Origin: Anaerocolumna cellulosilytica
Lineage (GTDB): Bacteria > Bacillota > Clostridia > Lachnospirales > Lachnospiraceae
Assembly: GCF_014218335.1 (NCBI RefSeq)
Contig: NZ_AP023367.1
Span: forward strand, 4,397,501 to 4,461,500
DNA: 64,000 bases
Direction of reading: 5' to 3'
Shown: positions 1-64,000 of the stretch, piece after piece
Layout of the letters: every line of letters begins with the position of its first letter
How positions within the stretch are numbered: the first letter of the stretch is position 1
Program-made: the position numbers and the translations under genes
Notes under the pieces: model-generated
Told to the model about the DNA's origin: nothing
What the model saw: the letters and a program-made list of their open reading frames with translations, nothing else
Databases searched by the model: none

Positions 1-1199
1 CTGAAGTTGCCGTTCCCTTGGGAATAATATTCACCAGCTATGGAAAAAAAGTTATAATCCCGTTCCGGGTCTCCATGCTTTCTGCTAAATAGATGGATAA
101 CTGCTTTAGTATCTCCCTCTTTAAATATATAAGGATATCCGCCTCTTAAAAAGTTGTCAAGATAACATTGTTTTACATATTGGTCAAATACAGAAACTGC
201 CGTATGGGTATCTACATCCTGCGTAAGTTCTTTAACAATCTCCTCTGCTCTTTGTTCCTTTTCATCAAAGTATCCGTCAATACAAAAATGGATGCTGTTC
301 TTTATAATCTGTTCCGGTGTACGAGAATAGCCTGTCAAGGTAGAGAAACGACAAATCTCACCGGGTTTTAACGAAGTCTTCACCGGCGTAAAACCACAAG
401 GTATCTTATTAGCATAGCACTGTTCCTGTTTTAATACGCCTGCTAATCCCTCTTCTAAAAAGCATACAGGATAAAGCAAAGAAGTTTCTTGTCCAAAGAT
501 AACTTCCCCATCATAAATAACAGGTAAAATACTGCCCTCTTTCACCGTCAGATAATAATAGCCTCCCTCTATTTCATCCACTTTAGCAGAATCGTCACTG
601 GTTGCACGTAGTGTATAGTAAGGAATTGTATCTCTATGTTTAATCTCCGTCCAGCTCTTTAGCAGATTGGACATTTCTTTAAAATCCCCATTTTTAATCC
701 CGTATGGAATAATTTTAGGAAGTCCGTCAAGGAGTTCAATGTCCTTTTCTTCCTCACTGATATTTTCAAGCTCTACCTTCCTTACCAGTCCCCCCACTGG
801 CTCTTCTGGTAAGACATAATATGTAATGGTTATTCTCAAACCGTAATCTGCATTTGTCTCCTGAATCTTAAAGCTATTCTTGTTCATGTACATAGTGCGT
901 TCTGTCTTTAGTAAACTTGGAAAAAATGGTTCATAAAAAACCCCGTTACAGCGAATAAAGGTACGAAAACCTTTTACAGCGGTATTCTCATAAGCGGTAT
1001 TGGCAGGATTAAACTCCATAATGGCATTACTTTTATTATGTACTCCAAAACTGTTAATACCCTGTCCCCGGTTGGTATAATAGACCCATACAGGAATCCC
1101 CCGAATTCCTGCAAGTCCCGGCAGAAAACTAGAAAAAGCCGGTAATTTATCGTAATCCTCCATAACATAAGTTTCACCCTCTAAAAAATATCTTCTCAT
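1..1199 (-). CDS. Cellobiose-phosphorylase-like glycoside phosphorylase (GH94/GH149/GH161 clan), C-terminal part outside window
   Basis: About 399 N-terminal residues are visible; the rest lies beyond the left edge. The start MRRYFLEGETYVMEDYDK and the nearby GIPVWVYYTNRGQGINSFG resemble the opening beta-sandwich domain of inverting sugar phosphorylases, which split glucosides with phosphate in the cytoplasm. Near the edge, DPERDYNFFSIAGEYYSQG is the type of segment leading into the catalytic (alpha/alpha)6 barrel of the larger family members. ATG at 1199 follows a GGGAAAGGG tract, but an in-frame ATG lies a few codons upstream. The LacI gene just upstream is on the same strand and probably co-transcribed. 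Family is fairly sure; the substrate (cellobiose, beta-1,3-glucan or other) cannot be told. Confidence 0.6.
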   Translation of the reverse strand, partial: MRRYFLEGETYVMEDYDKLPAFSSFLPGLAGIRGIPVWVYYTNRGQGINSFGVHNKSNAIMEFNPANTAYENTAVKGFRTFIRCNGVFYEPFFPSLLKTERTMYMNKNSFKIQETNADYGLRITITYYVLPEEPVGGLVRKVELENISEEEKDIELLDGLPKIIPYGIKNGDFKEMSNLLKSWTEIKHRDTIPYYTLRATSDDSAKVDEIEGGYYYLTVKEGSILPVIYDGEVIFGQETSLLYPVCFLEEGLAGVLKQEQCYANKIPCGFTPVKTSLKPGEICRFSTLTGYSRTPEQIIKNSIHFCIDGYFDEKEQRAEEIVKELTQDVDTHTAVSVFDQYVKQCYLDNFLRGGYPYIFKEGDTKAVIHLFSRKHGDPERDYNFFSIAGEYYSQGNGNF

Positions 1200-1276
1200 A
1201 ATTATTATCATGCCCTTTCCCATACCTGCAACCTTTAAGTTACAGGCACAAATTTGCGTTTGGTACCTCTTCTTTA

Positions 1277-2275
1277 TTATAATTTAATTGCACAGGATTC
1301 CCGTAGTATAAGCTCTGGATTCAGTCTGTGGATTGTTCCCTTAATTCCTTCATGCCCTTTCATGAGTCTAATAATTTCCTCCGCACTTATGTTACCAAGT
1401 TCCGTGACCGGACTGTGTACGGTAGTTAAAGCCGGCTTGTAATATGCTGCCAGTGTATTGTCGTCAAAGCCCATAACACTAACCGCTTCCGGCACCCGTA
1501 TACCGGCCTCTGTCAGTGCCCGTATACACCCCCAAGCCATTTCATCATTGGCACAAAACACTGCATCCGGCAGCGGAATCTTCTTTAATAACAGTACTCT
1601 CATCTCACTATAGGCTACTGCCTCCTCAAAATAGCCTCTTAAAATGATTGCTTCATCCACTGGCAGTGAATACTTGTTAAGTACGTTAACATAAGTCCCA
1701 AATCTGGCTTCATCATCATAATTATGAATTCCATGTATATATCCGATTCGTCGATGTCCCTGTTTTATTAAGTATTCCATAGCAAGTGCTGCGCCCACTG
1801 TATTATCAATAATAACACTGGAGATACCCTTACCTTCTATTTCCCTGTCTATAAATACCACCGGAAGCCCTGTCAGTCTAATTCTTTCAATAAACTGGTC
1901 TGACAACCCTTCATTTAAAACAATGGCTCCCTCGACTCCAGATGAGATAATCATACTGTAGATTTCTTCACTGGTATTTTCATTACTTACATATATATTA
2001 AGTAAATATCCTTGTAACTTACACCGCAAGTGAACTGCCTGCATCAGCATTTTATAAAAATCTCCTTGAATACTAGGCAAAAACAGGCCAACGGTGTTTT
2101 TTTTGTTGGTCTTTAAGAACTTCGCATTCATGTTTGGTACATAATTTAGCTTATGGGCTGCCTCTAAAACCTTTCTTTTTGTTTCTTCACTTACAACATC
2201 TACATGATTCAGCACATTGGAAACAGTGGAAATTGCTACTCCTGATTCCCTTGCCACATCTTTAATCGTTACCAT
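1277..2275 (-). CDS. LacI-family transcriptional regulator
   Basis: 332 residues, normal LacI length. Residues 1-50 form the helix-turn-helix and hinge (TIKDVARESGVAISTVSNVL), followed by a periplasmic-binding-protein-type sugar-sensing core starting near residue 60 (NTVGLFLPS) and ending with the conserved SVMGFDDNTLAAY region. It lies 77 bp upstream of the phosphorylase on the same strand, so it probably controls that gene. Two AT-rich palindromes centred on ACGT in its own upstream region are good operator candidates, implying autoregulation. Effector unknown. Confidence 0.9.
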   Translation of the reverse strand: MVTIKDVARESGVAISTVSNVLNHVDVVSEETKRKVLEAAHKLNYVPNMNAKFLKTNKKNTVGLFLPSIQGDFYKMLMQAVHLRCKLQGYLLNIYVSNENTSEEIYSMIISSGVEGAIVLNEGLSDQFIERIRLTGLPVVFIDREIEGKGISSVIIDNTVGAALAMEYLIKQGHRRIGYIHGIHNYDDEARFGTYVNVLNKYSLPVDEAIILRGYFEEAVAYSEMRVLLLKKIPLPDAVFCANDEMAWGCIRALTEAGIRVPEAVSVMGFDDNTLAAYYKPALTTVHSPVTELGNISAEEIIRLMKGHEGIKGTIHRLNPELILRESCAIKL

Positions 2276-2371
2276 GTTACCTCCTGCTATATGTCTTTAC
2301 CTACATAATTCTATCATATCCTTTTATTAACTCTTATTGTTATTATATAATCACCAAATCTATTATGCAAG

Positions 2372-2389
2372 AATAAAAACGTTTTTATT
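2372..2389. promoter_or_regulatory. LacI-type operator palindrome 1
   Basis: Perfect 18-bp palindrome AATAAAAACGTTTTTATT with the central CG typical of LacI-family sites, 97 bp upstream of the lacI-like gene start. Binding by that regulator is inferred. Confidence 0.6.
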
Positions 2390-2525
2390 GCGTATATCTA
2401 ATGAATTCTTTTGATATTTACACTTTTTAGTGCAAATTATATGAATTTTTATTTCTTAATTTTAAAATTGCAATAAATATTTTATTTTTAATTCCATTGT
2501 ATGAATTATTATACATAATATATTA

Positions 2526-2539
2526 TAAAAACGTTTTTA
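2526..2539. promoter_or_regulatory. LacI-type operator palindrome 2
   Basis: Perfect 14-bp palindrome TAAAAACGTTTTTA sharing the core of the site centred at 2380/2381; the centres are 152 bp apart, a spacing that could allow DNA looping. Confidence 0.55.
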
Positions 2540-2560
2540 GCTCTATACGCTCATAAACGC

Positions 2561-2606
2561 AAAAAGAGACAGCACCGATTTTACATCGAAGCTATCTCTT
2601 TTTTAT
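2561..2606 (-). terminator. Rho-independent terminator after pectate lyase
   Basis: 13-bp stem (2561-2573 with 2591-2603, one G-U pair) with a T tract on both strands; it lies about 100 bp downstream of the minus-strand pectate lyase stop. Confidence 0.7.
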
Positions 2607-2703
2607 TGTTTATAAATTGAAGATATGTCTTGAATCCAGTTTTTGTGAAGGAAAGCCATAGAGCTTCTTCTATCTATATATTCTAAATTGCAATGGCAGT
2701 ATT

Positions 2704-3723
2704 TTATTGTTTAAAGGAACAATTAACTACTGTTGCTCCTACAATAACATCTTTATTTTTTCCATTGCTCGAGATACAATCTGTAAATTTGTGTTTTCCT
2801 GAGGAAGGTGCCTTCGGGAAATTAAAGTTTACATTATTACTTGTACCGGTGCATTTTACAAGTGTTATAGCACCCGTATTATTGTTAAGGTCAAACCCCC
2901 TCGACCTGTTTCCTATGGCTTTGCAATTCTCAAGATAATGGTTGTCAGCAGTATAATTACCGCCTACTTTAAATCCCTGACCATTCCCATCTGAAACTCC
3001 ATTGTAAGATGCTTCACTGTTATAAACCTTCACAGCATTACCAGCCTGGTAAAAGTCAAATCCATCATCTGAATTATACAATGCCGTACAATTTTCAAAG
3101 ATATTACCAGGTCCCACATTCAGCTTTGCAGCAAATCCGTCCGCATTCTCTCCATTTGTTTTGGAGTCATAATTATAAGTAGAAGTTACTCTGGTAATAC
3201 GGTTATTAGAAGCTCCATTACTCATCTGAAGTCCCGTATCTCCGCAGCCGGTAATGAAGCAATCCTGTACACGGTTATTATTCCCACTGATATGTATCCC
3301 ATTGTCTCCTGCATTTTTTATCGTGAGCCCTGCTATAATCCAGTAATTTCCTGCTATCTGAAAACCTCTGGAGCTGTCCGCATAAGGCTGACTGGAAAAA
3401 TCAATTACCGGAGCATGTCCGCTATAATTTAATATCTTGATTTCTGAACCACTGGAGCCATTTGCAGTTAGTTTAAAGGTGGTGGAAGAGCTGTATGTAC
3501 CATTCATTACAAATATGGTAGTTCCGGCACTTGCCTTTGTCAGTGCTTTTGTTAAAGTCTTAAAGGGCTTGTCTTTTGATAAGCCATCGTTGGAATCATT
3601 TCCACTTACAGAAACATAATAGTAGGTGGTTGCAGCTTTTGCCAGATGAGCATTAACAAACAACAAACTAGCCAACATGATGCAGGTCATAAACATAGCG
3701 ATACTTCTTTTTCTTTTCCTCAT
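2704..3723 (-). CDS. Secreted pectate lyase, PL9 family
   Basis: 339 residues. The N-terminus has basic residues, a hydrophobic segment and an AKA cleavage site near residue 30, so it is a Sec-exported protein. The mature part starts with YYYVSVSGNDSNDGLS, typical of right-handed beta-helix pectin enzymes. NADGFAAKL, NSDDGFDFY and GQGFKVGG match the calcium-binding aspartates and candidate catalytic lysine of PL9 lyases, which cleave polygalacturonate by beta-elimination. At about 310 mature residues it is a single catalytic domain with no binding module or anchor. Supports a plant cell-wall-degrading lifestyle. Confidence 0.85.
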   Translation of the reverse strand: MRKRKRSIAMFMTCIMLASLLFVNAHLAKAATTYYYVSVSGNDSNDGLSKDKPFKTLTKALTKASAGTTIFVMNGTYSSSTTFKLTANGSSGSEIKILNYSGHAPVIDFSSQPYADSSRGFQIAGNYWIIAGLTIKNAGDNGIHISGNNNRVQDCFITGCGDTGLQMSNGASNNRITRVTSTYNYDSKTNGENADGFAAKLNVGPGNIFENCTALYNSDDGFDFYQAGNAVKVYNSEASYNGVSDGNGQGFKVGGNYTADNHYLENCKAIGNRSRGFDLNNNTGAITLVKCTGTSNNVNFNFPKAPSSGKHKFTDCISSNGKNKDVIVGATVVNCSFKQ

Positions 3724-3904
3724 TACTATACCCCTTTCATTTGATGAATTTTAAACCTCTCCTTGGGTTTAAAATCGTTAAAATGTTATGTAACATAATG
3801 GTCAACCTTCTCCATCAGTCCAACCAAATATTTACTACTTTAGTATAGCATAAAATAGTTCAGCAGAAAAGATATAAGTAAATCATTTCCATGTTAAGTT
3901 TTTC

Positions 3905-3934
3905 ACAAAAATAGCCTGCCCTAAGGCAGACTAA
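3905..3934 (-). terminator. Terminator after fprA
   Basis: 9-bp stem TAGTCTGCC/GGCAGGCTA (minus strand, one G-U pair) with a 4-nt loop, followed by TTTTT on the minus strand, just past the flavodiiron gene stop. Confidence 0.6.
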
Positions 3935-3943
3935 AAATGTTCA

Positions 3944-5164
3944 TTATTTTACTGCTTCTTCTACCAGACTAACCAGTTTATCAATCTGTTCACTGATTTT
4001 TGACAGTACCTCTTCATCCGATTTACCAAGGAATTCGACAGGTTCAACAAACTCCCAGTTCATACCAAGCCTTGTGGTTATCTCATCAAGTTCTCTTTGA
4101 GCACCACCAGACCAACCATAAGAACCGAAGCGGAATGCTTTACGATTAAATACTTTTTTCTTACCTAATTCTTCTAACACAGCTCCCATTGGAGGGAACA
4201 TCTTAAATTCATAGGTAGGCATTGCTACAATAATTCCTGTTGATGTCCAGGCTGAGGTTAATACAGTTCCCCAGGAATCTTTAGGCACCTGATGTACATG
4301 AAGTGTAATGTCCTTCTTCTCTAACATTTTTATGGCATGCTTTACGGCTGTTTCCGTCATACCATACATAGAACCCCAGATAAAAGTAATTTCTTTTCTG
4401 GCAGGTCCTTTCTGATAATCTGCGTAATCAGAATAGGCATCCATAATCTTCGCCGGCTCTCTCCATATCAGACCATGTCCCGGGGCAATCTGCTTAACCG
4501 GTAATTCTCTGCATTTTGCCACTGCTTTTTTAACCTGAGGCGAAAAGTGGGCTACGATATTGGAATAATACCTTACTGTATCCTTCTCATATTCTTTCAG
4601 CTCTTCTTCACTAAACTGGTCTGCATAAATCTTGTCCTCTAATTTTCCAAAAGAACCAAAAGCGTCACAAGAGAATAAAGTACCTGTAAGAGTATCAAAT
4701 GCTGCAATGGTATCCGGCCAGTGCACATTGGGAATTTCGGTAAAGGTTATCACATGTCCGTTTCCTAAGTCAAGCGTATCCTTCTCACCTACTACTGTAA
4801 TGTTTTCTGTCTGTCCATAGAATGCGCTAAGTAATTCCTTACCTTTTTTACTGCAAACAACCTGAAAATTCTTATTTATCTTTTTAAAAGCTTCAATCCA
4901 ACCGGAATGGTCTGGCTCCACATGGTTAACAATTAAGTATTCAATATCCTTTGGATTAATATTTAATTTGTCCAATAAGGCAAACAAGCTTTCCGGAACC
5001 CCGTCCCAACCACACACACCATCAACAATTGCTGTTTTTTCACCTTTTATGATATATGAGTTTAAGGATACTCCATTTGGCATTTCCCATAAACCTTCAA
5101 ATAATATATTCTCTACATTAACAGAAAGCTGATAGGTTTCCTTAGCTATATTATTTACCTGCAT
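3944..5164 (-). CDS. fprA: Flavodiiron protein (A-type flavoprotein, O2 or NO reductase)
   Basis: 406 residues, the standard length. Residues 1-260 are the metallo-beta-lactamase-like diiron domain with HVEPDHSGW ligands; the C-terminal third is a flavodoxin domain starting ITFIWGSMYGMTETAV, the FMN phosphate loop. The cytoplasmic enzyme reduces O2 to water (or NO to N2O), taking electrons from rubredoxin. It fits the nearby rubredoxin, rubrerythrin and desulfoferrodoxin genes as oxygen defence, but is transcribed alone from its own promoter with an AGGAGGACTAAAT ribosome site. Whether it prefers O2 or NO cannot be told. Confidence 0.93.
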   Translation of the reverse strand: MQVNNIAKETYQLSVNVENILFEGLWEMPNGVSLNSYIIKGEKTAIVDGVCGWDGVPESLFALLDKLNINPKDIEYLIVNHVEPDHSGWIEAFKKINKNFQVVCSKKGKELLSAFYGQTENITVVGEKDTLDLGNGHVITFTEIPNVHWPDTIAAFDTLTGTLFSCDAFGSFGKLEDKIYADQFSEEELKEYEKDTVRYYSNIVAHFSPQVKKAVAKCRELPVKQIAPGHGLIWREPAKIMDAYSDYADYQKGPARKEITFIWGSMYGMTETAVKHAIKMLEKKDITLHVHQVPKDSWGTVLTSAWTSTGIIVAMPTYEFKMFPPMGAVLEELGKKKVFNRKAFRFGSYGWSGGAQRELDEITTRLGMNWEFVEPVEFLGKSDEEVLSKISEQIDKLVSLVEEAVK

Positions 5165-5193
5165 ATTTAGTCCTCCTTCGATATATTATTCTC

Positions 5194-5222
5194 ATTTTAT
5201 CTTTATTTAACCCCTACGTCAA
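5194..5222 (-). promoter_or_regulatory. Promoter of fprA
   Basis: Minus-strand TTGACG (5217-5222), 17 bp, TAAAAT (5194-5199), 30 bp upstream of the fprA start. Confidence 0.6.
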
Positions 5223-5415
5223 CCAAATATATAGAAAGAATTTTTCATACCGGTCTTATCCGTTTAAAAATAGGATGCTATTCATTACTTTTTTCTTAAT
5301 GCTTTTTTATTGTAACCTGCCTAAATAATATTAGTATTACATATTTTGCCACATAATTGCCATTTGTTAGGAATTAAATAATGTTATTAAATACTATAGT
5401 AATATGGAGGTTTTC

Positions 5416-7860
5416 ATGAGGAGTAAAACATTACCAAATCACAACATATTTCTTGTTTTATTTGCTATTGTTATACCGTTAATTTATTTTAATTATTCAA
5501 CACAGGCACAGGCAAAGAATACGGATGCTGGTTTTAAAATTAAAGATGGCGTGCTGATAAAATATTACGGTACTGAGGAAAAAGTTACTATTCCAAATTC
5601 CGTAACAACCATTGGCAATTCTGCCTTTTACGATGTCAGAACTTTGAAAAACTTAGTTATTCCTAAAACGGTCACAAGTATAGGCGACAAAGCCTTTATG
5701 GAATGCAAAAATCTGCAGACCGTTTCTATACCTGACACGGTAAAAGAAATCGGGAAAGAGGCGTTCTACCAATGCCCATCCATTAAAAGCATAAAACTTC
5801 CGAAGACCCTTATTTCTATTGGAGAAAACGCCTTTGGTAAATGTGAAAGTTTGAAAAGTATCTCACAGCCTACTTCTATCAAAACAATTGGAATAGATGC
5901 CTTTGATGGGACTCCTTGGTTAGAATCGGAGCAAAAAGAAAGTTCCTTCGTAATCATCGACCACATTCTAATCAGCGGCAAATATGCAAAAGGAAATATA
6001 ACGATTCCACCGAATGTAACTATAATCGGCGCAAAAGCCTTCTCATCAAACGATGCGATTACACATGTTAAAGTACCTGAATCTGTCATTGAGATAGGAA
6101 GACAAGCTTTCTCTTTATGTGACAGTCTACAGAAAATATCCATAGAAGGCCCAATCAAAACCATCGAGTTAAATACCTTCGAGCACTGCACCTCCTTAAC
6201 AGAAATCCTTCTGCCGGAAACCTTAACTACTATTAGTGGTGCTGCTTTTATAGGCTGTAGTAATCTAAACGAAATCACTCTTCCCGATTCTGTTACCTAT
6301 CTAGGTGGTGCTGCTTTTAAGGATTGCAGGAATCTTACTAAGATTACCTTATCAAAAAGCTTGGAGAAAATTATCAAAAATACGTTTGCATACTGCTATA
6401 ACTTAAAGGATATTTCCCTTCCTCCCTCCCTTAAGGAAATCACAGAGTATGCCTTTAGTGACAGCAGTATTGAGCGTATTATGGTACCAGATACCGTTAC
6501 TTTCATTGGCACAGGAGCCTTTGCGCACTGTAAACAACTTGTTTCTGTTTACCTGCCCGATTCAATCACCTCAATCGGAGATAGTGCTTTTTGGGGGTGT
6601 ACCTCTCTAACGGAGATAACGATCCCAGCTTCTATAACAAAAATCGGTTATTCTGCCTTTTATAATACTAGCTGGTTAAAGGAACGCCAAAAGGAAAACC
6701 CGTTGGTTACTTTTGGTAGTATATTAATTGATGGTAGTAATGCAGTAGGAGAGCTTACCATACCAAGTACGATAACTACTATTGCTCCTAGAGCTTTTTG
6801 GGAGAACACAAAAATTTCCGCCGTAACTCTTCCAAATAGTGTAAAAAAAATAGGGGATGACGCTTTTTCAGGATGCACTAACTTAGAAAAAGTAAAACTT
6901 TCAGACAATCTGACTGCAATTGAAAACGGTGTTTTTAAGTATTGTAAATCATTACAATCGATTCACTTGCCGGAAAATATAAAGACTATTGGTAGCGAGG
7001 CCTTCTACGAATGCAACAAAATAAAAAGTCTTGTGCTACCCTCCTCTCTTACCGAAATAGGTTCCGGGGCTTTTTCTTCCTGCGCCAACCTGAAAGAAAT
7101 AAACATTCCAGAGAAGGTAAAAACCATTCCTTCCAATGCATTTCAGTTTTGCAGCCGTCTTAAAAGTATCAACCTGCCTAATTCTGTTACAGCAATTGAA
7201 GATAGCGCATTTTATGACTGCACCAGCTTAAAGACCATTACTATTCCCTCCTCCGTAAATACTTTTAAAGGTTCTGTATTTACAGGTACACCCTGGCTTA
7301 AGGAAAGAAAGAAGAAAGATACATTCGTTGTTATAAATGGTGTATTAATTGGAGCGGCTGATATAACCGGCAGCATACGTATTCCTGATACTGTAATATC
7401 CATCGCTGAAGAAGCCTTTAGTCGTCAAGAAAAAATGACTGGTATTATACTCCCTAAAAACTTAAAAACCATTGAAAAATATACCTTCTCCAACTGCACG
7501 AAATTAAAGAGTATAACCATTCCGGATACGGTAACCAATATTGGCTCTAGTTCCTTTTCTAACTGTAGCAGCTTAACCTTAATAAAGCTTCCAAAAGCAT
7601 TAAAAAGCATTGAAAGTTTTGCTTTTTCCGGTTGCAGCAGCTTAGCCAGTATTACGATTCCGAGTAAAGTTACCAGTATCGGGTATGCGGCTTTTTCTGA
7701 CTGCACTAGCTTAAAATCCATAGTAATTCCCAGTTCTGTAAGAACAATGGGGGATGGTGTTTTTATGAGATGTTACAAACAGGTAACCATTTTATGCAAA
7801 AAGAACTCTTATATTGTCCAATATGCAATTAGAAACGGTATCAAGTATAAGTACAATTAA
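5416..7860 (+). CDS. Secreted BspA-like leucine-rich-repeat protein
   Basis: 814 residues from ATG 5416, chosen because GGAGG at 5406-5410 is placed correctly for it; the ATG at 5404 overlaps that site. A signal peptide (hydrophobic residues 11-27, QAQA cleavage region) precedes roughly 30 repeats of about 23 residues, each like 'IPDSVTSIGDSAFWGCTSL', the LRR_5/BspA pattern. Three longer breaks (WL-x-x-R/E..., around residues 170, 415 and 635) divide the array into blocks of similar design, suggesting internal duplication. There is no LPXTG motif, S-layer domain or membrane anchor, so it is secreted or loosely attached. Probably adhesion or protein binding; the ligand is unknown. Stands alone. 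Confidence 0.85.
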   Translation: MRSKTLPNHNIFLVLFAIVIPLIYFNYSTQAQAKNTDAGFKIKDGVLIKYYGTEEKVTIPNSVTTIGNSAFYDVRTLKNLVIPKTVTSIGDKAFMECKNLQTVSIPDTVKEIGKEAFYQCPSIKSIKLPKTLISIGENAFGKCESLKSISQPTSIKTIGIDAFDGTPWLESEQKESSFVIIDHILISGKYAKGNITIPPNVTIIGAKAFSSNDAITHVKVPESVIEIGRQAFSLCDSLQKISIEGPIKTIELNTFEHCTSLTEILLPETLTTISGAAFIGCSNLNEITLPDSVTYLGGAAFKDCRNLTKITLSKSLEKIIKNTFAYCYNLKDISLPPSLKEITEYAFSDSSIERIMVPDTVTFIGTGAFAHCKQLVSVYLPDSITSIGDSAFWGCTSLTEITIPASITKIGYSAFYNTSWLKERQKENPLVTFGSILIDGSNAVGELTIPSTITTIAPRAFWENTKISAVTLPNSVKKIGDDAFSGCTNLEKVKLSDNLTAIENGVFKYCKSLQSIHLPENIKTIGSEAFYECNKIKSLVLPSSLTEIGSGAFSSCANLKEINIPEKVKTIPSNAFQFCSRLKSINLPNSVTAIEDSAFYDCTSLKTITIPSSVNTFKGSVFTGTPWLKERKKKDTFVVINGVLIGAADITGSIRIPDTVISIAEEAFSRQEKMTGIILPKNLKTIEKYTFSNCTKLKSITIPDTVTNIGSSSFSNCSSLTLIKLPKALKSIESFAFSGCSSLASITIPSKVTSIGYAAFSDCTSLKSIVIPSSVRTMGDGVFMRCYKQVTILCKKNSYIVQYAIRNGIKYKYN

Positions 7861-8024
7861 TGCAAATTCTATGATATAACAACCTGAAAAACTATAACTT
7901 GTAAAAAAAGAATTGTAACTTTCCTTTGTATCCGTCATAATGGAATAAGTATTTCTTTTGAATACCATTCGTAACACGCTGACATACTATTTAACATACA
8001 ACCAGAGAAAAGAGGGATTTTATT

Positions 8025-8282
8025 ATGAAGGAAATAAAAATGTTTGTTACCAGCTGGTGTCCCTATTGTCAAAAGGCACGTCTTTTTATGGAAGAATTAT
8101 ATGAGGAGAATCCAAACTATCGTAACCTTAAGATTCAGATAATTGATGAAGAATTAGAGACAGAAGTGGCAAACCAATATGATTATTATTATGTACCCAC
8201 CTTTTATTTAGAGGGTACTAAATTTAATGAAGGTGCCATTGGAAAAGAGAAAATAAAGGAACTGTTTGAAGCTGCTAAGTAA
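8025..8282 (+). CDS. Glutaredoxin-like thiol-disulfide protein
   Basis: 85 residues with a thioredoxin fold: redox motif CPYC at residues 12-15 and a cis-proline segment VPTFY near residue 64. CPYC is the classical glutaredoxin active site. Probably a small cytoplasmic disulfide reductase that pairs with the thioredoxin encoded 100 bp downstream on the same strand. Ribosome site GAGGGATTTTATT. Substrate unknown. Confidence 0.8.
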   Translation: MKEIKMFVTSWCPYCQKARLFMEELYEENPNYRNLKIQIIDEELETEVANQYDYYYVPTFYLEGTKFNEGAIGKEKIKELFEAAK

Positions 8283-8383
8283 ATCCAGACCACTTTCCTG
8301 ATTATGTAACTTAATCACAGAAACAAGGATTCAAATCAGTTATACTTGGGACAATCAATAACAATACAAAGGAGATGAAATAT

Positions 8384-8692
8384 ATGAGTGTACTAACAAT
8401 TACAAAAAATAATTTTGATGCTGAGGTTAAGAATTCCTCCCAACCAGTCCTCTTAGATTTCTGGGCATCCTGGTGCGGTCCCTGTAAGATGGTATCTCCT
8501 ATCATAGACGAGATTGCAAAAGAAAATTCAGATATTAAAGTTGGAAAGGTAAACGTTGACGAAGAATCTGAACTTGCAGGTGATTTTAAGGTAATGTCCA
8601 TTCCTACCCTGGTAGTAATTAAAGATGGCAAGGTTCATAATACAACGGTTGGTGTTCAATCCAAACAAAACATCTTAAAGCTTTTGGATTAA
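8384..8692 (+). CDS. trxA: Thioredoxin
   Basis: 102 residues from ATG 8384; GGAG at 8371-8374 is 9 bp upstream, whereas the ATG at 8375 directly abuts it. Canonical WCGPC active site preceded by FWASW, and the cis-proline motif SIPTL. General cytoplasmic disulfide reductase supplying electrons to targets such as the class Ia ribonucleotide reductase encoded near 45 kb. No thioredoxin reductase gene is adjacent. Confidence 0.93.
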   Translation: MSVLTITKNNFDAEVKNSSQPVLLDFWASWCGPCKMVSPIIDEIAKENSDIKVGKVNVDEESELAGDFKVMSIPTLVVIKDGKVHNTTVGVQSKQNILKLLD

Positions 8693-8740
8693 TGCTAAGT
8701 GGCTTATAAGATTATATAAATTTTATATTGTTAAAGAATT

Positions 8741-8790
8741 CCTAAGAAGCCAGTTGAGAATGATATTACTTTCTCAACTGGCTTCTTAGG
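8741..8790 (+). terminator. Long perfect inverted repeat after trxA
   Basis: 20-bp perfect stem (8741-8760 with 8771-8790) and 10-nt loop. It lacks a clear U tract, so it may be an mRNA 3'-end stabiliser or a terminator for the converging genes. Confidence 0.5.
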
Positions 8791-8933
8791 CTAATATACT
8801 TAAGAATCTCAATCTATATATCAATAAATAAAACCAAAAATATATTAACCGTTTTAACCACCTCATCAATCTTGTTTTGGCCAACTCCCCAAAACAACGG
8901 TATGACCTAGCGCTCTCAGGGATACTACCTCAA

Positions 8934-9611
8934 TTATATAACCAACTCCCTGAGTTTTTTCTTGTCAATTACCTTTACCCCTCCTCTGGAAAGTTCCACA
9001 ATCCCTTCCTGGGCAAAGTATTTTAACATTCTTGACACTACCTCTCTGGCACTGCCAACATATTTTGCAATCTGTTCATGGGTTAGTTCTAATATATCGG
9101 ATTGGTTTCTGGCTATTTCATCTGATAAAAAGATAGCTAATCTCTTATCAAAACTCATAAACAATACCTGCTCCATTGCCCACATAACATCTGAAAAAGC
9201 ATCGATTACAAGCTTGTTGGCGAAATTCTCAGCATATATGTTAGAAGCACAGAGCTGCTGATACGTTATGGCATCAATCAATAATACTTCACAATCACTT
9301 TCTGCATCTATATGAACATCAAACGTTATATTCTCAAGTATACAAGAAGCTGATAATATACATATATTCCCATCTCTTAAACGGTATAACGTGATTTCTT
9401 TTCCATCCTCTGACAGAATATATACCCTGAGATTTCCTTTCTTAATAAGTAGAACTCCAATGCAATCACTGCCTCCGCTGTGGATTCTGCTTCCTTTTTC
9501 ATAGTGTACTGGTGTGATGTTTTTTAATATCTGATTCTTTTGTGTTTGGCTCAATTTATCCCAAAAGGTCAGCACCTGAGGTATATAAGTTAAATCCTGT
9601 TCTGATAACAT
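8934..9611 (-). CDS. Crp/Fnr-family transcriptional regulator
   Basis: 225 residues from ATG 9611, which follows AGGAGGAATTT; a TTG further up is less likely. The N-terminal cyclic-nucleotide-binding-like domain (GDSCIGVLL-like turn, residues about 30-130) is followed by a Crp-type winged helix with the recognition segment YVGSAREVVSRMLKYF near the C-terminus. Cysteines occur (SDCIG, ICILSASC, SDCEV), but not the N-terminal cluster of Fe-S Fnr proteins. Being next to desulfoferrodoxin and rubrerythrin suggests, without proving, a role in redox or nitrosative stress. Confidence 0.85.
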   Translation of the reverse strand: MLSEQDLTYIPQVLTFWDKLSQTQKNQILKNITPVHYEKGSRIHSGGSDCIGVLLIKKGNLRVYILSEDGKEITLYRLRDGNICILSASCILENITFDVHIDAESDCEVLLIDAITYQQLCASNIYAENFANKLVIDAFSDVMWAMEQVLFMSFDKRLAIFLSDEIARNQSDILELTHEQIAKYVGSAREVVSRMLKYFAQEGIVELSRGGVKVIDKKKLRELVI

Positions 9612-9714
9612 AAATTCCTCCTTTTGCAATAGCTATATTAATTATAACATGAACGAAACTTTTTACAAGAGACACGCAGGGTTTGTTGTGCACGGGTTGA
9701 GCAAACTGTTCCAT

Positions 9715-9792
9715 AAAAAAATAATCTACATACTATTGCACAGCATACCTAGATAGTTTTGCCATATCAATTCAGTATATAGATTATTTTTC
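9715..9792 (-). terminator. Large terminator hairpin of the rbr-dfx operon
   Basis: 18-bp stem (9717-9734 with 9774-9791, one mismatch) with a 39-nt loop, followed by a T run on the minus strand, downstream of desulfoferrodoxin. Confidence 0.65.
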
Positions 9793-9841
9793 ATATTATA
9801 CCAGCTCCATTACGTGCTGCATCTACTTTTATATGACTATT

Positions 9842-10225
9842 TTAGATAGAAGTTTTCCATAAACCATGAAGGTTACAGTATTCATAAGCTGCTACCGGTT
9901 TTTCATCCTTTAATTCAAAAACAGCTGTTGGTTTTTCCCCCGGCTCTAAGTATTTCACCTGAAGGCCCTTATCTGTTTCAAGATATACCCACTGTATATA
10001 GTGTTCTTCCAGCATAGGATGATCAACGCTGCCAACCGCAACAGTAACTGTACTTCCTTCAACCGTTACAACCGGAAGATGCTTTTCTGTAGCTGCTTCT
10101 GTCGTATTCGCAAATAATTCGGCAATCGGTTCTCCACAACAGACAAGTGGTGCTCCTGATTCATGAATTAAAGTAATAATATTTCCACAATGTTTACATT
10201 TAAAAAATTTAGGTTCTCTTTTCAT
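9842..10225 (-). CDS. dfx: Desulfoferrodoxin (superoxide reductase)
   Basis: 127 residues, typical for a two-iron desulfoferrodoxin. Residues 1-36 form the desulforedoxin domain (KCKHCG and VCCG give the four Cys ligands). The catalytic non-haem iron site follows, with histidines in EKHLP, VDHPM and EEHYIQW and the C-terminal CNLHGLW supplying Cys and His ligands. It reduces superoxide to peroxide using rubredoxin electrons. It lies 25 bp after rubrerythrin, so the two form an operon that handles superoxide and then peroxide. Confidence 0.95.
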   Translation of the reverse strand: MKREPKFFKCKHCGNIITLIHESGAPLVCCGEPIAELFANTTEAATEKHLPVVTVEGSTVTVAVGSVDHPMLEEHYIQWVYLETDKGLQVKYLEPGEKPTAVFELKDEKPVAAYEYCNLHGLWKTSI

Positions 10226-10250
10226 GTTGATTCTCCCTTTCTATTTCACA

Positions 10251-10790
10251 TTAATAGTTTGTGGCCAAAATACGGAAATATGCTTGTGGATGGTCACAGA
10301 CCGGACATTTTAACGGTGCTTTCTTCCCAATCTGAATATGTCCGCAGTTACTGCACTGCCATATCATATCTCCATCTTTGGTAAATACCAGTTCACCTTC
10401 AACGTTTTCTAATAATTTTTTGTATCTTTCTTCATGCTCTTTTTCTATTTTAGCAACACCTTCAAATAATCTGGCAATCTGATCAAAACCTTCTTCTTTT
10501 GCTACTTTTGCAAACTCAGCATACATCTCAGTCCATTCATAATGTTCACCAGAAGCGGCTTCTAACAGATTTGTCTTTGTATCAGGGATACCGTCATGAA
10601 GCAGTTTAAACCAGATTTTAGCATGTTCTTTCTCATTATTAGCTGTTTCCAAAAACAGCTCTGCAATTTGTTCAAATCCTTCTTTTTTTGCCTTGGAAGC
10701 ATAATAGGTGTACTTGTTTCTGGCTTCTGACTCACCAGCAAAAGCTGCTTTTAAGTTAGCTTCCGTTTTTGTACCTTTTAATTCCTTCAT
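10251..10790 (-). CDS. rbr: Rubrerythrin
   Basis: 179 residues from ATG 10790 (ribosome site AAAGGAAATGTA). The N-terminal four-helix diiron domain carries [22 protein letters not shown] and [10 protein letters not shown]. The C-terminal rubredoxin domain has WQCSNCG and KCPVCDHP for one FeS4 centre. A peroxide reductase of anaerobes, drawing electrons from rubredoxin. Downstream dfx is co-transcribed. A rho-independent terminator lies only 24-60 bp upstream of the start, so expression depends on readthrough or on a promoter hidden in that short gap. Confidence 0.95.
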
Positions 10791-10813
10791 TACATTTCCT
10801 TTCCATACATAAG

Positions 10814-10851
10814 AGAAAAAAAGAGCACGCGCTAATAAAAGCACACGCTCC
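10814..10851 (-). terminator. Terminator between rubredoxin and rubrerythrin
   Basis: 10-bp stem with G-U pairs (10823-10832 with 10841-10850), then a run of seven T on the minus strand. It ends the rubredoxin transcript, or attenuates transcription into rubrerythrin. Confidence 0.65.
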
Positions 10852-10865
10852 CTTTTTATGTATTA

Positions 10866-11018
10866 TTAAACTTCTGTAAATGAATCTTTGTCTAATCCGC
10901 AAACAGGGCAAGTCCAATCATCAGGAATATCTTCCCAAGCTGTGCCAGGTGCTATTCCACTATCTGGATCACCTATCTCAGGATCATAAACATAACCGCA
11001 AGGACACTCATATTTCAT
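10866..11018 (-). CDS. Rubredoxin with a shortened first metal knuckle
   Basis: 50 residues, preceded by TAGGAGGTATAAGCT. The body [27 protein letters not shown] and KDSF is classical rubredoxin, a one-iron electron carrier for flavodiiron protein, rubrerythrin and desulfoferrodoxin. The first knuckle, however, reads ECPCGY: one residue between the cysteines instead of two. All four cysteines remain. A strong promoter lies upstream and a terminator downstream, so it is probably highly expressed as a single gene. Confidence 0.9.
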
Positions 11019-11070
11019 AGCTTATACCTCCTAATAATGATATTATCTTCATTGGGATAAAGATATCTAT

Positions 11071-11099
11071 ATTATAGCATATTAAGGTAATTATATCAA
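11071..11099 (-). promoter_or_regulatory. Promoter of rubredoxin
   Basis: Minus-strand TTGATA (11094-11099), 17 bp, TATAAT (11071-11076), 53 bp from the start codon; a near-consensus vegetative promoter. Confidence 0.75.
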
Positions 11100-11135
11100 C
11101 TCTTGCAGAAATATTTCGTAGAAAAATCAGCGAGA

Positions 11136-11192
11136 TTAAGCCGAAAGACCCAGACTGGATGTTAATCTATTCCAGTTCTGAGTCTTGCTTAA
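11136..11192 (-). terminator. Terminator hairpin after the 2-hydroxyacid dehydrogenase
   Basis: Stem of about 15 bp with one bulge (11145-11159 with 11171-11186), extended by TTAAG/CTTAA; the T tract on the minus strand is weak. Confidence 0.5.
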
Positions 11193-11249
11193 TTACTAAC
11201 CCAACTTGCATTCCAAACATAGTGTGATGTATGGTTTCAATCATACACA

Positions 11250-12284
11250 CTAAAAGCAGCGATTATGAGGGTTTTTATCGCAATGATTCTGTTTGGTGCA
11301 TTGATAACAGATTTCATTCTCTAAACCATTTCCATCAAAATAATCCTTTAGATTCTGCAAAGTAACTTCTGCTATATTACTCAAAGCTTCTTTGGTCAAG
11401 AACGCCTGATGAGATGTCACAATTACATTTGGCATGGAAATCAGGCCTGATAGTATGTCATCCCGCATAATGGAATACGACAAATCTTCATAAAAGAATT
11501 CCGTTTCTTCTTCGTATACATCAAGCCCTGCTCCGCCAACCTTCTCTTCTTTTATTGCATTTAGAAGATCTTCACTGTTTATTAATGCACCTCTGGAGGT
11601 ATTAATTATAACTACCCCGGGTTTCATTATTGTAAGCGCATCTTTTTGAATGAGATGATGGGTATCTTTTGTCAGCGGGCAGTGAAGGGAAATGATATCT
11701 GAACGTTTGCATAATTCTTCAAAGGATACATACTGAATATCCGTATCCTTAGCTGGATATGGATCATAGGCGATAACCTCCATACCAAATCCTTTACAGA
11801 TGTCAATAAAAATTCTTCCTATCTTACCGGTTCCTACTACACCCATCGTCTTACCATGAAGGTCAAAACCTGTCAATCCTACCAGACTGAAATTATGCTC
11901 TTTCGTACGGTTATAAGCTCTGTGTATTTTACGGTTTAAAGTAAGCAGCAGTGCCATGGCATGTTCCGCTACTGCATAGGGTGAGTAGGCCGGAACTCTT
12001 ACTACGTGTATCCTATCATAAGCTGCCTTAAAATCAATGTTATTATAACCGGCACACCTCATGGCAATGATACGTACACCACCCTTATACAGGATATCAA
12101 TGGTTTTTGTATCAATAGTATCGTTCACAAAGGCTACCACCGCCTCATAGCCGTTTGCCATAACCGCAGTATCCACATTTAGTTTTGATTCAAAATAATC
12201 TATTTCTATATCAAACTTTTCTTTAAATGTATCAAAATATACCTTATCATAAGGTTTTGTATCAAAAAAACAAATCTTATTCAT
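11250..12284 (-). CDS. D-2-hydroxyacid dehydrogenase, probably D-lactate dehydrogenase
   Basis: 344 residues. NAD-binding motif VVGTGKIGRIF at about 150, substrate arginine in NTSRGALIN, and a catalytic histidine in VTSHQAF, as in LdhA-type enzymes reducing pyruvate to D-lactate. Ribosome site AAAGGAGGATACT. The last 20 or so residues form an unusual Cys/His-rich tail (CYQCTKQNHCDKNPHNRCF), absent from typical LdhA and possibly metal-binding. Methylglyoxal synthase lies upstream on the same strand, so both may serve overflow carbon disposal. The exact 2-oxoacid substrate is inferred. Confidence 0.85.
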   Translation of the reverse strand: MNKICFFDTKPYDKVYFDTFKEKFDIEIDYFESKLNVDTAVMANGYEAVVAFVNDTIDTKTIDILYKGGVRIIAMRCAGYNNIDFKAAYDRIHVVRVPAYSPYAVAEHAMALLLTLNRKIHRAYNRTKEHNFSLVGLTGFDLHGKTMGVVGTGKIGRIFIDICKGFGMEVIAYDPYPAKDTDIQYVSFEELCKRSDIISLHCPLTKDTHHLIQKDALTIMKPGVVIINTSRGALINSEDLLNAIKEEKVGGAGLDVYEEETEFFYEDLSYSIMRDDILSGLISMPNVIVTSHQAFLTKEALSNIAEVTLQNLKDYFDGNGLENEICYQCTKQNHCDKNPHNRCF

Positions 12285-12416
12285 AGTATCCTCCTTTCAA
12301 CCAGCTCGTTCCAGTTAACAGTTGTTGCCGTTAACGGTCAAAACCGTCGTAAAACAGGGTGTCTGGGTTTCAAGCATATCCCAAAATACTATTATATAGA
12401 TTAACTTTATTCGGAT

Positions 12417-12902
12417 TTATTCAGGCTGAGAAAATTTTTCTATTCTTGTAAGCATTGTCTTGTTAAAATTCTCAACCTTTCGGTCATATTCCTCATCCAT
12501 AAACTTAGAAGCCAGTAAAAAGTCCGCTGTAGCCAGATTATTTGCTACCGGAATATCATAAACTACTGCGATACGAAGTAATGCTTTTACGTCCGGATCA
12601 TGAGGCTGTGATTCCAAAGGATCCCATAAAAATACCACAAAATCAATATTTCCCTCTACGATTCTTGAGCCAATCTGCTGGTCACCGCCTAAAGGTCCGC
12701 TGTTATAGCCTTTTACCGGAAGTCCTGTCTTCTCAGAAATTAATCTTGCTGTTGTTCCTGTACCGCAAAGAAAATGATTTTTTAAAACATCTTTATGTTT
12801 ATCTGCCCATCGAACCAACTCCTGCTTCTTTCCGTCATGAGCAATGAGTGCTATGTTCTTTTTCTTACCAATCTGAAAATAAATAAAATCATCTAATAAC
12901 AT
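12417..12902 (-). CDS. mgsA: Methylglyoxal synthase
   Basis: 161 residues from ATG 12902, with AAAGGAGAAGGCATT as ribosome site. IALIAHDGKK, the phosphate-binding GTGTTA, GPLGGDQQIG (catalytic aspartate) and FLWDPL are family signatures. It converts dihydroxyacetone phosphate to methylglyoxal plus phosphate, a phosphate-releasing bypass of lower glycolysis. Any co-transcription with the downstream dehydrogenase is uncertain because about 130 bp separate them. Confidence 0.95.
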   Translation of the reverse strand: MLLDDFIYFQIGKKKNIALIAHDGKKQELVRWADKHKDVLKNHFLCGTGTTARLISEKTGLPVKGYNSGPLGGDQQIGSRIVEGNIDFVVFLWDPLESQPHDPDVKALLRIAVVYDIPVANNLATADFLLASKFMDEEYDRKVENFNKTMLTRIEKFSQPE

Positions 12903-12965
12903 AATGCCTTCTCCTTTGCTGTTTATGCTTCTTCCACCTGAATCGCTATTATAATACATCCACAC

Positions 12966-13193
12966 ATGGATTTAACATTTCATCATATAAGTATATACCT
13001 TATGATACTATCATCATACTTGCTTTAGCAAAAAAATGCAATGAAAAACTCCATGAATTATATAGTAAGTTACTCCGTAAATACCAAATTAACTAATAGA
13101 TTATTTTTCGGACGATGTATAATTATAAGCATTCAATTAACAAACTACTCTTCTTAAAATCCATACAAACAGTAAAACCCTTAATAAATTTTC
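12966..13193. other. Intergenic, no gene recognised
   Basis: AT-rich divergent region between mgsA and the citrate synthase gene. Apart from the citrate synthase promoter just downstream (13194-13222) nothing specific was seen. Confidence 0.5.
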
Positions 13194-13222
13194 TTGTTAT
13201 CATGCCTTGTCTATGTTAAAAT
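13194..13222 (+). promoter_or_regulatory. Possible promoter of citrate synthase
   Basis: TTGTTA (13194-13199), 17 bp, TAAAAT (13217-13222). This implies a 5' leader of about 155 nt before the start codon. Confidence 0.45.
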
Positions 13223-13385
13223 ATACAAGTATAAACCACTCCGGTTACGATTTCGAGCATACTTACATATTTTCGTTTACTGTCTGGTAGAAATTAGTGC
13301 AAATTAATACAAATTTCTTCATGATTATTTATTAGCCTACAGACATCGGGAAATTGTAACCCACGAACTAAAAAAGGAGGTTTCT

Positions 13386-14747
13386 ATGAATAACATTTTT
13401 TCCAACATTACCCCTGAAGTATTGGCATTGTCCAACTTATGTGCTAAAAATAGTGCAATTGACCCTTATCTTTATACTAAATATGATGTGAAACGCGGTT
13501 TAAGAGATGTCAGCGGTAAAGGTGTATTAACCGGACTTACCGAAATAGCAGAGGTTCGTTCCCACATTATTGTGGATTCCGAATATGTCCCTTGTGAAGG
13601 TAAGTTATTTTACCGTGGTATCGATGTAGAACAGATTGTAGAAGGCTTTATTGAGGAAGACCGTTACGGTTTTGAAGAAGTTACGTATTTATTGCTATTT
13701 GGTGAACTTCCGGATAAGGAGGCCTTAAATAATTTTACGAAATTATTAGAAGAATACCGCTCTCTTCCTACTTCTTTTGTAAGAGATATTATTATGAAGG
13801 CACCCAGCAGGGATATGATGAATACCCTTGCCAGAAGCGTCCTAACTCTTTATTCCTATGATGACCAGGCAGATGACATCTCCCTGCCTAACGTTATGAG
13901 ACAGTCCTTACAGCTTATTTCTTTATTTCCACTACTTTCGGTCTATGGTTATCAGGCATTTCGTCATTATCATGATGGGCAGAGTCTGTTTATTCATACT
14001 CCTGACCCTTCCTTATCTACCGCAGAACTTATTTTACATCTGCTAAGACCAGACAGTAAGTATACACCATTAGAAGCTAAAATCCTTGACGTAGCTCTGG
14101 TGCTTCATGCGGAACATGGCGGTGGTAACAACTCAACCTTTACGACTCACGTAGTATCCTCAGCCGGTACCGATACCTATTCCTCTGTTGCCGCATCTCT
14201 TGGCTCCTTAAAAGGACCAAAGCATGGTGGCGCCAACTTAAAGGTGGTACAGATGTTTGAAGATATGAAAAATACCATTAAAGACTGGGAGGATGAAGAC
14301 GAGGTACGTAATTATCTAAGTGCCCTTCTTCAAAAAAGAGCTTTTGACAATGCTGGCTTAATATATGGAATCGGGCATGCGGTATATTCCATCTCTGACC
14401 CGAGAGCAAATATTTTCAAAGGCTTTGTTAACAAATTATCGGTTGAAAAGGACAGAGTCGCTGAATTTAAGCTATATAACCTTGTAGAAAGTCTGGCTCC
14501 CCAAGTTATTGCCAAGGAGAGAAAGATGTACAAAGGAGTAAGTGCCAATGTGGATTTTTACAGTGGTTTTGTTTACAGCATGCTTGATTTGCCAATAGAA
14601 CTTTATACTCCTATCTTTGCAATCGCCAGAATATCTGGCTGGAGCGCTCATAGAATTGAAGAGTTGTTTAATGCAAATAAAATCATCCGTCCGGCTTATA
14701 AGAGCGTATCTTCTCGTAAAGAGTATAAAAATCTATCAGACAGATAA
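13386..14747 (+). CDS. gltA: Citrate synthase
   Basis: 453 residues with AAAGGAGGTTTCT just upstream. Catalytic residues are visible in LHAEHGGG, GIGHAVY and SANVDFYSG, matching the His-His-Asp set of citrate synthase. It condenses oxaloacetate and acetyl-CoA. With no other TCA gene in the window and an anaerobic setting, it probably feeds 2-oxoglutarate and glutamate synthesis through an incomplete cycle. The roughly 40-residue N-terminal segment before the core is of the kind seen in clostridial members. Monocistronic with a strong terminator. Confidence 0.93.
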   Translation: MNNIFSNITPEVLALSNLCAKNSAIDPYLYTKYDVKRGLRDVSGKGVLTGLTEIAEVRSHIIVDSEYVPCEGKLFYRGIDVEQIVEGFIEEDRYGFEEVTYLLLFGELPDKEALNNFTKLLEEYRSLPTSFVRDIIMKAPSRDMMNTLARSVLTLYSYDDQADDISLPNVMRQSLQLISLFPLLSVYGYQAFRHYHDGQSLFIHTPDPSLSTAELILHLLRPDSKYTPLEAKILDVALVLHAEHGGGNNSTFTTHVVSSAGTDTYSSVAASLGSLKGPKHGGANLKVVQMFEDMKNTIKDWEDEDEVRNYLSALLQKRAFDNAGLIYGIGHAVYSISDPRANIFKGFVNKLSVEKDRVAEFKLYNLVESLAPQVIAKERKMYKGVSANVDFYSGFVYSMLDLPIELYTPIFAIARISGWSAHRIEELFNANKIIRPAYKSVSSRKEYKNLSDR

Positions 14748-14779
14748 AGTTTTATAAAGGTGTTTCAAGTAAAGCCTTC

Positions 14780-14836
14780 AAAAGGGTTGTACAAAGGTTT
14801 CATTCTATTAAACCTTTGTATAACCCTTTTATTTTA
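14780..14836 (+). terminator. Terminator after citrate synthase
   Basis: 21-bp stem with one mismatch (14780-14800 with 14810-14830), then a T-rich tail on the plus strand. Confidence 0.85.
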
Positions 14837-14858
14837 ATCCTACTATTCCAAAGCTTTA

Positions 14859-15587
14859 TCAAATATTTCGTCCCTTTGTAATTCCTTTTTTTATACTTCC
14901 ATCAACCAAATAAGCATATTCTTCCTCTTCATCTAAAATCCCAATTAACTTTTTATACCAAAGTATCTGAATAAAGATAACTGCTTCCAGAGCTGTCAGA
15001 AAAAAAGTACCTAAAAAACACAGGATTATAAGAAGCGTAGTGGAAAAGAAAAAAACACACAAAACTATTCCCGCAAAAATAGGTATTACAAACTGTGGCT
15101 TTAAAAGCATAAGTGCAATCACTTCCATGACTACACTCTTCCCCTTAAGTATTTTTTCTTTTCCGGAAGCTTTGTGTTTATCTTCTTTTTCATCTGCATG
15201 CATTACAAATACGAAATACCCAGCCAAATAAAACATTATTACAAGCAGCATAGAGATAATTGACAAGCATATAATTGAATAGGTAAGATTGCCGTTCTTT
15301 GCAGCTACTATCATCCCCGCTACATTTAATATCATCATAAAATACAAGGGAATAAATCTAAGAAGCGTTAAAGATTTTTTTAGGTACTTAAAAAAGGTAG
15401 CTATTACGCTGTCATTAACATTAATTCTCTTATATATACTATCCTTTCCAATAAAAAAAACTGCTCCAAGTACGGGCAAAAGCATAAGTGTACCGGATAA
15501 TACTACCGTCAAAAAACTTAATATACTTGCAAAAAACACAATATGTATTCCTGATAGGATTTTATAGAATAAAGATTCCCTGGTCAT
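14859..15587 (-). CDS. YesL-like membrane protein (DUF624)
   Basis: 242 residues with about five hydrophobic helices (residues about 15-45, 75-95, 105-130, 160-185 and 185-210). Its N-terminus, and its position as the last gene of a CUT1 sugar transporter operon, match the YesL/DUF624 family, which accompanies plant-glycan uptake systems in Firmicutes. Its start overlaps the permease stop by 4 bp, so translation is coupled. Biochemical role unknown. Confidence 0.7.
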   Translation of the reverse strand: MTRESLFYKILSGIHIVFFASILSFLTVVLSGTLMLLPVLGAVFFIGKDSIYKRINVNDSVIATFFKYLKKSLTLLRFIPLYFMMILNVAGMIVAAKNGNLTYSIICLSIISMLLVIMFYLAGYFVFVMHADEKEDKHKASGKEKILKGKSVVMEVIALMLLKPQFVIPIFAGIVLCVFFFSTTLLIILCFLGTFFLTALEAVIFIQILWYKKLIGILDEEEEYAYLVDGSIKKGITKGRNI

Positions 15588-16411
15588 GATTTTATCGCTC
15601 CTGCCAAACCATAGTAGATGTATTTTTGTAAGAATATATACACAAGTCCAATTGGTATAATACCCAAAAGAATTGCTGCAGATACTATTTCAAAGGGTGT
15701 TGACATATTACCAAAGAATTTATACAAAGCTACAGTGAAGGTCTGCACATCCTTACGCAGATACAAATTCGGAATATAAAAATCATTATAATAACCAATA
15801 CCATTTAGTATAAGAAGAGTTGTACATGCCGGTTTTAACAACGGCAGTATAATTCGTCTGTAAATGGTAAAATAACTGGCTCCATCTATTAGGGCAGATT
15901 GGTCAAGTTCTTTAGAGATTGAATCTAACAGATTAAACATAATATAGATTCCTATAATTCCTACCCCTGAGTATAAAATAATTACACTTGCCATTTTATT
16001 GACTAATCCCATTCTATAGATAATCTGAAAGACTACTGTCTGGGTGGTTACGACTGGAATAAACATGGTAAGGGTAAATAAAGTCATAATTAATTTCCTG
16101 CCTCTAAAATCAAAACGGTGAAGCACATAAGAAACCATGGTTGTAAATAGTATTTGAAGAGTCAGGGAGATAGATAATATAACCGCAGTATTAATTAATG
16201 CTTTCCCCAATCCCCCTACTCTAATTGCATAGAGAAAATTATAGGAATTAAACCAATTCTTCGGAGGAGTAAGTACGTTGGTAGAAGAATATTCTGCTCC
16301 CGTTTTAAAAGCCATATAAATAAGTGGCACAATAGGAATAATTACAAAAATACAGGCTCCGAATAAAAACAGATACCGGAGTATTTTATAAAACTTGCCT
16401 TCCTTAATCAT
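15584..16411 (-). CDS. Sugar ABC transporter permease, MalG type (CUT1)
   Basis: 275 residues and six predicted membrane segments. The EAA loop DGASYFTIYRRIILPLLKPA, which contacts the ATPase, is near residue 190. Second permease of a CUT1 importer for oligosaccharides; it pairs with the permease 2 bp upstream. No ATPase gene is in the operon, so a shared MsmK-type ATPase encoded elsewhere is likely. Substrate unknown; plant-derived oligosaccharides are plausible from context. Confidence 0.9.
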   Translation of the reverse strand: MIKEGKFYKILRYLFLFGACIFVIIPIVPLIYMAFKTGAEYSSTNVLTPPKNWFNSYNFLYAIRVGGLGKALINTAVILSISLTLQILFTTMVSYVLHRFDFRGRKLIMTLFTLTMFIPVVTTQTVVFQIIYRMGLVNKMASVIILYSGVGIIGIYIMFNLLDSISKELDQSALIDGASYFTIYRRIILPLLKPACTTLLILNGIGYYNDFYIPNLYLRKDVQTFTVALYKFFGNMSTPFEIVSAAILLGIIPIGLVYIFLQKYIYYGLAGAIKS

Positions 16412-16413
16412 AT

Positions 16414-17295
16414 TTAACTCTCTCCCTTCTTATTAAATATACTTTGCAGACCCACGGCTATTACAACAATTACAAATACCAAAATAGATAAAGCTGCTGC
16501 AAAACCAACCCTATTTTCTGAAAAAGCACTCTGCTGAATCTGAATAACCGGTGTTACAGTTCCATTGGCACCATTCATCATAATATAGGGAATTTCGAAT
16601 ACCTGAATGGAACCAGAGACACTTAATAAAATGTTGATGAATAATACTTTTCTTATTGAAGGAATAGATATGTATTTGATTTCCTGCCACTTGGTGCAGC
16701 CATCAACGGCAGCAGCTTCAAATAAATCCCCCGGTATAGTTTGTAGTGCACCAAAAAACATAATAAAGTTCATTCCGTAATAACGCCATATGCTGATGGA
16801 TGCTATTGAAGGGTTTACAAGCTTTAAATTTTGCAGCCATTGCTGCTTAAATTGCCCCAATCCAACCGTTTCTAATAGTAGATTCAGCGTACCGGAATTG
16901 TTAAAAAATATAATAAATATGGTTGAAACGATTACCCCGTTCAGTAAGTAAGGAATAATTAAAACTCCTTTAAAAAGATTTAATCCCCTGAACTTTCCAT
17001 TTACGAAAATAGCCAGGACAAAAGCAAATACTAATTGGGGTATGGCTACAAGCATATACCAAAGGCAATTTTTAAATACCATTATGTACTGGGGATCTGT
17101 AAAAAGTCTTTCATAGTTTTTAAGACCAATCCATTTTGGAATCCCAACGCCTTTGTAATTGGTGAAGCTTAAATAAATGTTACTGAGTATTGGGATATAG
17201 GAGAATACTAGTAGTTGAATAACTGGTATTAATAAAAACAAAACAATGATTATTCTGCTGCTTTTTGTCTTTTTCACAGTTTCCGCTCCTGTCAT
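16414..17295 (-). CDS. Sugar ABC transporter permease, MalF type (CUT1)
   Basis: 293 residues. Six membrane helices, with the EAA loop AAVDGCTKWQEIKYISIP at about 200. Forms the heterodimeric channel with the downstream MalG-type protein. Separated from the upstream binding-protein gene by about 200 bp holding two hairpins, a common arrangement giving more binding protein than permease. Confidence 0.9.
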   Translation of the reverse strand: MTGAETVKKTKSSRIIIVLFLLIPVIQLLVFSYIPILSNIYLSFTNYKGVGIPKWIGLKNYERLFTDPQYIMVFKNCLWYMLVAIPQLVFAFVLAIFVNGKFRGLNLFKGVLIIPYLLNGVIVSTIFIIFFNNSGTLNLLLETVGLGQFKQQWLQNLKLVNPSIASISIWRYYGMNFIMFFGALQTIPGDLFEAAAVDGCTKWQEIKYISIPSIRKVLFINILLSVSGSIQVFEIPYIMMNGANGTVTPVIQIQQSAFSENRVGFAAALSILVFVIVVIAVGLQSIFNKKGES

Positions 17296-17313
17296 TTATT
17301 ATTGTTCGTATAA

Positions 17314-17350
17314 GAGTAGTGTGTTAATGAGGATTTTTGACACACTACTC
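17314..17350 (-). terminator. Hairpin ahead of the permease genes
   Basis: 11-bp perfect stem (17314-17324 with 17340-17350) about 20 bp upstream of the permease start. No U tract on the minus strand, so more likely an attenuating or stabilising structure than a full terminator. Confidence 0.45.
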
Positions 17351-17372
17351 CTATTTTTTGTTATTAGGTTGT

Positions 17373-17474
17373 AAGGGGCTGCTGCAACATCGGTCTACTC
17401 ACTTGCAGAATTCTGTGCTTAAAGTTGCACCGCCCTTTTGCAGGTTAGTAACTATCTATTGCAACAGCCCTTTT
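17373..17474 (-). terminator. Large stem-loop between binding protein and permease genes
   Basis: The ends pair over about 15 bp (17373-17387 with 17459-17474, two mismatches) around a roughly 70-nt interior that has further pairing. It starts about 20 bp past the binding-protein stop. Expected effect: protection of the binding-protein mRNA and reduced readthrough. Confidence 0.5.
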
Positions 17475-17493
17475 TATAGCATGTGTGTAGAAA

Positions 17494-18939
17494 TTAATCT
17501 ACCCATTCAAGCCCTAGTTCGTCTTTATAATCAGCATAAGCTTTATTTTGTGTATCCACTTGTTTATTGTATGCCGCCCAATCATCGGGTTTGGTTGTGT
17601 CAAGTGCATCAAATAACAGTCCGACATATTTGTAATCAGCATATAACCCGGCCTCCGTTAACACATCTTGGTTCGCTAACGTGTTCTCATCTGTGGGAGC
17701 GGATAATAATACCTTACAAGCCCCTGAATCCACCATTTCATCAATAATAGAATATAACGCAGGAACAATAGGGTCTATACCCTTCTTGTTGGCTATAAAG
17801 CCACTGTCGGCAATGAACTGTGCATCCTCAGAGACATATTCTATAAAAGCTCTGGCAGCTTCCTTATTCTTTGAGAACTTACTTATTGCCCAGTTATCAG
17901 CAGGTGCAGCCAATACATATCTGCCTGCACCAAAATCAGGAGCCGGTGCAAATTTAATAATGGAGGGGTCTTTTCCTTCCGGAACACGTCCCTGTATCTG
18001 TGGAACAACCCATGAACCAAATAACATCATTCCTGCTTTTCCATAAGCTACATTATCCATTGCAACACCAAAATCAGTATAAACTTCTGGTTCAAAATAA
18101 CCATTTGCTTTCCACTGGGTATACATCTTAACAGTTTTACCAAACGGTGCTGTTTCAGAAAATGGATTTTCAGTTTTTAGCATTTCAGCAAATACATTGG
18201 CATTACCTGCAACGTAAGAAGCAAAATCCTGAACCGTCGCTAAAGGCCAGTTTTCAATACGATGCATAGCTATAGGTGTTACTCCGTTTGCCTTAATCGC
18301 TTCACACATCTTATTAAACTCCTCCAGCGAAGCAGGGATTTCATTATAGCCTGCTGCTTTTATTACCTCTTCATTATAAACAACTGCCTGATTGTAAGCC
18401 CGGCCAGGCATTATACTAAATATTTGTGCACCGTCATTTGGCATTGCCAGTGCATAATCACCATATAACGCCTGTGCATCTGCTACTGTGGAATAGGGTT
18501 CTGCATATTGTGCCCATTCCTCAAGACTCCAGTTAGGTGCTGTGTAAATGTCTACAGAATCATCCTGAACCTGAAAGAGAGGTCTTAATTCCTCTTCATT
18601 GGTGACAACATTTAGAGTTACATTAATACCTGTTTCTTTTGTAAACTTTTCAGCCAGATGTTTTAGATAGGCTGATGATTCATCACGGTATGTATTGCCA
18701 TCCTTATCTTTCTTTTCTTCCCCAAGCACTCGGTTTCCACCATGTGTATAGACACTTATGGTACTTCCTTTTAGTGATGATAGATCACTCTCTCCTGTGG
18801 ATTCTGCTCCCTTTGTAGCAGCAGTGTTATTACCTGAGCCTGTAACATCTGTGTTAGTTTTTTCTTGGCCGCCGCAGCCTGCCAGAGAAAAAGTCATAAC
18901 AGCAGCTAAACCAATTGCTAATACTTTTTTTAATTTCAT
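17494..18939 (-). CDS. Sugar ABC transporter substrate-binding lipoprotein
   Basis: 481 residues. Lipoprotein signal with lipobox LAGC at residue 22 and a Gly/Ser/Thr-rich linker, so the protein is tethered outside the cell membrane. The rest is an extracellular solute-binding fold of family 1 type (ISVYTHGGNRVLG start; GAGRYVLAAPADNWAISK and FIEYVSEDAQF late). First gene of the operon followed by two permeases and a YesL-like protein. An AraC regulator is encoded divergently, probably its controller. Ligand unknown. Confidence 0.9.
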   Translation of the reverse strand: MKLKKVLAIGLAAVMTFSLAGCGGQEKTNTDVTGSGNNTAATKGAESTGESDLSSLKGSTISVYTHGGNRVLGEEKKDKDGNTYRDESSAYLKHLAEKFTKETGINVTLNVVTNEEELRPLFQVQDDSVDIYTAPNWSLEEWAQYAEPYSTVADAQALYGDYALAMPNDGAQIFSIMPGRAYNQAVVYNEEVIKAAGYNEIPASLEEFNKMCEAIKANGVTPIAMHRIENWPLATVQDFASYVAGNANVFAEMLKTENPFSETAPFGKTVKMYTQWKANGYFEPEVYTDFGVAMDNVAYGKAGMMLFGSWVVPQIQGRVPEGKDPSIIKFAPAPDFGAGRYVLAAPADNWAISKFSKNKEAARAFIEYVSEDAQFIADSGFIANKKGIDPIVPALYSIIDEMVDSGACKVLLSAPTDENTLANQDVLTEAGLYADYKYVGLLFDALDTTKPDDWAAYNKQVDTQNKAYADYKDELGLEWVD

Positions 18940-19028
18940 GTCCTTATCCTCCCGTTATATTACTTAAAAATAACTTAATTCAATTATATATTTAATTTAC
19001 ATTTTAGTCATCTATAATATTTGCATAT

Positions 19029-19057
19029 AATATACCATTCTTGCTAAAATTATGCAA
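19029..19057 (-). promoter_or_regulatory. Promoter of the sugar ABC operon
   Basis: Minus-strand TTGCAT (19052-19057), 17 bp, TATATT (19029-19034), about 90 bp upstream of the binding-protein start. Confidence 0.5.
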
Positions 19058-19093
19058 TTTTCACTTTTATAACAACTATTTTATTAATTTTTG

Positions 19094-19126
19094 TGCATAT
19101 TCTACACTTATTTTGCATTTTCTTAC
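19094..19126. promoter_or_regulatory. Direct repeat, candidate AraC operator
   Basis: TGCATATTCTAC at 19094 and TGCATTTTCTTAC at 19114 are near-identical with a 20-bp offset, in the region between the divergent AraC gene and the sugar operon promoter. AraC proteins usually bind such same-face repeats upstream of -35. Confidence 0.4.
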
Positions 19127-19271
19127 AAACACGCACTTAAACAAATGATTAAATATGAATATTTACCCTCATATTTTACCTAAATATAATTGTTTTCAAA
19201 AGTACATTCTTGCCAAAAACAGGAATATATTATACTATGATGTTATAACGATTAGAAAGAAGTACAGAACT

Positions 19272-20174
19272 ATGGATTTTAAAGACAGTTTTATTCATTC
19301 TCTCCAGACAGGGCTTTCTCTGGCAAGGTCAATCTCCATGGAAGATTATCTTCCGGTTTCTGTAAAATTACCGGAAGAGGCAGAGGAATATCTGCCTTTT
19401 TTACTGGGCTATGGTTATATAAAAACCAGCTTTCCTTACTATTATGAACTTGCAGGTCTAAAAGCTTATTGTCTCATATATACAGAAAGCGGTACAGGTT
19501 TATACACCATCGACAATAACAGTTATTCTCTTTCCACCGGTTCCTTGGTCTTTATTAATTGTCAGCAAAAGCATCGAATTGAAATTAAGCAGTCTCCCTG
19601 GCAGTACCGGGTTTATTTTATGTCCGGACAGCCTCTGCCTTACCTGTACAAAGCCATCACATCAGAGGGAAACCCTGTTTATTCCTTTAAACCCGTCTCA
19701 TCCGTACCCAACAAATTGCTGAAATTATATGGTTTACTGGACTCCGGGAATGCAAATTACTTTTTACACTCCAAATTTTTGCTGGATATTTTATTAGAGA
19801 CTATCTTAGAAAAAAAACAGGCAGAGGAGCAAAGCGCCCACCTGCCGGAATATCTGATTAAGATAAAACAGTGCTTCGATGAAAATTACAACACTAAATA
19901 TTCCCTGGATTCTCTGGAAGAGACCTTTCATATCAGCAAGTTCCAGCTATGCCGGGAATTCACTGCGGCTTACGGTGTATCTCCCATCCATTACCTAAAC
20001 ACGGTAAGAATTAATGCCGCTAAAGAAGCTTTGGTCTATACAGACAAAAGGATTAATGAAATCGGGAGATCCACCGGATTTGACAACACCAATCATTTCA
20101 TCCGTCTGTTTAAACAAAAAACAGGTGTAACCCCTCTAAATTATCGAAAAGCTGAAATACGTTTACAGATGTAA
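19272..20174 (+). CDS. AraC-family transcriptional regulator
   Basis: 300 residues from ATG 19272. An earlier ATG at 19155 has no ribosome site and would give an unusual N-terminus. The N-terminal cupin-like sensor domain (GTGLYTIDNNSYSLSTGS, QQKHRIEI) precedes two helix-turn-helix motifs in the last 100 residues, with the AraC signature EIGRSTGFDNTNHFIRLFK. Divergent from the sugar ABC operon and likely its activator. Its 3' end overlaps that of the converging LacI gene by 12 bp. Confidence 0.88.
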   Translation: MDFKDSFIHSLQTGLSLARSISMEDYLPVSVKLPEEAEEYLPFLLGYGYIKTSFPYYYELAGLKAYCLIYTESGTGLYTIDNNSYSLSTGSLVFINCQQKHRIEIKQSPWQYRVYFMSGQPLPYLYKAITSEGNPVYSFKPVSSVPNKLLKLYGLLDSGNANYFLHSKFLLDILLETILEKKQAEEQSAHLPEYLIKIKQCFDENYNTKYSLDSLEETFHISKFQLCREFTAAYGVSPIHYLNTVRINAAKEALVYTDKRINEIGRSTGFDNTNHFIRLFKQKTGVTPLNYRKAEIRLQM

Positions 20175-21212
20175 ACCATTTCCCTCCGGTACCGGTTTAT
20201 TAAGTTTGGCTACGCTATCTTTATAAACCGGATTACCTGAAATTACATTAACACTGTATTTTACTGTTTTGTTACCGATTCTATCTATAATAAGTTCTAA
20301 ACTTCTGTCAGCCATCTCTTTCACATTGACATCATAGCTTGTGATACCCACATCACAAATACCCGGATATAAATAATTATCAAAGCCAACTACTGATACA
20401 TCCTCCGGCACCCGGTATCCTCTCAACCGTAATGCCTTTATTAATACGAAGGCGGCAAGATCACTGTTGCAGACAAAAGCAGTAGGCATCTTATCTGGGA
20501 ATTTCATTTGATATCCTTCCACATCCCCTGTCTCCCAGTCTCTATCATTGAATACACAGTCTTCCGTCACCTTCCTGCCGTGCTCCATCATGGCCTTGTA
20601 ATAACCCAAGTATCTGTCAGTGATACTACTTGAGTACATTAGAGTTCCCACATAGGCAATCTCTTTATGTCCTTCCTGAAACAGGTGATTGGTCAGCATA
20701 TAAGTACCATAGAATCCATCAGATATAACCGCATCACAGGGCGCTGCCTGATCAAAGAAATCAAGACATACCAAAGGTATATTGCTTTCTGCTATTAAGT
20801 TCTTTAAGTAAGACTGTTCCGGCTGTCCCATAAGGATGATACCGTCTACCTTCTGCTCTTTTACCAGCAGAGGAATCTGGGAGTTTTCTTCATCTTCTGT
20901 GCTGATTACCTCTAACATGGTAAAACACTGTTTCTGTACTGCTTTTGTGGCAACTTCCTGATATAACTGCCAATAAAAGGAAACATATTTACCAAAATAT
21001 CTGCCAGGTACCAAAATACCAAGATTATAGCTTTTATCTGCTTTGTTTTTGTCAGGAGCGTACTGCTTATAGCCCATCTGTTCTGCAAGGACTACTATCT
21101 TTTTACGCATTTCTTCACTGACACCTTTTTGCCCGGACAAAGCCTTGGATATTGTTACAATACTGACTTTAAGTTCATTGGCTATATCAGCCATTTTAAC
21201 TTTTTTCTCCAT
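20163..21212 (-). CDS. LacI-family transcriptional regulator
   Basis: 349 residues from ATG 21212, which follows GAGGGTAAA; a TTG 15 bp upstream is less likely. N-terminal helix-turn-helix KMADIANELKVSIVTISKAL, then a LacI/PurR-type effector domain (LGILVPGRYFG, VPEDVSVVGFDNY). Convergent with and overlapping the AraC gene. Target and ligand unknown; nearby sugar transport genes are candidates. Confidence 0.88.
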   Translation of the reverse strand: MEKKVKMADIANELKVSIVTISKALSGQKGVSEEMRKKIVVLAEQMGYKQYAPDKNKADKSYNLGILVPGRYFGKYVSFYWQLYQEVATKAVQKQCFTMLEVISTEDEENSQIPLLVKEQKVDGIILMGQPEQSYLKNLIAESNIPLVCLDFFDQAAPCDAVISDGFYGTYMLTNHLFQEGHKEIAYVGTLMYSSSITDRYLGYYKAMMEHGRKVTEDCVFNDRDWETGDVEGYQMKFPDKMPTAFVCNSDLAAFVLIKALRLRGYRVPEDVSVVGFDNYLYPGICDVGITSYDVNVKEMADRSLELIIDRIGNKTVKYSVNVISGNPVYKDSVAKLNKPVPEGNGLHL

Positions 21213-21373
21213 TTTACCCTCTACCAATATTTTTTAAGTAATATTTACTTTAATTTAGTTAACTGTATTGTAAAGGATTGATATAACTTTGTCAATAAAC
21301 ATGTATTTTTGTTTTATTACTTATAGCTTATCACAGCAGAAACGGTTCTTTTAACGAACTTTTAGTCTATTTA

Positions 21374-21422
21374 TCAAAAAAATGCTGTTGTAAATCAGGA
21401 AACTCCAATTTACAACAGCTCA
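21374..21422 (-). terminator. Terminator after the YeaQ-like gene
   Basis: 12-bp perfect stem (21384-21395 with 21408-21419), followed by ATTTTTTT on the minus strand. Confidence 0.8.
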
Positions 21423-21444
21423 TGTAATTTAATGATTACTTTAC

Positions 21445-21711
21445 TCAACTTTTCTGCTTGAACAAACTTATAATCCATAATAATATAACTGCACCAACAA
21501 TGGACACAATAAAGCTCCAGATATTTAATCCTGTTGCAGGACCCCATCCAAAAATTCCGGCTACCCAGCCGCCGATAAAGGCACCAATCACACCAACTAA
21601 GATGTTCATTCCAGCCCCCATCTGACTGTCCTTTCCTGTAATTTTACTAGCTATCCAACCGGATATACCTCCAAGTATTACCCAAATGATTATATTGCTG
21701 ATTTCTGGCAT
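21445..21711 (-). CDS. GlsB/YeaQ/YmgE-family small membrane protein
   Basis: 88 residues with three hydrophobic helices and glycine-zipper patterns: GGISGWIASKITG, GAGMNILVGVIGAFIGGWVA and the C-terminal VGAVILLWIISL. Typical transglycosylase-associated family protein, usually stress induced. Sits 17 bp after a CsbD-like gene, another general-stress family. Molecular role unknown. Confidence 0.85.
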   Translation of the reverse strand: MPEISNIIIWVILGGISGWIASKITGKDSQMGAGMNILVGVIGAFIGGWVAGIFGWGPATGLNIWSFIVSIVGAVILLWIISLFKQKS

Positions 21712-21728
21712 ACTGTTTTACTCCTTTT

Positions 21729-21962
21729 CTAATCTTTTTTGCAGGAATCTTCTCTGATTTTATGAATAAAACTGTTATCTATAAAATCATTTACTTTGCC
21801 TTGTGCCTTATGTTTTAAGGCTTCTCCTTTACCGGCAATATCACCTTTTATGGATTGTATTTTTCCTTTAAACTCTAGGTCTTCATCATCCAAAAGTTTG
21901 CCGGCAAATTCTTTAATCCTGCCTTCTACACTGTCCAGGTTATTATTTATTTTTTTCTCCAT
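21729..21962 (-). CDS. CsbD-like stress protein
   Basis: 77 residues, hydrophilic and helical, with the CsbD pattern NLDSVEGRIKEFAGKLL followed by GKIQSIKGDIAGKGEALKHK. CsbD proteins belong to general-stress regulons in Bacillus; their function is unknown. Shares an operon with the downstream small membrane protein. Confidence 0.8.
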   Translation of the reverse strand: MEKKINNNLDSVEGRIKEFAGKLLDDEDLEFKGKIQSIKGDIAGKGEALKHKAQGKVNDFIDNSFIHKIREDSCKKD

Positions 21963-22034
21963 AACTTTCTCCTTCCTGCTTTATATTTATTATGGATTAG
22001 TTTTATAAAAAAAATTCATAATGCATGGTAAAAT

Positions 22035-22077
22035 AAAAAAGAATTAAAAATGCTATTGGCATTTTTAATTCTTTTTT
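22035..22077 (-). terminator. Bidirectional terminator
   Basis: 19-bp perfect stem with a 5-nt loop and A/T tracts on both sides, downstream of the small membrane protein gene at 22141. Confidence 0.8.
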
Positions 22078-22140
22078 ATTTTCGCCCTTAACAATAGCGA
22101 ATATTCATATACATGCTTATATATTTTATACAGTTAAAAA

Positions 22141-22383
22141 TTATTGTTTCCTATCTTTTTGCATGTATTTTCCGTTAAATAAAATAATTATTCTGGAAAC
22201 GATATAGAGTAAAAACACAAACCAAAACAAGCAAGTCAATCCATATTGCACAACGTAAAATAATCCTTTATCACCATTGTAGTAAGTAAATGCATTATCA
22301 AATATATAAGGAATCTTTGTTCCAAAATACAAAATCAAGCCGGCGATTAAATCGCCCAGACATTTTCCTTTATTTATATACAT
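22141..22383 (-). CDS. Small membrane protein, unknown
   Basis: 80 residues with two hydrophobic stretches (residues about 9-26 and 45-69) and a basic C-terminal tail KYMQKDRKQ. I do not recognise the family. It overlaps the end of the upstream secreted-protein gene by 14 bp, so the two are translationally coupled and probably work together, for example as secreted effector and membrane partner. That role is inference from layout alone. Confidence 0.55.
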   Translation of the reverse strand: MYINKGKCLGDLIAGLILYFGTKIPYIFDNAFTYYNGDKGLFYVVQYGLTCLFWFVFLLYIVSRIIILFNGKYMQKDRKQ

Positions 22384-23071
22384 ATGTTTTTATAAACGAT
22401 ATGCCATAAGCTTGACTTGCAGTACCGGAACCATAATCTGACCATCCATAGTTCACTCCCCCAACAGACTTATGCCTCTCTATTGTAAATGATTTAGTTT
22501 TATATACTGGAAATGCATTTAATGACATAGATTTTACTTGTCTCCCATTGTGGGTGCTTGGAACACTATCACTTGCTGATATGGATATAGATTCACTGCT
22601 GGTAACACTAAAACCTACTGCAGTTGTAACCGTACTTGCACTTACAACACTGGCACTCAGACTATAGGTATTACTTACTGAACTCGTTTTTGATATTGAA
22701 ATTGTTGAACCTGGTTCTCCTGTTGCAATAGCTATACTACCACTCCCAACATAATCACTACCACTCATTACATTTGTAATTCTATATCGATATGTAGTAA
22801 CTGCATCAGGTGTTAATATAGGTTGTTCAAATATTTCTCCATTCTCGATGAACTTATTATTCAATTTATTATCAATAACAATGACTTCATTTACTGAATC
22901 ATAAGATAATAATTGTGTTACTGTAGATTCATATGATTTTGGATTCAAAATATCTGCTTCAATAGTGACAGTTTTCCCCACTTCCTTTGCATTTATATTA
23001 GTAGTTCCAATACTCAATGTTGTTGATATTGCTAATATAATTGTAAAACATATTTTATAAATCTGTTTCAC
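22370..23071 (-). CDS. Secreted protein of unknown family
   Basis: 233 residues. Signal peptide (KICFTIILAISTTLSIG, cleavage near NAKE, residue 28). From about residue 105 to 175 the chain is rich in Ser/Thr with alternating polar and aliphatic residues (SISKTSSVSNTYSLSAS; GFSVTSSESISISASD), then VYKTKSFTIERHK. That alternation resembles the amphipathic strands of aerolysin/ETX-MTX2-type pore formers, but the likeness is weak and by eye. The coupled small membrane protein downstream could be its partner. Function not assigned. Confidence 0.6.
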   Translation of the reverse strand: MKQIYKICFTIILAISTTLSIGTTNINAKEVGKTVTIEADILNPKSYESTVTQLLSYDSVNEVIVIDNKLNNKFIENGEIFEQPILTPDAVTTYRYRITNVMSGSDYVGSGSIAIATGEPGSTISISKTSSVSNTYSLSASVVSASTVTTAVGFSVTSSESISISASDSVPSTHNGRQVKSMSLNAFPVYKTKSFTIERHKSVGGVNYGWSDYGSGTASQAYGISFIKTYVYK

Positions 23072-23273
23072 TCATTATTTCCCCTTTCTTAATCTATTCT
23101 TCTAAACAAGAGAAGACTAATAGCATGCATAAAAGTTACCCTTGTCTAACAATTCCTAGTATATCAAAAAATGAATTGGAAGTAAATAGAAATTAGATAT
23201 TATTCCCATTTTATTTTGCAAATCCACAAATAGTGCATAAAACAAATTTTACATTCTCAAATAACAAAAACGA

Positions 23274-24065
23274 CTACATATTTCGAAACCTGGCATATCT
23301 TTGTTCTGTAATCTCATCTACAGACATCTTTTTGTATTCATTAATAAATTCAAGAATGTCCTGACGCAGCGTACATGACACCTCTCCAATATTCTCTACA
23401 CTTAAGTTTTCATTTTCAGGAATAATACGCTCAATCATACCTAGTTCCTTTAAATCAGAAGCGGTAATTTTCATAACTTCTGCTGCTTCGTCAGCTCGTT
23501 TGCTGTCTTTCCAAAGAATCGTTGCAAAACCTTCTGGTGATAGAATGGAATAGGTGGCATTTTCAAGCATCCATACCTCATTAGCCACGCCTAAGGCTAA
23601 TGCACCTCCACTGCCGCCCTCTCCTATTACAATAGAAAGCACCGGCACTTTAAGACTTGACATTTCAAATAGATTCCTTGCTATAGCTTCTCCCTGCCCT
23701 CTTTCCTCTGCTTCTATTCCACAATAGGCACCAGGTGTATCAATGAAACAGATAACAGGGCGGTTAAATTTTTCAGCCTGCTTCATGAGACGCAATGCCT
23801 TCCTATATCCGTCCGGATTAGGCATACCATAATTTCTCTTGGCATTTTGCTTTAGAGTACGGCCTTTTTGCTGACCGATTACAGTTACCGTACTATCATC
23901 TATGGTTGCAAGACCCGCTATAATCGCTCCGTCATCCCGGCATACTCTGTCTCCATGCAGTTCCATAAATTTATTAAATATTGCACTGATAAAATCAAGA
24001 CTGGTAGGTCTTGTTACGCTTCTTGCAGTTTTTACCCGTTCCCAGGCTGTTAATTCTGCTGACAT
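23274..24065 (-). CDS. accA: Acetyl-CoA carboxylase carboxyltransferase, alpha subunit
   Basis: 263 residues from ATG 24065, matching where the family normally starts ([15 protein letters not shown]). The frame stays open for 33 codons upstream, but that extension is hydrophobic and atypical and overlaps a conserved RNA-like element. The crotonase-fold core shows [10 protein letters not shown] and GEGGSGGAL, the oxyanion and CoA sites. With AccD it transfers carboxyl from carboxybiotin to acetyl-CoA, making malonyl-CoA. Last gene of the fatty-acid locus. Confidence 0.93.
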
Positions 24066-24119
24066 ATAGAAACCCTGGCAAACACATACTTCTAAATATG
24101 TTACCACCACTATAATTAT

Positions 24120-24166
24120 GATTGAAAGATATGTGTGGCTTCCTTTCTTGCATTTTTCCATCAATC
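24120..24166 (-). ncRNA. Repeated structured element, copy C (upstream of accA)
   Basis: Minus strand: flanks GATTGATGGA and TCTTTCAATC pair imperfectly around the core AAGAAAGGAAGCCACA. The same core in similar flanks recurs at 28874-28923 and 32509-32557, each time between genes of this locus. Regulatory or processing role is inferred. Confidence 0.45.
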
Positions 24167-24202
24167 CTGTTACACTCTTCTACTTAAATGCAGTAAAAAT
24201 AA

Positions 24203-25072
24203 CTAGCAGCTTTTTACCAGCATAGATAAGGTCTGCTTTAACTTATTACGTTTTACGATTTTATCAACAAACCCATGCTCTAATAAAAATTCCGCCTTTT
24301 GAAAACCCTCCGGCAAACGCTGTCCTATGGTCTGTTCAATTACTCTTGGACCCGCAAAGCCAATCAAAGCTCCGGGTTCTGCTAATATGACATCCCCAAG
24401 CATAGCAAAACTTGCCATAACGCCACCGGTAGTAGGGTCAGTTAAAACAGATACATATAGCAAACCTGCTTCATCATGCCTCTTTAAAGCCTGTGCCGTC
24501 TTTGCCATCTGCATCAAAGAAATAATGCCTTCCTGCATTCTGGCCCCACCTGAACAACAGAAAATAATAACCGGAAGCTTTCTTTTCGTTGCCTTTTCTA
24601 CCAATCTGGTCAGTTTTTCACCAACTACCTCTCCCATACTTCCCATAAGAAAGTTAGAGGCCATAATTCCGATTGCTACGGATGTATCGTTGATTTTACC
24701 TTCTCCTGTAATAACTGCCTCATCCAGATTTGTGACTACCTTTAAATGCTCTAGTTTCTGCTTATACCCGGGAAAATTTAAGGGATCACTAACCGGTAGT
24801 TCTTTATCCCACTCCTGAAAACTTTCTTTATCCAGTATCATGCTTAATCTGGTTCTGGGGCTGATTCTAAAATACATACCACAGTTTGGACAGATGTAAT
24901 AATTAGCCACCACATCTTCACTATATACGATTTCATTACACTTATCACATTTTTCGAATAACCCGTCCGGAATCTGAGCCTCATCTAGGGATTCTTTTAC
25001 TTTTCCGCCAAGGTGTACCTGCTTTCTTCCAGCACTGGTTAAGTCGTTCTTTTTAAACATTTCCTTTAACAT
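24203..25072 (-). CDS. accD: Acetyl-CoA carboxylase carboxyltransferase, beta subunit
   Basis: 289 residues from ATG 25072 (MLKEMFKKN, the usual family start); a GTG at 25111 overlapping accC is an alternative, since the AGGAGG at 25088-25093 is 15 bp from the ATG. Zinc ribbon CDKCNE...CPNCG at about 45-70, then the crotonase-fold transferase (CCSGGARMQEG, AGPRVIEQTIGQ). Partner of AccA. Start choice uncertain; identity sure. Confidence 0.92.
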   Translation of the reverse strand: MLKEMFKKNDLTSAGRKQVHLGGKVKESLDEAQIPDGLFEKCDKCNEIVYSEDVVANYYICPNCGMYFRISPRTRLSMILDKESFQEWDKELPVSDPLNFPGYKQKLEHLKVVTNLDEAVITGEGKINDTSVAIGIMASNFLMGSMGEVVGEKLTRLVEKATKRKLPVIIFCCSGGARMQEGIISLMQMAKTAQALKRHDEAGLLYVSVLTDPTTGGVMASFAMLGDVILAEPGALIGFAGPRVIEQTIGQRLPEGFQKAEFLLEHGFVDKIVKRNKLKQTLSMLVKSC

Positions 25073-25113
25073 GCTACTTAAGTCACACCTCCTCTTAAGA
25101 TGTTTTTCCACTA

Positions 25114-26490
25114 CTATTCTTTCTTATTTAGGAGTCTTTCAATAAAGCCCGTATCAATATTACCTTTTTTATAATCCTCGTGATTGATAATCTGGTACTG
25201 AAAATCTATATTGGTATCAATACCTTCAATTACCAGCTCACCTAACACGCCCCGCATCTTCTGAATTGCCAAGTCGCGGTTTGCATCATGCACCATAAGT
25301 TTCACAATGAGAGAATCATAGACAGCCGGTATTTTATAACCGCTATAAAGAGCTGAATCAATCCTGACTCCGTTCCCACCGGGAAAATGCAGACTGGTAA
25401 TGAGCCCTGGAGAAGGAAGAAAATTATTCATCGGGTTTTCTGCATTAATACGGCACTCAATGGCATGGCCTCTTATCTTTACTTTCTCCTGGGTTATACT
25501 TATAGGTTCTCCGGAAGCTACTTTTAACTGCTCTTTAATCAGGTCAATGCCTGTAATTAATTCTGTCACACCATGCTCTACCTGGATTCTGGTATTCATT
25601 TCGATAAAATAATAGTTATCTTCCTGATCTAAGATAAATTCAATGGTTCCGGCATTGGTATACTTTGCTGCCTTTGCTGCTCTTACTGCTACCTCGCCCA
25701 TTTCCTTTCTTAGTACTTCACTGATTGCAAAGGAAGGTGCTTCTTCAATCATCTTTTGATGTCTTCGTTGTATGGAGCAATCCCTTTCACCAAGGTGTAT
25801 AACATTACCATAGTTATCTGCAAGAATCTGAAATTCGATATGCCTCGCTCTTGGGATATACTTTTCAATATACATAGTATCATCCCCAAACGCATTCTTA
25901 GCTTCCTGGCTGGCCGTTTCAAAATGCTTGTTAAAATCTTCTTCTCTTTCAACAATACGCATTCCTTTACCACCACCGCCTGCACTGGCTTTAATTATAA
26001 CCGGATAGCCCATGTTATCTGCAAGCTTTTTACCATCCTCTGCTGTATAGACAGGCTCTTTCGTCCCCGGTACTACAGGTACACCGGCATCCATCATGGT
26101 TTTTCTGGCTTCGGCCTTGTTCCCCATCTTATCTATTACTTCTGGTGAAGGGCCTATAAAGGTTATGTTACACTTCCTGCACAGATCTGCGAACTTACTG
26201 TTTTCAGACAAAAATCCAAATCCCGGATGTATTGCATCTGCTCCGGTTGCACAGGTTGCACTGATAATTCTATCCATTTTCAAATAACTGTCCTTTGCCG
26301 GTGCAGGACCTATACATACGGTTTCATCTGCTAGCTGAGCATGGAGAGCATCTTTATCAGCCTCCGAACATATGGCTACAGTGCTGATACCCATTTCACG
26401 GCAGGCACGAATAATACGCACCGCAATTTCACCACGATTGGCAATGAGGACTTTCTTTATCCTATTCTTATTTTCTATCAACCTATACAC
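25114..26490 (-). CDS. accC: Biotin carboxylase of acetyl-CoA carboxylase
   Basis: 458 residues. ATP-grasp enzyme: KKVLIANRGEIAVRIIRAC at the start, the glycine-rich loop KASAGGGGKGMRIV, and catalytic region FIEMNTRIQVEHGVTE. Carboxylates biotin on AccB using ATP and bicarbonate. The apparent start is GTG 26490; family members usually begin near the KKVLIANRG stretch, so the first ten residues are uncertain. Lies 10 bp after fabZ and 41 bp before the ATG chosen for accD. Confidence 0.95.
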   Translation of the reverse strand: MYRLIENKNRIKKVLIANRGEIAVRIIRACREMGISTVAICSEADKDALHAQLADETVCIGPAPAKDSYLKMDRIISATCATGADAIHPGFGFLSENSKFADLCRKCNITFIGPSPEVIDKMGNKAEARKTMMDAGVPVVPGTKEPVYTAEDGKKLADNMGYPVIIKASAGGGGKGMRIVEREEDFNKHFETASQEAKNAFGDDTMYIEKYIPRARHIEFQILADNYGNVIHLGERDCSIQRRHQKMIEEAPSFAISEVLRKEMGEVAVRAAKAAKYTNAGTIEFILDQEDNYYFIEMNTRIQVEHGVTELITGIDLIKEQLKVASGEPISITQEKVKIRGHAIECRINAENPMNNFLPSPGLITSLHFPGGNGVRIDSALYSGYKIPAVYDSLIVKLMVHDANRDLAIQKMRGVLGELVIEGIDTNIDFQYQIINHEDYKKGNIDTGFIERLLNKKE

Positions 26491-26500
26491 ACCACCCTAT

Positions 26501-26923
26501 TTAGCCGATTACAAAGGTAAGTTCAGCCTCTGCAAATACTTTATTCTCGTCATAGGCTTTCGCAGCTGCAACACCTACATTTCCTTTTTTCTTAATTAAC
26601 TCCACTTCAAGTGTCAGCACATCTCCCGGAAAAATCTTATTACGGAATCTAGCTTTGTTAATTCCTCCAAAATAGGAGTTTTTTCCCTTATTTTCGTCTA
26701 AAGAAAGGCATAATACCGCTCCTACCTGAGCTAAGGCTTCAATTACAAGTACTCCCGGCATAACAGGCTCTTCGGGAAAATGCCCGGTAAAAAATAATTC
26801 ATTATAGGATACACATTTGCGACCTACAGCACGAACTCCGGGAATTAATTCATCAATCCGGTCAATTAATAGAAAGGGACTTCTTTGAGGTATGATTTTT
26901 TTGATTTCATTTATACTTAGCAT
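26501..26923 (-). CDS. fabZ: 3-hydroxyacyl-ACP dehydratase
   Basis: 140 residues, hot-dog fold. The motif GHFPEEPVMPGVLVIEALAQ holds the active-site His and Glu. Dehydrates 3-hydroxyacyl-ACP during fatty-acid elongation. There is no FabA or FabM in this window, so the source of unsaturation is not visible here. Between accB and accC in the locus. Confidence 0.95.
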   Translation of the reverse strand: MLSINEIKKIIPQRSPFLLIDRIDELIPGVRAVGRKCVSYNELFFTGHFPEEPVMPGVLVIEALAQVGAVLCLSLDENKGKNSYFGGINKARFRNKIFPGDVLTLEVELIKKKGNVGVAAAKAYDENKVFAEAELTFVIG

Positions 26924-27033
26924 TTTCTTACTCCTGCTTCCTGTTATATAAGTTGAATTAATATCTACCTATATAGTGACCGCCTTACGTCCTGCGGTTT
27001 ATTTTTAAGTTACTATTATTACTTTATTTTCTG

Positions 27034-27462
27034 TTAAAGCGGTCTGATATGAACAAGAGGCTGACCATATTCAACCATATTTTTATTTTCAACTAATATT
27101 TCTTCTACGATTCCATCATAAGAAGACTCTATTTCATTCATCAACTTCATTGCTTCCACAATACCGATGACCTGACCTTTTTTTACTTTATCACCTATTG
27201 AAATATAAGGCTCGCCGCCTTCTGTTTTGGCAGAATAAAAGGTTCCCACCATAGGTGATTTAATAGAAAACTTATGTGTTTCTTCTTCAACTGCCTCTTC
27301 CTTTGTAACCGAACTTGTTATAGGTATAGAACCTGCAACAGTACTTAACGCACCATGCTCTTTTTGAAAGGAAAGACTTAAATCTCCTTCCGCGTAGGTA
27401 AATGAAGTCAGATTTGATTCAGAAACTGTCTTTATCAACTTTATGATATTCTCAAATTCCAT
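27034..27462 (-). CDS. accB: Biotin carboxyl carrier protein of acetyl-CoA carboxylase
   Basis: 142 residues. The C-terminal biotinyl domain (residues about 65-142) has the biotinylated lysine in VEAMKLMNEIES; the N-terminal helical part and a Thr/Val-rich linker are typical. Starts 10 bp after fabF. Confidence 0.95.
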   Translation of the reverse strand: MEFENIIKLIKTVSESNLTSFTYAEGDLSLSFQKEHGALSTVAGSIPITSSVTKEEAVEEETHKFSIKSPMVGTFYSAKTEGGEPYISIGDKVKKGQVIGIVEAMKLMNEIESSYDGIVEEILVENKNMVEYGQPLVHIRPL

Positions 27463-27472
27463 ATGACCACTC

Positions 27473-28708
27473 CTATCCTACAAATTTTTTAACCAGTAAA
27501 CTGCCGTTATGACCACCAAAACCCATGGAATTACTTAAGGCATAGGTTATTGTTTTATCGGTAACAGGTTCCTTAGTATAATCTAAGTCTAAATCTTCAT
27601 CGGGTATCTGATAGCCTACGGTTGGATGGATATAATCCTCCATAACTGATTTTACACAAGTTATAAATTCTACGGCACCTGCTGCTCCAAGAAGATGACC
27701 CGTCATTGATTTGGTAGAGCTTATCTTTAATTTATAAGCGTAATCCCCAAATGCCTTCTTAATGGATAAGGTTTCAAAAAGGTCGTTATGATGGGTACTG
27801 GTTCCGTGGGCATTGATATAATCAACCTCTTCCGGCTTTATTCCTGCTTCATTAATGGCTAACAGCATGGCACGTGCTGCCCCTTCTCCGTCCTCTGATG
27901 GAGATGTAATATGAAAAGCATCACAAGTCGCTCCATAACCTACAATTTCTGCTAATATAGTGGCACCCCTTGCAACTGCATGCTCATAAGATTCAAGTAC
28001 AACAACTCCTGCACCTTCACCCATTACAAATCCACTTCTTTCCTTGTCAAATGGAATAGAGGCTCTTTCGGGATTGGTTTCGGTTGATAAAGCAGTCAAA
28101 GCACTAAATCCGGCAATACCTAAGGGAGTTATAGCTGCTTCCGTACCACCGGCTACCATAACATCTGCTTCATTACACTGGATGTAACGGCAAGCATCTC
28201 CAATTGAGTGGGTTCCTGTAGCACAAGCAGTTACTATATTGGTACATTTACCTTTTAAACCAAATGCTATAGCTACATTTCCTGCTGCCATATTAGATAT
28301 CATAAGAGGTACCAGCAAAGTAGCCGTCCTTTTCGGACCTTTTTCCAACAGCTTTTGATGCTCTCTTTCGATGGATTGGAGACTTCCGATACCGGAACCT
28401 ACAGAGACACCAATTCTTGTCAAGTCTTCTTTCTCCATATCAAGACCTGAATTCTGTATTGCCTGAGCAGAAGCTGCTACAGCATACTGGCAAAACGCTT
28501 CCATTCTCCTGGCTGCTTTGGCATCCATATATTTCTCAGCTTGGAAATCTTCCACCTGAGCTGCTAGTTTTACTTTATATTCATCCGTATTAAAATAGGA
28601 TATTGGTTTAAAATTTGTCTTTTGTTCTTTTACACTTTCCCAAAAGGTATCGATATCATTTCCGATAGGAGAAATAACTCCCATTCCCGTTACAACTACT
28701 CTTTTCAT
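27473..28708 (-). CDS. fabF: 3-oxoacyl-ACP synthase II
   Basis: 411 residues, thiolase fold. Catalytic Cys in TACATGTHSIGD, and the two histidines in NAHGTSTHHNDL and STKSMTGHLLGAAG. Condenses malonyl-ACP with acyl-ACP. A 325-bp gap separates it from fabG upstream; the gap contains no gene but does hold one copy of the repeated element. Confidence 0.95.
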   Translation of the reverse strand: MKRVVVTGMGVISPIGNDIDTFWESVKEQKTNFKPISYFNTDEYKVKLAAQVEDFQAEKYMDAKAARRMEAFCQYAVAASAQAIQNSGLDMEKEDLTRIGVSVGSGIGSLQSIEREHQKLLEKGPKRTATLLVPLMISNMAAGNVAIAFGLKGKCTNIVTACATGTHSIGDACRYIQCNEADVMVAGGTEAAITPLGIAGFSALTALSTETNPERASIPFDKERSGFVMGEGAGVVVLESYEHAVARGATILAEIVGYGATCDAFHITSPSEDGEGAARAMLLAINEAGIKPEEVDYINAHGTSTHHNDLFETLSIKKAFGDYAYKLKISSTKSMTGHLLGAAGAVEFITCVKSVMEDYIHPTVGYQIPDEDLDLDYTKEPVTDKTITYALSNSMGFGGHNGSLLVKKFVG

Positions 28709-28873
28709 GTTTTATACCCAATGTATATCATATCTTCATGAAGATGAAATCTTTCACTTTAGATAAGCATTTCATCCTAGTACAATTTCACCTTACTGAA
28801 GTCACTAAACGAAATGTTATTCCAAATATTCACCTTTGATATAATACACTACCACATACATTAAACTTTTTTA

Positions 28874-28923
28874 GGTTAAGAATTAACTGTGGCATCCTTT
28901 CTCTATTGATATTTTCTTTCACC
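28874..28923 (-). ncRNA. Repeated structured element, copy A (between fabG and fabF)
   Basis: Minus strand: GGTGAAAGAA and TTCTTAACC can pair around a core AGAAAGGATGCCACAG. The flank bases differ from the other two copies, yet pairing is largely kept. The rest of the 28709-29033 gap shows nothing recognisable beyond weak hairpins. Confidence 0.45.
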
Positions 28924-29033
28924 TAATTAGTAGCCAAGACAACTCCCTCGCCTCATATTTTAAATCCCCTCTTAACGAATTGCAATACAACCTAATTTCT
29001 CCCCAAGCTGCCTATACAGGACACAAGAATGAG

Positions 29034-29774
29034 TTAGATTCCAAGCCCACCATCAATCTGTATGGTCTGCCCGGTAATATAAGCCGCCTTATCAGATACT
29101 AAAAAAGCGGCTGCTTCTGCTATTTCCTCTGCTTCTCCTAAACGCCTTAGGGGTATAGCATCCATTACCTTCTCTTTTAGGTCTTCTTTTAAAACCGCCG
29201 TCATATCTGTTTTAATATATCCCGGTGCAATGGCATTCACAGTAATTCCCCTTGAACCTAATTCTTTTGCAAGGGATTTTGTCATACCTATAACCCCAGC
29301 TTTTGATGCACTGTAATTAATCTGACCTGCATTGCCCATTACGCCTGAGATGGAGGATATATTTACTATCCTTCCCTGTTTTTGTTTCAGCATAAGTCTT
29401 GCCGCCTGCTTTAAGCAGTTAAAGACTCCCTTTAGATTGGTATCTATAACCTGATCAAATTCTTCTTCGGACATTTTTAATATCAGGTTATCTCTTGTAA
29501 TACCAGCATTATTAATAAGAATATCAATTCTTCCCAACTGCTTTACCAAATCAGCAAACATGTTCTGGACTGCTGAAAAATCGGCTACATCAGCCTGATA
29601 AGCCAACGCTTTACCACCATTTTTCACTATCTCTTCTACTACTTCATCTGCTTTTTCTTTAGAGCCGTTATAATTTACAATAACCGTTGCCCCATAACCT
29701 GCCAGGGTAATTGCAATTGCTCTTCCGATTCCCCTGCTGGCACCGGTAACTAATGCAATCCTATTCGTTAACAT
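29034..29774 (-). CDS. fabG: 3-oxoacyl-ACP reductase
   Basis: 246 residues, classical short-chain dehydrogenase. NAD(P) motif TGASRGIGRA, NNAG, catalytic Ser (NISSISG) and YSASK. NADPH-dependent reduction of 3-oxoacyl-ACP. Its start overlaps the fabD stop by 7 bp. Confidence 0.95.
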   Translation of the reverse strand: MLTNRIALVTGASRGIGRAIAITLAGYGATVIVNYNGSKEKADEVVEEIVKNGGKALAYQADVADFSAVQNMFADLVKQLGRIDILINNAGITRDNLILKMSEEEFDQVIDTNLKGVFNCLKQAARLMLKQKQGRIVNISSISGVMGNAGQINYSASKAGVIGMTKSLAKELGSRGITVNAIAPGYIKTDMTAVLKEDLKEKVMDAIPLRRLGEAEEIAEAAAFLVSDKAAYITGQTIQIDGGLGI

Positions 29775-30694
29775 TTCATTACCTCCTTTAGTTTTTCTAA
29801 GTCTGCCGGCTTCTCAATATTTAGTATCTTACAACTTCTATCTATCTTTTTAATAAAGGCAGTCAAGGTTTTTCCTGGTCCTATTTCAACAAAGGTATCC
29901 ACTCCTGCCTTTATCATGTTTTCTACACTCTGCTGCCATTTTACCGGAGATGCCACCTGAGCGGATAGCAATCCCTTTATTGGTGATTTGTCTCTGATAA
30001 ATTCGGCAGTTACATTGGAGACGTATGGTATCATAGGTATATTGATTTCAACGGTTTCAAGTACCTTTGATAAGGATTCTCCTGCTTCTTTAAGCATTGG
30101 GGAGTGAAAAGGTCCGCTAACATTTAAGGCGATTACTTTCCTTGCCCCCTGCTTTGTCAATTCCTCACCGGCTGTTTCGACCGCTTCCTTCTCGCCGGTT
30201 ATTACTATCTGCCCGGGACAGTTATAATTGGCTATACCAACAATTCCAGATATCTCTTCACAAATTTCTTCAATCTTTTCCTTTTCAAGACCTATTACCG
30301 CAGCCATAGCACCAATTCCCGGCTTTACTGCATTTTGCATTAATTTTCCCCGTTCTCTTACAACCTGAATCCCCTCAGAAAAGTCAAGGACACCGCTTGC
30401 CATTAGTGCGGGGTATTCTCCAAGACTTAGGCCTGCACACACAAAGGGTTCAAATCCTAACGTTTTCACTTGGCTATAGATTGCCATACAAGTAGTAACC
30501 ATGGCTATCTGGGTATATTCTGTAATATTAAGCATGTCATTTTCTTCAAAGACTAGCTCCATCATGTCAATTCCTAATAATACACTGGCTTTGTGAAATA
30601 TCTCCCGAGAGCTTTCAAAGGTATCATAAAATTCTTTACCCATTCCGATGTACTGCGCTCCCTGACCGGGAAAGATAAATGCGGTTTTTCCCAT
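29768..30694 (-). CDS. fabD: Malonyl-CoA:ACP transacylase
   Basis: 308 residues. FPGQGAQYIGMG at the start, nucleophile motif GLSLGEY, and histidine in GPFHSPML. Moves malonyl from CoA to ACP. Overlaps fabG and follows fabK in the operon. Confidence 0.95.
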   Translation of the reverse strand: MGKTAFIFPGQGAQYIGMGKEFYDTFESSREIFHKASVLLGIDMMELVFEENDMLNITEYTQIAMVTTCMAIYSQVKTLGFEPFVCAGLSLGEYPALMASGVLDFSEGIQVVRERGKLMQNAVKPGIGAMAAVIGLEKEKIEEICEEISGIVGIANYNCPGQIVITGEKEAVETAGEELTKQGARKVIALNVSGPFHSPMLKEAGESLSKVLETVEINIPMIPYVSNVTAEFIRDKSPIKGLLSAQVASPVKWQQSVENMIKAGVDTFVEIGPGKTLTAFIKKIDRSCKILNIEKPADLEKLKEVMKC

Positions 30695-30778
30695 ATTTTA
30701 AACTCCAATCTGTGCACAGAGCACCTTTTGTAAATAAAACTAATATATTTGAATCTACGAATCATTCTATCAACTAAC

Positions 30779-31711
30779 TTAAAAATGGAAGTTTTGAATC
30801 AGATGCTTCATTTCGTCCACTATTTCCTCAATTATTTCTTTACAGGACTGTTCCTTTGAAACCAAACCGGCTATCTGTCCGGCCATAACAGAACCATTCA
30901 CCACATCGCCTTCCATCACAGCCTTACGCAAAGACCCTAAAGTCAGAAGCTCAAGCTCCTCAAAGCTTTTTCCCTCTTGCTCTAATTTGGCGTAATTCCT
31001 GGTCATCTGGTTACGAATGGATCTTACAGGGTGCCCTGTTGATCTTCCGGTTACAGCAGAATCGATATCCCTTGATGTAATAACCCTTTTCTTATAATTT
31101 TCATGTACTATGGATTCGTGGGAAACCACAAAACGGGTACCCACCTGGCCACCTTCCGCCCCAAGTAAAAATACAGCAGCAAGGCCTCTGCCGTCACCAA
31201 TACCGCCAGCAGCTATAACAGGAATAGTAACAGCATCAACAATCTGGGGAATTAGCGCCATTGTCGTAAGTTCTCCAATATGACCACCGGCTTCACAACC
31301 CTCTGCCACTACTGCGTCAGCACCATACTTCTCCATACGCTTTGCAAGGGCTACGGAAGCAACCACCGGAATTATTTTTATACCTGCTTCTTTCCACATA
31401 GGTATATAGCTCTCCGGATTACCTGCCCCGGTAGTAACTACCGGAACCTTTTCTTCTACAACCACCTTTGCAACTTCAGGGGCAAAAGGGCTAAGGAGCA
31501 TGATATTAACACCAAAGGGCTTATCTGTCAGTTCTCTTGCTTTTCTAATCTCTTCCCTTACCACTTCAGCCGGTGCATTACCGGCTGCAATGATTCCAAG
31601 TCCCCCGGCGTTTGATACTGCCGCCGCCAGATGATGTTCCGCTACCCAGGCCATCCCCCCCTGAATAATCGGATATTCTATATTTAGCAATTCGCTAATT
31701 CTTGTTCTCAT
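30779..31711 (-). CDS. fabK: Enoyl-ACP reductase II (FMN type)
   Basis: 310 residues, FMN TIM barrel of the nitronate monooxygenase/FabK group: IIQGGMAWVAEHHLAAAVS, GCEAGGHIG and AAGGIGDGRG. Its place between acpP and fabD makes it the enoyl-ACP reductase rather than a nitronate monooxygenase. This enzyme type is generally insensitive to triclosan. Confidence 0.93.
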   Translation of the reverse strand: MRTRISELLNIEYPIIQGGMAWVAEHHLAAAVSNAGGLGIIAAGNAPAEVVREEIRKARELTDKPFGVNIMLLSPFAPEVAKVVVEEKVPVVTTGAGNPESYIPMWKEAGIKIIPVVASVALAKRMEKYGADAVVAEGCEAGGHIGELTTMALIPQIVDAVTIPVIAAGGIGDGRGLAAVFLLGAEGGQVGTRFVVSHESIVHENYKKRVITSRDIDSAVTGRSTGHPVRSIRNQMTRNYAKLEQEGKSFEELELLTLGSLRKAVMEGDVVNGSVMAGQIAGLVSKEQSCKEIIEEIVDEMKHLIQNFHF

Positions 31712-31738
31712 GAATCTTCCTCACCTTTTCTTACAGAC

Positions 31739-31969
31739 TTATTCCACGCCTTTATTCTTTAGGTAATTAATGACATCTTCAACTGTACCAATGCTATTTA
31801 AATCTTCAGAAGGAATCTCCACATCGAATTCTTCCTCCAATGCCATTACTAATTCGAATAAGTCCAGAGAGTCTGCTCCAAAATCCTCTTTAAAGGATGA
31901 TTCTTCTTTAATCTCACTTATTTCTACCGTTAATTGATTTGCAATAATTTCTTTTAATTTTTCTATCAT
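31739..31969 (-). CDS. acpP: Acyl carrier protein
   Basis: 76 residues from ATG 31969 (ribosome site AAGGAGAAAGAAC). The phosphopantetheine attachment motif GADSLDLFELVM is at about 35. Small acidic protein carrying acyl chains between the Fab enzymes. A likely internal promoter sits just upstream. Confidence 0.96.
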   Translation of the reverse strand: MIEKLKEIIANQLTVEISEIKEESSFKEDFGADSLDLFELVMALEEEFDVEIPSEDLNSIGTVEDVINYLKNKGVE

Positions 31970-32001
31970 GTTCTTTCTCCTTAAATTCAAATAATTTTTA
32001 T

Positions 32002-32031
32002 AATATATGAAAACAGCTTAATTTATGACAA
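32002..32031 (-). promoter_or_regulatory. Possible internal promoter of the acpP-fab genes with flanking direct repeats
   Basis: Minus-strand TTGTCA (32026-32031), 18 bp, TATATT (32002-32007). A 9-bp direct repeat CTTAATTTA occurs on the plus strand at 32017-32025 and 32038-32046, exactly 21 bp apart and bracketing the -35, which suggests a regulator site. Confidence 0.45.
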
Positions 32032-32038
32032 AAATGAC

Positions 32039-32479
32039 TTAATTTAAAGCTGCTTTATTCCTTTTTAATAAAAAACTTCCTTTATTTTTGGTAATAAAAA
32101 AGAGGAGAATTCCTATTACCAGCACAAGAGTTGCTGTGATACCTGATACAATCTTAACAAATATATTTATTTTTTTCTGGAAAATGTGTATGCTAAAACC
32201 GAATCCTGAGGTTTTACTTTCACACTCTTTTAGCTCATTTGTTATTGCTTCCATAGGCTGTTCTTCCTTATAAGAATAATCACTATATATCAACTCAGAA
32301 GCTTCTGATGATTCCTCCTGCATAAAGGTTTCTTCAGATTGCTCTGTGGTTTTTTTTAATGAAAATAGTTTCTTTAAGAAAGAGAATACGCCACCTTTTA
32401 AATCTCTTTCCATATAATTATCCTGGAGTAATTCCGGATTCAGTTCACTCAGCATATCAATTAACAATAGTTCATTCAT
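32039..32479 (-). CDS. Putative anti-sigma membrane protein
   Basis: 146 residues from ATG 32479 (a GTG 18 bp upstream also possible). The N-terminus NELLLIDMLSELNPELLQD resembles the short helical motif of clostridial anti-sigma proteins; then a basic/acidic linker and one membrane helix near residues 112-134 (FVKIVSGITATLVLVIGIL). It directly follows an ECF-type sigma gene, the classical arrangement, and precedes acpP by about 70 bp. No enzyme domain. Anti-sigma role is inferred. Confidence 0.6.
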   Translation of the reverse strand: MNELLLIDMLSELNPELLQDNYMERDLKGGVFSFLKKLFSLKKTTEQSEETFMQEESSEASELIYSDYSYKEEQPMEAITNELKECESKTSGFGFSIHIFQKKINIFVKIVSGITATLVLVIGILLFFITKNKGSFLLKRNKAALN

Positions 32480-32508
32480 AGTTTTTACCCATGCCACTTG
32501 TCAGTAGG

Positions 32509-32557
32509 ACTGAAAGAATCAACTGCGGCTTCCTTTCTCATTATATTTTCTTTCAAT
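32509..32557 (-). ncRNA. Repeated structured element, copy B (between sigma and anti-sigma genes)
   Basis: Minus strand: ATTGAAAGAA pairs with TTCTTTCAGT (10 bp, one G-U) around the core AGAAAGGAAGCCGCAG. Best-formed stem of the three copies. Confidence 0.5.
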
Positions 32558-32620
32558 CAGGCAACTTGTATGTCTTGCTTATCATTTCAGCAAATTAGTT
32601 AGTGCGTGAAATCAGCAAAT

Positions 32621-33196
32621 CTACATACAAAAATTAGTATGTTTCTCTTTTTCGTATTCCTGCTTCATTTTACCTCTAAGTCTTGAAAGTCTGCTGTCAA
32701 CAGCAGTTACCGTCATCTTCATAGAAGCTGCAATATCCTTAGAGGATTGCAGATAAAAATATTTCCTAATAACCAGTTCATGGTCTTTTTTATTTAAATT
32801 GCTGATAATTGCGTTCAGCAAATGAATATCTTGTTTGCGGAACACCTGCCCTTCTACACTTTGCCTTTGGTCAACATAATATTTTGCAATATCAGATATA
32901 TCCTCAGGAAGCTCACGGTCTTCTCTTTTGCTTAAATCACGAAGTTTATTAATAGCCGTATTTCTAACAATAACTTTAAGATAAGTTTTTAAAGAAGCCT
33001 TCTCCATATCGTATTGCTCTATATGGTTCCATAGCTTTAAATAAGTATCATTCACGCATTCTTCGATGTCTCTTGAGCGGCTGCCAAGAATGCCCACAGC
33101 TATATGAACTAACAACTTTTCGTACTTATCAGCTAACTTTAATAAACCTGTCTCATCTTTGTTATAGATAAGGTTTATTATTGCTTCATCTTTCAA
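32621..33196 (-). CDS. ECF-type RNA polymerase sigma factor
   Basis: 191 residues from TTG 33196, which sits 8 bp after AGGAGG. Region 2 (DIEECVNDTYLKLWNHIEQY) and region 4 (DHELVIRKYFYLQSSKDIAASMKM in pieces, then VDSRLSRLRGKMK) are clear. The small size fits an extracytoplasmic-function sigma. First gene of the fatty-acid locus on this strand, followed by its putative anti-sigma. It may link envelope state to membrane lipid synthesis; that is inference. Confidence 0.85.
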   Translation of the reverse strand: MKDEAIINLIYNKDETGLLKLADKYEKLLVHIAVGILGSRSRDIEECVNDTYLKLWNHIEQYDMEKASLKTYLKVIVRNTAINKLRDLSKREDRELPEDISDIAKYYVDQRQSVEGQVFRKQDIHLLNAIISNLNKKDHELVIRKYFYLQSSKDIAASMKMTVTAVDSRLSRLRGKMKQEYEKEKHTNFCM

Positions 33197-33579
33197 GTTA
33201 GAAGCCTCCTTCCTCTGCGCTCTAATACATATACACCTAATTTATATATATCTTGCATATAAATTATTTTTTTTCATTCATTTCTTATTATCACCCGAAA
33301 GTATCATACAAGTCAAATTAAGTTTTTCTTTATATTTACATATTTTACTGATTAAACCAATTTAATAACTATATAAGAAGGTATATTTATTCAAAAAATG
33401 TTCTATTACTATTAATTATTTCAATTATACTATAAATAAAAAATCACTATTTCTATTATAATACATGTTCATATGGATAACATTCGTAGAATCGTATATG
33501 CTTTACGAAATGATTCGGTTACATTTATTCATATTTTACAAGCATTTGGCTATAAATGGTTCTAAAATATACTTTTTTA
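33197..33579. other. Intergenic, divergent AT-rich region
   Basis: No ORF with a ribosome site and no RNA fold recognised. It must contain the promoter of the sigma-led operon, which I could not place with confidence. Confidence 0.4.
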
Positions 33580-33609
33580 TTGACACTATCTTAATTACTG
33601 TTATATAAT
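33580..33609 (+). promoter_or_regulatory. Promoter of the XRE regulator
   Basis: TTGACA (33580-33585), 18 bp, TATAAT (33604-33609), about 50 bp upstream of the start codon. Confidence 0.7.
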
Positions 33610-33660
33610 TATTTTATACTATTCTCATTTGGTTGATGATGTCTAATAGGAGGATTATTC

Positions 33661-34026
33661 ATGGATTTTAGCAATCGGTTAAAATACTTAAGACAGAAAC
33701 ACAAACTGACGCAAGGAGAGTTAGCAGCAGTCATCGGTTTAAAGTCTACTGCAATTTCTAATTATGAATCAAAGCGCAATGAACCTTCTCTTGAGAAGTT
33801 AATTTCCTTATCTGATTACTTTAACGTATCTTGTGACTATATGTTAGGAATTACTGACAATTCTTTGAGAGTAGGAAGTGATGATTTGGATGATGAAACT
33901 GCTGATTTCTTTATTCTATACCGACGATTAAATAACCTTAATACCTCTGAAATTAGGAATTATGCCAGGTATCTGCTCTATAAGCAGGAGAAATTAGCCC
34001 AAAGCTTAAAAGAAAATAATCCATGA
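33661..34026 (+). CDS. XRE-family helix-turn-helix regulator
   Basis: 121 residues. Residues 5-60 form a Cro/CI-type helix-turn-helix (LRQKHKLTQGELAAVIGLK, AISNYESKRNEPSLEKL). The C-terminal half is helical and likely mediates dimers. Ribosome site AGGAGGATTATTC. Of the type common on phages and mobile elements, in line with an accessory patch here; could also be a chromosomal repressor. Confidence 0.85.
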   Translation: MDFSNRLKYLRQKHKLTQGELAAVIGLKSTAISNYESKRNEPSLEKLISLSDYFNVSCDYMLGITDNSLRVGSDDLDDETADFFILYRRLNNLNTSEIRNYARYLLYKQEKLAQSLKENNP

Positions 34027-34104
34027 GAAAGAATAGGATAGATGAATAAATTAAATTGTACAAAAAATGATTACATACAAAACAATACTTATCCCAATAA
34101 TTAG

Positions 34105-34150
34105 TAAGTGTCTTACAATTTTACGCTAACTGTAAGACACTTATTTTTTA
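34105..34150 (+). terminator. Terminator after the XRE regulator
   Basis: 13-bp perfect stem (34105-34117 with 34131-34143) followed by a T-rich run. Confidence 0.85.
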
Positions 34151-34326
34151 TTTTATAGTATTCCACAGTCTCTGATTACCAGAATATTCTTAATAGAAAT
34201 TCCAGAGTTCTTTCATATAATAAAGAATACATATTACAACAAATTTTATATTTTTACAAAAAATCCTATCATTTATTGTGCATATGTGATAATATGTATT
34301 TATCAATTAGCGAAAGGGTGGGCATT

Positions 34327-34533
34327 ATGCAACAATATGTAGTATTACAAGTAACATTAAAAGAAAAGTTTATTGGAACGGGGTCAGGAAATTTAACAGA
34401 ACTAGAAGGCGTAATTAATACTCAAGCAGCAAAGGGTTACAGATTACATACAATATCTACAGCCGCTGCCGGAAGTAAAGGCTTCTTAGGCGGAGACAGA
34501 ATACAAGCTACACTTATATTTGAGCGTCTATAG
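34327..34533 (+). CDS. DUF4177-type small protein
   Basis: 68 residues from ATG 34327, preceded by AAAGGGTGGG. A compact alpha-beta protein with EGVINTQAAKGYRLHTIST, the DUF4177 hallmark, and a C-terminal strand TLIFERL. Function unknown. Own terminator downstream. Confidence 0.7.
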   Translation: MQQYVVLQVTLKEKFIGTGSGNLTELEGVINTQAAKGYRLHTISTAAAGSKGFLGGDRIQATLIFERL

Positions 34534-34550
34534 CATAAAAAACCTCCAAC

Positions 34551-34583
34551 AAAAGGGGCAGTTAAATATCTGTCCCCTTTTTT
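34551..34583 (+). terminator. Terminator after the DUF4177 gene
   Basis: AAAAGGGGCAG and CTGTCCCCTTTT pair with one bulge, then a T run; also close to the 3' end of the converging kinase gene. Confidence 0.75.
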
Positions 34584-34591
34584 ATTATCTA

Positions 34592-35605
34592 TCAATTATT
34601 TACAAATATAAATCTGTCGTTATTCTTGTATTTCCTAATTACATAATCACATAAATAATTTACCATGTTTTTTATGTAATCATACTCTTCTGGGTTAGAG
34701 GATAAAAACAGCATATTATCAATTACTGATAACACAAAAAAACTTTCAATCATTTTTTCATAATCATTTGGTAATAGGGAAATATTTTTATATCCTTTTA
34801 TGAAGAGTCTACGATTTTCATTACTAAGGTGCATTAATGTTAGTGCTATATCATATAAGTAATAACCAAATCCACATCTTGAAAAATCTATTAAAAAAAT
34901 TTCATTACCATTAACAATATAATTACACTCATTTAGATCTCCATGTATTAGCCCCCAGTTTTCATTCTTAGATAAGTTTTTCTTAATAAATTCGATAATA
35001 TTTATAGCACATTTATAAATCTCATCGAATTTCATCTTGGATAGAATATTAATATCTACAAGTTTATCTAATTTTAATAAATTAGTCTTGCTAGTTTCTA
35101 AGTCATGTTCTATTCTAATAAATTCCTCGGATGTTTCACATTGATTTGAATATTTGTGTAATTTAGCCATTTCCTCACCTAATTTAAGGGCCAATCCATT
35201 ATATTTCTCATTATTTATATCAATCGTATCTCCATCAATCCATCTAAGTACTGTAACATTTAAATCCTTACCTAATGATTCATTGAAAACTCTTGTTACA
35301 AAACTATTGTATCTATTTTTTACTGGTGCTTGTACTGTAAATAACTCACAAGCATTAAGTTTTTCAAGTAATAGTAATTCCGAATTTATCATACTAATAT
35401 TATTTTGATACTCATCACCCTCATCAATGGATTTGTGAATCCTAACTAAGTACTTTTCTTCACTACTCTTCTTTTCAATACAAAATGTAATATTCTCACT
35501 TTGTTGTAAGAAAGAAATATCATCATAACAAATTTCATATTCTTTTAAGACCTTTTGTGCAAACTTATAGTACTCTTTTATATCTTCTTTATATTTTGTA
35601 TTCAC
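34592..35605 (-). CDS. APH-fold phosphotransferase (aminoglycoside/homoserine kinase type)
   Basis: 337 residues from GTG 35605, 6 bp after AAGGAG; the open frame runs 27 codons further up. Kinase-like fold: catalytic loop LIHGDLNECNYI at about 230-240 and metal motif FLIDFSRCGFGYY. Substrate unknown; the family includes antibiotic, homoserine and sugar kinases. The gene is notably AT-rich (many AAT, ATA and AAA codons) compared with its neighbours and lies beside an integrase remnant, so acquisition by transfer is likely. Confidence 0.75.
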   Translation of the reverse strand: MNTKYKEDIKEYYKFAQKVLKEYEICYDDISFLQQSENITFCIEKKSSEEKYLVRIHKSIDEGDEYQNNISMINSELLLLEKLNACELFTVQAPVKNRYNSFVTRVFNESLGKDLNVTVLRWIDGDTIDINNEKYNGLALKLGEEMAKLHKYSNQCETSEEFIRIEHDLETSKTNLLKLDKLVDINILSKMKFDEIYKCAINIIEFIKKNLSKNENWGLIHGDLNECNYIVNGNEIFLIDFSRCGFGYYLYDIALTLMHLSNENRRLFIKGYKNISLLPNDYEKMIESFFVLSVIDNMLFLSSNPEEYDYIKNMVNYLCDYVIRKYKNNDRFIFVNN

Positions 35606-35697
35606 ATTATTCTCCTTCGTATCCCTTTTTGTTCCAATCGGGCTACCAATCTGTTTCAATCCATCTACTTTGGTATTAATAATCATTTCTTTTGTAG

Positions 35698-35867
35698 ACG
35701 GAAAACGAGTTCAGTGTTCTTACTGCGTATTATGCTGGGTTGAGAGTAGGCGAAGTCTTCGGCCTACATGGAATATTATCGATTTAGATAACGGCACACT
35801 TACAGCAAATAAAATTATTCGAAAAAAATGGAGCCGCATCAGAAGAGAAGAGAAAAAGGGAAGCTAG
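35698..35867 (+). pseudogene. Tyrosine recombinase (phage integrase) remnant
   Basis: Two adjacent frames read as one integrase piece: NEFSVLTAYYAGLRVGEVFGL, with the conserved GLRxGE arginine box, in one frame, then TWNIIDLDNGTLTANKIIRK in the next. One frameshift at about 35765 separates them. Both ends are missing. A decayed mobile-element trace. Confidence 0.75.
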
Positions 35868-35877
35868 AAATATTTTG

Positions 35878-35902
35878 TCCACGCCTTAACATAAGCGTGG
35901 AC
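35878..35902. terminator. Hairpin after the integrase remnant
   Basis: GTCCACGC/GCGTGGAC 8-bp stem with a 9-10-nt AT-rich loop; no strong T tract. May be left over from the element. Confidence 0.4.
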
Positions 35903-35942
35903 AAACCGTGAACAAAGTACGAAAAATTACATCATATATTAG

Positions 35943-36446
35943 TTAAGCATTTCCACAGCACTTTTTATATTTTTTGCCACTTCCGCAAGGACAGGGATCA
36001 TTTCTGCCAACTTTCTTCTCTTTAACAATTGTTTTGGATTTTTTCTGTTCCAAATATAATTCTTTTCTTTTTTCTTCTGTTAAAAGAGTATCCCAAACAG
36101 GTAAATCATATAACCATTCCGCTTTAGCTTCCACCATGTTGCGGTATAACTTTTCTTTATCGTATCCAAGGTTTACAACTGTGTTAGCTTCCATTTCTTC
36201 AATCGGATTTTCTTTTACAAGACTTTCATTGATACCATCCAGAAAACCTACCATTAAAGATAAGGTAGTGTTATATTTTACTGCTAATTCTTCAACCGTA
36301 CCCTCTACTACTACCTCAGGCTCTGCAAGAATTTGCTCGTAGATACCTTGTTCTACATTAAAATAATTTGCCCAAAACATTTGTCCTTCTTTTTGGTTTG
36401 TATCAAGAGAGTAAGCAAAGTCTCTCCATTCAGTTAATAAACTCAT
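35943..36446 (-). CDS. SEC-C motif protein
   Basis: 167 residues. The C-terminal zinc-binding SEC-C motif [20 protein letters not shown] is complete. The N-terminal 130 residues are helical and resemble the small SEC-C proteins of Firmicutes rather than SecA. The same motif binds SecB or ribosomes in SecA relatives. Function unknown; single gene. Confidence 0.8.
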
Positions 36447-36529
36447 CTCTTTTTCCTTTCTGTGGACTGATTCATATTATAAATCAATTCATTTTGTAAT
36501 AATTTTTTTATTTTTTATGTATAATACGG

Positions 36530-36742
36530 AAATATCTGTATCATACTATAGTTAATCTAATTCTTAGATGATTTAGATTACACGGATGCGTTATCTCATT
36601 CATGTTGGATCCCCCCTCCAACATTAGGATGTACGCAATGTGCATATTTCATGCACAACCAACACCAAAGAAAAGTTAAATACTTATCCTCCCCTTTTTA
36701 GCAACAACTCACTGCAAAGGCGTAGTGGGTTGTTTGCTTTTT
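36530..36742 (+). ncRNA. Candidate small RNA with C-rich loop and own terminator
   Basis: A roughly 210-nt unit with no ORF. In order: stem TAATCTAA/TTAGATTA (36553-36580); 8-bp hairpin ATGTTGGA/TCCAACAT (36602-36624) whose loop is TCCCCCC; 7-bp hairpin TGTGCAT/ATGCACA (36639-36657); an unpaired stretch containing ATCCTCCCC (about 36686-36694); a 13-pair terminator (36701-36737) with a T run. A TATAAT lies at 36520-36525. C-rich exposed segments complementary to Shine-Dalgarno sequences are typical of Firmicute regulatory RNAs. No known family recognised. Confidence 0.5.
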
Positions 36743-36952
36743 ATGGCAAAGGTAACATGGGGGTTGTATTTTATGAAACCCTTATGAATAGAGGCTTTCA
36801 GTGTTTTTTATTCTTTATGGCACAGAGAGTATTTTATCATAAAAATATCTTATACGCAACTTATACATAGCTTAAATTTTTAGTAATACCCACAATGACT
36901 TAAATGATTTTACTTCTTTATGTATTGGATGATTGATTTCTGTATAAATTGA

Positions 36953-36981
36953 TTGACATTGCCCCCACAACACTATACAAT
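36953..36981 (+). promoter_or_regulatory. Promoter of the phosphotransferase leader
   Basis: TTGACA (36953-36958), 17 bp, TACAAT (36976-36981); expected RNA start about 36988, giving a leader of about 325 nt. Confidence 0.75.
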
Positions 36982-37031
36982 ATCTATATCCCATGTGGGA
37001 AATTTATACTTCCGAAAGGAGATGGTAAATA

Positions 37032-37064
37032 ATGAAGAATATGGTATTGGTGATTCTAAATTAA
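37032..37064 (+). CDS. Leader peptide (10 residues)
   Basis: MKNMVLVILN, preceded by AAAGGAG at a 10-bp spacing. It sits just upstream of the mutually exclusive hairpins. Probably a sensor peptide on which stalled ribosomes alter folding; the inducer is unknown. Confidence 0.5.
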   Translation: MKNMVLVILN

Positions 37065-37190
37065 ATATTGAGGTATATGTAGAGATAATGGGTTTCGTCC
37101 TATTAAATTTGCTTATGCCAGAGCGTTCCTTAGACAGAAGTGTCTTTTGGACGCCTAGTTAGTAACCTTTCGTGAATACTGCTGTTAGTG

Positions 37191-37217
37191 AGATACGATG
37201 AAGGCGTATCTTTTTTT
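37191..37217 (+). terminator. Leader terminator 1
   Basis: AGATACG/CGTATCT 7-bp stem with a 7-nt loop followed by seven T. Confidence 0.7.
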
Positions 37218-37268
37218 ATGCCGTGAAACAGCTGCTTCTTTAGAGGCTGCTTAATTCACGGCATTTTT
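37218..37268 (+). terminator. Leader terminator 2
   Basis: 10-bp perfect outer stem ATGCCGTGAA/TTCACGGCAT (37218-37227 with 37255-37264), inner CAGC/GCTG pairing, T5 tail; 46 bp before the kinase start. Confidence 0.75.
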
Positions 37269-37313
37269 GTATCCAAAAATAAAATTTTAATTATTTATAG
37301 GAGGAAAATCAAT

Positions 37314-38336
37314 ATGAATAAAAATAAAAAGGACGAAATACAAATCAAGTCCGAAACACTGACCTATGTTTTAAGCAACATGTTTGATACTGGCATACTA
37401 CATGCTGATTATAAAACCACTCAATTGCATGGCGGCACTCTGGGTGATGTACAGCTTGTCACAGGTACAGCCGAAACCACAGACGGCAAGAAACTACCCT
37501 ACAGTATTGTTTTGAAGAAGCAGAAAAAATGGGAACGCTACGGCGACCCTGATTCCTGGCGGCGGGAATATGACCTATATACTTCTGATTTTGGTAAGTT
37601 GTTCACCGAGTCTCTTCGCTGGCCAGATTGTTATCACGCAGAGATGAACGGCGACGAGATTCAAATCTGGATGGAATATATCAATGGCATATCCGGCTTA
37701 AACCTGACCGGTGATATGTATGAACGCACCGCCAAGGAATTGGGACGGTTCCAAGGTAGGTTATATGCAGAACAACCAGTTATATTGCAGACACTTACGA
37801 ATCTAAGCAAGGTGGATAACATGAAGAATTTTTATCTGCACTATAGATCATGGAATGAAGTCTATGATTACATACGTTCCAATGACTGCCCTATACCAAA
37901 ACATTTGTGTGACATGCTTATTGCTATTGATGAACATTCCGACGAAATATTTGCCCGTATTGCAAAACTGCCCATCGTTTTATGCCATAGGGATTTTTGG
38001 GTGGCAAACATATTTTCCTATGATGATAAAATCGCACTCATTGACTGGGATACCGCCGGTTGGGGTTACTTAGGCGAGGATATAGCCAGCTTGCTTGCGG
38101 ATGAGGCAGATGTCAATCACATGTTAGAATACTATACTCGATGTGTCCCGGCTTATTACGCAGGGTTTTCGGAATATGCGGATATCTCTCAATCTTCCAA
38201 TCCTTGTATCTATGAGTTGATTCTACTTATGTTCGGATACAGGCTTGTAGAGGACTTTAAATTTGCCAAAACAGCCAGTGACAAAGACCATTACTTAAAC
38301 ATGCTTCAAAAAATTTATGAAATGAAAGATCTTTAG
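37314..38336 (+). CDS. APH-fold phosphotransferase under leader control
   Basis: 340 residues with ribosome site TAGGAGGAAAATCAAT. Catalytic loop LCHRDFWVANIF and metal motif ALIDWDTAGWGYLGEDIASL, both typical of aminoglycoside phosphotransferase/choline-kinase-fold enzymes. Substrate unknown. An attenuating leader with a short peptide makes a drug-inactivating role plausible, but the domain alone does not prove it. Base composition is less AT-rich than the kinase gene at 34592. Confidence 0.78.
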   Translation: MNKNKKDEIQIKSETLTYVLSNMFDTGILHADYKTTQLHGGTLGDVQLVTGTAETTDGKKLPYSIVLKKQKKWERYGDPDSWRREYDLYTSDFGKLFTESLRWPDCYHAEMNGDEIQIWMEYINGISGLNLTGDMYERTAKELGRFQGRLYAEQPVILQTLTNLSKVDNMKNFYLHYRSWNEVYDYIRSNDCPIPKHLCDMLIAIDEHSDEIFARIAKLPIVLCHRDFWVANIFSYDDKIALIDWDTAGWGYLGEDIASLLADEADVNHMLEYYTRCVPAYYAGFSEYADISQSSNPCIYELILLMFGYRLVEDFKFAKTASDKDHYLNMLQKIYEMKDL

Positions 38337-38344
38337 AACAAAGA

Positions 38345-38380
38345 AAAAGACAGCCATCTCCCTATGGAAATGGCTGTCCC
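38345..38380 (-). terminator. Terminator after the MarR gene
   Basis: GACAGCCAT/ATGGCTGTC 9-bp stem (38349-38357 with 38370-38378), then CTTTTTC on the minus strand. Confidence 0.7.
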
Positions 38381-38462
38381 TGTATAAAAGCCTGCTTTCA
38401 ACTGCAATGCAACACAATACGCGTACACCTTATTTTCTCTATCCATTTGCTCTATATATAAT

Positions 38463-38921
38463 CTACTGGTCTATTTTACAACGCCCCTCCTGGGGGAGTC
38501 TTTCCTCAAGATTCTCACATATTTTAGAAAGTATGCGTTTGAAGACTTCTATATCTTCTTCAGAGATATCCTTTATTAAAATGCTTTCAAACTGAGTAAA
38601 CATCTCACGAACATTTAAAGCCTTTTCTCTGCCTTTGTCCGTCAGACAAATCGTTATGGAGCGTCTGTTTTCCGGGTTCACTTCCCGTCTTAGCAACCCC
38701 AGTTTTTCCAGATTATCAATATTTCGTGACATAGTGGTAGTATCCATATGACAGCGGCAGGAAAGCTCTTTCTGGTTTAATCGGTCTTCTTTTAAAAGAG
38801 TATTTAAGATTCCGGCCTGTCCTTGTCCGGGAGTCAACCCATTGGCCGACAGCACTGGTGAAAGCAGCTGTTTTCTTGCCCGTTCTGAACGGATAAAAAG
38901 TTCTCTCAAATTACTTTTCAT
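38463..38921 (-). CDS. MarR-family transcriptional regulator
   Basis: 152 residues. Winged helix with LNQKELSCRCHMDTTTMSRN as helix-turn-helix and the wing RREVNPENRRS. Third gene of an operon with two ABC exporter half-transporters, 29 bp after the second. Probably represses the operon and responds to its substrates. Confidence 0.88.
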   Translation of the reverse strand: MKSNLRELFIRSERARKQLLSPVLSANGLTPGQGQAGILNTLLKEDRLNQKELSCRCHMDTTTMSRNIDNLEKLGLLRREVNPENRRSITICLTDKGREKALNVREMFTQFESILIKDISEEDIEVFKRILSKICENLEERLPQEGRCKIDQ

Positions 38922-38950
38922 TGTGTTTACTCCTTTTCTATTGAAACCAT

Positions 38951-40810
38951 TTAATCCAGTTCAAATTGTCCTGTGTAAAGTTTATAGTATAGACCCTCTT
39001 GTGTCAACAGTTCTTCGTGATCTCCTCTCTCCATCACTTTTCCCTGTTCCAAAACTAAAATTGCTTTGGAGTTACGGACGGTGGATAATCTATGTGCGAT
39101 AACGAATACTGTACGGTTTTCCATTAAGGTATCCATACCCTTTTCAATTAATTTCTCCGTTCGGGTATCAATAGAACTTGTGGCTTCATCCATCACAAGT
39201 ACAGGAGGCTGAGAAATAGCTGCTCTTGCAATGGCTAAAAGCTGTCTTTGTCCCTGCGATAAGTTAGCCCCGTCACTTTCTAAAAGAGTATCATATCCAT
39301 TTGGCAGCCTTTTAATAAAGGAGTGGGCATTGGCTAGTTTGGCAGCCTTCACTACGTCTTCATCACTTGCCTGAAGTCTTCCGTAACGGATATTATCGGC
39401 TATGGTTCCGGTAAACAAATGTGTATCCTGAATGATAAAGGAAATAGAACGTCTTAAGTCGGCTTTCTTAATATCTCTAATGTCAATTCCATCATAGGTA
39501 ATCTGACCTTCTGTTATTTCGTAAAAACGGTTAATCAGATTGATAATCGTAGTTTTACCTGCACCAGTGGAACCTACAAATGCAATCTTCTGACCGGGTT
39601 TTGCAAATAAATTAATGCCATTTAAGATAGTATGCTCTTTTGTGTATCCAAATACAACATCATGAAAATGTACCTCTCCTCTTAAGGGAACATAGGTAGA
39701 GCCATCCGTTCCATTCGGAATGTTCCATGCGAATTCACCTGTGTAAGTATCACTTTCTGAAAGAGTACCATCTGCTTCTCTCTTGACTTTCTTTAAAGTT
39801 ATCTGACCTTCGTCAACTTCATGTTCTTCTTCCATCATTGCAAATATCTTCTCTGCACTGGCTAAAGCTACCATTAAGAAATTAATCTGTATCGTAAACT
39901 GATTCATGGGCATTGCACTTTGTCTGACATACACCAGATAAGAAGCCAATGTACCAATATCCGTCAGGCCAGATAAGGCAAATAGTCCTCCAACACAAGC
40001 AGAAATAGCATAATTAATATAGGATAAGGATACAATGGTTGGTATTGTCATCGCTGTATAAGTATTAGCTTTGGTGGAAGCTTCTCTTAACTTCTCATTC
40101 AACTCACAGAACTTCTTATAATCTTGCGCTTCATGGTTAAAAATTTTCTCCACTTTCTGCCCAGCAACCATCTCTTCAACATAACCATTAATAGCTCCAA
40201 GATTCTTTTGCTGTGCTGTAAAATACTTTTTACTCATTTTTCCGTTGTACCGGATGTACATAAGCATGAGAAGTAGAAATATTATTACAATAATGGATAA
40301 CTGCCAGCTTAAAATAAGCAGCATTATAACGGTTCCCACAGAAGTTATAAAACTTTGAATTAGCAGGGTAAAACTATTATTTAACGCTTCTGAAATAGTA
40401 TCCACATCATTTGTAAAATGACTCATTAATTCGCCATGGGTATGTGTATCAAAGTAATTTATAGGAAGCTGTTCTGTATGTTCAAATAAATCACTTCGAA
40501 TCTCCGATACCACCTTTTGCGAAGTATGAACCATGAGTTTATTATAGAAAAAACATGCTACAACCCCTGCTGCATATATAATTCCCATACTAATAATCAT
40601 CTTTATAAGTCCTGGTATATCTCCGGGAATTATGTATTTGTTTACTACTTCTTTCAAAAGATATGTTCCTACAATACCGGACGCTGCGCTTATACATACA
40701 AATATGGTAATAAAAAATAAGGCGATTTTATGCTTCCCTAAATAGCGAAGTAATTGCTGCAAGGTCTTTTTCGTATTTTTCGGTTTTGCACCAGATGTCA
40801 TTCTTGCCAT
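38951..40810 (-). CDS. ABC exporter half-transporter (catalytic-site partner)
   Basis: 619 residues: six-helix membrane domain (about 1-330), then an ATPase domain with Walker A GSTGAGKTT, signature LSQGQRQ, and Walker B VLVMDEATSS with an intact catalytic Glu. A longer-than-usual linker (about 340-385) connects the two. It pairs with the upstream half-transporter, whose stop overlaps this start by one base. Multidrug or lipid export at the cytoplasmic membrane is likely. Confidence 0.9.
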   Translation of the reverse strand: MARMTSGAKPKNTKKTLQQLLRYLGKHKIALFFITIFVCISAASGIVGTYLLKEVVNKYIIPGDIPGLIKMIISMGIIYAAGVVACFFYNKLMVHTSQKVVSEIRSDLFEHTEQLPINYFDTHTHGELMSHFTNDVDTISEALNNSFTLLIQSFITSVGTVIMLLILSWQLSIIVIIFLLLMLMYIRYNGKMSKKYFTAQQKNLGAINGYVEEMVAGQKVEKIFNHEAQDYKKFCELNEKLREASTKANTYTAMTIPTIVSLSYINYAISACVGGLFALSGLTDIGTLASYLVYVRQSAMPMNQFTIQINFLMVALASAEKIFAMMEEEHEVDEGQITLKKVKREADGTLSESDTYTGEFAWNIPNGTDGSTYVPLRGEVHFHDVVFGYTKEHTILNGINLFAKPGQKIAFVGSTGAGKTTIINLINRFYEITEGQITYDGIDIRDIKKADLRRSISFIIQDTHLFTGTIADNIRYGRLQASDEDVVKAAKLANAHSFIKRLPNGYDTLLESDGANLSQGQRQLLAIARAAISQPPVLVMDEATSSIDTRTEKLIEKGMDTLMENRTVFVIAHRLSTVRNSKAILVLEQGKVMERGDHEELLTQEGLYYKLYTGQFELD

Positions 40811-42624
40811 TATAAGCTACCTCCTTGCTGTTGGGAATAATAGATATCTTGATAGATTTCATTTTCTTCTAGCAGGGAGTTATGGGTACCAATCGCATTT
40901 ATTTTTCCATCTTCTAATATCAATATCTGATCGGCATCCATAATTGAGGTAATACGCTGTGCAACAATTATTTTTGTCATACCCGGCAGTTCCTTTGCCA
41001 ACCCCTCCTTAATCTTTGCTTCCGTTGCTGTGTCTACGGCACTGGTGGAATCATCAAGAATGAGTATTTTGGGTGCTTTTAGGATAGCTCTGGCAATACA
41101 TAGTCGCTGCTTCTGCCCACCGGAGACATTGACACCTCCCTGTCCAAGTTCCGTATCATACCCTTTATTCAGCCGGTCAATAAATTCATCAACACAAGCA
41201 ATATGGCAGGCACGTTCGATTTCTTCCATAGTGGCGTCTTCTTTGCCCCATAAAAGATTTTCCTTCACCGTACCGGAAAAAAGTATGTTTTTTTGGAGCA
41301 CCATTGCAATGGAATCTCTTAAATGCTTTTGTGTGTATTCATAAATTGGATGTCCGTCTATAGATATATTGCCGGAGGTTGCCTCATAAAGTCTTGGAAT
41401 TAACTGAACCAAAGTACTTTTGGCAGAACCGGTAGGCCCGATAATACCAACGGTCTGCCCGGACTTTATCTCAATGGATATATCAGATAATACATACTCC
41501 TTGGCATTATCTTTGTATTTAAAGTATACTTGTTCAAATGAAATGTTTCCGCTTTTTATTCTAAGCTCTTTTGTTAAATTATTAGAAATGGCCTTATCCT
41601 TACCTAAACCATGTTCTTCTGTAATGACCCCTTCTTCTATGGTGGCCCAGTCATCATTGATAGCCCGGTCGTCGGTAATAGCCGGTTCTTCCTCCATGAC
41701 TTCTAGAATACGCTTCCAAGAAGTTAGCGAACGCGTAAATAGCAGAAATACATTAGAAAACATCATGAGGGAATTAAGTACCTGCAAAACATAGCTTAAG
41801 AAACTGGTAAGGCTTCCCACCTTCATATCTCCTACCCACACAAGTTTTCCGCCAAACCAAAGAATACTTAATATTGTTCCGTACATAACGAATTGAAAGG
41901 CAGGCATATTAAGTACCGCCAGAGAAAATGCCCTTTCGGAATTCTTTTTCAGATTTTGGTTTACTTCTTCAAATTTTGCTATTTCATGGTCTTCTCTGAC
42001 GTAGGCCTTTACCACTCTGATGGCTGTCAGATTCTCTTGAATGATGCGATTGACGTAGTCAACGGCATTCTGCATCTTGGCATATAAAGGACGGACATTT
42101 TTTACAATTATAAATAGAACAATTCCAAGAACCGGTGCTGCAATTAAAAAAACTACTGCAAGAGCTGCATTGATTCGAAAGGATAAAAAAATCGCAACAA
42201 ACAGCATTACCGGTGAGCGAAAGCCTGGTCTCAAACCATTCGTTATAGAATTTTGAATGGTTGTTACATCACTGGTTAGTCGTGTAACAAGCGATGGAGT
42301 GCTAAATTTATCTGTGTTGGAAAATGAATAGGTCTGCATTTTCTGAAACTCTGCTGCCCGGATGGATGCCCCTATTCCATTACCACAAGCTGCGGTAAAC
42401 CTTGCACATAAATTTCCCAGAACTAATGAGATGATTGCACAGACTACCATTTGAAACCCTTTTAAAAGAATATAAGATTTATCTCCATTAACAATACCTA
42501 CATCAATGATATCTGCCATCATGATAGGAATTATCAGTTCAAATAGTGTTTCTGCTTCAATACAACTAATGGCCAGAATCAATTCTTTTTTATAGTCTCT
42601 GGCATAGGCTAAAAATTTCTTCAT
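40810..42624 (-). CDS. ABC exporter half-transporter (degenerate-site partner)
   Basis: 604 residues: membrane domain, then an ATPase domain. Walker A reads GPTGSAKST, with Ala where the last Gly is expected, and Walker B reads ILILDDSTSA, with Asp for the catalytic Glu; the signature NVSGGQKQR is intact. One weakened ATP site is the pattern of heterodimeric exporters such as BmrCD and TM287/288. A roughly 35-residue acidic insertion (EEEPAITDDRAINDDWATIE region) lies between the domains. First gene of the operon. Confidence 0.9.
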   Translation of the reverse strand: MKKFLAYARDYKKELILAISCIEAETLFELIIPIMMADIIDVGIVNGDKSYILLKGFQMVVCAIISLVLGNLCARFTAACGNGIGASIRAAEFQKMQTYSFSNTDKFSTPSLVTRLTSDVTTIQNSITNGLRPGFRSPVMLFVAIFLSFRINAALAVVFLIAAPVLGIVLFIIVKNVRPLYAKMQNAVDYVNRIIQENLTAIRVVKAYVREDHEIAKFEEVNQNLKKNSERAFSLAVLNMPAFQFVMYGTILSILWFGGKLVWVGDMKVGSLTSFLSYVLQVLNSLMMFSNVFLLFTRSLTSWKRILEVMEEEPAITDDRAINDDWATIEEGVITEEHGLGKDKAISNNLTKELRIKSGNISFEQVYFKYKDNAKEYVLSDISIEIKSGQTVGIIGPTGSAKSTLVQLIPRLYEATSGNISIDGHPIYEYTQKHLRDSIAMVLQKNILFSGTVKENLLWGKEDATMEEIERACHIACVDEFIDRLNKGYDTELGQGGVNVSGGQKQRLCIARAILKAPKILILDDSTSAVDTATEAKIKEGLAKELPGMTKIIVAQRITSIMDADQILILEDGKINAIGTHNSLLEENEIYQDIYYSQQQGGSL

Positions 42625-42655
42625 ATGATTGAGCTCTCCTAATTGTTGTCATTAC

Positions 42656-42682
42656 AATAATTGCATGTGCATTAATTGCAAC
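42656..42682. promoter_or_regulatory. Candidate MarR operator
   Basis: AATAATTGCATGTGCATTAATT and the following TGCAA form an imperfect palindrome with repeated TTGCA/TGCAA arms, just downstream of the exporter promoter -10. Confidence 0.4.
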
Positions 42683-42689
42683 AGCAACT

Positions 42690-42718
42690 ATTATAATCCT
42701 ATCCTTTAGGGAAGTCAA
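42690..42718 (-). promoter_or_regulatory. Promoter of the ABC exporter-marR operon
   Basis: Minus-strand TTGACT (42713-42718), 17 bp, TATAAT (42690-42695). Confidence 0.7.
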
Positions 42719-42859
42719 GTAAAGAAACATTAACTAAGGGTTACCCTTTTATAGGGAATTACTCTAAATACTGCTTAAGCCATTGACGTATATACCATAT
42801 TGTGGGATACTAAATTTGTTTAGTATAATGGAAAATATTAATACAGGAGGCATTTTATT

Positions 42860-43198
42860 ATGAAGAAAAAACTATTCAAATGTTCCGTGTGCGGTTATGT
42901 GCACGAAGGAGAGACTGCTCCTAACGAATGTCCAAAATGTAAAATGGGTGCTGAAAAATTTGAGGAACTCAATGCTGAAGATGCTGAAAAAATCTACCGT
43001 TCCGACCGCACTAACGCTATTCATATGGAAGTTATTACATTGGCAGATAAGATTATTGCTTTAAGTCAGGAGGGTATCGAAGATAATTTAGATCCTAAAT
43101 GTCTGGCTGCTTTTACACAGGCCAAGGATGAAGCTTGGGTAATCAAACAAAGATGTAAAACAGAACTAGCAGGACATATGAAATTAGGTAAATATTAA
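42860..43198 (+). CDS. Rubredoxin-domain protein with helical C-terminal part
   Basis: 112 residues. Residues 1-40 form a rubrerythrin-type rubredoxin domain (FKCSVCGYVHEG, NECPKCKMG), then about 70 helical residues with no recognised motif (EVITLADKIIALSQEG; AAFTQAKDEAWVIKQR). Probably an electron-transfer protein of the oxidative-stress set. Single gene with ribosome site CAGGAGGCATTTT. Confidence 0.75.
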   Translation: MKKKLFKCSVCGYVHEGETAPNECPKCKMGAEKFEELNAEDAEKIYRSDRTNAIHMEVITLADKIIALSQEGIEDNLDPKCLAAFTQAKDEAWVIKQRCKTELAGHMKLGKY

Positions 43199-43248
43199 AC
43201 ATAGCTTCAGCTAACAGGCTATAACATCTTTGCTATTTTTATAAGGAT

Positions 43249-43287
43249 GCCCCCCATCAGATAACTGCATTTTATCCGATGGGAGGC
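43249..43287. terminator. Hairpin between converging genes
   Basis: GCCCCCCATCAGATA and TATCCGATGGGAGGC pair with few mismatches; no U tract on either strand. Confidence 0.4.
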
Positions 43288-43307
43288 TCATTATGTAATA
43301 CGAGCAA

Positions 43308-43766
43308 TTAGCCTTTCCTGCAAAGGTAATCAAGCAGTAAAGAACAGCCCTCATATATGTCTTTATAGGTTTTATCAAAATCGCCTGTGTACCAGGGATC
43401 TGCAATATCCCTTGGATTAGGGGACATCTCTAGTAGTCTCATGATTTTTTTATTCTTATCTCCTCCAAATATCCGCTCCATAGAGGCCAGGTTTCTCATT
43501 TCCATTCCGATAATGTAATCATAACGTTCATAGTCCTCTCTTATAAGCCTTACTGCTCTCTTTTTGGAGGAATCAATTCCTAAATCTGATAGTATTTTTC
43601 TTGTTCCGGCATGTACTCCGTTTCCTACTTCTTCTCCGCTGGTGGCGGCTGAAGCCGTATAAATTCTATCTGATAAACCTCTTTTTTCTACCATGTCCCG
43701 GAATACATATTCAGCCATAGGAGAACGGCATATGTTCCCCAGACAGACAAATAAAACTTTTATCAT
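43308..43766 (-). CDS. Low-molecular-weight protein tyrosine phosphatase
   Basis: 152 residues from ATG 43766 (GGAAGG upstream). Phosphate loop VCLGNICRSPMAE at residues 7-19 and general acid in IADPWYTG. Dephosphorylates phosphotyrosine proteins, or acts in the arsenate-reductase branch of the fold. Follows nrdB by about 120 bp; no clear link in function. Confidence 0.92.
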   Translation of the reverse strand: MIKVLFVCLGNICRSPMAEYVFRDMVEKRGLSDRIYTASAATSGEEVGNGVHAGTRKILSDLGIDSSKKRAVRLIREDYERYDYIIGMEMRNLASMERIFGGDKNKKIMRLLEMSPNPRDIADPWYTGDFDKTYKDIYEGCSLLLDYLCRKG

Positions 43767-43886
43767 ATAAAAACCTTCCATTCTCATTACTTGTTATTAG
43801 TCTAGTTATTAGATTTGTATTGTTATTTTAACCTTCTAGTTTTGTCCTTCTTATTTCATTCCTTCCGCTACTTGAATTCGCTTTGA

Positions 43887-44915
43887 TTACTCCAAATCAT
43901 CGAAGTCATACGCTGCCGCCTTGGTATAATTCGTAACCTTGGCTTCAAAGAAATCGGTCTTTGTCTGATTAAGACTTGAAAATCCATCAATCCATGCCAT
44001 AGGATTTTCCGTTATTTCAGGATACAACACTTCAAGTCCAATGGCCTTTAACCTTTGATTTCCGAGATATTTAATATATTTTTCAATCAGGGAATTATTT
44101 ATCCCCAAAATTTCATTGTTGGTAACGTATTGTCCCCAGGTTATCTCCATTTCTACACCTGTCCGCATCATTTCCCGAATTTCATCCAACAGCTTCGGTG
44201 AAAATATCTCAGGTTTTTCACCACGCAGTTCCTTAATTATATTTTGAAAAAGTACCAGATGAGTTATCTCATCCCGGTTAATATATTTAAATATAGTACT
44301 GGTAGCCGTCATTTTTCCCTGCCTAGCCAGCGTATAAAAAAAGCTGAAACCGGAATAAAAATATATACCTTCCAGAATATAATTGGCTGTTACTGTCCGT
44401 ATAAAATTCTCTGTGGATGGGTTCTCATTAAACTCCTGATAGATATTGGCTATATATCTATTTCTGGCAAGGAGTTGTTTATCCTCCCTCCATTCATCGT
44501 AAATCTTATCTCTTGTTATAGGGTTTGTTACCGTATCCAAAATATAAGAATAGCTCTGGGCATGAATTTCCTCCTGAAATGCCTGGATATTTAGGAGCGA
44601 GGATATCTCCGGAGCAGTCACATATCGAGATAAATTTGGCAGGTTTTCACTCTGAATCGAATCTAAAAAATTCAGGAAGGATATAATCTTATCAAAGGCA
44701 TTCCTTTCTCCGTTGGTCAAAAGAGGAAATTGTTTGATATCCTCATTTAAAGATATTTCCTCAGGAATCCAAAAATTATTCAGCATAGTGCGGTAAAAAG
44801 TCTTTGCCCAGGTATACTTTATGCGGTTCCACTCCCTTAAATTTGTAGTATTTCCCTCAATCAGTTTCTCCGTACCCCTAATTCCGCCTTCATTAAATAT
44901 TTTCTTCTTAATCAT
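43887..44915 (-). CDS. nrdB: Class Ia ribonucleotide reductase, beta subunit
   Basis: 342 residues. Metal ligands visible in NFLDSIQ (Asp) and QEEIHAQSY (Glu, His), with the radical tyrosine in HAQSYSY; the second ligand set is in ILEGIYFYSGF and EITHLVLFQ. Houses the diiron-tyrosyl radical that starts deoxyribonucleotide synthesis and needs oxygen for assembly. Immediately follows nrdA. Confidence 0.93.
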   Translation of the reverse strand: MIKKKIFNEGGIRGTEKLIEGNTTNLREWNRIKYTWAKTFYRTMLNNFWIPEEISLNEDIKQFPLLTNGERNAFDKIISFLNFLDSIQSENLPNLSRYVTAPEISSLLNIQAFQEEIHAQSYSYILDTVTNPITRDKIYDEWREDKQLLARNRYIANIYQEFNENPSTENFIRTVTANYILEGIYFYSGFSFFYTLARQGKMTATSTIFKYINRDEITHLVLFQNIIKELRGEKPEIFSPKLLDEIREMMRTGVEMEITWGQYVTNNEILGINNSLIEKYIKYLGNQRLKAIGLEVLYPEITENPMAWIDGFSSLNQTKTDFFEAKVTNYTKAAAYDFDDLE

Positions 44916-45007
44916 GGTATTCTCTCCTAACTATAGAAACAGTGACTTGTCTCCACTTTCATCACATTCAAAAACTGTTGCATAATTACCAATGGTATAT
45001 ATTATTT

Positions 45008-47299
45008 TTAGCTGGAACAGCTTGTGCATTCATCCATCTCTAAGGACTGGTTTCGTACATAGTATATAGTTTTTACACCATTTTTCCAAGATTCTACATA
45101 CAAATTCAGGATATCCTTTGCCTTTACCTCAGGTGTAATATACAAGTTAAAAGACTGAGACTGGTCGATATGTCTCTGTCTGATACCGCAAGCCTTTATG
45201 CTGTATAACTGATTTATATGATGAGCCTCTTTGTATAGCCAAAAGTTCTCCTCTGTCAAATCCGGTGCAGCCTTTGGAGTAAAGCTGCCCTTTTTCTCTT
45301 CTATAAAAAATTTGCGAAAAATGGGATCAATACCCGCTGTGGTTCCGGCGATATTTGAGGTGCTTCCAGTTGGTGCCACTGCTGTTAGATACCCGTTTCG
45401 AAGCCCATACTTTTGAACCTCTTCTTTTAGCACGCGCCACCTTTCACTTATATAGCCTCTGGCTTCAAAATACGCCCCGCTCTCCCACTGGGAACCGGAA
45501 AAAGCCGGATACGCACCCTTTTCCTTTGCAATATCACAGGAGGCTTTTATCGCCTGATATGCAATTTCTTCAAACAAAGAATCTGCTTCTTTTAAGTGTT
45601 CCTCACTTTCCCAAGGAATATGGTGGTTTACAAGATAATGATGGTAACCGCTGGTTCCAAGTCCAATTGCACGGTATTTATCACTGGTTATTCTTGCCTC
45701 TACTACAGGCGTCTGGTTTAAGGTAATCACGTTGTCAAGCATTCTTATCTGTAAGGGTATAACATCCTTTAATTCTTCCTTGCCCACTCTTCCAAGATTC
45801 ACAGAATTTAAATTACAAGTCACCATATCACCCGCCTTAACTCTGGTGATGACCTCCTTATTCCCTTCATTATTTTGAATAACTTCTTCCACAAAGGAAG
45901 ACTCACTCATATTCTGGGCAATCTCATGACACAGGTTGGAGGCATAAATCATACCAGCATGTTTGTTAGGATTTGTCCGGTTAACCGTATCCCTGAAAAA
46001 GATAAAAGGTGTTCCGGTTTCTACGGCGGATTTCATTACCTTCTTCATAATATCAAGAGCCTGCACCGTTGTCCGATTTAAAACACTGTTGGCTTCGCAG
46101 GCAAGATAACGTCTGGTAAATTCACCATTCTCTTCCTCATCATAACAATCCTCTAGGTAAAATCCCATTTGCTTATGTACCTCGTAAGGATCAAATAAAG
46201 ACCATTGCCCTCTCTCACCCAAGCGTTTCATAAATAAGTCTGGTATACTTATAGAAGTAAAAATATCATGGGCTTTTCTTCTGTCATCCCCGTTGTTGGT
46301 CTTTAAATCCAAGAATTCATACAAATCCTGATGCCATACATCCAGTGTTATGGAAGCTCCTCCTTTTCTTCTTCCTAACTGGTCCACTGCCACAGCCGTA
46401 TCATTGTAAAGTCGTATCCAGGGCACTACTCCCCCGGAAGTATTCTTATAGCCTCTGATTTCACTATTTAAGGCCCTGACCTTACCTACATAGATTCCAA
46501 GGGCTCCTCCATGCTTTGAAACACTGGCAAACTTTGAGTTCACATCATAGATTGACCAAAGGTTGTCCCCAACGGTAGAGATAAAACAGCTGCTTAACTG
46601 GTGAAAAGGTGTTCCTGCCGCTGCCAGTGTGGGTGTTGCCACTGTCATTTTCAATTCACTCAAGATATCATAAAACTTTTTAGCATATTCTAACTTCTGT
46701 TCTCCTTCCGGTATTGCCAGATGCATGGCAATAGCCATAAAACGCTCTTGGGGCAGTTCATAAACCTCTTTCTCAAATCCTTTAATTAAATACCTGTCTG
46801 ACAGAAGCTTTAATCCTTCATAGTTAAATAAAAAATCTCTTTCTGTCTTTATATAATTGCCAAGCTCCTTGATTTCCTGCACCGTATATTCTTCTATAAG
46901 AAAGAAACCGTAGTAGTTTAACTCTGTCAATTTGATTACCAGCTCATAAAAATCTCCATATCCGAAAGCGTCATAGCCTCTGTTTATTGCCGCTTCTTTA
47001 TACAAGTCTGCCATGAGAAGCCTTGCTGCCGCATACTGCCAGTCTATATTGGTTTTTTTGGTTTCATTGCCAAAAGAATCTCTTGTAGTTTGTATCATTT
47101 TCTCAATGGCCGTCTGAATCAAAATTTTTTGAATTTCCTTGGTACTCATGTTATCTGTGAACTGAAGCTTTGAATCCATCTCTAGTTCAACTGGGTCACA
47201 TCCTGCTAAACCCCGGCAGGCATAGGCTGCCATTTTCTTAGTTTTCTCAACACATAATGGTTCCCGCCTGCCATTACGCTTTCTTATCATAATATCCAT
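45008..47299 (-). CDS. nrdA: Class Ia ribonucleotide reductase, alpha subunit
   Basis: 763 residues. N-terminal ATP-cone-like region (IRKRNGRREPLCVEKTKK), then the catalytic barrel with QLSSCFIS, NLCHEIAQN and CNLNSVNLGR (active-site cysteines), and GLGTSGYHHYL. The C-terminal CTSCSS tail gives the cysteine pair re-reduced by thioredoxin or glutaredoxin. Reduces ribonucleoside diphosphates. Odd for an anaerobe but consistent with the window's oxygen-defence genes. Confidence 0.94.
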   Translation of the reverse strand: MDIMIRKRNGRREPLCVEKTKKMAAYACRGLAGCDPVELEMDSKLQFTDNMSTKEIQKILIQTAIEKMIQTTRDSFGNETKKTNIDWQYAAARLLMADLYKEAAINRGYDAFGYGDFYELVIKLTELNYYGFFLIEEYTVQEIKELGNYIKTERDFLFNYEGLKLLSDRYLIKGFEKEVYELPQERFMAIAMHLAIPEGEQKLEYAKKFYDILSELKMTVATPTLAAAGTPFHQLSSCFISTVGDNLWSIYDVNSKFASVSKHGGALGIYVGKVRALNSEIRGYKNTSGGVVPWIRLYNDTAVAVDQLGRRKGGASITLDVWHQDLYEFLDLKTNNGDDRRKAHDIFTSISIPDLFMKRLGERGQWSLFDPYEVHKQMGFYLEDCYDEEENGEFTRRYLACEANSVLNRTTVQALDIMKKVMKSAVETGTPFIFFRDTVNRTNPNKHAGMIYASNLCHEIAQNMSESSFVEEVIQNNEGNKEVITRVKAGDMVTCNLNSVNLGRVGKEELKDVIPLQIRMLDNVITLNQTPVVEARITSDKYRAIGLGTSGYHHYLVNHHIPWESEEHLKEADSLFEEIAYQAIKASCDIAKEKGAYPAFSGSQWESGAYFEARGYISERWRVLKEEVQKYGLRNGYLTAVAPTGSTSNIAGTTAGIDPIFRKFFIEEKKGSFTPKAAPDLTEENFWLYKEAHHINQLYSIKACGIRQRHIDQSQSFNLYITPEVKAKDILNLYVESWKNGVKTIYYVRNQSLEMDECTSCSS

Positions 47300-47330
47300 T
47301 CAAGTAATCCTCCTGAATACATTTAATACA

Positions 47331-47376
47331 ACATATAGTATATATAATCTTATTACGGCTATACATATTGTATACC
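47331..47376 (-). promoter_or_regulatory. Possible pair of NrdR-box-like sites
   Basis: ACATATAGTATAT (47331) and ACATATTGTATAC (47363) are near-identical and 32 bp apart, about three helical turns, upstream of nrdA. They match the NrdR consensus only partly. Confidence 0.3.
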
Positions 47377-47471
47377 ACTTTGATTATTTTGACTACTGGC
47401 ATTTTGACCTAATTGTAACTTTTTTAACGAATAACCTGATTTGCTATAGCACATCAGGAATATGGCGCTTA

Positions 47472-47503
47472 CAAAAAAGACAACACCTGACGGATGTTGT
47501 CTT
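47472..47503 (-). terminator. Terminator after the zinc-ribbon gene
   Basis: GACAACA/TGTTGTC stem with a 9-nt loop and TTTTTT on the minus strand. Confidence 0.8.
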
Positions 47504-47512
47504 TCAATTCTC

Positions 47513-47698
47513 TTATAAGCTTTCTACTGTGTCTATCTTTTTATTGCGGCATCTTTTACAAACTGTCGTTTTACCACCATCTCCGGCTATAAGCGGATAT
47601 AATACTTTTATCCTTTTTGTCTTGCATACCGGGCAAGTTCCTCTCCCGCGGGAGGGCAGGTTACGTAATGTTTTTCCCCTATGAGGTTTTAAAGCCAT
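47513..47698 (-). CDS. Small zinc-ribbon protein
   Basis: 61 residues from ATG 47698 (an ATG three codons up is also possible). Very basic, with TCPVCKTKR and TVCKRCRNKK giving four Cys for one zinc. It resembles a small RNA- or ribosome-associated protein, but I do not recognise the family. Own terminator. Confidence 0.65.
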   Translation of the reverse strand: MALKPHRGKTLRNLPSRGRGTCPVCKTKRIKVLYPLIAGDGGKTTVCKRCRNKKIDTVESL

Positions 47699-47827
47699 TA
47701 AAATCATTCCCTTCTATCATACAAAATTCACTCTTGGTTATCACAAGAAAATATAACCACTGCCCTTTTACTATAACCCCTTAAATAAGAAATTGCTAAT
47801 TCATAGATACTTCTGTACCAAACTTGA

Positions 47828-48100
47828 TTATTTTTTCTTTTCTTCTCTTAGAATTCTCCGTATACTCTGCTCTGATAAATAGTAATCTTCACATAACTTT
47901 TGCAAAGTTTCTCCTTCTTGATACTTATTGAATATCTCCTGATTTCTTTCTTTCAGATACGCCCTGGTTCCACTTTTTTCTCCCCAGGCTCTCTGCTCTC
48001 CTTCTTTTCTAGGTACATATATATAATCTCCGTTGACATATTCCTGCAACTGCTTTACTAAACTTTCCGGTAAAATATTTTCTGCTTTTATATATTTCAT
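47828..48100 (-). CDS. Small helix-turn-helix protein (CD3324-like)
   Basis: 90 residues. N-terminal IKAENILPESLVKQLQEYVNGDYIYVP and C-terminal helix-turn-helix TLQKLCEDYYLSEQSIRRIL match the CD3324/Mor-like small regulators of Clostridia. GEKSGTRAYLKERN lies between. Likely DNA-binding; target unknown. Confidence 0.7.
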   Translation of the reverse strand: MKYIKAENILPESLVKQLQEYVNGDYIYVPRKEGEQRAWGEKSGTRAYLKERNQEIFNKYQEGETLQKLCEDYYLSEQSIRRILREEKKK

Positions 48101-48180
48101 ATCTGCTCCCTGCTTCTCTAAAATAGTTTAAATTCATGTTTTAGATAAAGCAAAGACCACCAATATTTTTTTATATTAAA

Positions 48181-48212
48181 AAAACTGCAGTCAGGAAACC
48201 TGCTGCAGTTAA
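48181..48212 (-). terminator. Terminator hairpin
   Basis: AACTGCAG/CTGCAGTT stem plus inner GG/CC pairs, then TTTTTTT on the minus strand; about 440 bp after the nearest upstream long ORF on that strand, so it may end a short transcript. Confidence 0.65.
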
Positions 48213-48648
48213 ATTTATTTTAAAAATCCTTATCTGAATCCTTAAAAGCAAATGCTGAAAACAGAGTACCCAAATTAATCCTTTATAGAACAAAAGGACA
48301 ATTAAAAACTGTATTTCAACACCAGCTACTTGATTCAGACTCCGAGCAAAGCATCGCCGACTATAATTTTTGTGGTCTTTGCGCGGAGATAAGTTTTCGA
48401 TCGATTGCAGAAATTGACTTCATAAGGATTTCCTTTCTATTTTTAAGCATTAAATAATTGGGTTTACAATTTTGATACAAGCAAAAATATCCCTGCCTGT
48501 TACCTAATAATGAGTTTCACCACTCTCATATAATTCCATTAATTTCATTCTATACATTGTTTTATTATACCAGAAAATTAAGAAACAGCAAGTTCAAAAA
48601 CATGACAGAATTGTTTATGATTCTTCGTATAATTTTATTTTGGAAAAG
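48213..48648. other. Gene-poor stretch
   Basis: No long ORF. It holds one possible 20-codon ORF on the minus strand (48361-48423), otherwise AT-rich with nothing recognised. Confidence 0.4.
48361..48423 (-). CDS. Possible 20-residue peptide
   Basis: MKSISAIDRKLISAQRPQKL, with GAAAGGAAATCCTT upstream as a plausible ribosome site and a terminator 150 bp downstream. No homology recognised; could be chance. Confidence 0.25.
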   Translation of the reverse strand: MKSISAIDRKLISAQRPQKL

Positions 48649-49434
48649 CTATTCTGACTTTTCTTCTTTTAAATACCAACGAGCAAATAGATTCAGTTCA
48701 CCTGCTTTTTTGGCAACAGTTGATGCCGTAACTGCTTCTGCATCGCTGTTTGAATAATCGTCCCAAGTATACCAGCCGCCAAAAACATGACCTGTTTTCT
48801 TTGGTGCCGGTAATTTACCATATTTCTTACCGACTTGTACTTCCTTTTCATAGGTATCGTCATTATACGTTATAAAGTTAATTTTAAGAGTTTTAATCTT
48901 CCAATGAGCATAAAGCTTGGTTTTTGAACTTTCATCAAAGACATCACTTTTTGCTATTTTATCCCCTGCCTTTGCGGCTGTGTACCATCCATCAAAGGTA
49001 TAGTTGTCCCTAGTAGGCGTTGGCAGAAGGTTTTCATACTTACTTCCAAAATAAACAGTAACTTTATTGGAGGATACCTTACCGCCGCCAGCGTTTAAAG
49101 TTATTGTTTTTTCGTTTCCTAACCATCGGGCATACAGCGTGTGTGAAGTCTTTATTTTTACAGTGCTGGCATCTGTTACCTTAGTGCCATTGTTCTTAAA
49201 GGTGTACCAGCCTTTAAAGGTGTAATTTTTTCTCTTAGGAACCGGTAATTTACCATAGGTACCCCCTACTGTCAACTCTTTCGTTTCAGCTATTGTATCC
49301 CCGCCATTGGCATCAAAAGTGACCTTTACCGGTGCTGGTGTAGTAGATGCCCCTGCTGTCTGGTGAGAAAACAAAAATACTGCTGCCATACTCCAAATGC
49401 TTATGAAAAGCAAAACTTTCTTTTGTAAATTCAT
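48649..49434 (-). CDS. Secreted InlB-type repeat protein
   Basis: 261 residues from ATG 49434 (GGTGG upstream). Signal peptide VLLFISIWSMAAVFLFS, cut near AGAS. Then three repeats of about 70 residues of the Listeria-Bacteroides (Flg_new) type, each with VTFDANGG-like and FxGWYT...YARW signatures (DGWYTAAKAGDKI; GGWYTWDDYSNSD). No LPXTG or anchor domain. Probably surface adhesion; ligand unknown. Confidence 0.85.
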   Translation of the reverse strand: MNLQKKVLLFISIWSMAAVFLFSHQTAGASTTPAPVKVTFDANGGDTIAETKELTVGGTYGKLPVPKRKNYTFKGWYTFKNNGTKVTDASTVKIKTSHTLYARWLGNEKTITLNAGGGKVSSNKVTVYFGSKYENLLPTPTRDNYTFDGWYTAAKAGDKIAKSDVFDESSKTKLYAHWKIKTLKINFITYNDDTYEKEVQVGKKYGKLPAPKKTGHVFGGWYTWDDYSNSDAEAVTASTVAKKAGELNLFARWYLKEEKSE

Positions 49435-49599
49435 ATGTCCACCAATAACCATTCTATGAAAGGTGCGTTATATTCACTTTCATAGAATTGAAATCCTGAT
49501 TCCTTTCTATTAATTTGTAACAAGGTTTTTGTTAATCGGAAATTTTATGTCCGTTCATCTTTTATTTACCTATTTATTCTATCGGATGTTTTACTAATT

Positions 49600-49875
49600 T
49601 TATGAACCATATAATGGTATAATTTGCTGTAACAAATTAAGGAAACCATTATCTTCATAATATATCCTGTTACCAGAGTTATTGTTTTCATGATTACTGT
49701 ATATAACAGATCCATTAATGTATAGAATATAATCATAATTATGCCCGTATTTTTCAGGATAAGAAAACCACACCGAATAATTTTCCCCATCTTCCTTTAC
49801 CGCTTTTATTCTTAAATCTGGTTGCGAATTCTGATTTAATGGTTGTAAAGAAATAAATAAGATTGTATATAAAAA
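49600..49875 (-). pseudogene. 3' fragment of an unidentified protein gene
   Basis: An open frame with no start codon and good coding look: SLQPLNQNSQPDLRIKAV, GENYSVWFSYPEKYGHNYDY, ILYINGSVIYSNHEN, ending at TAA 49600. The terminator of the upstream YhgE gene lies at its 5' side, so it has lost its own promoter and N-terminus. Family not recognised. Confidence 0.4.
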
Positions 49876-49908
49876 GAAGAAATCTCTGCTGTAAGAGCAG
49901 AAAATTTC
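49871..49908 (-). terminator. Terminator after the YhgE-like gene
   Basis: GAAATCTCTGCT and AGCAGAAAATTTC pair with a small internal mismatch; CTTCTTTTT follows on the minus strand. Confidence 0.65.
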
Positions 49909-50038
49909 TCCTTTTAAATCTTGCCATATACGTTTGAAGGTCAGATATATATCTAAAATATATTTCTAAAATGTATCCGTAAATTAGAGAATGCCAAAGC
50001 ACCTGTTACGAATATTTTATTTTGCACTACTTAAATGT

Positions 50039-52411
50039 TTACATATTAGACTCAGCATAGTCATAGTCCGTATCAAACAGCTTCTGGTTATTATCAAGTT
50101 GAGATACTCCTGCTTTATTATGTTTTTGAAGCAGCTCCATTGCCACTAATAATAAAGCAATACTTATAATTGCCAGGCAGGCAAGCACTGCCATATTGTG
50201 GGTAAAGGTTGCACCACCAAGTCCTCCGCTGATTGCCTGCCGAAATCCCATGATAGAATAGCTCATTGGCAACAATGCATGTATCTTATTAAAGAACTCA
50301 GAGGTTAACTGCATCGGGAAAGTTCCCCCCGCACCAGCCAACTGAAGAACCAATAATACCATTGCAACAAAGCGACCTGGATTATCAAATGCCATAGCAA
50401 GCAGCATAATAAAGAACATATATGCATAAGCCGTAATGAGAGCCATTACAATGTATTCGCCAAAATTACTAGTTGTGATTCCTAGTACTTTCATAATGAT
50501 AGTTTCTAATAAAGCCATTGCAGTGGCTGCAACAAACCCTACAGATAGTTTACTAACCCACCATTGAAAGGCTGATTTTCCACTTTTAGCTACTTTACGG
50601 ATTGGATAGATAAAGTTAAATATCATACAGCCTACATAAAGGGCTAAGGACATGACATATGGTGCCAGAGCATGACCATAATTCGGTACTTCACTATATT
50701 TCGTTTTATTTAAAGTATCTGGTGAGGCTATCATGTCTACAGATGCCTCTGATATCTCTACTGCGCTAACTTTTTCCTTGCCTTCTGACAGACCAGCTTC
50801 TAAGTCCCCTGCACCAGCTGCCAGTTCCGTTAAACCAGTGTCTAGCTTTTCAGAGCCGTCTGCTAATTGTGATGTACCATCATAGATTTTATTAGCTCCG
50901 TCTGCTAGTTTTGTTACACCTTCTGTTAACGCTGCATCGTTTGCAGTTATTTGAGTTAAACCATCGTAGAGTGCCATTGAGCCTTTCTCTGCTTTTTTAG
51001 CACCTAGGTTTAAATCCTCTGCTTTTGTATTTAACATACCTAATCCACTATCCAGCTTACCAACACCTGCTGTATAGGTTTTTAACCCTTTTTCTAACTC
51101 TTTTGCACCTTCATTAAGTGTCGTCAGCTTTTCCATTAACGCAGGTGTACTGCCGGCCAACGTAGTAATCTGGTCAGATAATGTCTGCGTTCCTTTAACA
51201 AGCACAGGTGTCTGTTTGGAAAGGCTTTCAAGTCCTCCTGCCACACCCTGGACAGCCTGCTTTAAGGTCTTATAACCATTTAGTGATGCAGTTACTTTTT
51301 CAAGTATAACAGCCTGTTGTTCTGCCGGCAGATTTTTAAAGACTTCGGGGCTTAAGTATTTTGTTAAAGCATCAATACTTTCCTCGTCAGGTATGGCCGC
51401 CGCTGTTTTATCTGCCCCATCTTTAAGTTGATTAATTGCCGTATCTACAGCAGACATACCCGTTGCCAATTGCGTGATTTTCTCGCTATTTTCAGAAAGT
51501 CCGGCAAGTTTACTGCCTAATTGTTCCGGTATCATGGCAACTCCGTCAGCCACCTGCTTCATGCCATCATTTAAGGCTTTGGAGTTACCGTTTAACTGTG
51601 CAATGCCTGCATATGCAGAACTGACACCTTGTGTATACGCGGTAATACCTTTTGCTAAAGTTCCTAAACCTGTTTGTAAATCTTTTGCACCGTCTCTTGC
51701 CTGCTCAACACCTCCTATGTAACGGCTTAGACCTAAACTTATGGAATCTGTACCGTCACTGAATGTAAGGCTGGCATCTTTTAATTTGTTTAAATTTTCA
51801 AAAATTGTTTCATTACCATCTTTTACTTTATCAATACCATCTTTTAGTTTTGTTGAACCATCTGCTGCGGTTGTAAACCCATCTGCTACTTTTGATAACT
51901 GACCTACAATTGAATCTACATAAGCTTTTGTAACTTTTTCTGAAACCTTGCTTTTTAACTCTTTTGCGGCCTGGTCACCGATTACTTCACCAAAGTAATT
52001 TAAGGCACCATTCGTTTCATACTCAATACTCATTTTTTGAGGGTTATCTGATAACACGGTGGCTGCATTGGCAGAGAAATTATCCGGCAATGTAAGAATC
52101 ATATAAAAATCTTTATTTTTTAGTCCTTCTTTTGCTTCTGCTTTGCTTACAAAATGCCATTCCAGTGTACTATCCTCTTGCAACTCTTTTACTACATCCC
52201 TTCCAATGGAAAGTGTCTTACCTTCAAACGCAACTTCTTTGTCTTCATTTACAACTGCTATTGGAAGATTTTCCGTCATTCCATAGGGATCCCATACAGA
52301 TTTCAAGAAAAAAGAAGCATACAGTATTGGTATAAAACACATTACGATAAAAGAAATTAACAGGATTTTATTGCTGAATATCTTTTTCCATTCTGATTTA
52401 ATCATTTCCAT
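50039..52411 (-). CDS. YhgE/Pip-family membrane protein
   Basis: 790 residues. One N-terminal membrane helix (LLISFIVMCFIPILYASFF), then about 550 extracytoplasmic residues with many 'LxDGxxxLxxG' heptad-like repeats (KLADGANKIYDGTSQLADGS), then five C-terminal helices of ABC-2 permease type (about 590-770). This is the YhgE/phage-infection-protein architecture; relatives include a phage receptor in lactococci. Preceded by, and overlapping by 14 bp, an Rrf2-type regulator. Export or envelope role inferred. Confidence 0.88.
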   Translation of the reverse strand: MEMIKSEWKKIFSNKILLISFIVMCFIPILYASFFLKSVWDPYGMTENLPIAVVNEDKEVAFEGKTLSIGRDVVKELQEDSTLEWHFVSKAEAKEGLKNKDFYMILTLPDNFSANAATVLSDNPQKMSIEYETNGALNYFGEVIGDQAAKELKSKVSEKVTKAYVDSIVGQLSKVADGFTTAADGSTKLKDGIDKVKDGNETIFENLNKLKDASLTFSDGTDSISLGLSRYIGGVEQARDGAKDLQTGLGTLAKGITAYTQGVSSAYAGIAQLNGNSKALNDGMKQVADGVAMIPEQLGSKLAGLSENSEKITQLATGMSAVDTAINQLKDGADKTAAAIPDEESIDALTKYLSPEVFKNLPAEQQAVILEKVTASLNGYKTLKQAVQGVAGGLESLSKQTPVLVKGTQTLSDQITTLAGSTPALMEKLTTLNEGAKELEKGLKTYTAGVGKLDSGLGMLNTKAEDLNLGAKKAEKGSMALYDGLTQITANDAALTEGVTKLADGANKIYDGTSQLADGSEKLDTGLTELAAGAGDLEAGLSEGKEKVSAVEISEASVDMIASPDTLNKTKYSEVPNYGHALAPYVMSLALYVGCMIFNFIYPIRKVAKSGKSAFQWWVSKLSVGFVAATAMALLETIIMKVLGITTSNFGEYIVMALITAYAYMFFIMLLAMAFDNPGRFVAMVLLVLQLAGAGGTFPMQLTSEFFNKIHALLPMSYSIMGFRQAISGGLGGATFTHNMAVLACLAIISIALLLVAMELLQKHNKAGVSQLDNNQKLFDTDYDYAESNM

Positions 52412-52919
52412 AAATATTTTTCATCACCTTTCGAATCAACAATTCCCGTCGTTCTGAATGATTCCAGTTAATAGGCAGGATTTCTTTTTTCCCCAGTGCT
52501 TCCTCTAATAACTGTTGTACTGTAATGGTTTTAAGAGCCTCTCTCCACAATACATCAGCTTTTGAAAAGGCATTTCGTAAAGCAATTGTTCCTTGATTGG
52601 CGATGGCTTGTTTATCCTTAAATACCTCGTCAATTAAACCGGTATCCGGATAGGTCTCTATCGTTCCTTCCAAAGCTTCAACGATTTGAAGCAGGTTAAT
52701 ATCTGCACAATTACGGGCAAGGGTAAATCCGCCGTTATTTCCGGATACAGAATCTACTAAACCTGCCACAACCAACTTACGTATTATTTTTTTTGTATAG
52801 GTCAATGAACCTTTGAGGCGCGTATGAATCTCTAAGGAAGCTACTGGGATATCCGGATCCTGTGTCGCCAGCAAAGTTATTATGCAGATGGCCTGCTCAA
52901 TGCCTTTCGTTAATTTCAT
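52398..52919 (-). CDS. Rrf2-family transcriptional regulator
   Basis: 173 residues from ATG 52919, 9 bp after AAAGGAGATG. Rrf2 winged helix (KGSLTYTKKIIRKLVVAGLV, SVSGNNGGFTLAR). Only one Cys (NCADINL) lies in the region where Fe-S Rrf2 proteins carry three, so an Fe-S cluster is unlikely. Overlaps the YhgE-like gene and probably controls it. Unlike most Rrf2 members it has a C-terminal extension of about 35 residues rich in basic residues. Confidence 0.8.
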   Translation of the reverse strand: MKLTKGIEQAICIITLLATQDPDIPVASLEIHTRLKGSLTYTKKIIRKLVVAGLVDSVSGNNGGFTLARNCADINLLQIVEALEGTIETYPDTGLIDEVFKDKQAIANQGTIALRNAFSKADVLWREALKTITVQQLLEEALGKKEILPINWNHSERRELLIRKVMKNIYGND

Positions 52920-53093
52920 TTTCTCATCTCCTTTAACGATATTCATTATCCATTATGGATATATGATGTCTACGATGAAATAGTAATCCTTTTCTTATTC
53001 TTAGTCAATTGTGATAATTCTGAATATCTTGGTTAAAATTAATTATTTTTTATATGCTTTGCACAGCAAACCATATAAAGCCATGCCTTGCAA

Positions 53094-53157
53094 GACAAAA
53101 AAACTGCTGTAACGTATCTGCAGACTCGTACAGCACATACATTACAACAGTTTTATG
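53094..53157 (-). terminator. Terminator after leuA-AraC
   Basis: 17-bp stem with G-U pairs (AAACTGTTGTAATGTAT and partner) enclosing a smaller hairpin; T7 on the minus strand. Confidence 0.8.
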
Positions 53158-53171
53158 AGATATTAAAAATA

Positions 53172-55163
53172 CTATCCGTTTTTTTGATTCCGAAACTGTA
53201 CAGGGGTCATACCATGCACTTTTTTAAAAAGACGGTTGAAGTGCTCCACATTCTGATAGCCCACTCTATCTGCAATGGAATCTACAGTCATACCATTGCT
53301 TTTTAACAATACTTCTGCTTTGGATATCCGTATTTCCTTTACAATATCCCCAAAAGTCTTTCCAGTATTTTCTTTGATGTATTTTGAAAGATACGGCTTT
53401 GATAAATAAAATTCTTCTGACAAGTCCTCTAAGGTTACACTTTTATAGTTGCGATGTATAAAGTTCAGGATTTCAACCATTCTTCCGTCTCTTCGGGACT
53501 GCGTGCCTTCTGCTTCCACCAGCTGATTTGCAGCTACTGCTAGAGCCATAATAGAGGACTTTATAATATCTTCGTCAAAGCCAACACCCCAATACAGTTT
53601 ATTCTTATAGCTAAGACCAATATAAGAAACCGCTTTTGAAGAAGTTCCCTTTGACAAGGCATGCTCTTCATAGATCATTAATTCATAATTAATTCCAAAA
53701 TACTGTCTGATTGCATTACTAATAGCATCTAAGCGTCCGTTACCACTTGAACTTATTACAAACTCTTTGCCTTCTTCACAGATAGTTAGCTCCGCTAAAA
53801 TTCCTTCTGCCTGTTTAAAATGGAATTCTTTTATCTGGAATTGTTGTGCATTATGCACATACTTTTCTTCAAACACCTGATATATTAATCCTGGAGACAA
53901 TTCTTTGTGTTCTCTATCTGAAACATTTTTGATAAAGTATCCTACTTCTTCCTTCATCTTTTCAGGAAGGGATAAACCAAAATTCTGTTTCAAGATATAG
54001 CTTACGCCGCCTTTACCGGATTGGCTGTTGATACGGATTACATCGGATTCGTATTCTCTTCCGATATCCTTTGGATCAATAGGCAGATAAGGTACACTCC
54101 AGATTCTCTCTCCTTTTTCTTCTCTCCACTTCATTCCTTTTGCTATGGCATCCTGGTGAGAACCTGAAAAGGCTGTAAATACCAGTTCACCGGCATAGGG
54201 AGAGCGCTCGTAAACCCTCATTCTTGTAAGTCTTTCATAGGTTTCACATATCTTTGGCATATTCCCAAAATCAAGTTTTGGGTCAACACCATGGGAATAC
54301 ATATTCATAGCTACTGTAATTATATCAACGTTTCCTGTACGTTCTCCGTTCCCAAATAAGGTACCTTCAATACGGTCTGCCCCGGCGAGCAGACTTAATT
54401 CTGCATCACATACACCACTTCCTCTGTCATTATGAGGGTGTATGGATATTACCACATTCTCTCTGTACTTTAAGTTTTTACTAATATATTCGACCTGACT
54501 TGCAAAGACGTGAGGCATTGCATTTTCTACTGTTGTAGGAATGTTGATAATTGCTTTCTTATCTTGTGTCGGTTTCCATATATCTAATACGGCATTGCAT
54601 ATTTCCAGTGCAAAGTCAACCTCCGTTCCCGGAAAACTCTCAGGGCTGTACTGAAAAGAAAAATTACCGTCTGTTTTATCACCAAGCTCTTTTAATAACT
54701 TCGCTCCAGAGATTGCAAGTTGTTTGATTTCCTCTTTACTTTTGCCAAAGACCTGCTCTCTCTGTGCTACAGATGTAGAATTATAAAGATGGACGACTGC
54801 ATGAGGTGCTCCTTTTAACGCTTCAAAAGTCCGCTTAATAATATGTTCTCTTGCCTGGGTAAGTACTTGGATGGTAACATCTTCTGGTATCATATTTTTC
54901 TCAATAATAGTACGGATAAAATTATACTCCGTCTCAGAAGCCGCCGGAAATCCTACTTCTATTTCTTTAAAACCGATATCAACCAGCAATTGAAAAAACT
55001 CTATTTTTTCTTCCAAACTCATAGGTTCTACCAATGCCTGGTTACCATCTCTTAAGTCAACACTGCACCAATAAGGTGCTTTATCAATGTAATCTTTTGT
55101 TACCCAATCATAAGATAGAACCGGAGGCATAAAATAAGCTTTCTCATATTTTTTAAATTCCAT
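53172..55163 (-). CDS. leuA: 2-isopropylmalate synthase fused to an AraC-type DNA-binding domain
   Basis: 663 residues from ATG 55163 (GATGGGAGTTTATT upstream). Residues 1-400 are the type-2 LeuA TIM barrel: [26 protein letters not shown] and [11 protein letters not shown] are metal and substrate sites. Residues about 425-545 fit the C-terminal dimer/leucine-feedback domain. Residues about 560-663 form a complete AraC double helix-turn-helix ([39 protein letters not shown]). No stop or frameshift separates the parts. LeuA condenses acetyl-CoA with 2-oxoisovalerate, the first leucine step. The extra domain suggests the enzyme also binds DNA; that is inference. A T-box leader precedes it. Confidence 0.92.
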
Positions 55164-55292
55164 AATAAACTCCCATCTGTGTGTTCTAACGTATTGACGC
55201 TTGCACACTCTTAAATCAAGATGTTGACTTTTTCAATTGATATGTTTTCATTTATCTATCAGGAACGCTATTAGTTCATATTTTCCATCTTT

Positions 55293-55313
55293 ATTATACC
55301 CTCCCACAGGAGG
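55293..55313 (-). promoter_or_regulatory. Inverted repeat and -10-like box before leuA-AraC
   Basis: CCTCC-4-GGAGG inverted repeat (55300-55313) directly beside a minus-strand TATAAT (55293-55298), between the T-box terminator and the start codon. Candidate second promoter and operator, possibly for the fused DNA-binding domain. Confidence 0.3.
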
Positions 55314-55349
55314 TGGTTTTTTACTAAAAACATGGAATTGTACAAATAT

Positions 55350-55645
55350 AAAAAAATCTTTCGTCTCCTAATAAATGCGAACACTTAACTAGAGACGAAA
55401 GATGAAATCTTGCGCGGTACCACTCTACTTCATGATAAATCATGCACTTACAAGCACGGGCTAAATGCCTTATACTTAAACCTTATAACGGAGGTTGTTC
55501 CGGCTTCGTCTACTTATTGTTCAACGAGCTGCTCCAAGGTGAGTTCATCATAGACCGGATACTGTTTCCCATCAGCCAACAGCTTTCTGAAATCAGGTTT
55601 ATCATTACTATTCCTTTTCACTGCATTTCATTTTCTATACTATAG
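55350..55645 (-). ncRNA. T-box leader, leucine-type specifier
   Basis: The minus strand carries the T-box core AGAGTGGTACCGCGC (55412-55426) and a terminator made of GAGACGAAAGAT and its complement (55356-55367 with 55392-55403) with a T run. Upstream, the stem I region contains GATGAACTCACC, where CTC (55541-55543), a leucine codon, is the best specifier candidate. Uncharged tRNA(Leu) would favour readthrough into leuA. The 5' end is estimated. Confidence 0.88.
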
Positions 55646-55770
55646 CAGATATTTTTTTGTAAAACCAGTGATAAATTTAATCAGTTATATTGATTTTTTT
55701 TATCATCCTTCTTTTCATTTGGAATATGACATAAGTTGCAACCTATAAAATTAGTTGTTTAATTAAGAAG

Positions 55771-55825
55771 GAAGAACCACATAGCAACTGCCATATTTGC
55801 ATAAGCAGTAATTACGTGGTTCTTT
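55771..55825. terminator. Hairpin after the xylanase gene
   Basis: GAAGAACCAC and GTGGTTCTTT pair, with inner ACTGC/GCAGT; T-rich on the plus side, weaker on the minus side. Confidence 0.5.
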
Positions 55826-55848
55826 ATTTGTCAGTTCCCTTTATTGTA

Positions 55849-58044
55849 TTAGTCTACTAAAACTCCGTCATAATATACTTTTACTACAGGATTTGATATG
55901 GTACCGTAAGCAGACCAATCTGTCTTGGCAAAACGGATATCCATAACAAAACTTCCGCTTCCGGCTGTTAATTCAGCGCTTTTACTAACAGTAAGCGTCA
56001 ATATTTTGTCATGAACAGCACCTGAAACAAAGTCACTTAAGGAAGCATAGTACGGAGGATAGGTAGTCTGTAGAGCCGCCTGGTCACACCATACATTTTG
56101 CGCAGCACTGCTCATTCCTTCTCCTGTAAAGGTTATAGTCACTTTGGATAAATCAATGGTTCCTCCCACTGCCGTTACTGTATACTTCTGCCCAATGGAA
56201 TTGCCACTATTTTTAGTCGTAACTGTTACTGCTGGAATCCCTTCTACTGGGTTGCCCGTGGGCGTTGGACTGCTTGTTGGTGTCAGCGTAGGGGTTACTG
56301 TTGGGGTCACTGACGGGGATACCGTTGGGGTGGGGCTAACCGTTGGCGTTATTGTAGGCGTTGCAGTAGGTACTTTGGTCGGTGTTGGCGTGCCTGTCGG
56401 ATTCATTCCTTCAATGATAGCATAGTACGCAGGTTTTGCTTTGTACTCTGCATCAAAGAGCAGAGGATACCCTCCTAACCAGCTTGTCGCATCCGTTACT
56501 CCCCAAAAGATTACAGCTGTAAAATTAATACCTTCTTTTTTCAGACTTACTACTTTATTCATCAACATTTTATAGCGGCTTGCCTGGGAAGCCAGGGCAC
56601 TGCTGCTGCCATCCGGCTGTTTTATATCCAATTCTGTAAGCTGAAGTTCAAGCCCCAGAGTGTTGTATTTTCTGGCTGCTGTTTCAAACATACTAAGACT
56701 TGGATAATCCATAGTCCAGTGGGATTGCATCCCCATACCATCAATCAGGTTCTTCTTTTTTAAATCTGACAAAATCTCATAGATAAAGGAGCTTTTCTTA
56801 CTTTCATATTCATTATAGTCGTTATAAAAGAGCTTACAACCTTCCGGTGCGTATTTTCTTGCATATTCAAACGCTTTTTCAATAAAATCGCTTCCTACCG
56901 TCAACATCCAAAGAGAGTTCCCAGGTGTTGTATTATTAGAACCCGGATTTCTCATACCCGTTGCAGTATTTGGGTCCACTGCTTCATTAACTACATCCCA
57001 TGCATAGAATTCTACCGTCGGGTAGGCTGTACTAATTAATTCCATCAGGTTTTTAATATAATTCTCAAGTCTTTGTAACATTACCGCCTTAGATGCCCAT
57101 GGCGCATTGGAGTCTGTGGAATAGTTTTCTTTAAAGAACCAATCCGGTGTCTGAGAATGCCATACCAGTGTATGTCCTCTTACCGGTATATTATTATTTC
57201 TTGCATATTCTAATAGTGTCCTGGCTGCTCTTATGTTAACCTGAGGATTTACCTGGTCACCAGAGTTATCCTCCATATATGCTATGGTGGCATTATAATC
57301 AAGTACAGCGTCCGGTTTTAATTCATTTCCCGGGGTTAATAAATTATAATGTTTCTTCACAAGAGCCTTCCCCGGCGCCGGTGCCAATTCATTGGCAGTG
57401 GCAGCACCACCTATGTTAAAATAAGGTGCATAAACCTCTTTCAGGCTTGGAATGTTATCCTCAATATCTGGCAAATCTGCGGGTGTTGCAGTAAAATCAT
57501 CCAGATAAAAATCCAAAAAATCTTGTGAGGACGGTGATGACTTATATTCTGTCTCCACATAAATGTAGACATTGGTAGCATCGGTAGGAATTGTATATTC
57601 TCCCTCTAAATGTGTCCAATTGTCTTTTGTAACAGACGCAGTTTTAATGTTCTTATACTGGTCGCTTACGCCATCATTGTATTGAAGCTGTAAGCTGAAT
57701 TTTTGAGTATTAGAATAAGAACTCCCCACATATTTAATCCAAATTCCAAATACATAAGTTTCTCCCAGCGTAAGGTCCTGCGTTTTGTCACTGGTTGCTC
57801 CATGCCAAGTCGCCGTACGGTTACTGACCTTAATGCTATTCATACCTGAATGCGCTTGCTCCGTACTTAAGCTTACCATTTCAGCTTCAATTCCTCTGGG
57901 TCCCCAGCCATTTAAACCGTTCTCGAAATCATCAAGTATTAAGTTTCCGTATGCAGCAACTCCTAAGTTCGGTACATAAAAGCTTGTCCCGGTTACTAGT
58001 ATTGCTAAAATTACCAGTATTGCTGCTATCTTTTTGCTTTTCAT
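55849..58044 (-). CDS. Secreted multidomain endo-1,4-beta-xylanase, GH10
   Basis: 731 residues. Signal peptide (residues 1-32), then a CBM4/9/22-type carbohydrate-binding domain (about 35-190, LILDDFENGLNGWGPRG). GH10 barrel at about 205-545, with acid/base Glu in WDVVNEAVD and nucleophile in QLTELDIKQ. A Pro/Thr-rich linker (about 550-600) leads to a C-terminal domain of about 125 residues resembling a CBM3-like cellulose-binding module (GGTIDLSKVTITFTGEG; KVYYDGVLVD). Cleaves xylan outside the cell. No anchor, so released. Confidence 0.92.
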   Translation of the reverse strand: MKSKKIAAILVILAILVTGTSFYVPNLGVAAYGNLILDDFENGLNGWGPRGIEAEMVSLSTEQAHSGMNSIKVSNRTATWHGATSDKTQDLTLGETYVFGIWIKYVGSSYSNTQKFSLQLQYNDGVSDQYKNIKTASVTKDNWTHLEGEYTIPTDATNVYIYVETEYKSSPSSQDFLDFYLDDFTATPADLPDIEDNIPSLKEVYAPYFNIGGAATANELAPAPGKALVKKHYNLLTPGNELKPDAVLDYNATIAYMEDNSGDQVNPQVNIRAARTLLEYARNNNIPVRGHTLVWHSQTPDWFFKENYSTDSNAPWASKAVMLQRLENYIKNLMELISTAYPTVEFYAWDVVNEAVDPNTATGMRNPGSNNTTPGNSLWMLTVGSDFIEKAFEYARKYAPEGCKLFYNDYNEYESKKSSFIYEILSDLKKKNLIDGMGMQSHWTMDYPSLSMFETAARKYNTLGLELQLTELDIKQPDGSSSALASQASRYKMLMNKVVSLKKEGINFTAVIFWGVTDATSWLGGYPLLFDAEYKAKPAYYAIIEGMNPTGTPTPTKVPTATPTITPTVSPTPTVSPSVTPTVTPTLTPTSSPTPTGNPVEGIPAVTVTTKNSGNSIGQKYTVTAVGGTIDLSKVTITFTGEGMSSAAQNVWCDQAALQTTYPPYYASLSDFVSGAVHDKILTLTVSKSAELTAGSGSFVMDIRFAKTDWSAYGTISNPVVKVYYDGVLVD

Positions 58045-58098
58045 ACAACCACCTCCTAATTTAATATAACTATATACCTCTCTGTAACTTCTGCTTCA

Positions 58099-58130
58099 TA
58101 GATAAACTAGTCCTGGCCGGGGTTTATCTA
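58099..58130. promoter_or_regulatory. Inverted repeat upstream of the xylanase
   Basis: TAGATAAAC/GTTTATCTA, 9-bp arms with a GC-rich 14-nt spacer, 54 bp before the xylanase start; an operator or a 5' mRNA hairpin. Confidence 0.35.
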
Positions 58131-58314
58131 TACATACAGCACTTTAATTATACAATATTTTCCATTAAATGAAAAGATAATTTTTCTTTGCGATTATCAA
58201 TTGATTTTCGGTAATGCTTTCGATATACTGTTATTGACAAACGCATCGTTGCTTAAATGTATGAACGAATACAATTAATATTTTATGTGCTAAAATGCAC
58301 AGATAGGAGTTAAT

Positions 58315-58533
58315 TTGAAAAAGCTAAAGCGTATCCTTGCCTTGACTGCGGTAATAATACTTGTTTCCTTATATATTGTGACATTAGTTGCTGCATTTAT
58401 TTCCTCACCTAGCTCCAATACCCTTTTTAAGGCCAGTATTTTTTGTACCGTTACTATTCCTATTATGATGTATGGTTATTTATTAGTTCATCGTCTTGTC
58501 AAAGGTAAATCAGAAGACGATAGTGTGAAATAA
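58315..58533 (+). CDS. Small two-helix membrane protein
   Basis: 72 residues starting at TTG 58315, 6 bp after TAGGAG. Hydrophobic segments at about 7-30 and 38-58, with a charged C-terminus KGKSEDDSVK. Family not recognised. A bidirectional terminator follows. Confidence 0.6.
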   Translation: MKKLKRILALTAVIILVSLYIVTLVAAFISSPSSNTLFKASIFCTVTIPIMMYGYLLVHRLVKGKSEDDSVK

Positions 58534-58593
58534 AAAATAAGTTCATACCCTAACTCATGGAATATAATAGGGATTAATAAACGGTGGCCCAAA

Positions 58594-58634
58594 TAAAAAA
58601 GTGGCGCGTTGCATTTTGCAACTGCCACTTTTTT
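58594..58634. terminator. Bidirectional terminator
   Basis: AAAAAAGTGGC...GTTGCA and TGCAAC...GCCACTTTTTT pair with one small bulge; serves the small membrane gene and the converging rarA. Confidence 0.85.
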
Positions 58635-58640
58635 GTCCTG

Positions 58641-59963
58641 TTAAGCCTCTTCCTTGATTCTCTTCATATGCTCTTTTAACTTTTTTTCGTATCCTTCACC
58701 GGATAGTTCATAAAAAACTCTGCCATCTAATTCATCCGGTAAATATTGCTGTTTTACATAATGATTCTTATAATCATGTGCATACTTATAACCAGTACCA
58801 TGCCCTAACTTTCCGGCACCTTTATAATGGGCATCCATCAGATGAACCGGTATTGATTTGATCCTCTCTGTCCGCACCGCCTCCATAGCTGCATCAATGG
58901 CGCAGACGGAGGAATTACTTTTAGGGGCACAAGCCACATATGCAACTGCCTGAGCAAGGACAATCCTGGCTTCCGGCATGCCAAGCCGTTCAACTGCCTG
59001 AGCAGCAGCAGTGGCAACCACCAATGCTTGCGGATCTGCATTCGAAACATCTTCGGAAGCACATATCATAATTCTTCTGGCAATAAAGGTTATACTTTCT
59101 CCGGCATATAACATTCTGGCAAGATAGTATATTGCGGCATCCGGGTCAGAACCTCTCATGCTCTTTATAAATGCCGAAATAGTATCATAATGATTATCTC
59201 CGGTTTTATCATAACGGACTGCTCTCTTCTGAATACACTCACTTGCTACTTCTAAGGTAATATGAATATTGTCATCCTTCTCCCTCTCCGTAGTTAGGAT
59301 ACCAAGCTCTATGGCATTTAAAGCCGCTCTGGCATCCCCTCCTGAGATATCTGCCAAAAACTCCAGTGCATCCTCATCAATAATAGCCTTATAACTGCCC
59401 ATACCCTTATCCGTATCGTAAACTGCCCGCTTTAATAACTCCTTTATATCCGCTTTTTCAAGAGGTTTCAATTCAAAAACCACAGATCTTGACAAAAGTG
59501 CTCCATTCACTTCAAAGTACGGATTTTCTGTTGTAGCGCCAATAAGTATAATCGTGCCGTCTTCTACAAAGGGCAAAAGATAATCTTGCTGACTTTTGTT
59601 AAAACGATGTATTTCATCGATGAACAAAATTGTCTTCTTTCCATACATCCCGCTGTTTTCCTTTGCCTTGACTATAACCTCTTCCATATCTTTCTTACCG
59701 GCGATTGTAGCATTAATCTGTGTAAAGGAAGCACTGGTCGTATTGGCAATTACCCTTGCAAGGGTTGTCTTACCGGTACCAGGAGGTCCATAAAATATAA
59801 TTGAGCTGATTTTATCTGCTTTTATGGCTCTATAAAGTAATTTGTCCTTCCCTATAATATGACTCTGCCCTACCACTTCCTCTAAAGTTTTTGGACGCAG
59901 CCTGGAGGCTAAGGGAGAATCCTTTTCAAGATTGCTGGTTCTCATATATTCAAATAAATCCAT
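58641..59963 (-). CDS. rarA: Replication-associated recombination protein A (AAA+ ATPase)
   Basis: 440 residues. Walker A YGPPGTGKTT, Walker B LFIDEIHRFNK, sensor-1 region IGATTENPYFEV, and the C-terminal MgsA/RarA tetramerisation domain with YKYAHDYKNHYVKQQYLPDEL. Acts at stalled replication forks with SSB and RecA. Single gene. Confidence 0.95.
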   Translation of the reverse strand: MDLFEYMRTSNLEKDSPLASRLRPKTLEEVVGQSHIIGKDKLLYRAIKADKISSIIFYGPPGTGKTTLARVIANTTSASFTQINATIAGKKDMEEVIVKAKENSGMYGKKTILFIDEIHRFNKSQQDYLLPFVEDGTIILIGATTENPYFEVNGALLSRSVVFELKPLEKADIKELLKRAVYDTDKGMGSYKAIIDEDALEFLADISGGDARAALNAIELGILTTEREKDDNIHITLEVASECIQKRAVRYDKTGDNHYDTISAFIKSMRGSDPDAAIYYLARMLYAGESITFIARRIMICASEDVSNADPQALVVATAAAQAVERLGMPEARIVLAQAVAYVACAPKSNSSVCAIDAAMEAVRTERIKSIPVHLMDAHYKGAGKLGHGTGYKYAHDYKNHYVKQQYLPDELDGRVFYELSGEGYEKKLKEHMKRIKEEA

Positions 59964-60192
59964 ATCTCGCTCTCCTTACTGAAAGGATTTTCGTTCTATA
60001 ATATAAAACTCTACTTTATTTTATCTGAAATAACAGTATCCGTCAACAACCCGTGTATTGTTATGTTTACTCTATAAACCACTTGATTTCTATTCACCCT
60101 ATTGTTACAATAAGCACAATACTTCTGTAGGGAATATAATAAGTATGGGTTAAAAAGCCCTTTCACAAATAATAACATAAAAGGAGATACTC

Positions 60193-60369
60193 ATGTCAAT
60201 ACCTCAAGATCCTATTATTTTATTAAGCTATATTAACACCCAGTTAAGAGACTTCTACCCTAATTTGACTGAATTATGTCAAACCCTGAACCTCGATGAA
60301 AAAGAACTCCGCAATCAATTAAAAGCAATCGATTATGAATACAATGCAGAATTAAACCAATTCAAATAA
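60193..60369 (+). CDS. DUF4250 small protein
   Basis: 58 residues, ribosome site AAAAGGAGATACTC. MSIPQDPIILLSYINTQLRD followed by a helical ELCQTLNLDEKELRNQL segment is the DUF4250 pattern. Function unknown. Overlooked by size; 10 bp upstream of, and probably co-transcribed with, the YigZ gene. Confidence 0.8.
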   Translation: MSIPQDPIILLSYINTQLRDFYPNLTELCQTLNLDEKELRNQLKAIDYEYNAELNQFK

Positions 60370-60379
60370 GGAGTATGTT

Positions 60380-61045
60380 ATGCCAGATATTATTAAAAGT
60401 GTCCATACCGGAGGCGTTGGTGAAATAATAGAAAAAAAATCAAGATTTATTGCCACTGTATGGCCGATAGACTCAGAAGAAACAGCTCTGTTGCAAATCG
60501 AAGCTGCTAGAAAAAAATATTGGGATGCCAGTCACAATTGCTATGCATATGTCCTTGGATTTAAAGATGAAATACAGCGATGCAGTGACGATGGCGAACC
60601 GGCAAAAACAGCCGGAAGACCAATACTTGATATTATCATAGGAGAACAAATCCATAATGTTTTAATTATAGTTACCAGATATTTTGGCGGAACACTCTTA
60701 GGTACGGGAGGATTGGTACGTGCTTATCAGGACGCAGCGAAGGAAGGTCTAAAAGAATCCGTTATTATCGAAAAAATACCAGGAAAGAAAGCGTTCCTGA
60801 CTACTGATTATACCTGTCTTGGAAAGCTTCAATATCTGATTGGAGGACATGGTGTTCATATACTTGACAGCAATTATGCAGATTCTGTTACCTTGCATCT
60901 ATTAATTCCCAATGAAATATATAATGAGTTTTCAGCTCTTATACTGGATACTACAGGCGGAAAGGTGATTTTAAATCATGAAGAAGACCTTTATTATGCT
61001 AAGGTATCCGGGGAAATTATGCTTTTTGATAGGACAACTGCTTAA
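60380..61045 (+). CDS. YigZ/IMPACT-family protein
   Basis: 221 residues. N-terminal IMPACT domain (KKSRFIATVWPIDSEE, RCSDDGEPAKTAGRPIL, VTRYFGGTLLGTGGLVRAY) and a C-terminal ferredoxin-like DUF1949 domain. Conserved across bacteria and related to eukaryotic GCN2 regulators; bacterial role unknown. The RBS AAGGAGTATGTT overlaps the end of the preceding small gene. Confidence 0.92.
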   Translation: MPDIIKSVHTGGVGEIIEKKSRFIATVWPIDSEETALLQIEAARKKYWDASHNCYAYVLGFKDEIQRCSDDGEPAKTAGRPILDIIIGEQIHNVLIIVTRYFGGTLLGTGGLVRAYQDAAKEGLKESVIIEKIPGKKAFLTTDYTCLGKLQYLIGGHGVHILDSNYADSVTLHLLIPNEIYNEFSALILDTTGGKVILNHEEDLYYAKVSGEIMLFDRTTA

Positions 61046-61087
61046 GAGGGAGAACCAGCGGTTATCCTATCAATTTGAGCATACAAA

Positions 61088-61133
61088 AAAGTAAAAAATC
61101 CTTAAGTTTCCTTAAAAGATTTTTTACTTTCGG
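61088..61133 (+). terminator. Terminator after the YigZ gene
   Basis: AAGTAAAAAATC...TTAA pairs with TTAA...GATTTTTTACTT; the T-rich right arm follows. Confidence 0.7.
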
Positions 61134-61177
61134 CTTTCTGCCAAGTACTTCATCCCACTATGCTGATAAGATTAACT

Positions 61178-61471
61178 CTATAATACACAATCCGATACCA
61201 GATCGTCCACTATTTCCAGCATGGTTACCAAAGTTACTTCATTGTTCCACAATGTATGTACCATATTCTTAACAACATCCCTCGAGTATGAAATTGGCTC
61301 TGTGTATTCCGTCACCAGATGATTTTCCATGTGTTGTACTATTTTAATTCCATATAACATGATGTCTTGTCCACGATTTCTGTAATCTTCTACCAGATAA
61401 TAATCGAATTTAACTTCTTTATTATCCTCCAGTACAATTGTTTTCGTACCCTCTAAGTATAATTTTCTCAT
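61178..61471 (-). CDS. DUF6514-like small protein
   Basis: 97 residues: two beta-rich halves (KLYLEGTKTIVLED, EVKFDYYLVEDY; DIMLYGIKIVQH) followed by a helical end (KNMVHTLWNNEVTLVTMLEIVDDLV). It resembles a conserved clostridial small protein family of unknown function; the assignment by eye is tentative. AGGGAGGGGCT upstream. Confidence 0.65.
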   Translation of the reverse strand: MRKLYLEGTKTIVLEDNKEVKFDYYLVEDYRNRGQDIMLYGIKIVQHMENHLVTEYTEPISYSRDVVKNMVHTLWNNEVTLVTMLEIVDDLVSDCVL

Positions 61472-61881
61472 AGCCCCTCCCTAACGTCCGTCATATAAAT
61501 TTTTTACATCGTAGTTTCACAGCAGGATTAATTCTATTTATATTATATCTGCCGAAATAAATGATGAAAAGACCAATATTGCGCATTAATAGACATATTT
61601 CGACACGTCTAACTATTATTTCACAATAAGAAAAAATTACATGAATTTTCCCATCTATAATATTCGCAATTGTGAAATCAGTGACAATTACTTACAATTT
61701 TATCATGCAACATTTTGTTGCCCATTTATAAATAGCACTCGGTTCTCTCTATGTCATCTCTGAAAACTCAATATCCCTAATTAGGTAGCTTTCAGACATG
61801 CCCTAAGAATGCTGTATTCCAAAAATTATCTTTATTTTGCTTGTACTATTTGATATAATAACAGGATGAAGGAGGTTTATT
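61472..61881. other. Intergenic before the penicillin-binding protein gene
   Basis: No ORF. A nested inverted repeat (CTGAAA...CCTAATTAGG...TTTCAG, about 61761-61797) is the only structure seen; a TATAAT near 61854 may belong to the downstream promoter. Confidence 0.4.
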
Positions 61882-64000
61882 ATGGACTTTAGTAAGAGTG
61901 GTACTGCAAAAAAACAACAACAGATAAAGTCTACCGCCAGAAAAGTTGCCTCAAAAGCCAGAGTTTCTCTTTTCCGGTTGCTATTAGTAGGAATTGTTTT
62001 TGTAGCTATCGTAGGTTCATTTGCCGGCTTTGGACTTCTGAAGGGACTCGCTGATGGTGCACCTAGTGTTAATCAGTTGGACCTTGCCCCAAACGGCTTC
62101 AAAACCAATATATATGATAGAGATGGTAATTTAATACAGACCTTAAGTGATGCCGAATCCAATCGAGTTTATGTAACTATAGACGCTATACCGAAGGTTT
62201 TACAAAATTGTTTTATTAGTATAGAAGACGAACGTTTTTATGAACATAACGGTATAGACATGCGCGGTATTTTCCGTGCCTTTTTCGTCGGTCTTAGCCA
62301 AGGTGGTAATTTTGACGAGGGAGCCAGTACAATTACCCAGCAGTTGATAAAGAATCAAGTATTTGAAGGCGGTGCTGAAGATAATTTTACAGATCGTATT
62401 ATTCGTAAAATACAGGAGCAATACCTTGCCATACAGCTTGAAAGTCAACTAAGTAAAGACGACATTTTAGAGTATTACTTAAATACGATTAACCTTGGTG
62501 CCGGTACTCATGGTGTTCAGACCGCATCAAAACGCTATTTTAACAAAGATGTACGAGAATTGAATCTATCTGAAGCAGCAGTTATTGCCGCGATTGCTCA
62601 ATCTCCGACTAATTTGAATCCAATTAATCACCCTGATAATAATGCCAAAAGACGTTCCTTTATTTTGGATTATATGAAAAAACAGGGCTTATGTACAGAG
62701 GAGGAATACCAGGTTGCCGTTAACGATGATGTGTATTCCAGAATCCAATCAGTGAATGAGGAACAGTCCGTAACTTCTTATTACAGTTACTTCGTAGATG
62801 AATTAATCGAACAGGTAATAGAAGATTTACAGTCAGAAAAAGGATATACTTATACTCAGGCAAGTAAAGCCTTGTATAGCAGTGGATTAAGTATTTATAC
62901 AACATTAGATTCCAATATTCAGGCAATTCTTGATGATGTATACTCCAATGAAGATTACTTCCCTAAGGTAGGTACTTATTCTTATTGGGAACTTACGTAT
63001 GCTTTGTCAATTGAGAAAAAAGATGGTACTACAATCCACTACCACACCAAAGACCTTGCTGATTTCTTCGAACCGGATTCTTCCTTTTCCACTTATTTTT
63101 CTAAGAAAGAGGATGCTCTTGCACTGATTGAAGAATTTAAAGCCGCAAAGATTAAGAAAGGTGATAACATTCTGGGTGAGAATACCAGTCTGATTTTACA
63201 GCCTCAATCTTCCATGGTTATCATTAACCAAAAAACCGGCCAGGTTGTCGGATTAATTGGCGGCAGAGGCGAAAAGACTGGTAACCGTACTTTAAACCGC
63301 GCTACAAATACCTTTAGACAGCCGGGTTCAACTTTTAAAGTTTTATCCACCTATCTGCCCGCACTTGATTCAGCAGGAATGACTCTTGCTACTGTTATAG
63401 ATGATGCCGCCTATAAATATCCTGGCTCAGACAAATACGTTAACAATTGGAATAACGGCGTCTATAAAGGTCTTACTACTCTACGCCAGGCTATAACAGA
63501 ATCTATGAATGTAGTAACTGTTAAGACTTTAGAAAAGGTTACACCACAAGTAGGTTATGATTATCTTACCAAGCTTGGTATTACCTCTTTGGTAGAATCT
63601 ATGACCGACGATAAGGGAAAAGTATTCTCAGATATAAATCTACCCATGGCCTTAGGCGGTTTGACCAAGGGTGTTTCAAATCTTGAGTTAACCTCTGCTT
63701 TTGCTGCTATAGCGAATAGTGGTATTTACAACGAGCCAACTTTTTATACAAAGATATTAGATCATGACAATAAAGTATTATTAGAAACTGATCCTGTACA
63801 AAAGCAAGTCATGAAAGAATCCACTGCTTTCCTACTAACTAGTGCTATGGAGGATGTTGTAACCAAAAGTAACGGAACCGGACGTTCTGTTAACTTTTTA
63901 AATACGAAGATGCCAATTGCTGGTAAAACCGGCACTACCTCTGATGATTTTGATCTTTGGTTTTCCGGGTATACCCCATACTATACAGCTTCCATCTGGT
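61882..64000 (+). CDS. Class A penicillin-binding protein (PBP1a type), C-terminus outside window
   Basis: 706 residues visible, frame open at the edge. AAGGAGG precedes the start. Short basic cytoplasmic tail, one membrane helix (about 32-58), GT51 glycosyltransferase (EDERFYEHNGID; GASTITQQLIKNQ) to about 260, then the transpeptidase: SxxK in RQPGSTFKVLS, SMN, and KTGTTSDDFDLWF. Polymerises and cross-links peptidoglycan at the outer membrane face. The insert after the GT domain (about 350-430) is typical of Lachnospiraceae members. Confidence 0.93.
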   Translation, partial: MDFSKSGTAKKQQQIKSTARKVASKARVSLFRLLLVGIVFVAIVGSFAGFGLLKGLADGAPSVNQLDLAPNGFKTNIYDRDGNLIQTLSDAESNRVYVTIDAIPKVLQNCFISIEDERFYEHNGIDMRGIFRAFFVGLSQGGNFDEGASTITQQLIKNQVFEGGAEDNFTDRIIRKIQEQYLAIQLESQLSKDDILEYYLNTINLGAGTHGVQTASKRYFNKDVRELNLSEAAVIAAIAQSPTNLNPINHPDNNAKRRSFILDYMKKQGLCTEEEYQVAVNDDVYSRIQSVNEEQSVTSYYSYFVDELIEQVIEDLQSEKGYTYTQASKALYSSGLSIYTTLDSNIQAILDDVYSNEDYFPKVGTYSYWELTYALSIEKKDGTTIHYHTKDLADFFEPDSSFSTYFSKKEDALALIEEFKAAKIKKGDNILGENTSLILQPQSSMVIINQKTGQVVGLIGGRGEKTGNRTLNRATNTFRQPGSTFKVLSTYLPALDSAGMTLATVIDDAAYKYPGSDKYVNNWNNGVYKGLTTLRQAITESMNVVTVKTLEKVTPQVGYDYLTKLGITSLVESMTDDKGKVFSDINLPMALGGLTKGVSNLELTSAFAAIANSGIYNEPTFYTKILDHDNKVLLETDPVQKQVMKESTAFLLTSAMEDVVTKSNGTGRSVNFLNTKMPIAGKTGTTSDDFDLWFSGYTPYYTASIW

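Follow-up and report, generated by a model that had tools for sequence, protein, structure and literature searches.

A type-2 2-isopropylmalate synthase with a fused AraC-type DNA-binding domain, and an operator-like element conserved at the promoter of its gene

The window analysed here, the whole 64,000-nucleotide stretch of the Anaerocolumna cellulosilytica genome (a single contig of 5.43 Mb), contains a 663-residue frame, named here leuA-araC, that runs without interruption from ATG to stop on the minus strand. The gene, the domains of its product and its flanking signals are located as follows.

53172..55163, minus strand: leuA-araC fusion gene, 663 aa, with the ATG at 55163-55161
54249..55076, minus strand: HMGL-like catalytic TIM barrel, residues 30-305 (Pfam 237 bits, above the curated cut-off)
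53988..54188, minus strand: IPMS_D2 post-catalytic domain, residues 326-392 (Pfam 118 bits, above the curated cut-off)
53520..53894, minus strand: LeuA_dimer allosteric (leucine) domain, residues 424-548 (Pfam 86 bits, above the cut-off)
53184..53423, minus strand: HTH_18, AraC-type double helix-turn-helix (HTH), residues 581-660 (Pfam 69.8 bits, cut-off 33.6)
53370..53405, minus strand: HTH1 turn and recognition helix, residues 587-598 (from conservation, n=90; model helix 589-600)
53220..53261, minus strand: HTH2 turn and recognition helix, residues 635-648 (from conservation, n=90; model helix 639-650)
55161..55177, minus strand: likely ribosome-binding site (GGGAG) and start codon, read from the sequence
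53097..53154, minus strand: inverted repeat and T run 3' of the gene, likely terminator, read from the sequence

An alternative in-frame GTG upstream of the ATG would give a protein of 678 residues. The gene looks monocistronic because a likely terminator follows it. On the same strand lie an Rrf2-family regulator (52398-52946, Pfam), a large protein judged by eye to be a YhgE/Pip-type membrane protein (50039-52411), whose gene overlaps that of the Rrf2-family protein by 14 bases, and a large secreted protein, xylanase-like by eye, with a Thr/Pro-rich linker (55849-58044).

The sequence confirms that the 663-residue protein joins a full type-2 LeuA to a full AraC double-HTH domain in one chain. 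The first-pass annotation had read the frame in this way, and every Pfam domain scores above its cut-off; the LeuA barrel, the LeuA dimer domain and HTH_18, the three domains by which it proposed to check that reading, are all found on the protein. A separate HTH_AraC match covers residues 620-659 (50.8 bits, cut-off 26.6), and the AraC signature quoted in that annotation corresponds to residues 635-647. The NCBIfam model PRK03739.1 for 2-isopropylmalate synthase is passed with 799.9 bits against a cut-off of 455; the leuA_yeast equivalog TIGR00970 scores 669.7, slightly below its cut-off of 697.4, and the protein is therefore not assigned to this narrower model. Residues R38, D39, H242, H244, H336 and Y359, which we take, mostly from general knowledge, to have catalytic or metal-binding roles, are invariant in 34 sequences and align to R80, D81, H285, H287, H379 and Y410 of Mycobacterium tuberculosis LeuA (1sr9). 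The GNGRL motif of the LeuA_dimer domain (474-478) is invariant in 90 sequences. Solved AraC-type chains, 6swi and 3lsg among them, match the HTH by sequence, and the 663-residue protein has no Pfam match to an AraC-type N-terminal ligand domain, LeuA standing in its place. No second type-2 LeuA was found in the host genome, where two other enzyme-type matches are partial and at most 31% identical. This genome is rich in AraC-type proteins, with 76 HTH_18 matches in 5.4 Mb.

An AlphaFold model of the 663-residue protein (pLDDT 77, pTM 0.52) gives a fair picture of most individual domains but no more, and its pLDDT falls below 50 at residues 321-344 and 352-385. The HTH is modelled as six helices in AraC order (578-662), with block pLDDT values of 79-88 except for the last three residues. 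With a pTM of 0.52, domain placement in the model is unreliable and the position of the HTH unusable. A fold search returned LeuA and other TIM-barrel enzymes, and no AraC, among the 50 matches listed.

The fused architecture is widespread. A search of genome contigs yielded at least 597 matched stretches, at least 582 of which encode a relative. The best 80 of these 582 or more relatives are all fused frames of 661-668 residues, covered over approximately residues 3-661 at 70-75% identity; by title they derive mainly from Lachnospiraceae, and also from Sporomusa silvacetica and an uncultured Pelosinus, and their gene neighbours differ widely as judged by eye. A survey of 299 genomes of the host's family, from 298 genera and including the host's own, found HTH matches (E ≤ 1e-22) in 82: frames of at least 660 residues in 68, an HTH in another frame in two, and matches only in other proteins in 12. 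The LeuA-HTH unit is present in 70 of the 299, nearly a quarter, almost all belonging to different genera. The figure of 68 of 299 is taken from the match list, and diverged fusions may escape the HTH query; LeuA and HTH were read as one chain in the fetched loci, and 22 of 22 further loci tested span both. In a sample of the phylum the fusion occurs in four of 299 genomes: the host's own, two more of its family and one of another family (G339). The survey for which the first-pass annotation had called thus returned 68 of 299 in the family, 4 of 299 in the phylum, and a single origin on the tree described below.

A join produced by a frameshift, by chance or by assembly is excluded, because relatives keep the whole frame (the best 80 of at least 582, at 70-75% identity, and 68 of 299 family genomes). 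The first-pass annotation had named relatives with a degenerate or separately translated HTH as evidence against its reading; such relatives are rare. Two of the 70 family genomes with a LeuA-HTH unit (G395 and G412) carry the HTH behind LeuA in another frame, and one clearly degenerate HTH was seen (G572). In the G412 locus (L242), LeuA ends a few codons beyond a stretch of eight A residues, with the HTH going on in another frame, which may reflect either slippage giving two products or an assembly indel; in G395 (L239) a LeuA of 553 residues is followed by a small HTH-only frame with its own ATG. In a quick maximum-likelihood tree built on the LeuA part from 126 fused, two split and 24 unfused sequences (152 rows), a single change separates fused and split from unfused proteins, indicating that the LeuA-AraC fusion arose once.

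The recognition helices of the HTH are strongly conserved. Over 90 sequences, eight of the 12 positions of HTH1 (587-598) are at least 94% identical and the rest 76-88%, and 13 of the 14 positions of HTH2 (635-648) are at least 92% identical, L645 standing at 62%. The mean share of the top residue in the same set is 0.88 for the barrel, 0.80 for the HTH, 0.75 for the leucine domain and 0.59 for the linker (549-570); by plain residue identity the HTH is thus less conserved than the barrel. The dN/dS ratio over 22 pairs is lowest in the HTH (0.027, compared with 0.036 in the barrel and 0.069 in the leucine domain), although these ratios are rough because synonymous sites are near saturation (pS 0.55-0.69). 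Judged from these comparisons, the HTH is under strong purifying selection.

Upstream of the gene, the window shows a promoter with an operator-like element, O1, followed by a T-box, a likely terminator and leuA-araC itself.

55667..55706, minus strand: O1, predicted 40-bp operator with two direct-repeat units 22 bp apart (PWM 49.0, maximum 56.6)
55637..55647, minus strand: extended -10 element TGCTATAGTAT, starting 19 bp after O1
55388..55630, minus strand: T-box leader RNA, Rfam RF00230 (128.9 bits, gathering score 93)
55350..55368, minus strand: 3' arm and T run of a likely T-box terminator hairpin, read from the sequence

O1, an operator-like element conserved at the promoter of leuA-araC and its fused relatives, goes beyond the first-pass annotation. 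Its 40-bp consensus upstream of fused leuA genes is AnRWTAAAAWAnATCAATAAAAnTGATTAAATTTRTCACT, and the element at 55667-55706 is the sole match (up to three mismatches) in the 64-kb window, with none in 100 shuffles. Similarity between O1 columns peaks at an offset of 22 bp (0.50, with 0.48 at 23 bp), consistent with two direct-repeat units. With a 28-base consensus chosen by eye from part of these loci, scores of at least 20 are reached in 79 of 86 distinct fused upstream regions (one fused locus with 47 upstream bases being excluded) against none of 20 unfused ones, the best of which reaches 19. With a PWM trained on the better sites of the fused-locus pool, scores above 0 are obtained for 88 of the 89 fused loci in the pool, or 85 of the 86 distinct ones, and for 34 of 40 fused loci from outside it, whereas none of 24 unfused leuA loci does (best -5.6); O1 is also absent from the four unfused second LeuA copies present in fused genomes (G010, G023, G028 and G036). 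Six of the 40 new fused loci score 0 or below (L206, L219, L222, L236, L240 and L244), and the left O1 unit is still readable by eye in some of these six and in several low scorers. Both split loci retain O1 (PWM 35.1 and 13.8).

The placement of O1 relative to the promoter is constrained as well. Among the 112 of 126 distinct fused loci used here (PWM above 5), the extended -10 element TGnTAnnAT begins exactly 19 bp past O1 in 99 and 18 bp past it in 10, ties having been resolved towards 19 bp; all six specified -10 bases match in 102 loci, compared with five when flanks are shuffled. The -35 region is weaker: the best match to TTGACA is 3/6 in 59 loci, 4/6 in 33 and 5-6/6 in three (42, 16 and 1 in shuffled sequence), so that at least four of six bases match in 36 of 112 loci versus 17 of 112 after shuffling. 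Assuming a start site 7 nt after the -10 element, O1 would extend from approximately -74 to -35, with units at approximately -71/-57 and -49/-35. A tandem direct-repeat site of the AraC/XylS type adjoining the -35 region is present at leuA-araC, as conserved sequence only. By these computations, O1 is conserved with fixed promoter geometry at fused leuA genes.

The element is also close to exclusive to leuA in fused genomes, as computed on whole genomes. Thirteen of 14 fused genomes, a Sporomusa among them, have a single near-perfect site (0-1 mismatch), and it lies at leuA; the remaining genome (G019) has no match to the O1 pattern. Ten of 61 relatives are fused, and six of these have a site with 0-1 mismatch, three a site with 2-3 mismatches and G019 none, all at leuA; further matches with 2-3 mismatches are scattered over the 61 genomes at about the frequency of a reversed control pattern. 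In the host's own genome a shorter pattern with up to three mismatches gives 159 matches against 114 for the reversed control, which leaves little usable signal below the leuA site. A PWM scan of leuB and ilvD regions from 10 fused genomes gave no site (best -5.1), and the suggestion in the first-pass annotation that other leu/ilv promoters might be bound was mostly not borne out, near-perfect sites in the 14 genomes lying at leuA only. One further candidate, in G524, has three mismatches and a PWM score of 26.9 and stands ahead of a T-box and a gene for the large subunit of a biosynthetic acetolactate synthase; in this locus (L337) the O1-like site (1497-1536), the T-box (1594-1895) and the gene follow in a row, and it may be a second target. 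Simulated DNA (31 Mb for each of two compositions) gives no PWM score above 9.5, but the candidate is suggestive only, because pattern matches in real genomes lacking the fusion reach 22, G004 apart. A weaker O1-like site ahead of a T-box and trpB (G613, L338 1497-1536; two mismatches, PWM 11.1) was set aside as probably due to chance.

G004, in which the only LeuA found is unfused, is the one other genome among the 61 relatives with a site this close to the pattern: an O1-like site with one mismatch (PWM 31) stands beside a standalone AraC gene. The site (L296, 2181-2220) lies between this gene, away from which it is oriented, and a diverging gene that is rhamnosidase-like by eye. Its position hints at the origin of the HTH.

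The T-box of the window carries CUC, a leucine codon, at what we take to be the usual specifier place. The T-box signature was found in 33 of 127 distinct fused loci (absent from 94) and in 9 of 24 unfused ones; Rfam confirmed a T-box at 11 of 15 fused and four of five unfused loci tested; of the four fused loci where it gave none, two (L095 and L118) also lack the signature. The nearest unfused relatives (L019-L024) carry the signature, so that an ancestral leuA under T-box control is likely. O1 lies ahead of the T-box in all 31 loci having both, and the distance from O1 to the ATG is 355-787 bp with a T-box and 53-217 bp without one. A second O1-like site, O2, occurs just past the -10 element, about 73-75 bp beyond O1, in 46 of 79 loci without a T-box versus two of 31 with one (p ≤ 0.01), counts that pool loci regardless of clade; in 39 of the 46 it takes one of two adjacent offsets. 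None was seen on inspection of the window's own promoter. Since O2 is found mostly where the T-box is missing, it looks like a stand-in for it.

Several lines of evidence bear on which protein binds O1. The element accompanies the fused gene also in Sporomusa and in G339, outside the host's family, and is missing from G572, where the recognition helices are degenerate and a T-box (signature by eye) is the only control element left. Against a strict rule linking fusion and O1, G565 has a normal-looking HTH and no O1 in approximately 11 kb upstream, including the region ahead of a putative operon. Eighteen loci were chosen solely for the similarity of the HTH of a non-LeuA protein (G004, found through the motif, is not counted), and four of them have a PWM match beyond all 100 resampled sequences, 14 having none at that level; such a match was found at none of seven AraC loci of the host's own genome, none of 16 other loci and one of 41 ilv/leu loci. 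Three of the four sites separate the AraC gene from a divergent one; the fourth is found where the AraC gene ends, in front of its neighbour. In L301 and L303, the O1-like sites of the AraC-type genes face a divergent gene whose start resembles, by eye, a sugar ABC transporter ATPase; L304 is similar and weaker (p 0.04). Covariation between residues and operator bases is enriched in the HTH, which holds 37 of the 100 strongest pairs against an expectation of 15. Its main switch couples K or E at residue 589 to the operator's right end; as this happened about twice on the tree, the signal is weak and is not counted as independent proof. Presence, coupled absence, the loci with similar HTHs and covariation together point to the fused HTH as the probable O1 binder.

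We therefore propose, with a probability of roughly 0.7, that this LeuA is bifunctional, being both a leucine-inhibited synthase and an autoregulator at O1, most likely a class-II activator gated by leucine. We infer each of the three components, namely binding of O1 by the HTH, activation and leucine gating. Self-control of leuA-araC is probable because a conserved DNA-binding domain coexists with a conserved site at its own promoter; activation is favoured by the position of O1 and the weak -35 element, and is less certain than binding since a -35-like hexamer is not absent (36/112 versus 17/112). A dimer would set two AraC-type domains on the tandem O1 and, by class-II activation, recruit RNA polymerase to a promoter whose extended -10 is strong but whose -35 is weak; O2 would add repression in many relatives that lack a T-box. 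Leucine at the regulatory domain would both inhibit the enzyme and alter DNA binding, so that amount and activity of the first committed enzyme would answer to one sensor. PMC1919377 describes M. tuberculosis LeuA as an extended dimer in which the C-terminal domains pair as well and form the site of leucine binding; in such a layout a C-terminal HTH would hang beside the leucine site, two per dimer, matching the two operator units. The idea in the first-pass annotation that the enzyme acts as a transcription factor is thus strengthened by the conserved enzyme-AraC chain, the selection on the HTH and the operator-like O1, while its extension to other leu/ilv targets mostly falls away.

The sign of regulation could be the opposite. 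A leucine-bound dimer on O1, and on O2 where present, could block the promoter, making the protein a leucine-dependent autorepressor. O1 abuts the -35 region, O2 occupies a repressor position, nearly fixed and just past the -10 element, in 46 of the 79 T-box-free loci compared with 2 of the 31 that have a T-box, and leucine genes are classically governed by end-product repression; however, the geometry of O1 is close to that of the tested AraC-type activator MtlR, the -35 element is weak and the window's own promoter shows no O2. Autorepression is accordingly a tentative alternative, and repression would be most plausible above all where O2 exists. It is unlikely that O1 belongs to another, unlinked regulator and that the LeuA HTH binds elsewhere or has a different role, for example in oligomerisation. 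Such a reading draws on the tree, where a single change separates the two states, so that fusion and O1 are associated largely through one event in history, together with likely transfers and a coupled loss; it also draws on the split loci and G565-type exceptions. It accords poorly with the retention of O1 by fused genes in Sporomusa and G339, with the single near-perfect site per genome, which fits a self-encoded regulator, with the similar sites adjoining similar HTHs in four of 18 loci, and with G572, which has lost both a normal HTH and O1.

That the protein is a general regulator of branched-chain amino acid synthesis, with leuA one target among ilv/leu operons, is suggested by the G524 candidate; the leuB/ilvD regions of 10 fused genomes gave no site, although weak or divergent sites could escape, and sites with 0-1 mismatch in 14 fused genomes lie at leuA only, which makes this reading rather doubtful. 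It is scarcely credible that the HTH is a passive leftover or the product of faulty annotation or assembly: the two genomes with the HTH in another frame and the one with a degenerate HTH could be read in that way, but 68 family genomes keep the whole frame and the strong purifying selection indicated for the HTH contradicts it.

The broader scenario that follows from the bifunctional reading stands at about even odds. A feedback-inhibited enzyme would have become the leucine-sensing regulator of its own gene, with one pocket serving activity and synthesis; it would have arisen once from a T-box-controlled leuA, kept the T-box in some lineages, that of the window included, and in others swapped it for O2, and moved between families as a self-contained cassette of operator, promoter and gene. 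If true, a single allosteric protein would combine feedback inhibition with control of transcription in 70 of 299 family genomes. LeuA-AraC would then offer a clean test case for an enzyme turned transcription factor and for the swapping of protein and RNA control at one gene, and it could serve as a genetically coded leucine sensor. In the literature searched, mostly excluding subscription journals, none of the papers listed describes a LeuA-AraC fusion in its title or abstract, in agreement with the first-pass annotation, which knew of no described system of this kind.

Bacterial control of leucine synthesis usually relies on attenuation, T-boxes, Lrp or CodY, together with feedback inhibition of LeuA. 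The T-box (RF00230) is likewise a control element ahead of leuA, both in the window and at close unfused relatives, but its signature is absent from 94 of 127 fused loci, and it senses uncharged tRNA, not leucine. The closest enzyme is the type-2 LeuA of M. tuberculosis (1sr9/3fig), the best match by sequence and structure, which has all of the enzyme and leucine domains; unlike LeuA-AraC, it ends with the leucine domain (last aligned stretch 615-641 of 644) and carries no DNA-binding domain. An enzyme fused to AraC-type HTHs is exemplified by the Escherichia coli Ada methyltransferase, which activates its own promoter; the signal to which Ada responds is DNA damage, sensed through a single-turnover self-methylation. 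LeuA differs from Ada in being an allosteric catalyst with a sensor for a small-molecule end product.

PutA and BirA have DNA-binding folds that differ from the AraC type. In PMC6978683, PutA (proline dehydrogenase and put repressor) and BirA (biotin ligase and bio repressor) are given as trigger enzymes and, like LeuA-AraC in its predicted regulatory role, they combine in one protein a metabolic enzyme and a transcription regulator of their own pathway's genes. The hallmark of an enzyme and a DNA-binding domain in one conserved chain is found in LeuA-AraC. PutA and BirA are repressors, whereas LeuA-AraC would be a feedback-inhibited biosynthetic enzyme that bears its AraC domain at the C terminus and has a site predicted to be of activator type. 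The closest parallel to that site is the operator of the AraC/XylS activator MtlR of Pseudomonas fluorescens, which PMC4514859 describes as two similar 15-bp blocks at -72/-58 and -50/-36; O1 resembles it in its pair of 15-bp direct repeats, set 22 bp apart and lying immediately before the -35 region. The sensor of MtlR is an AraC-like ligand domain, whereas that of LeuA-AraC would be an entire enzyme.
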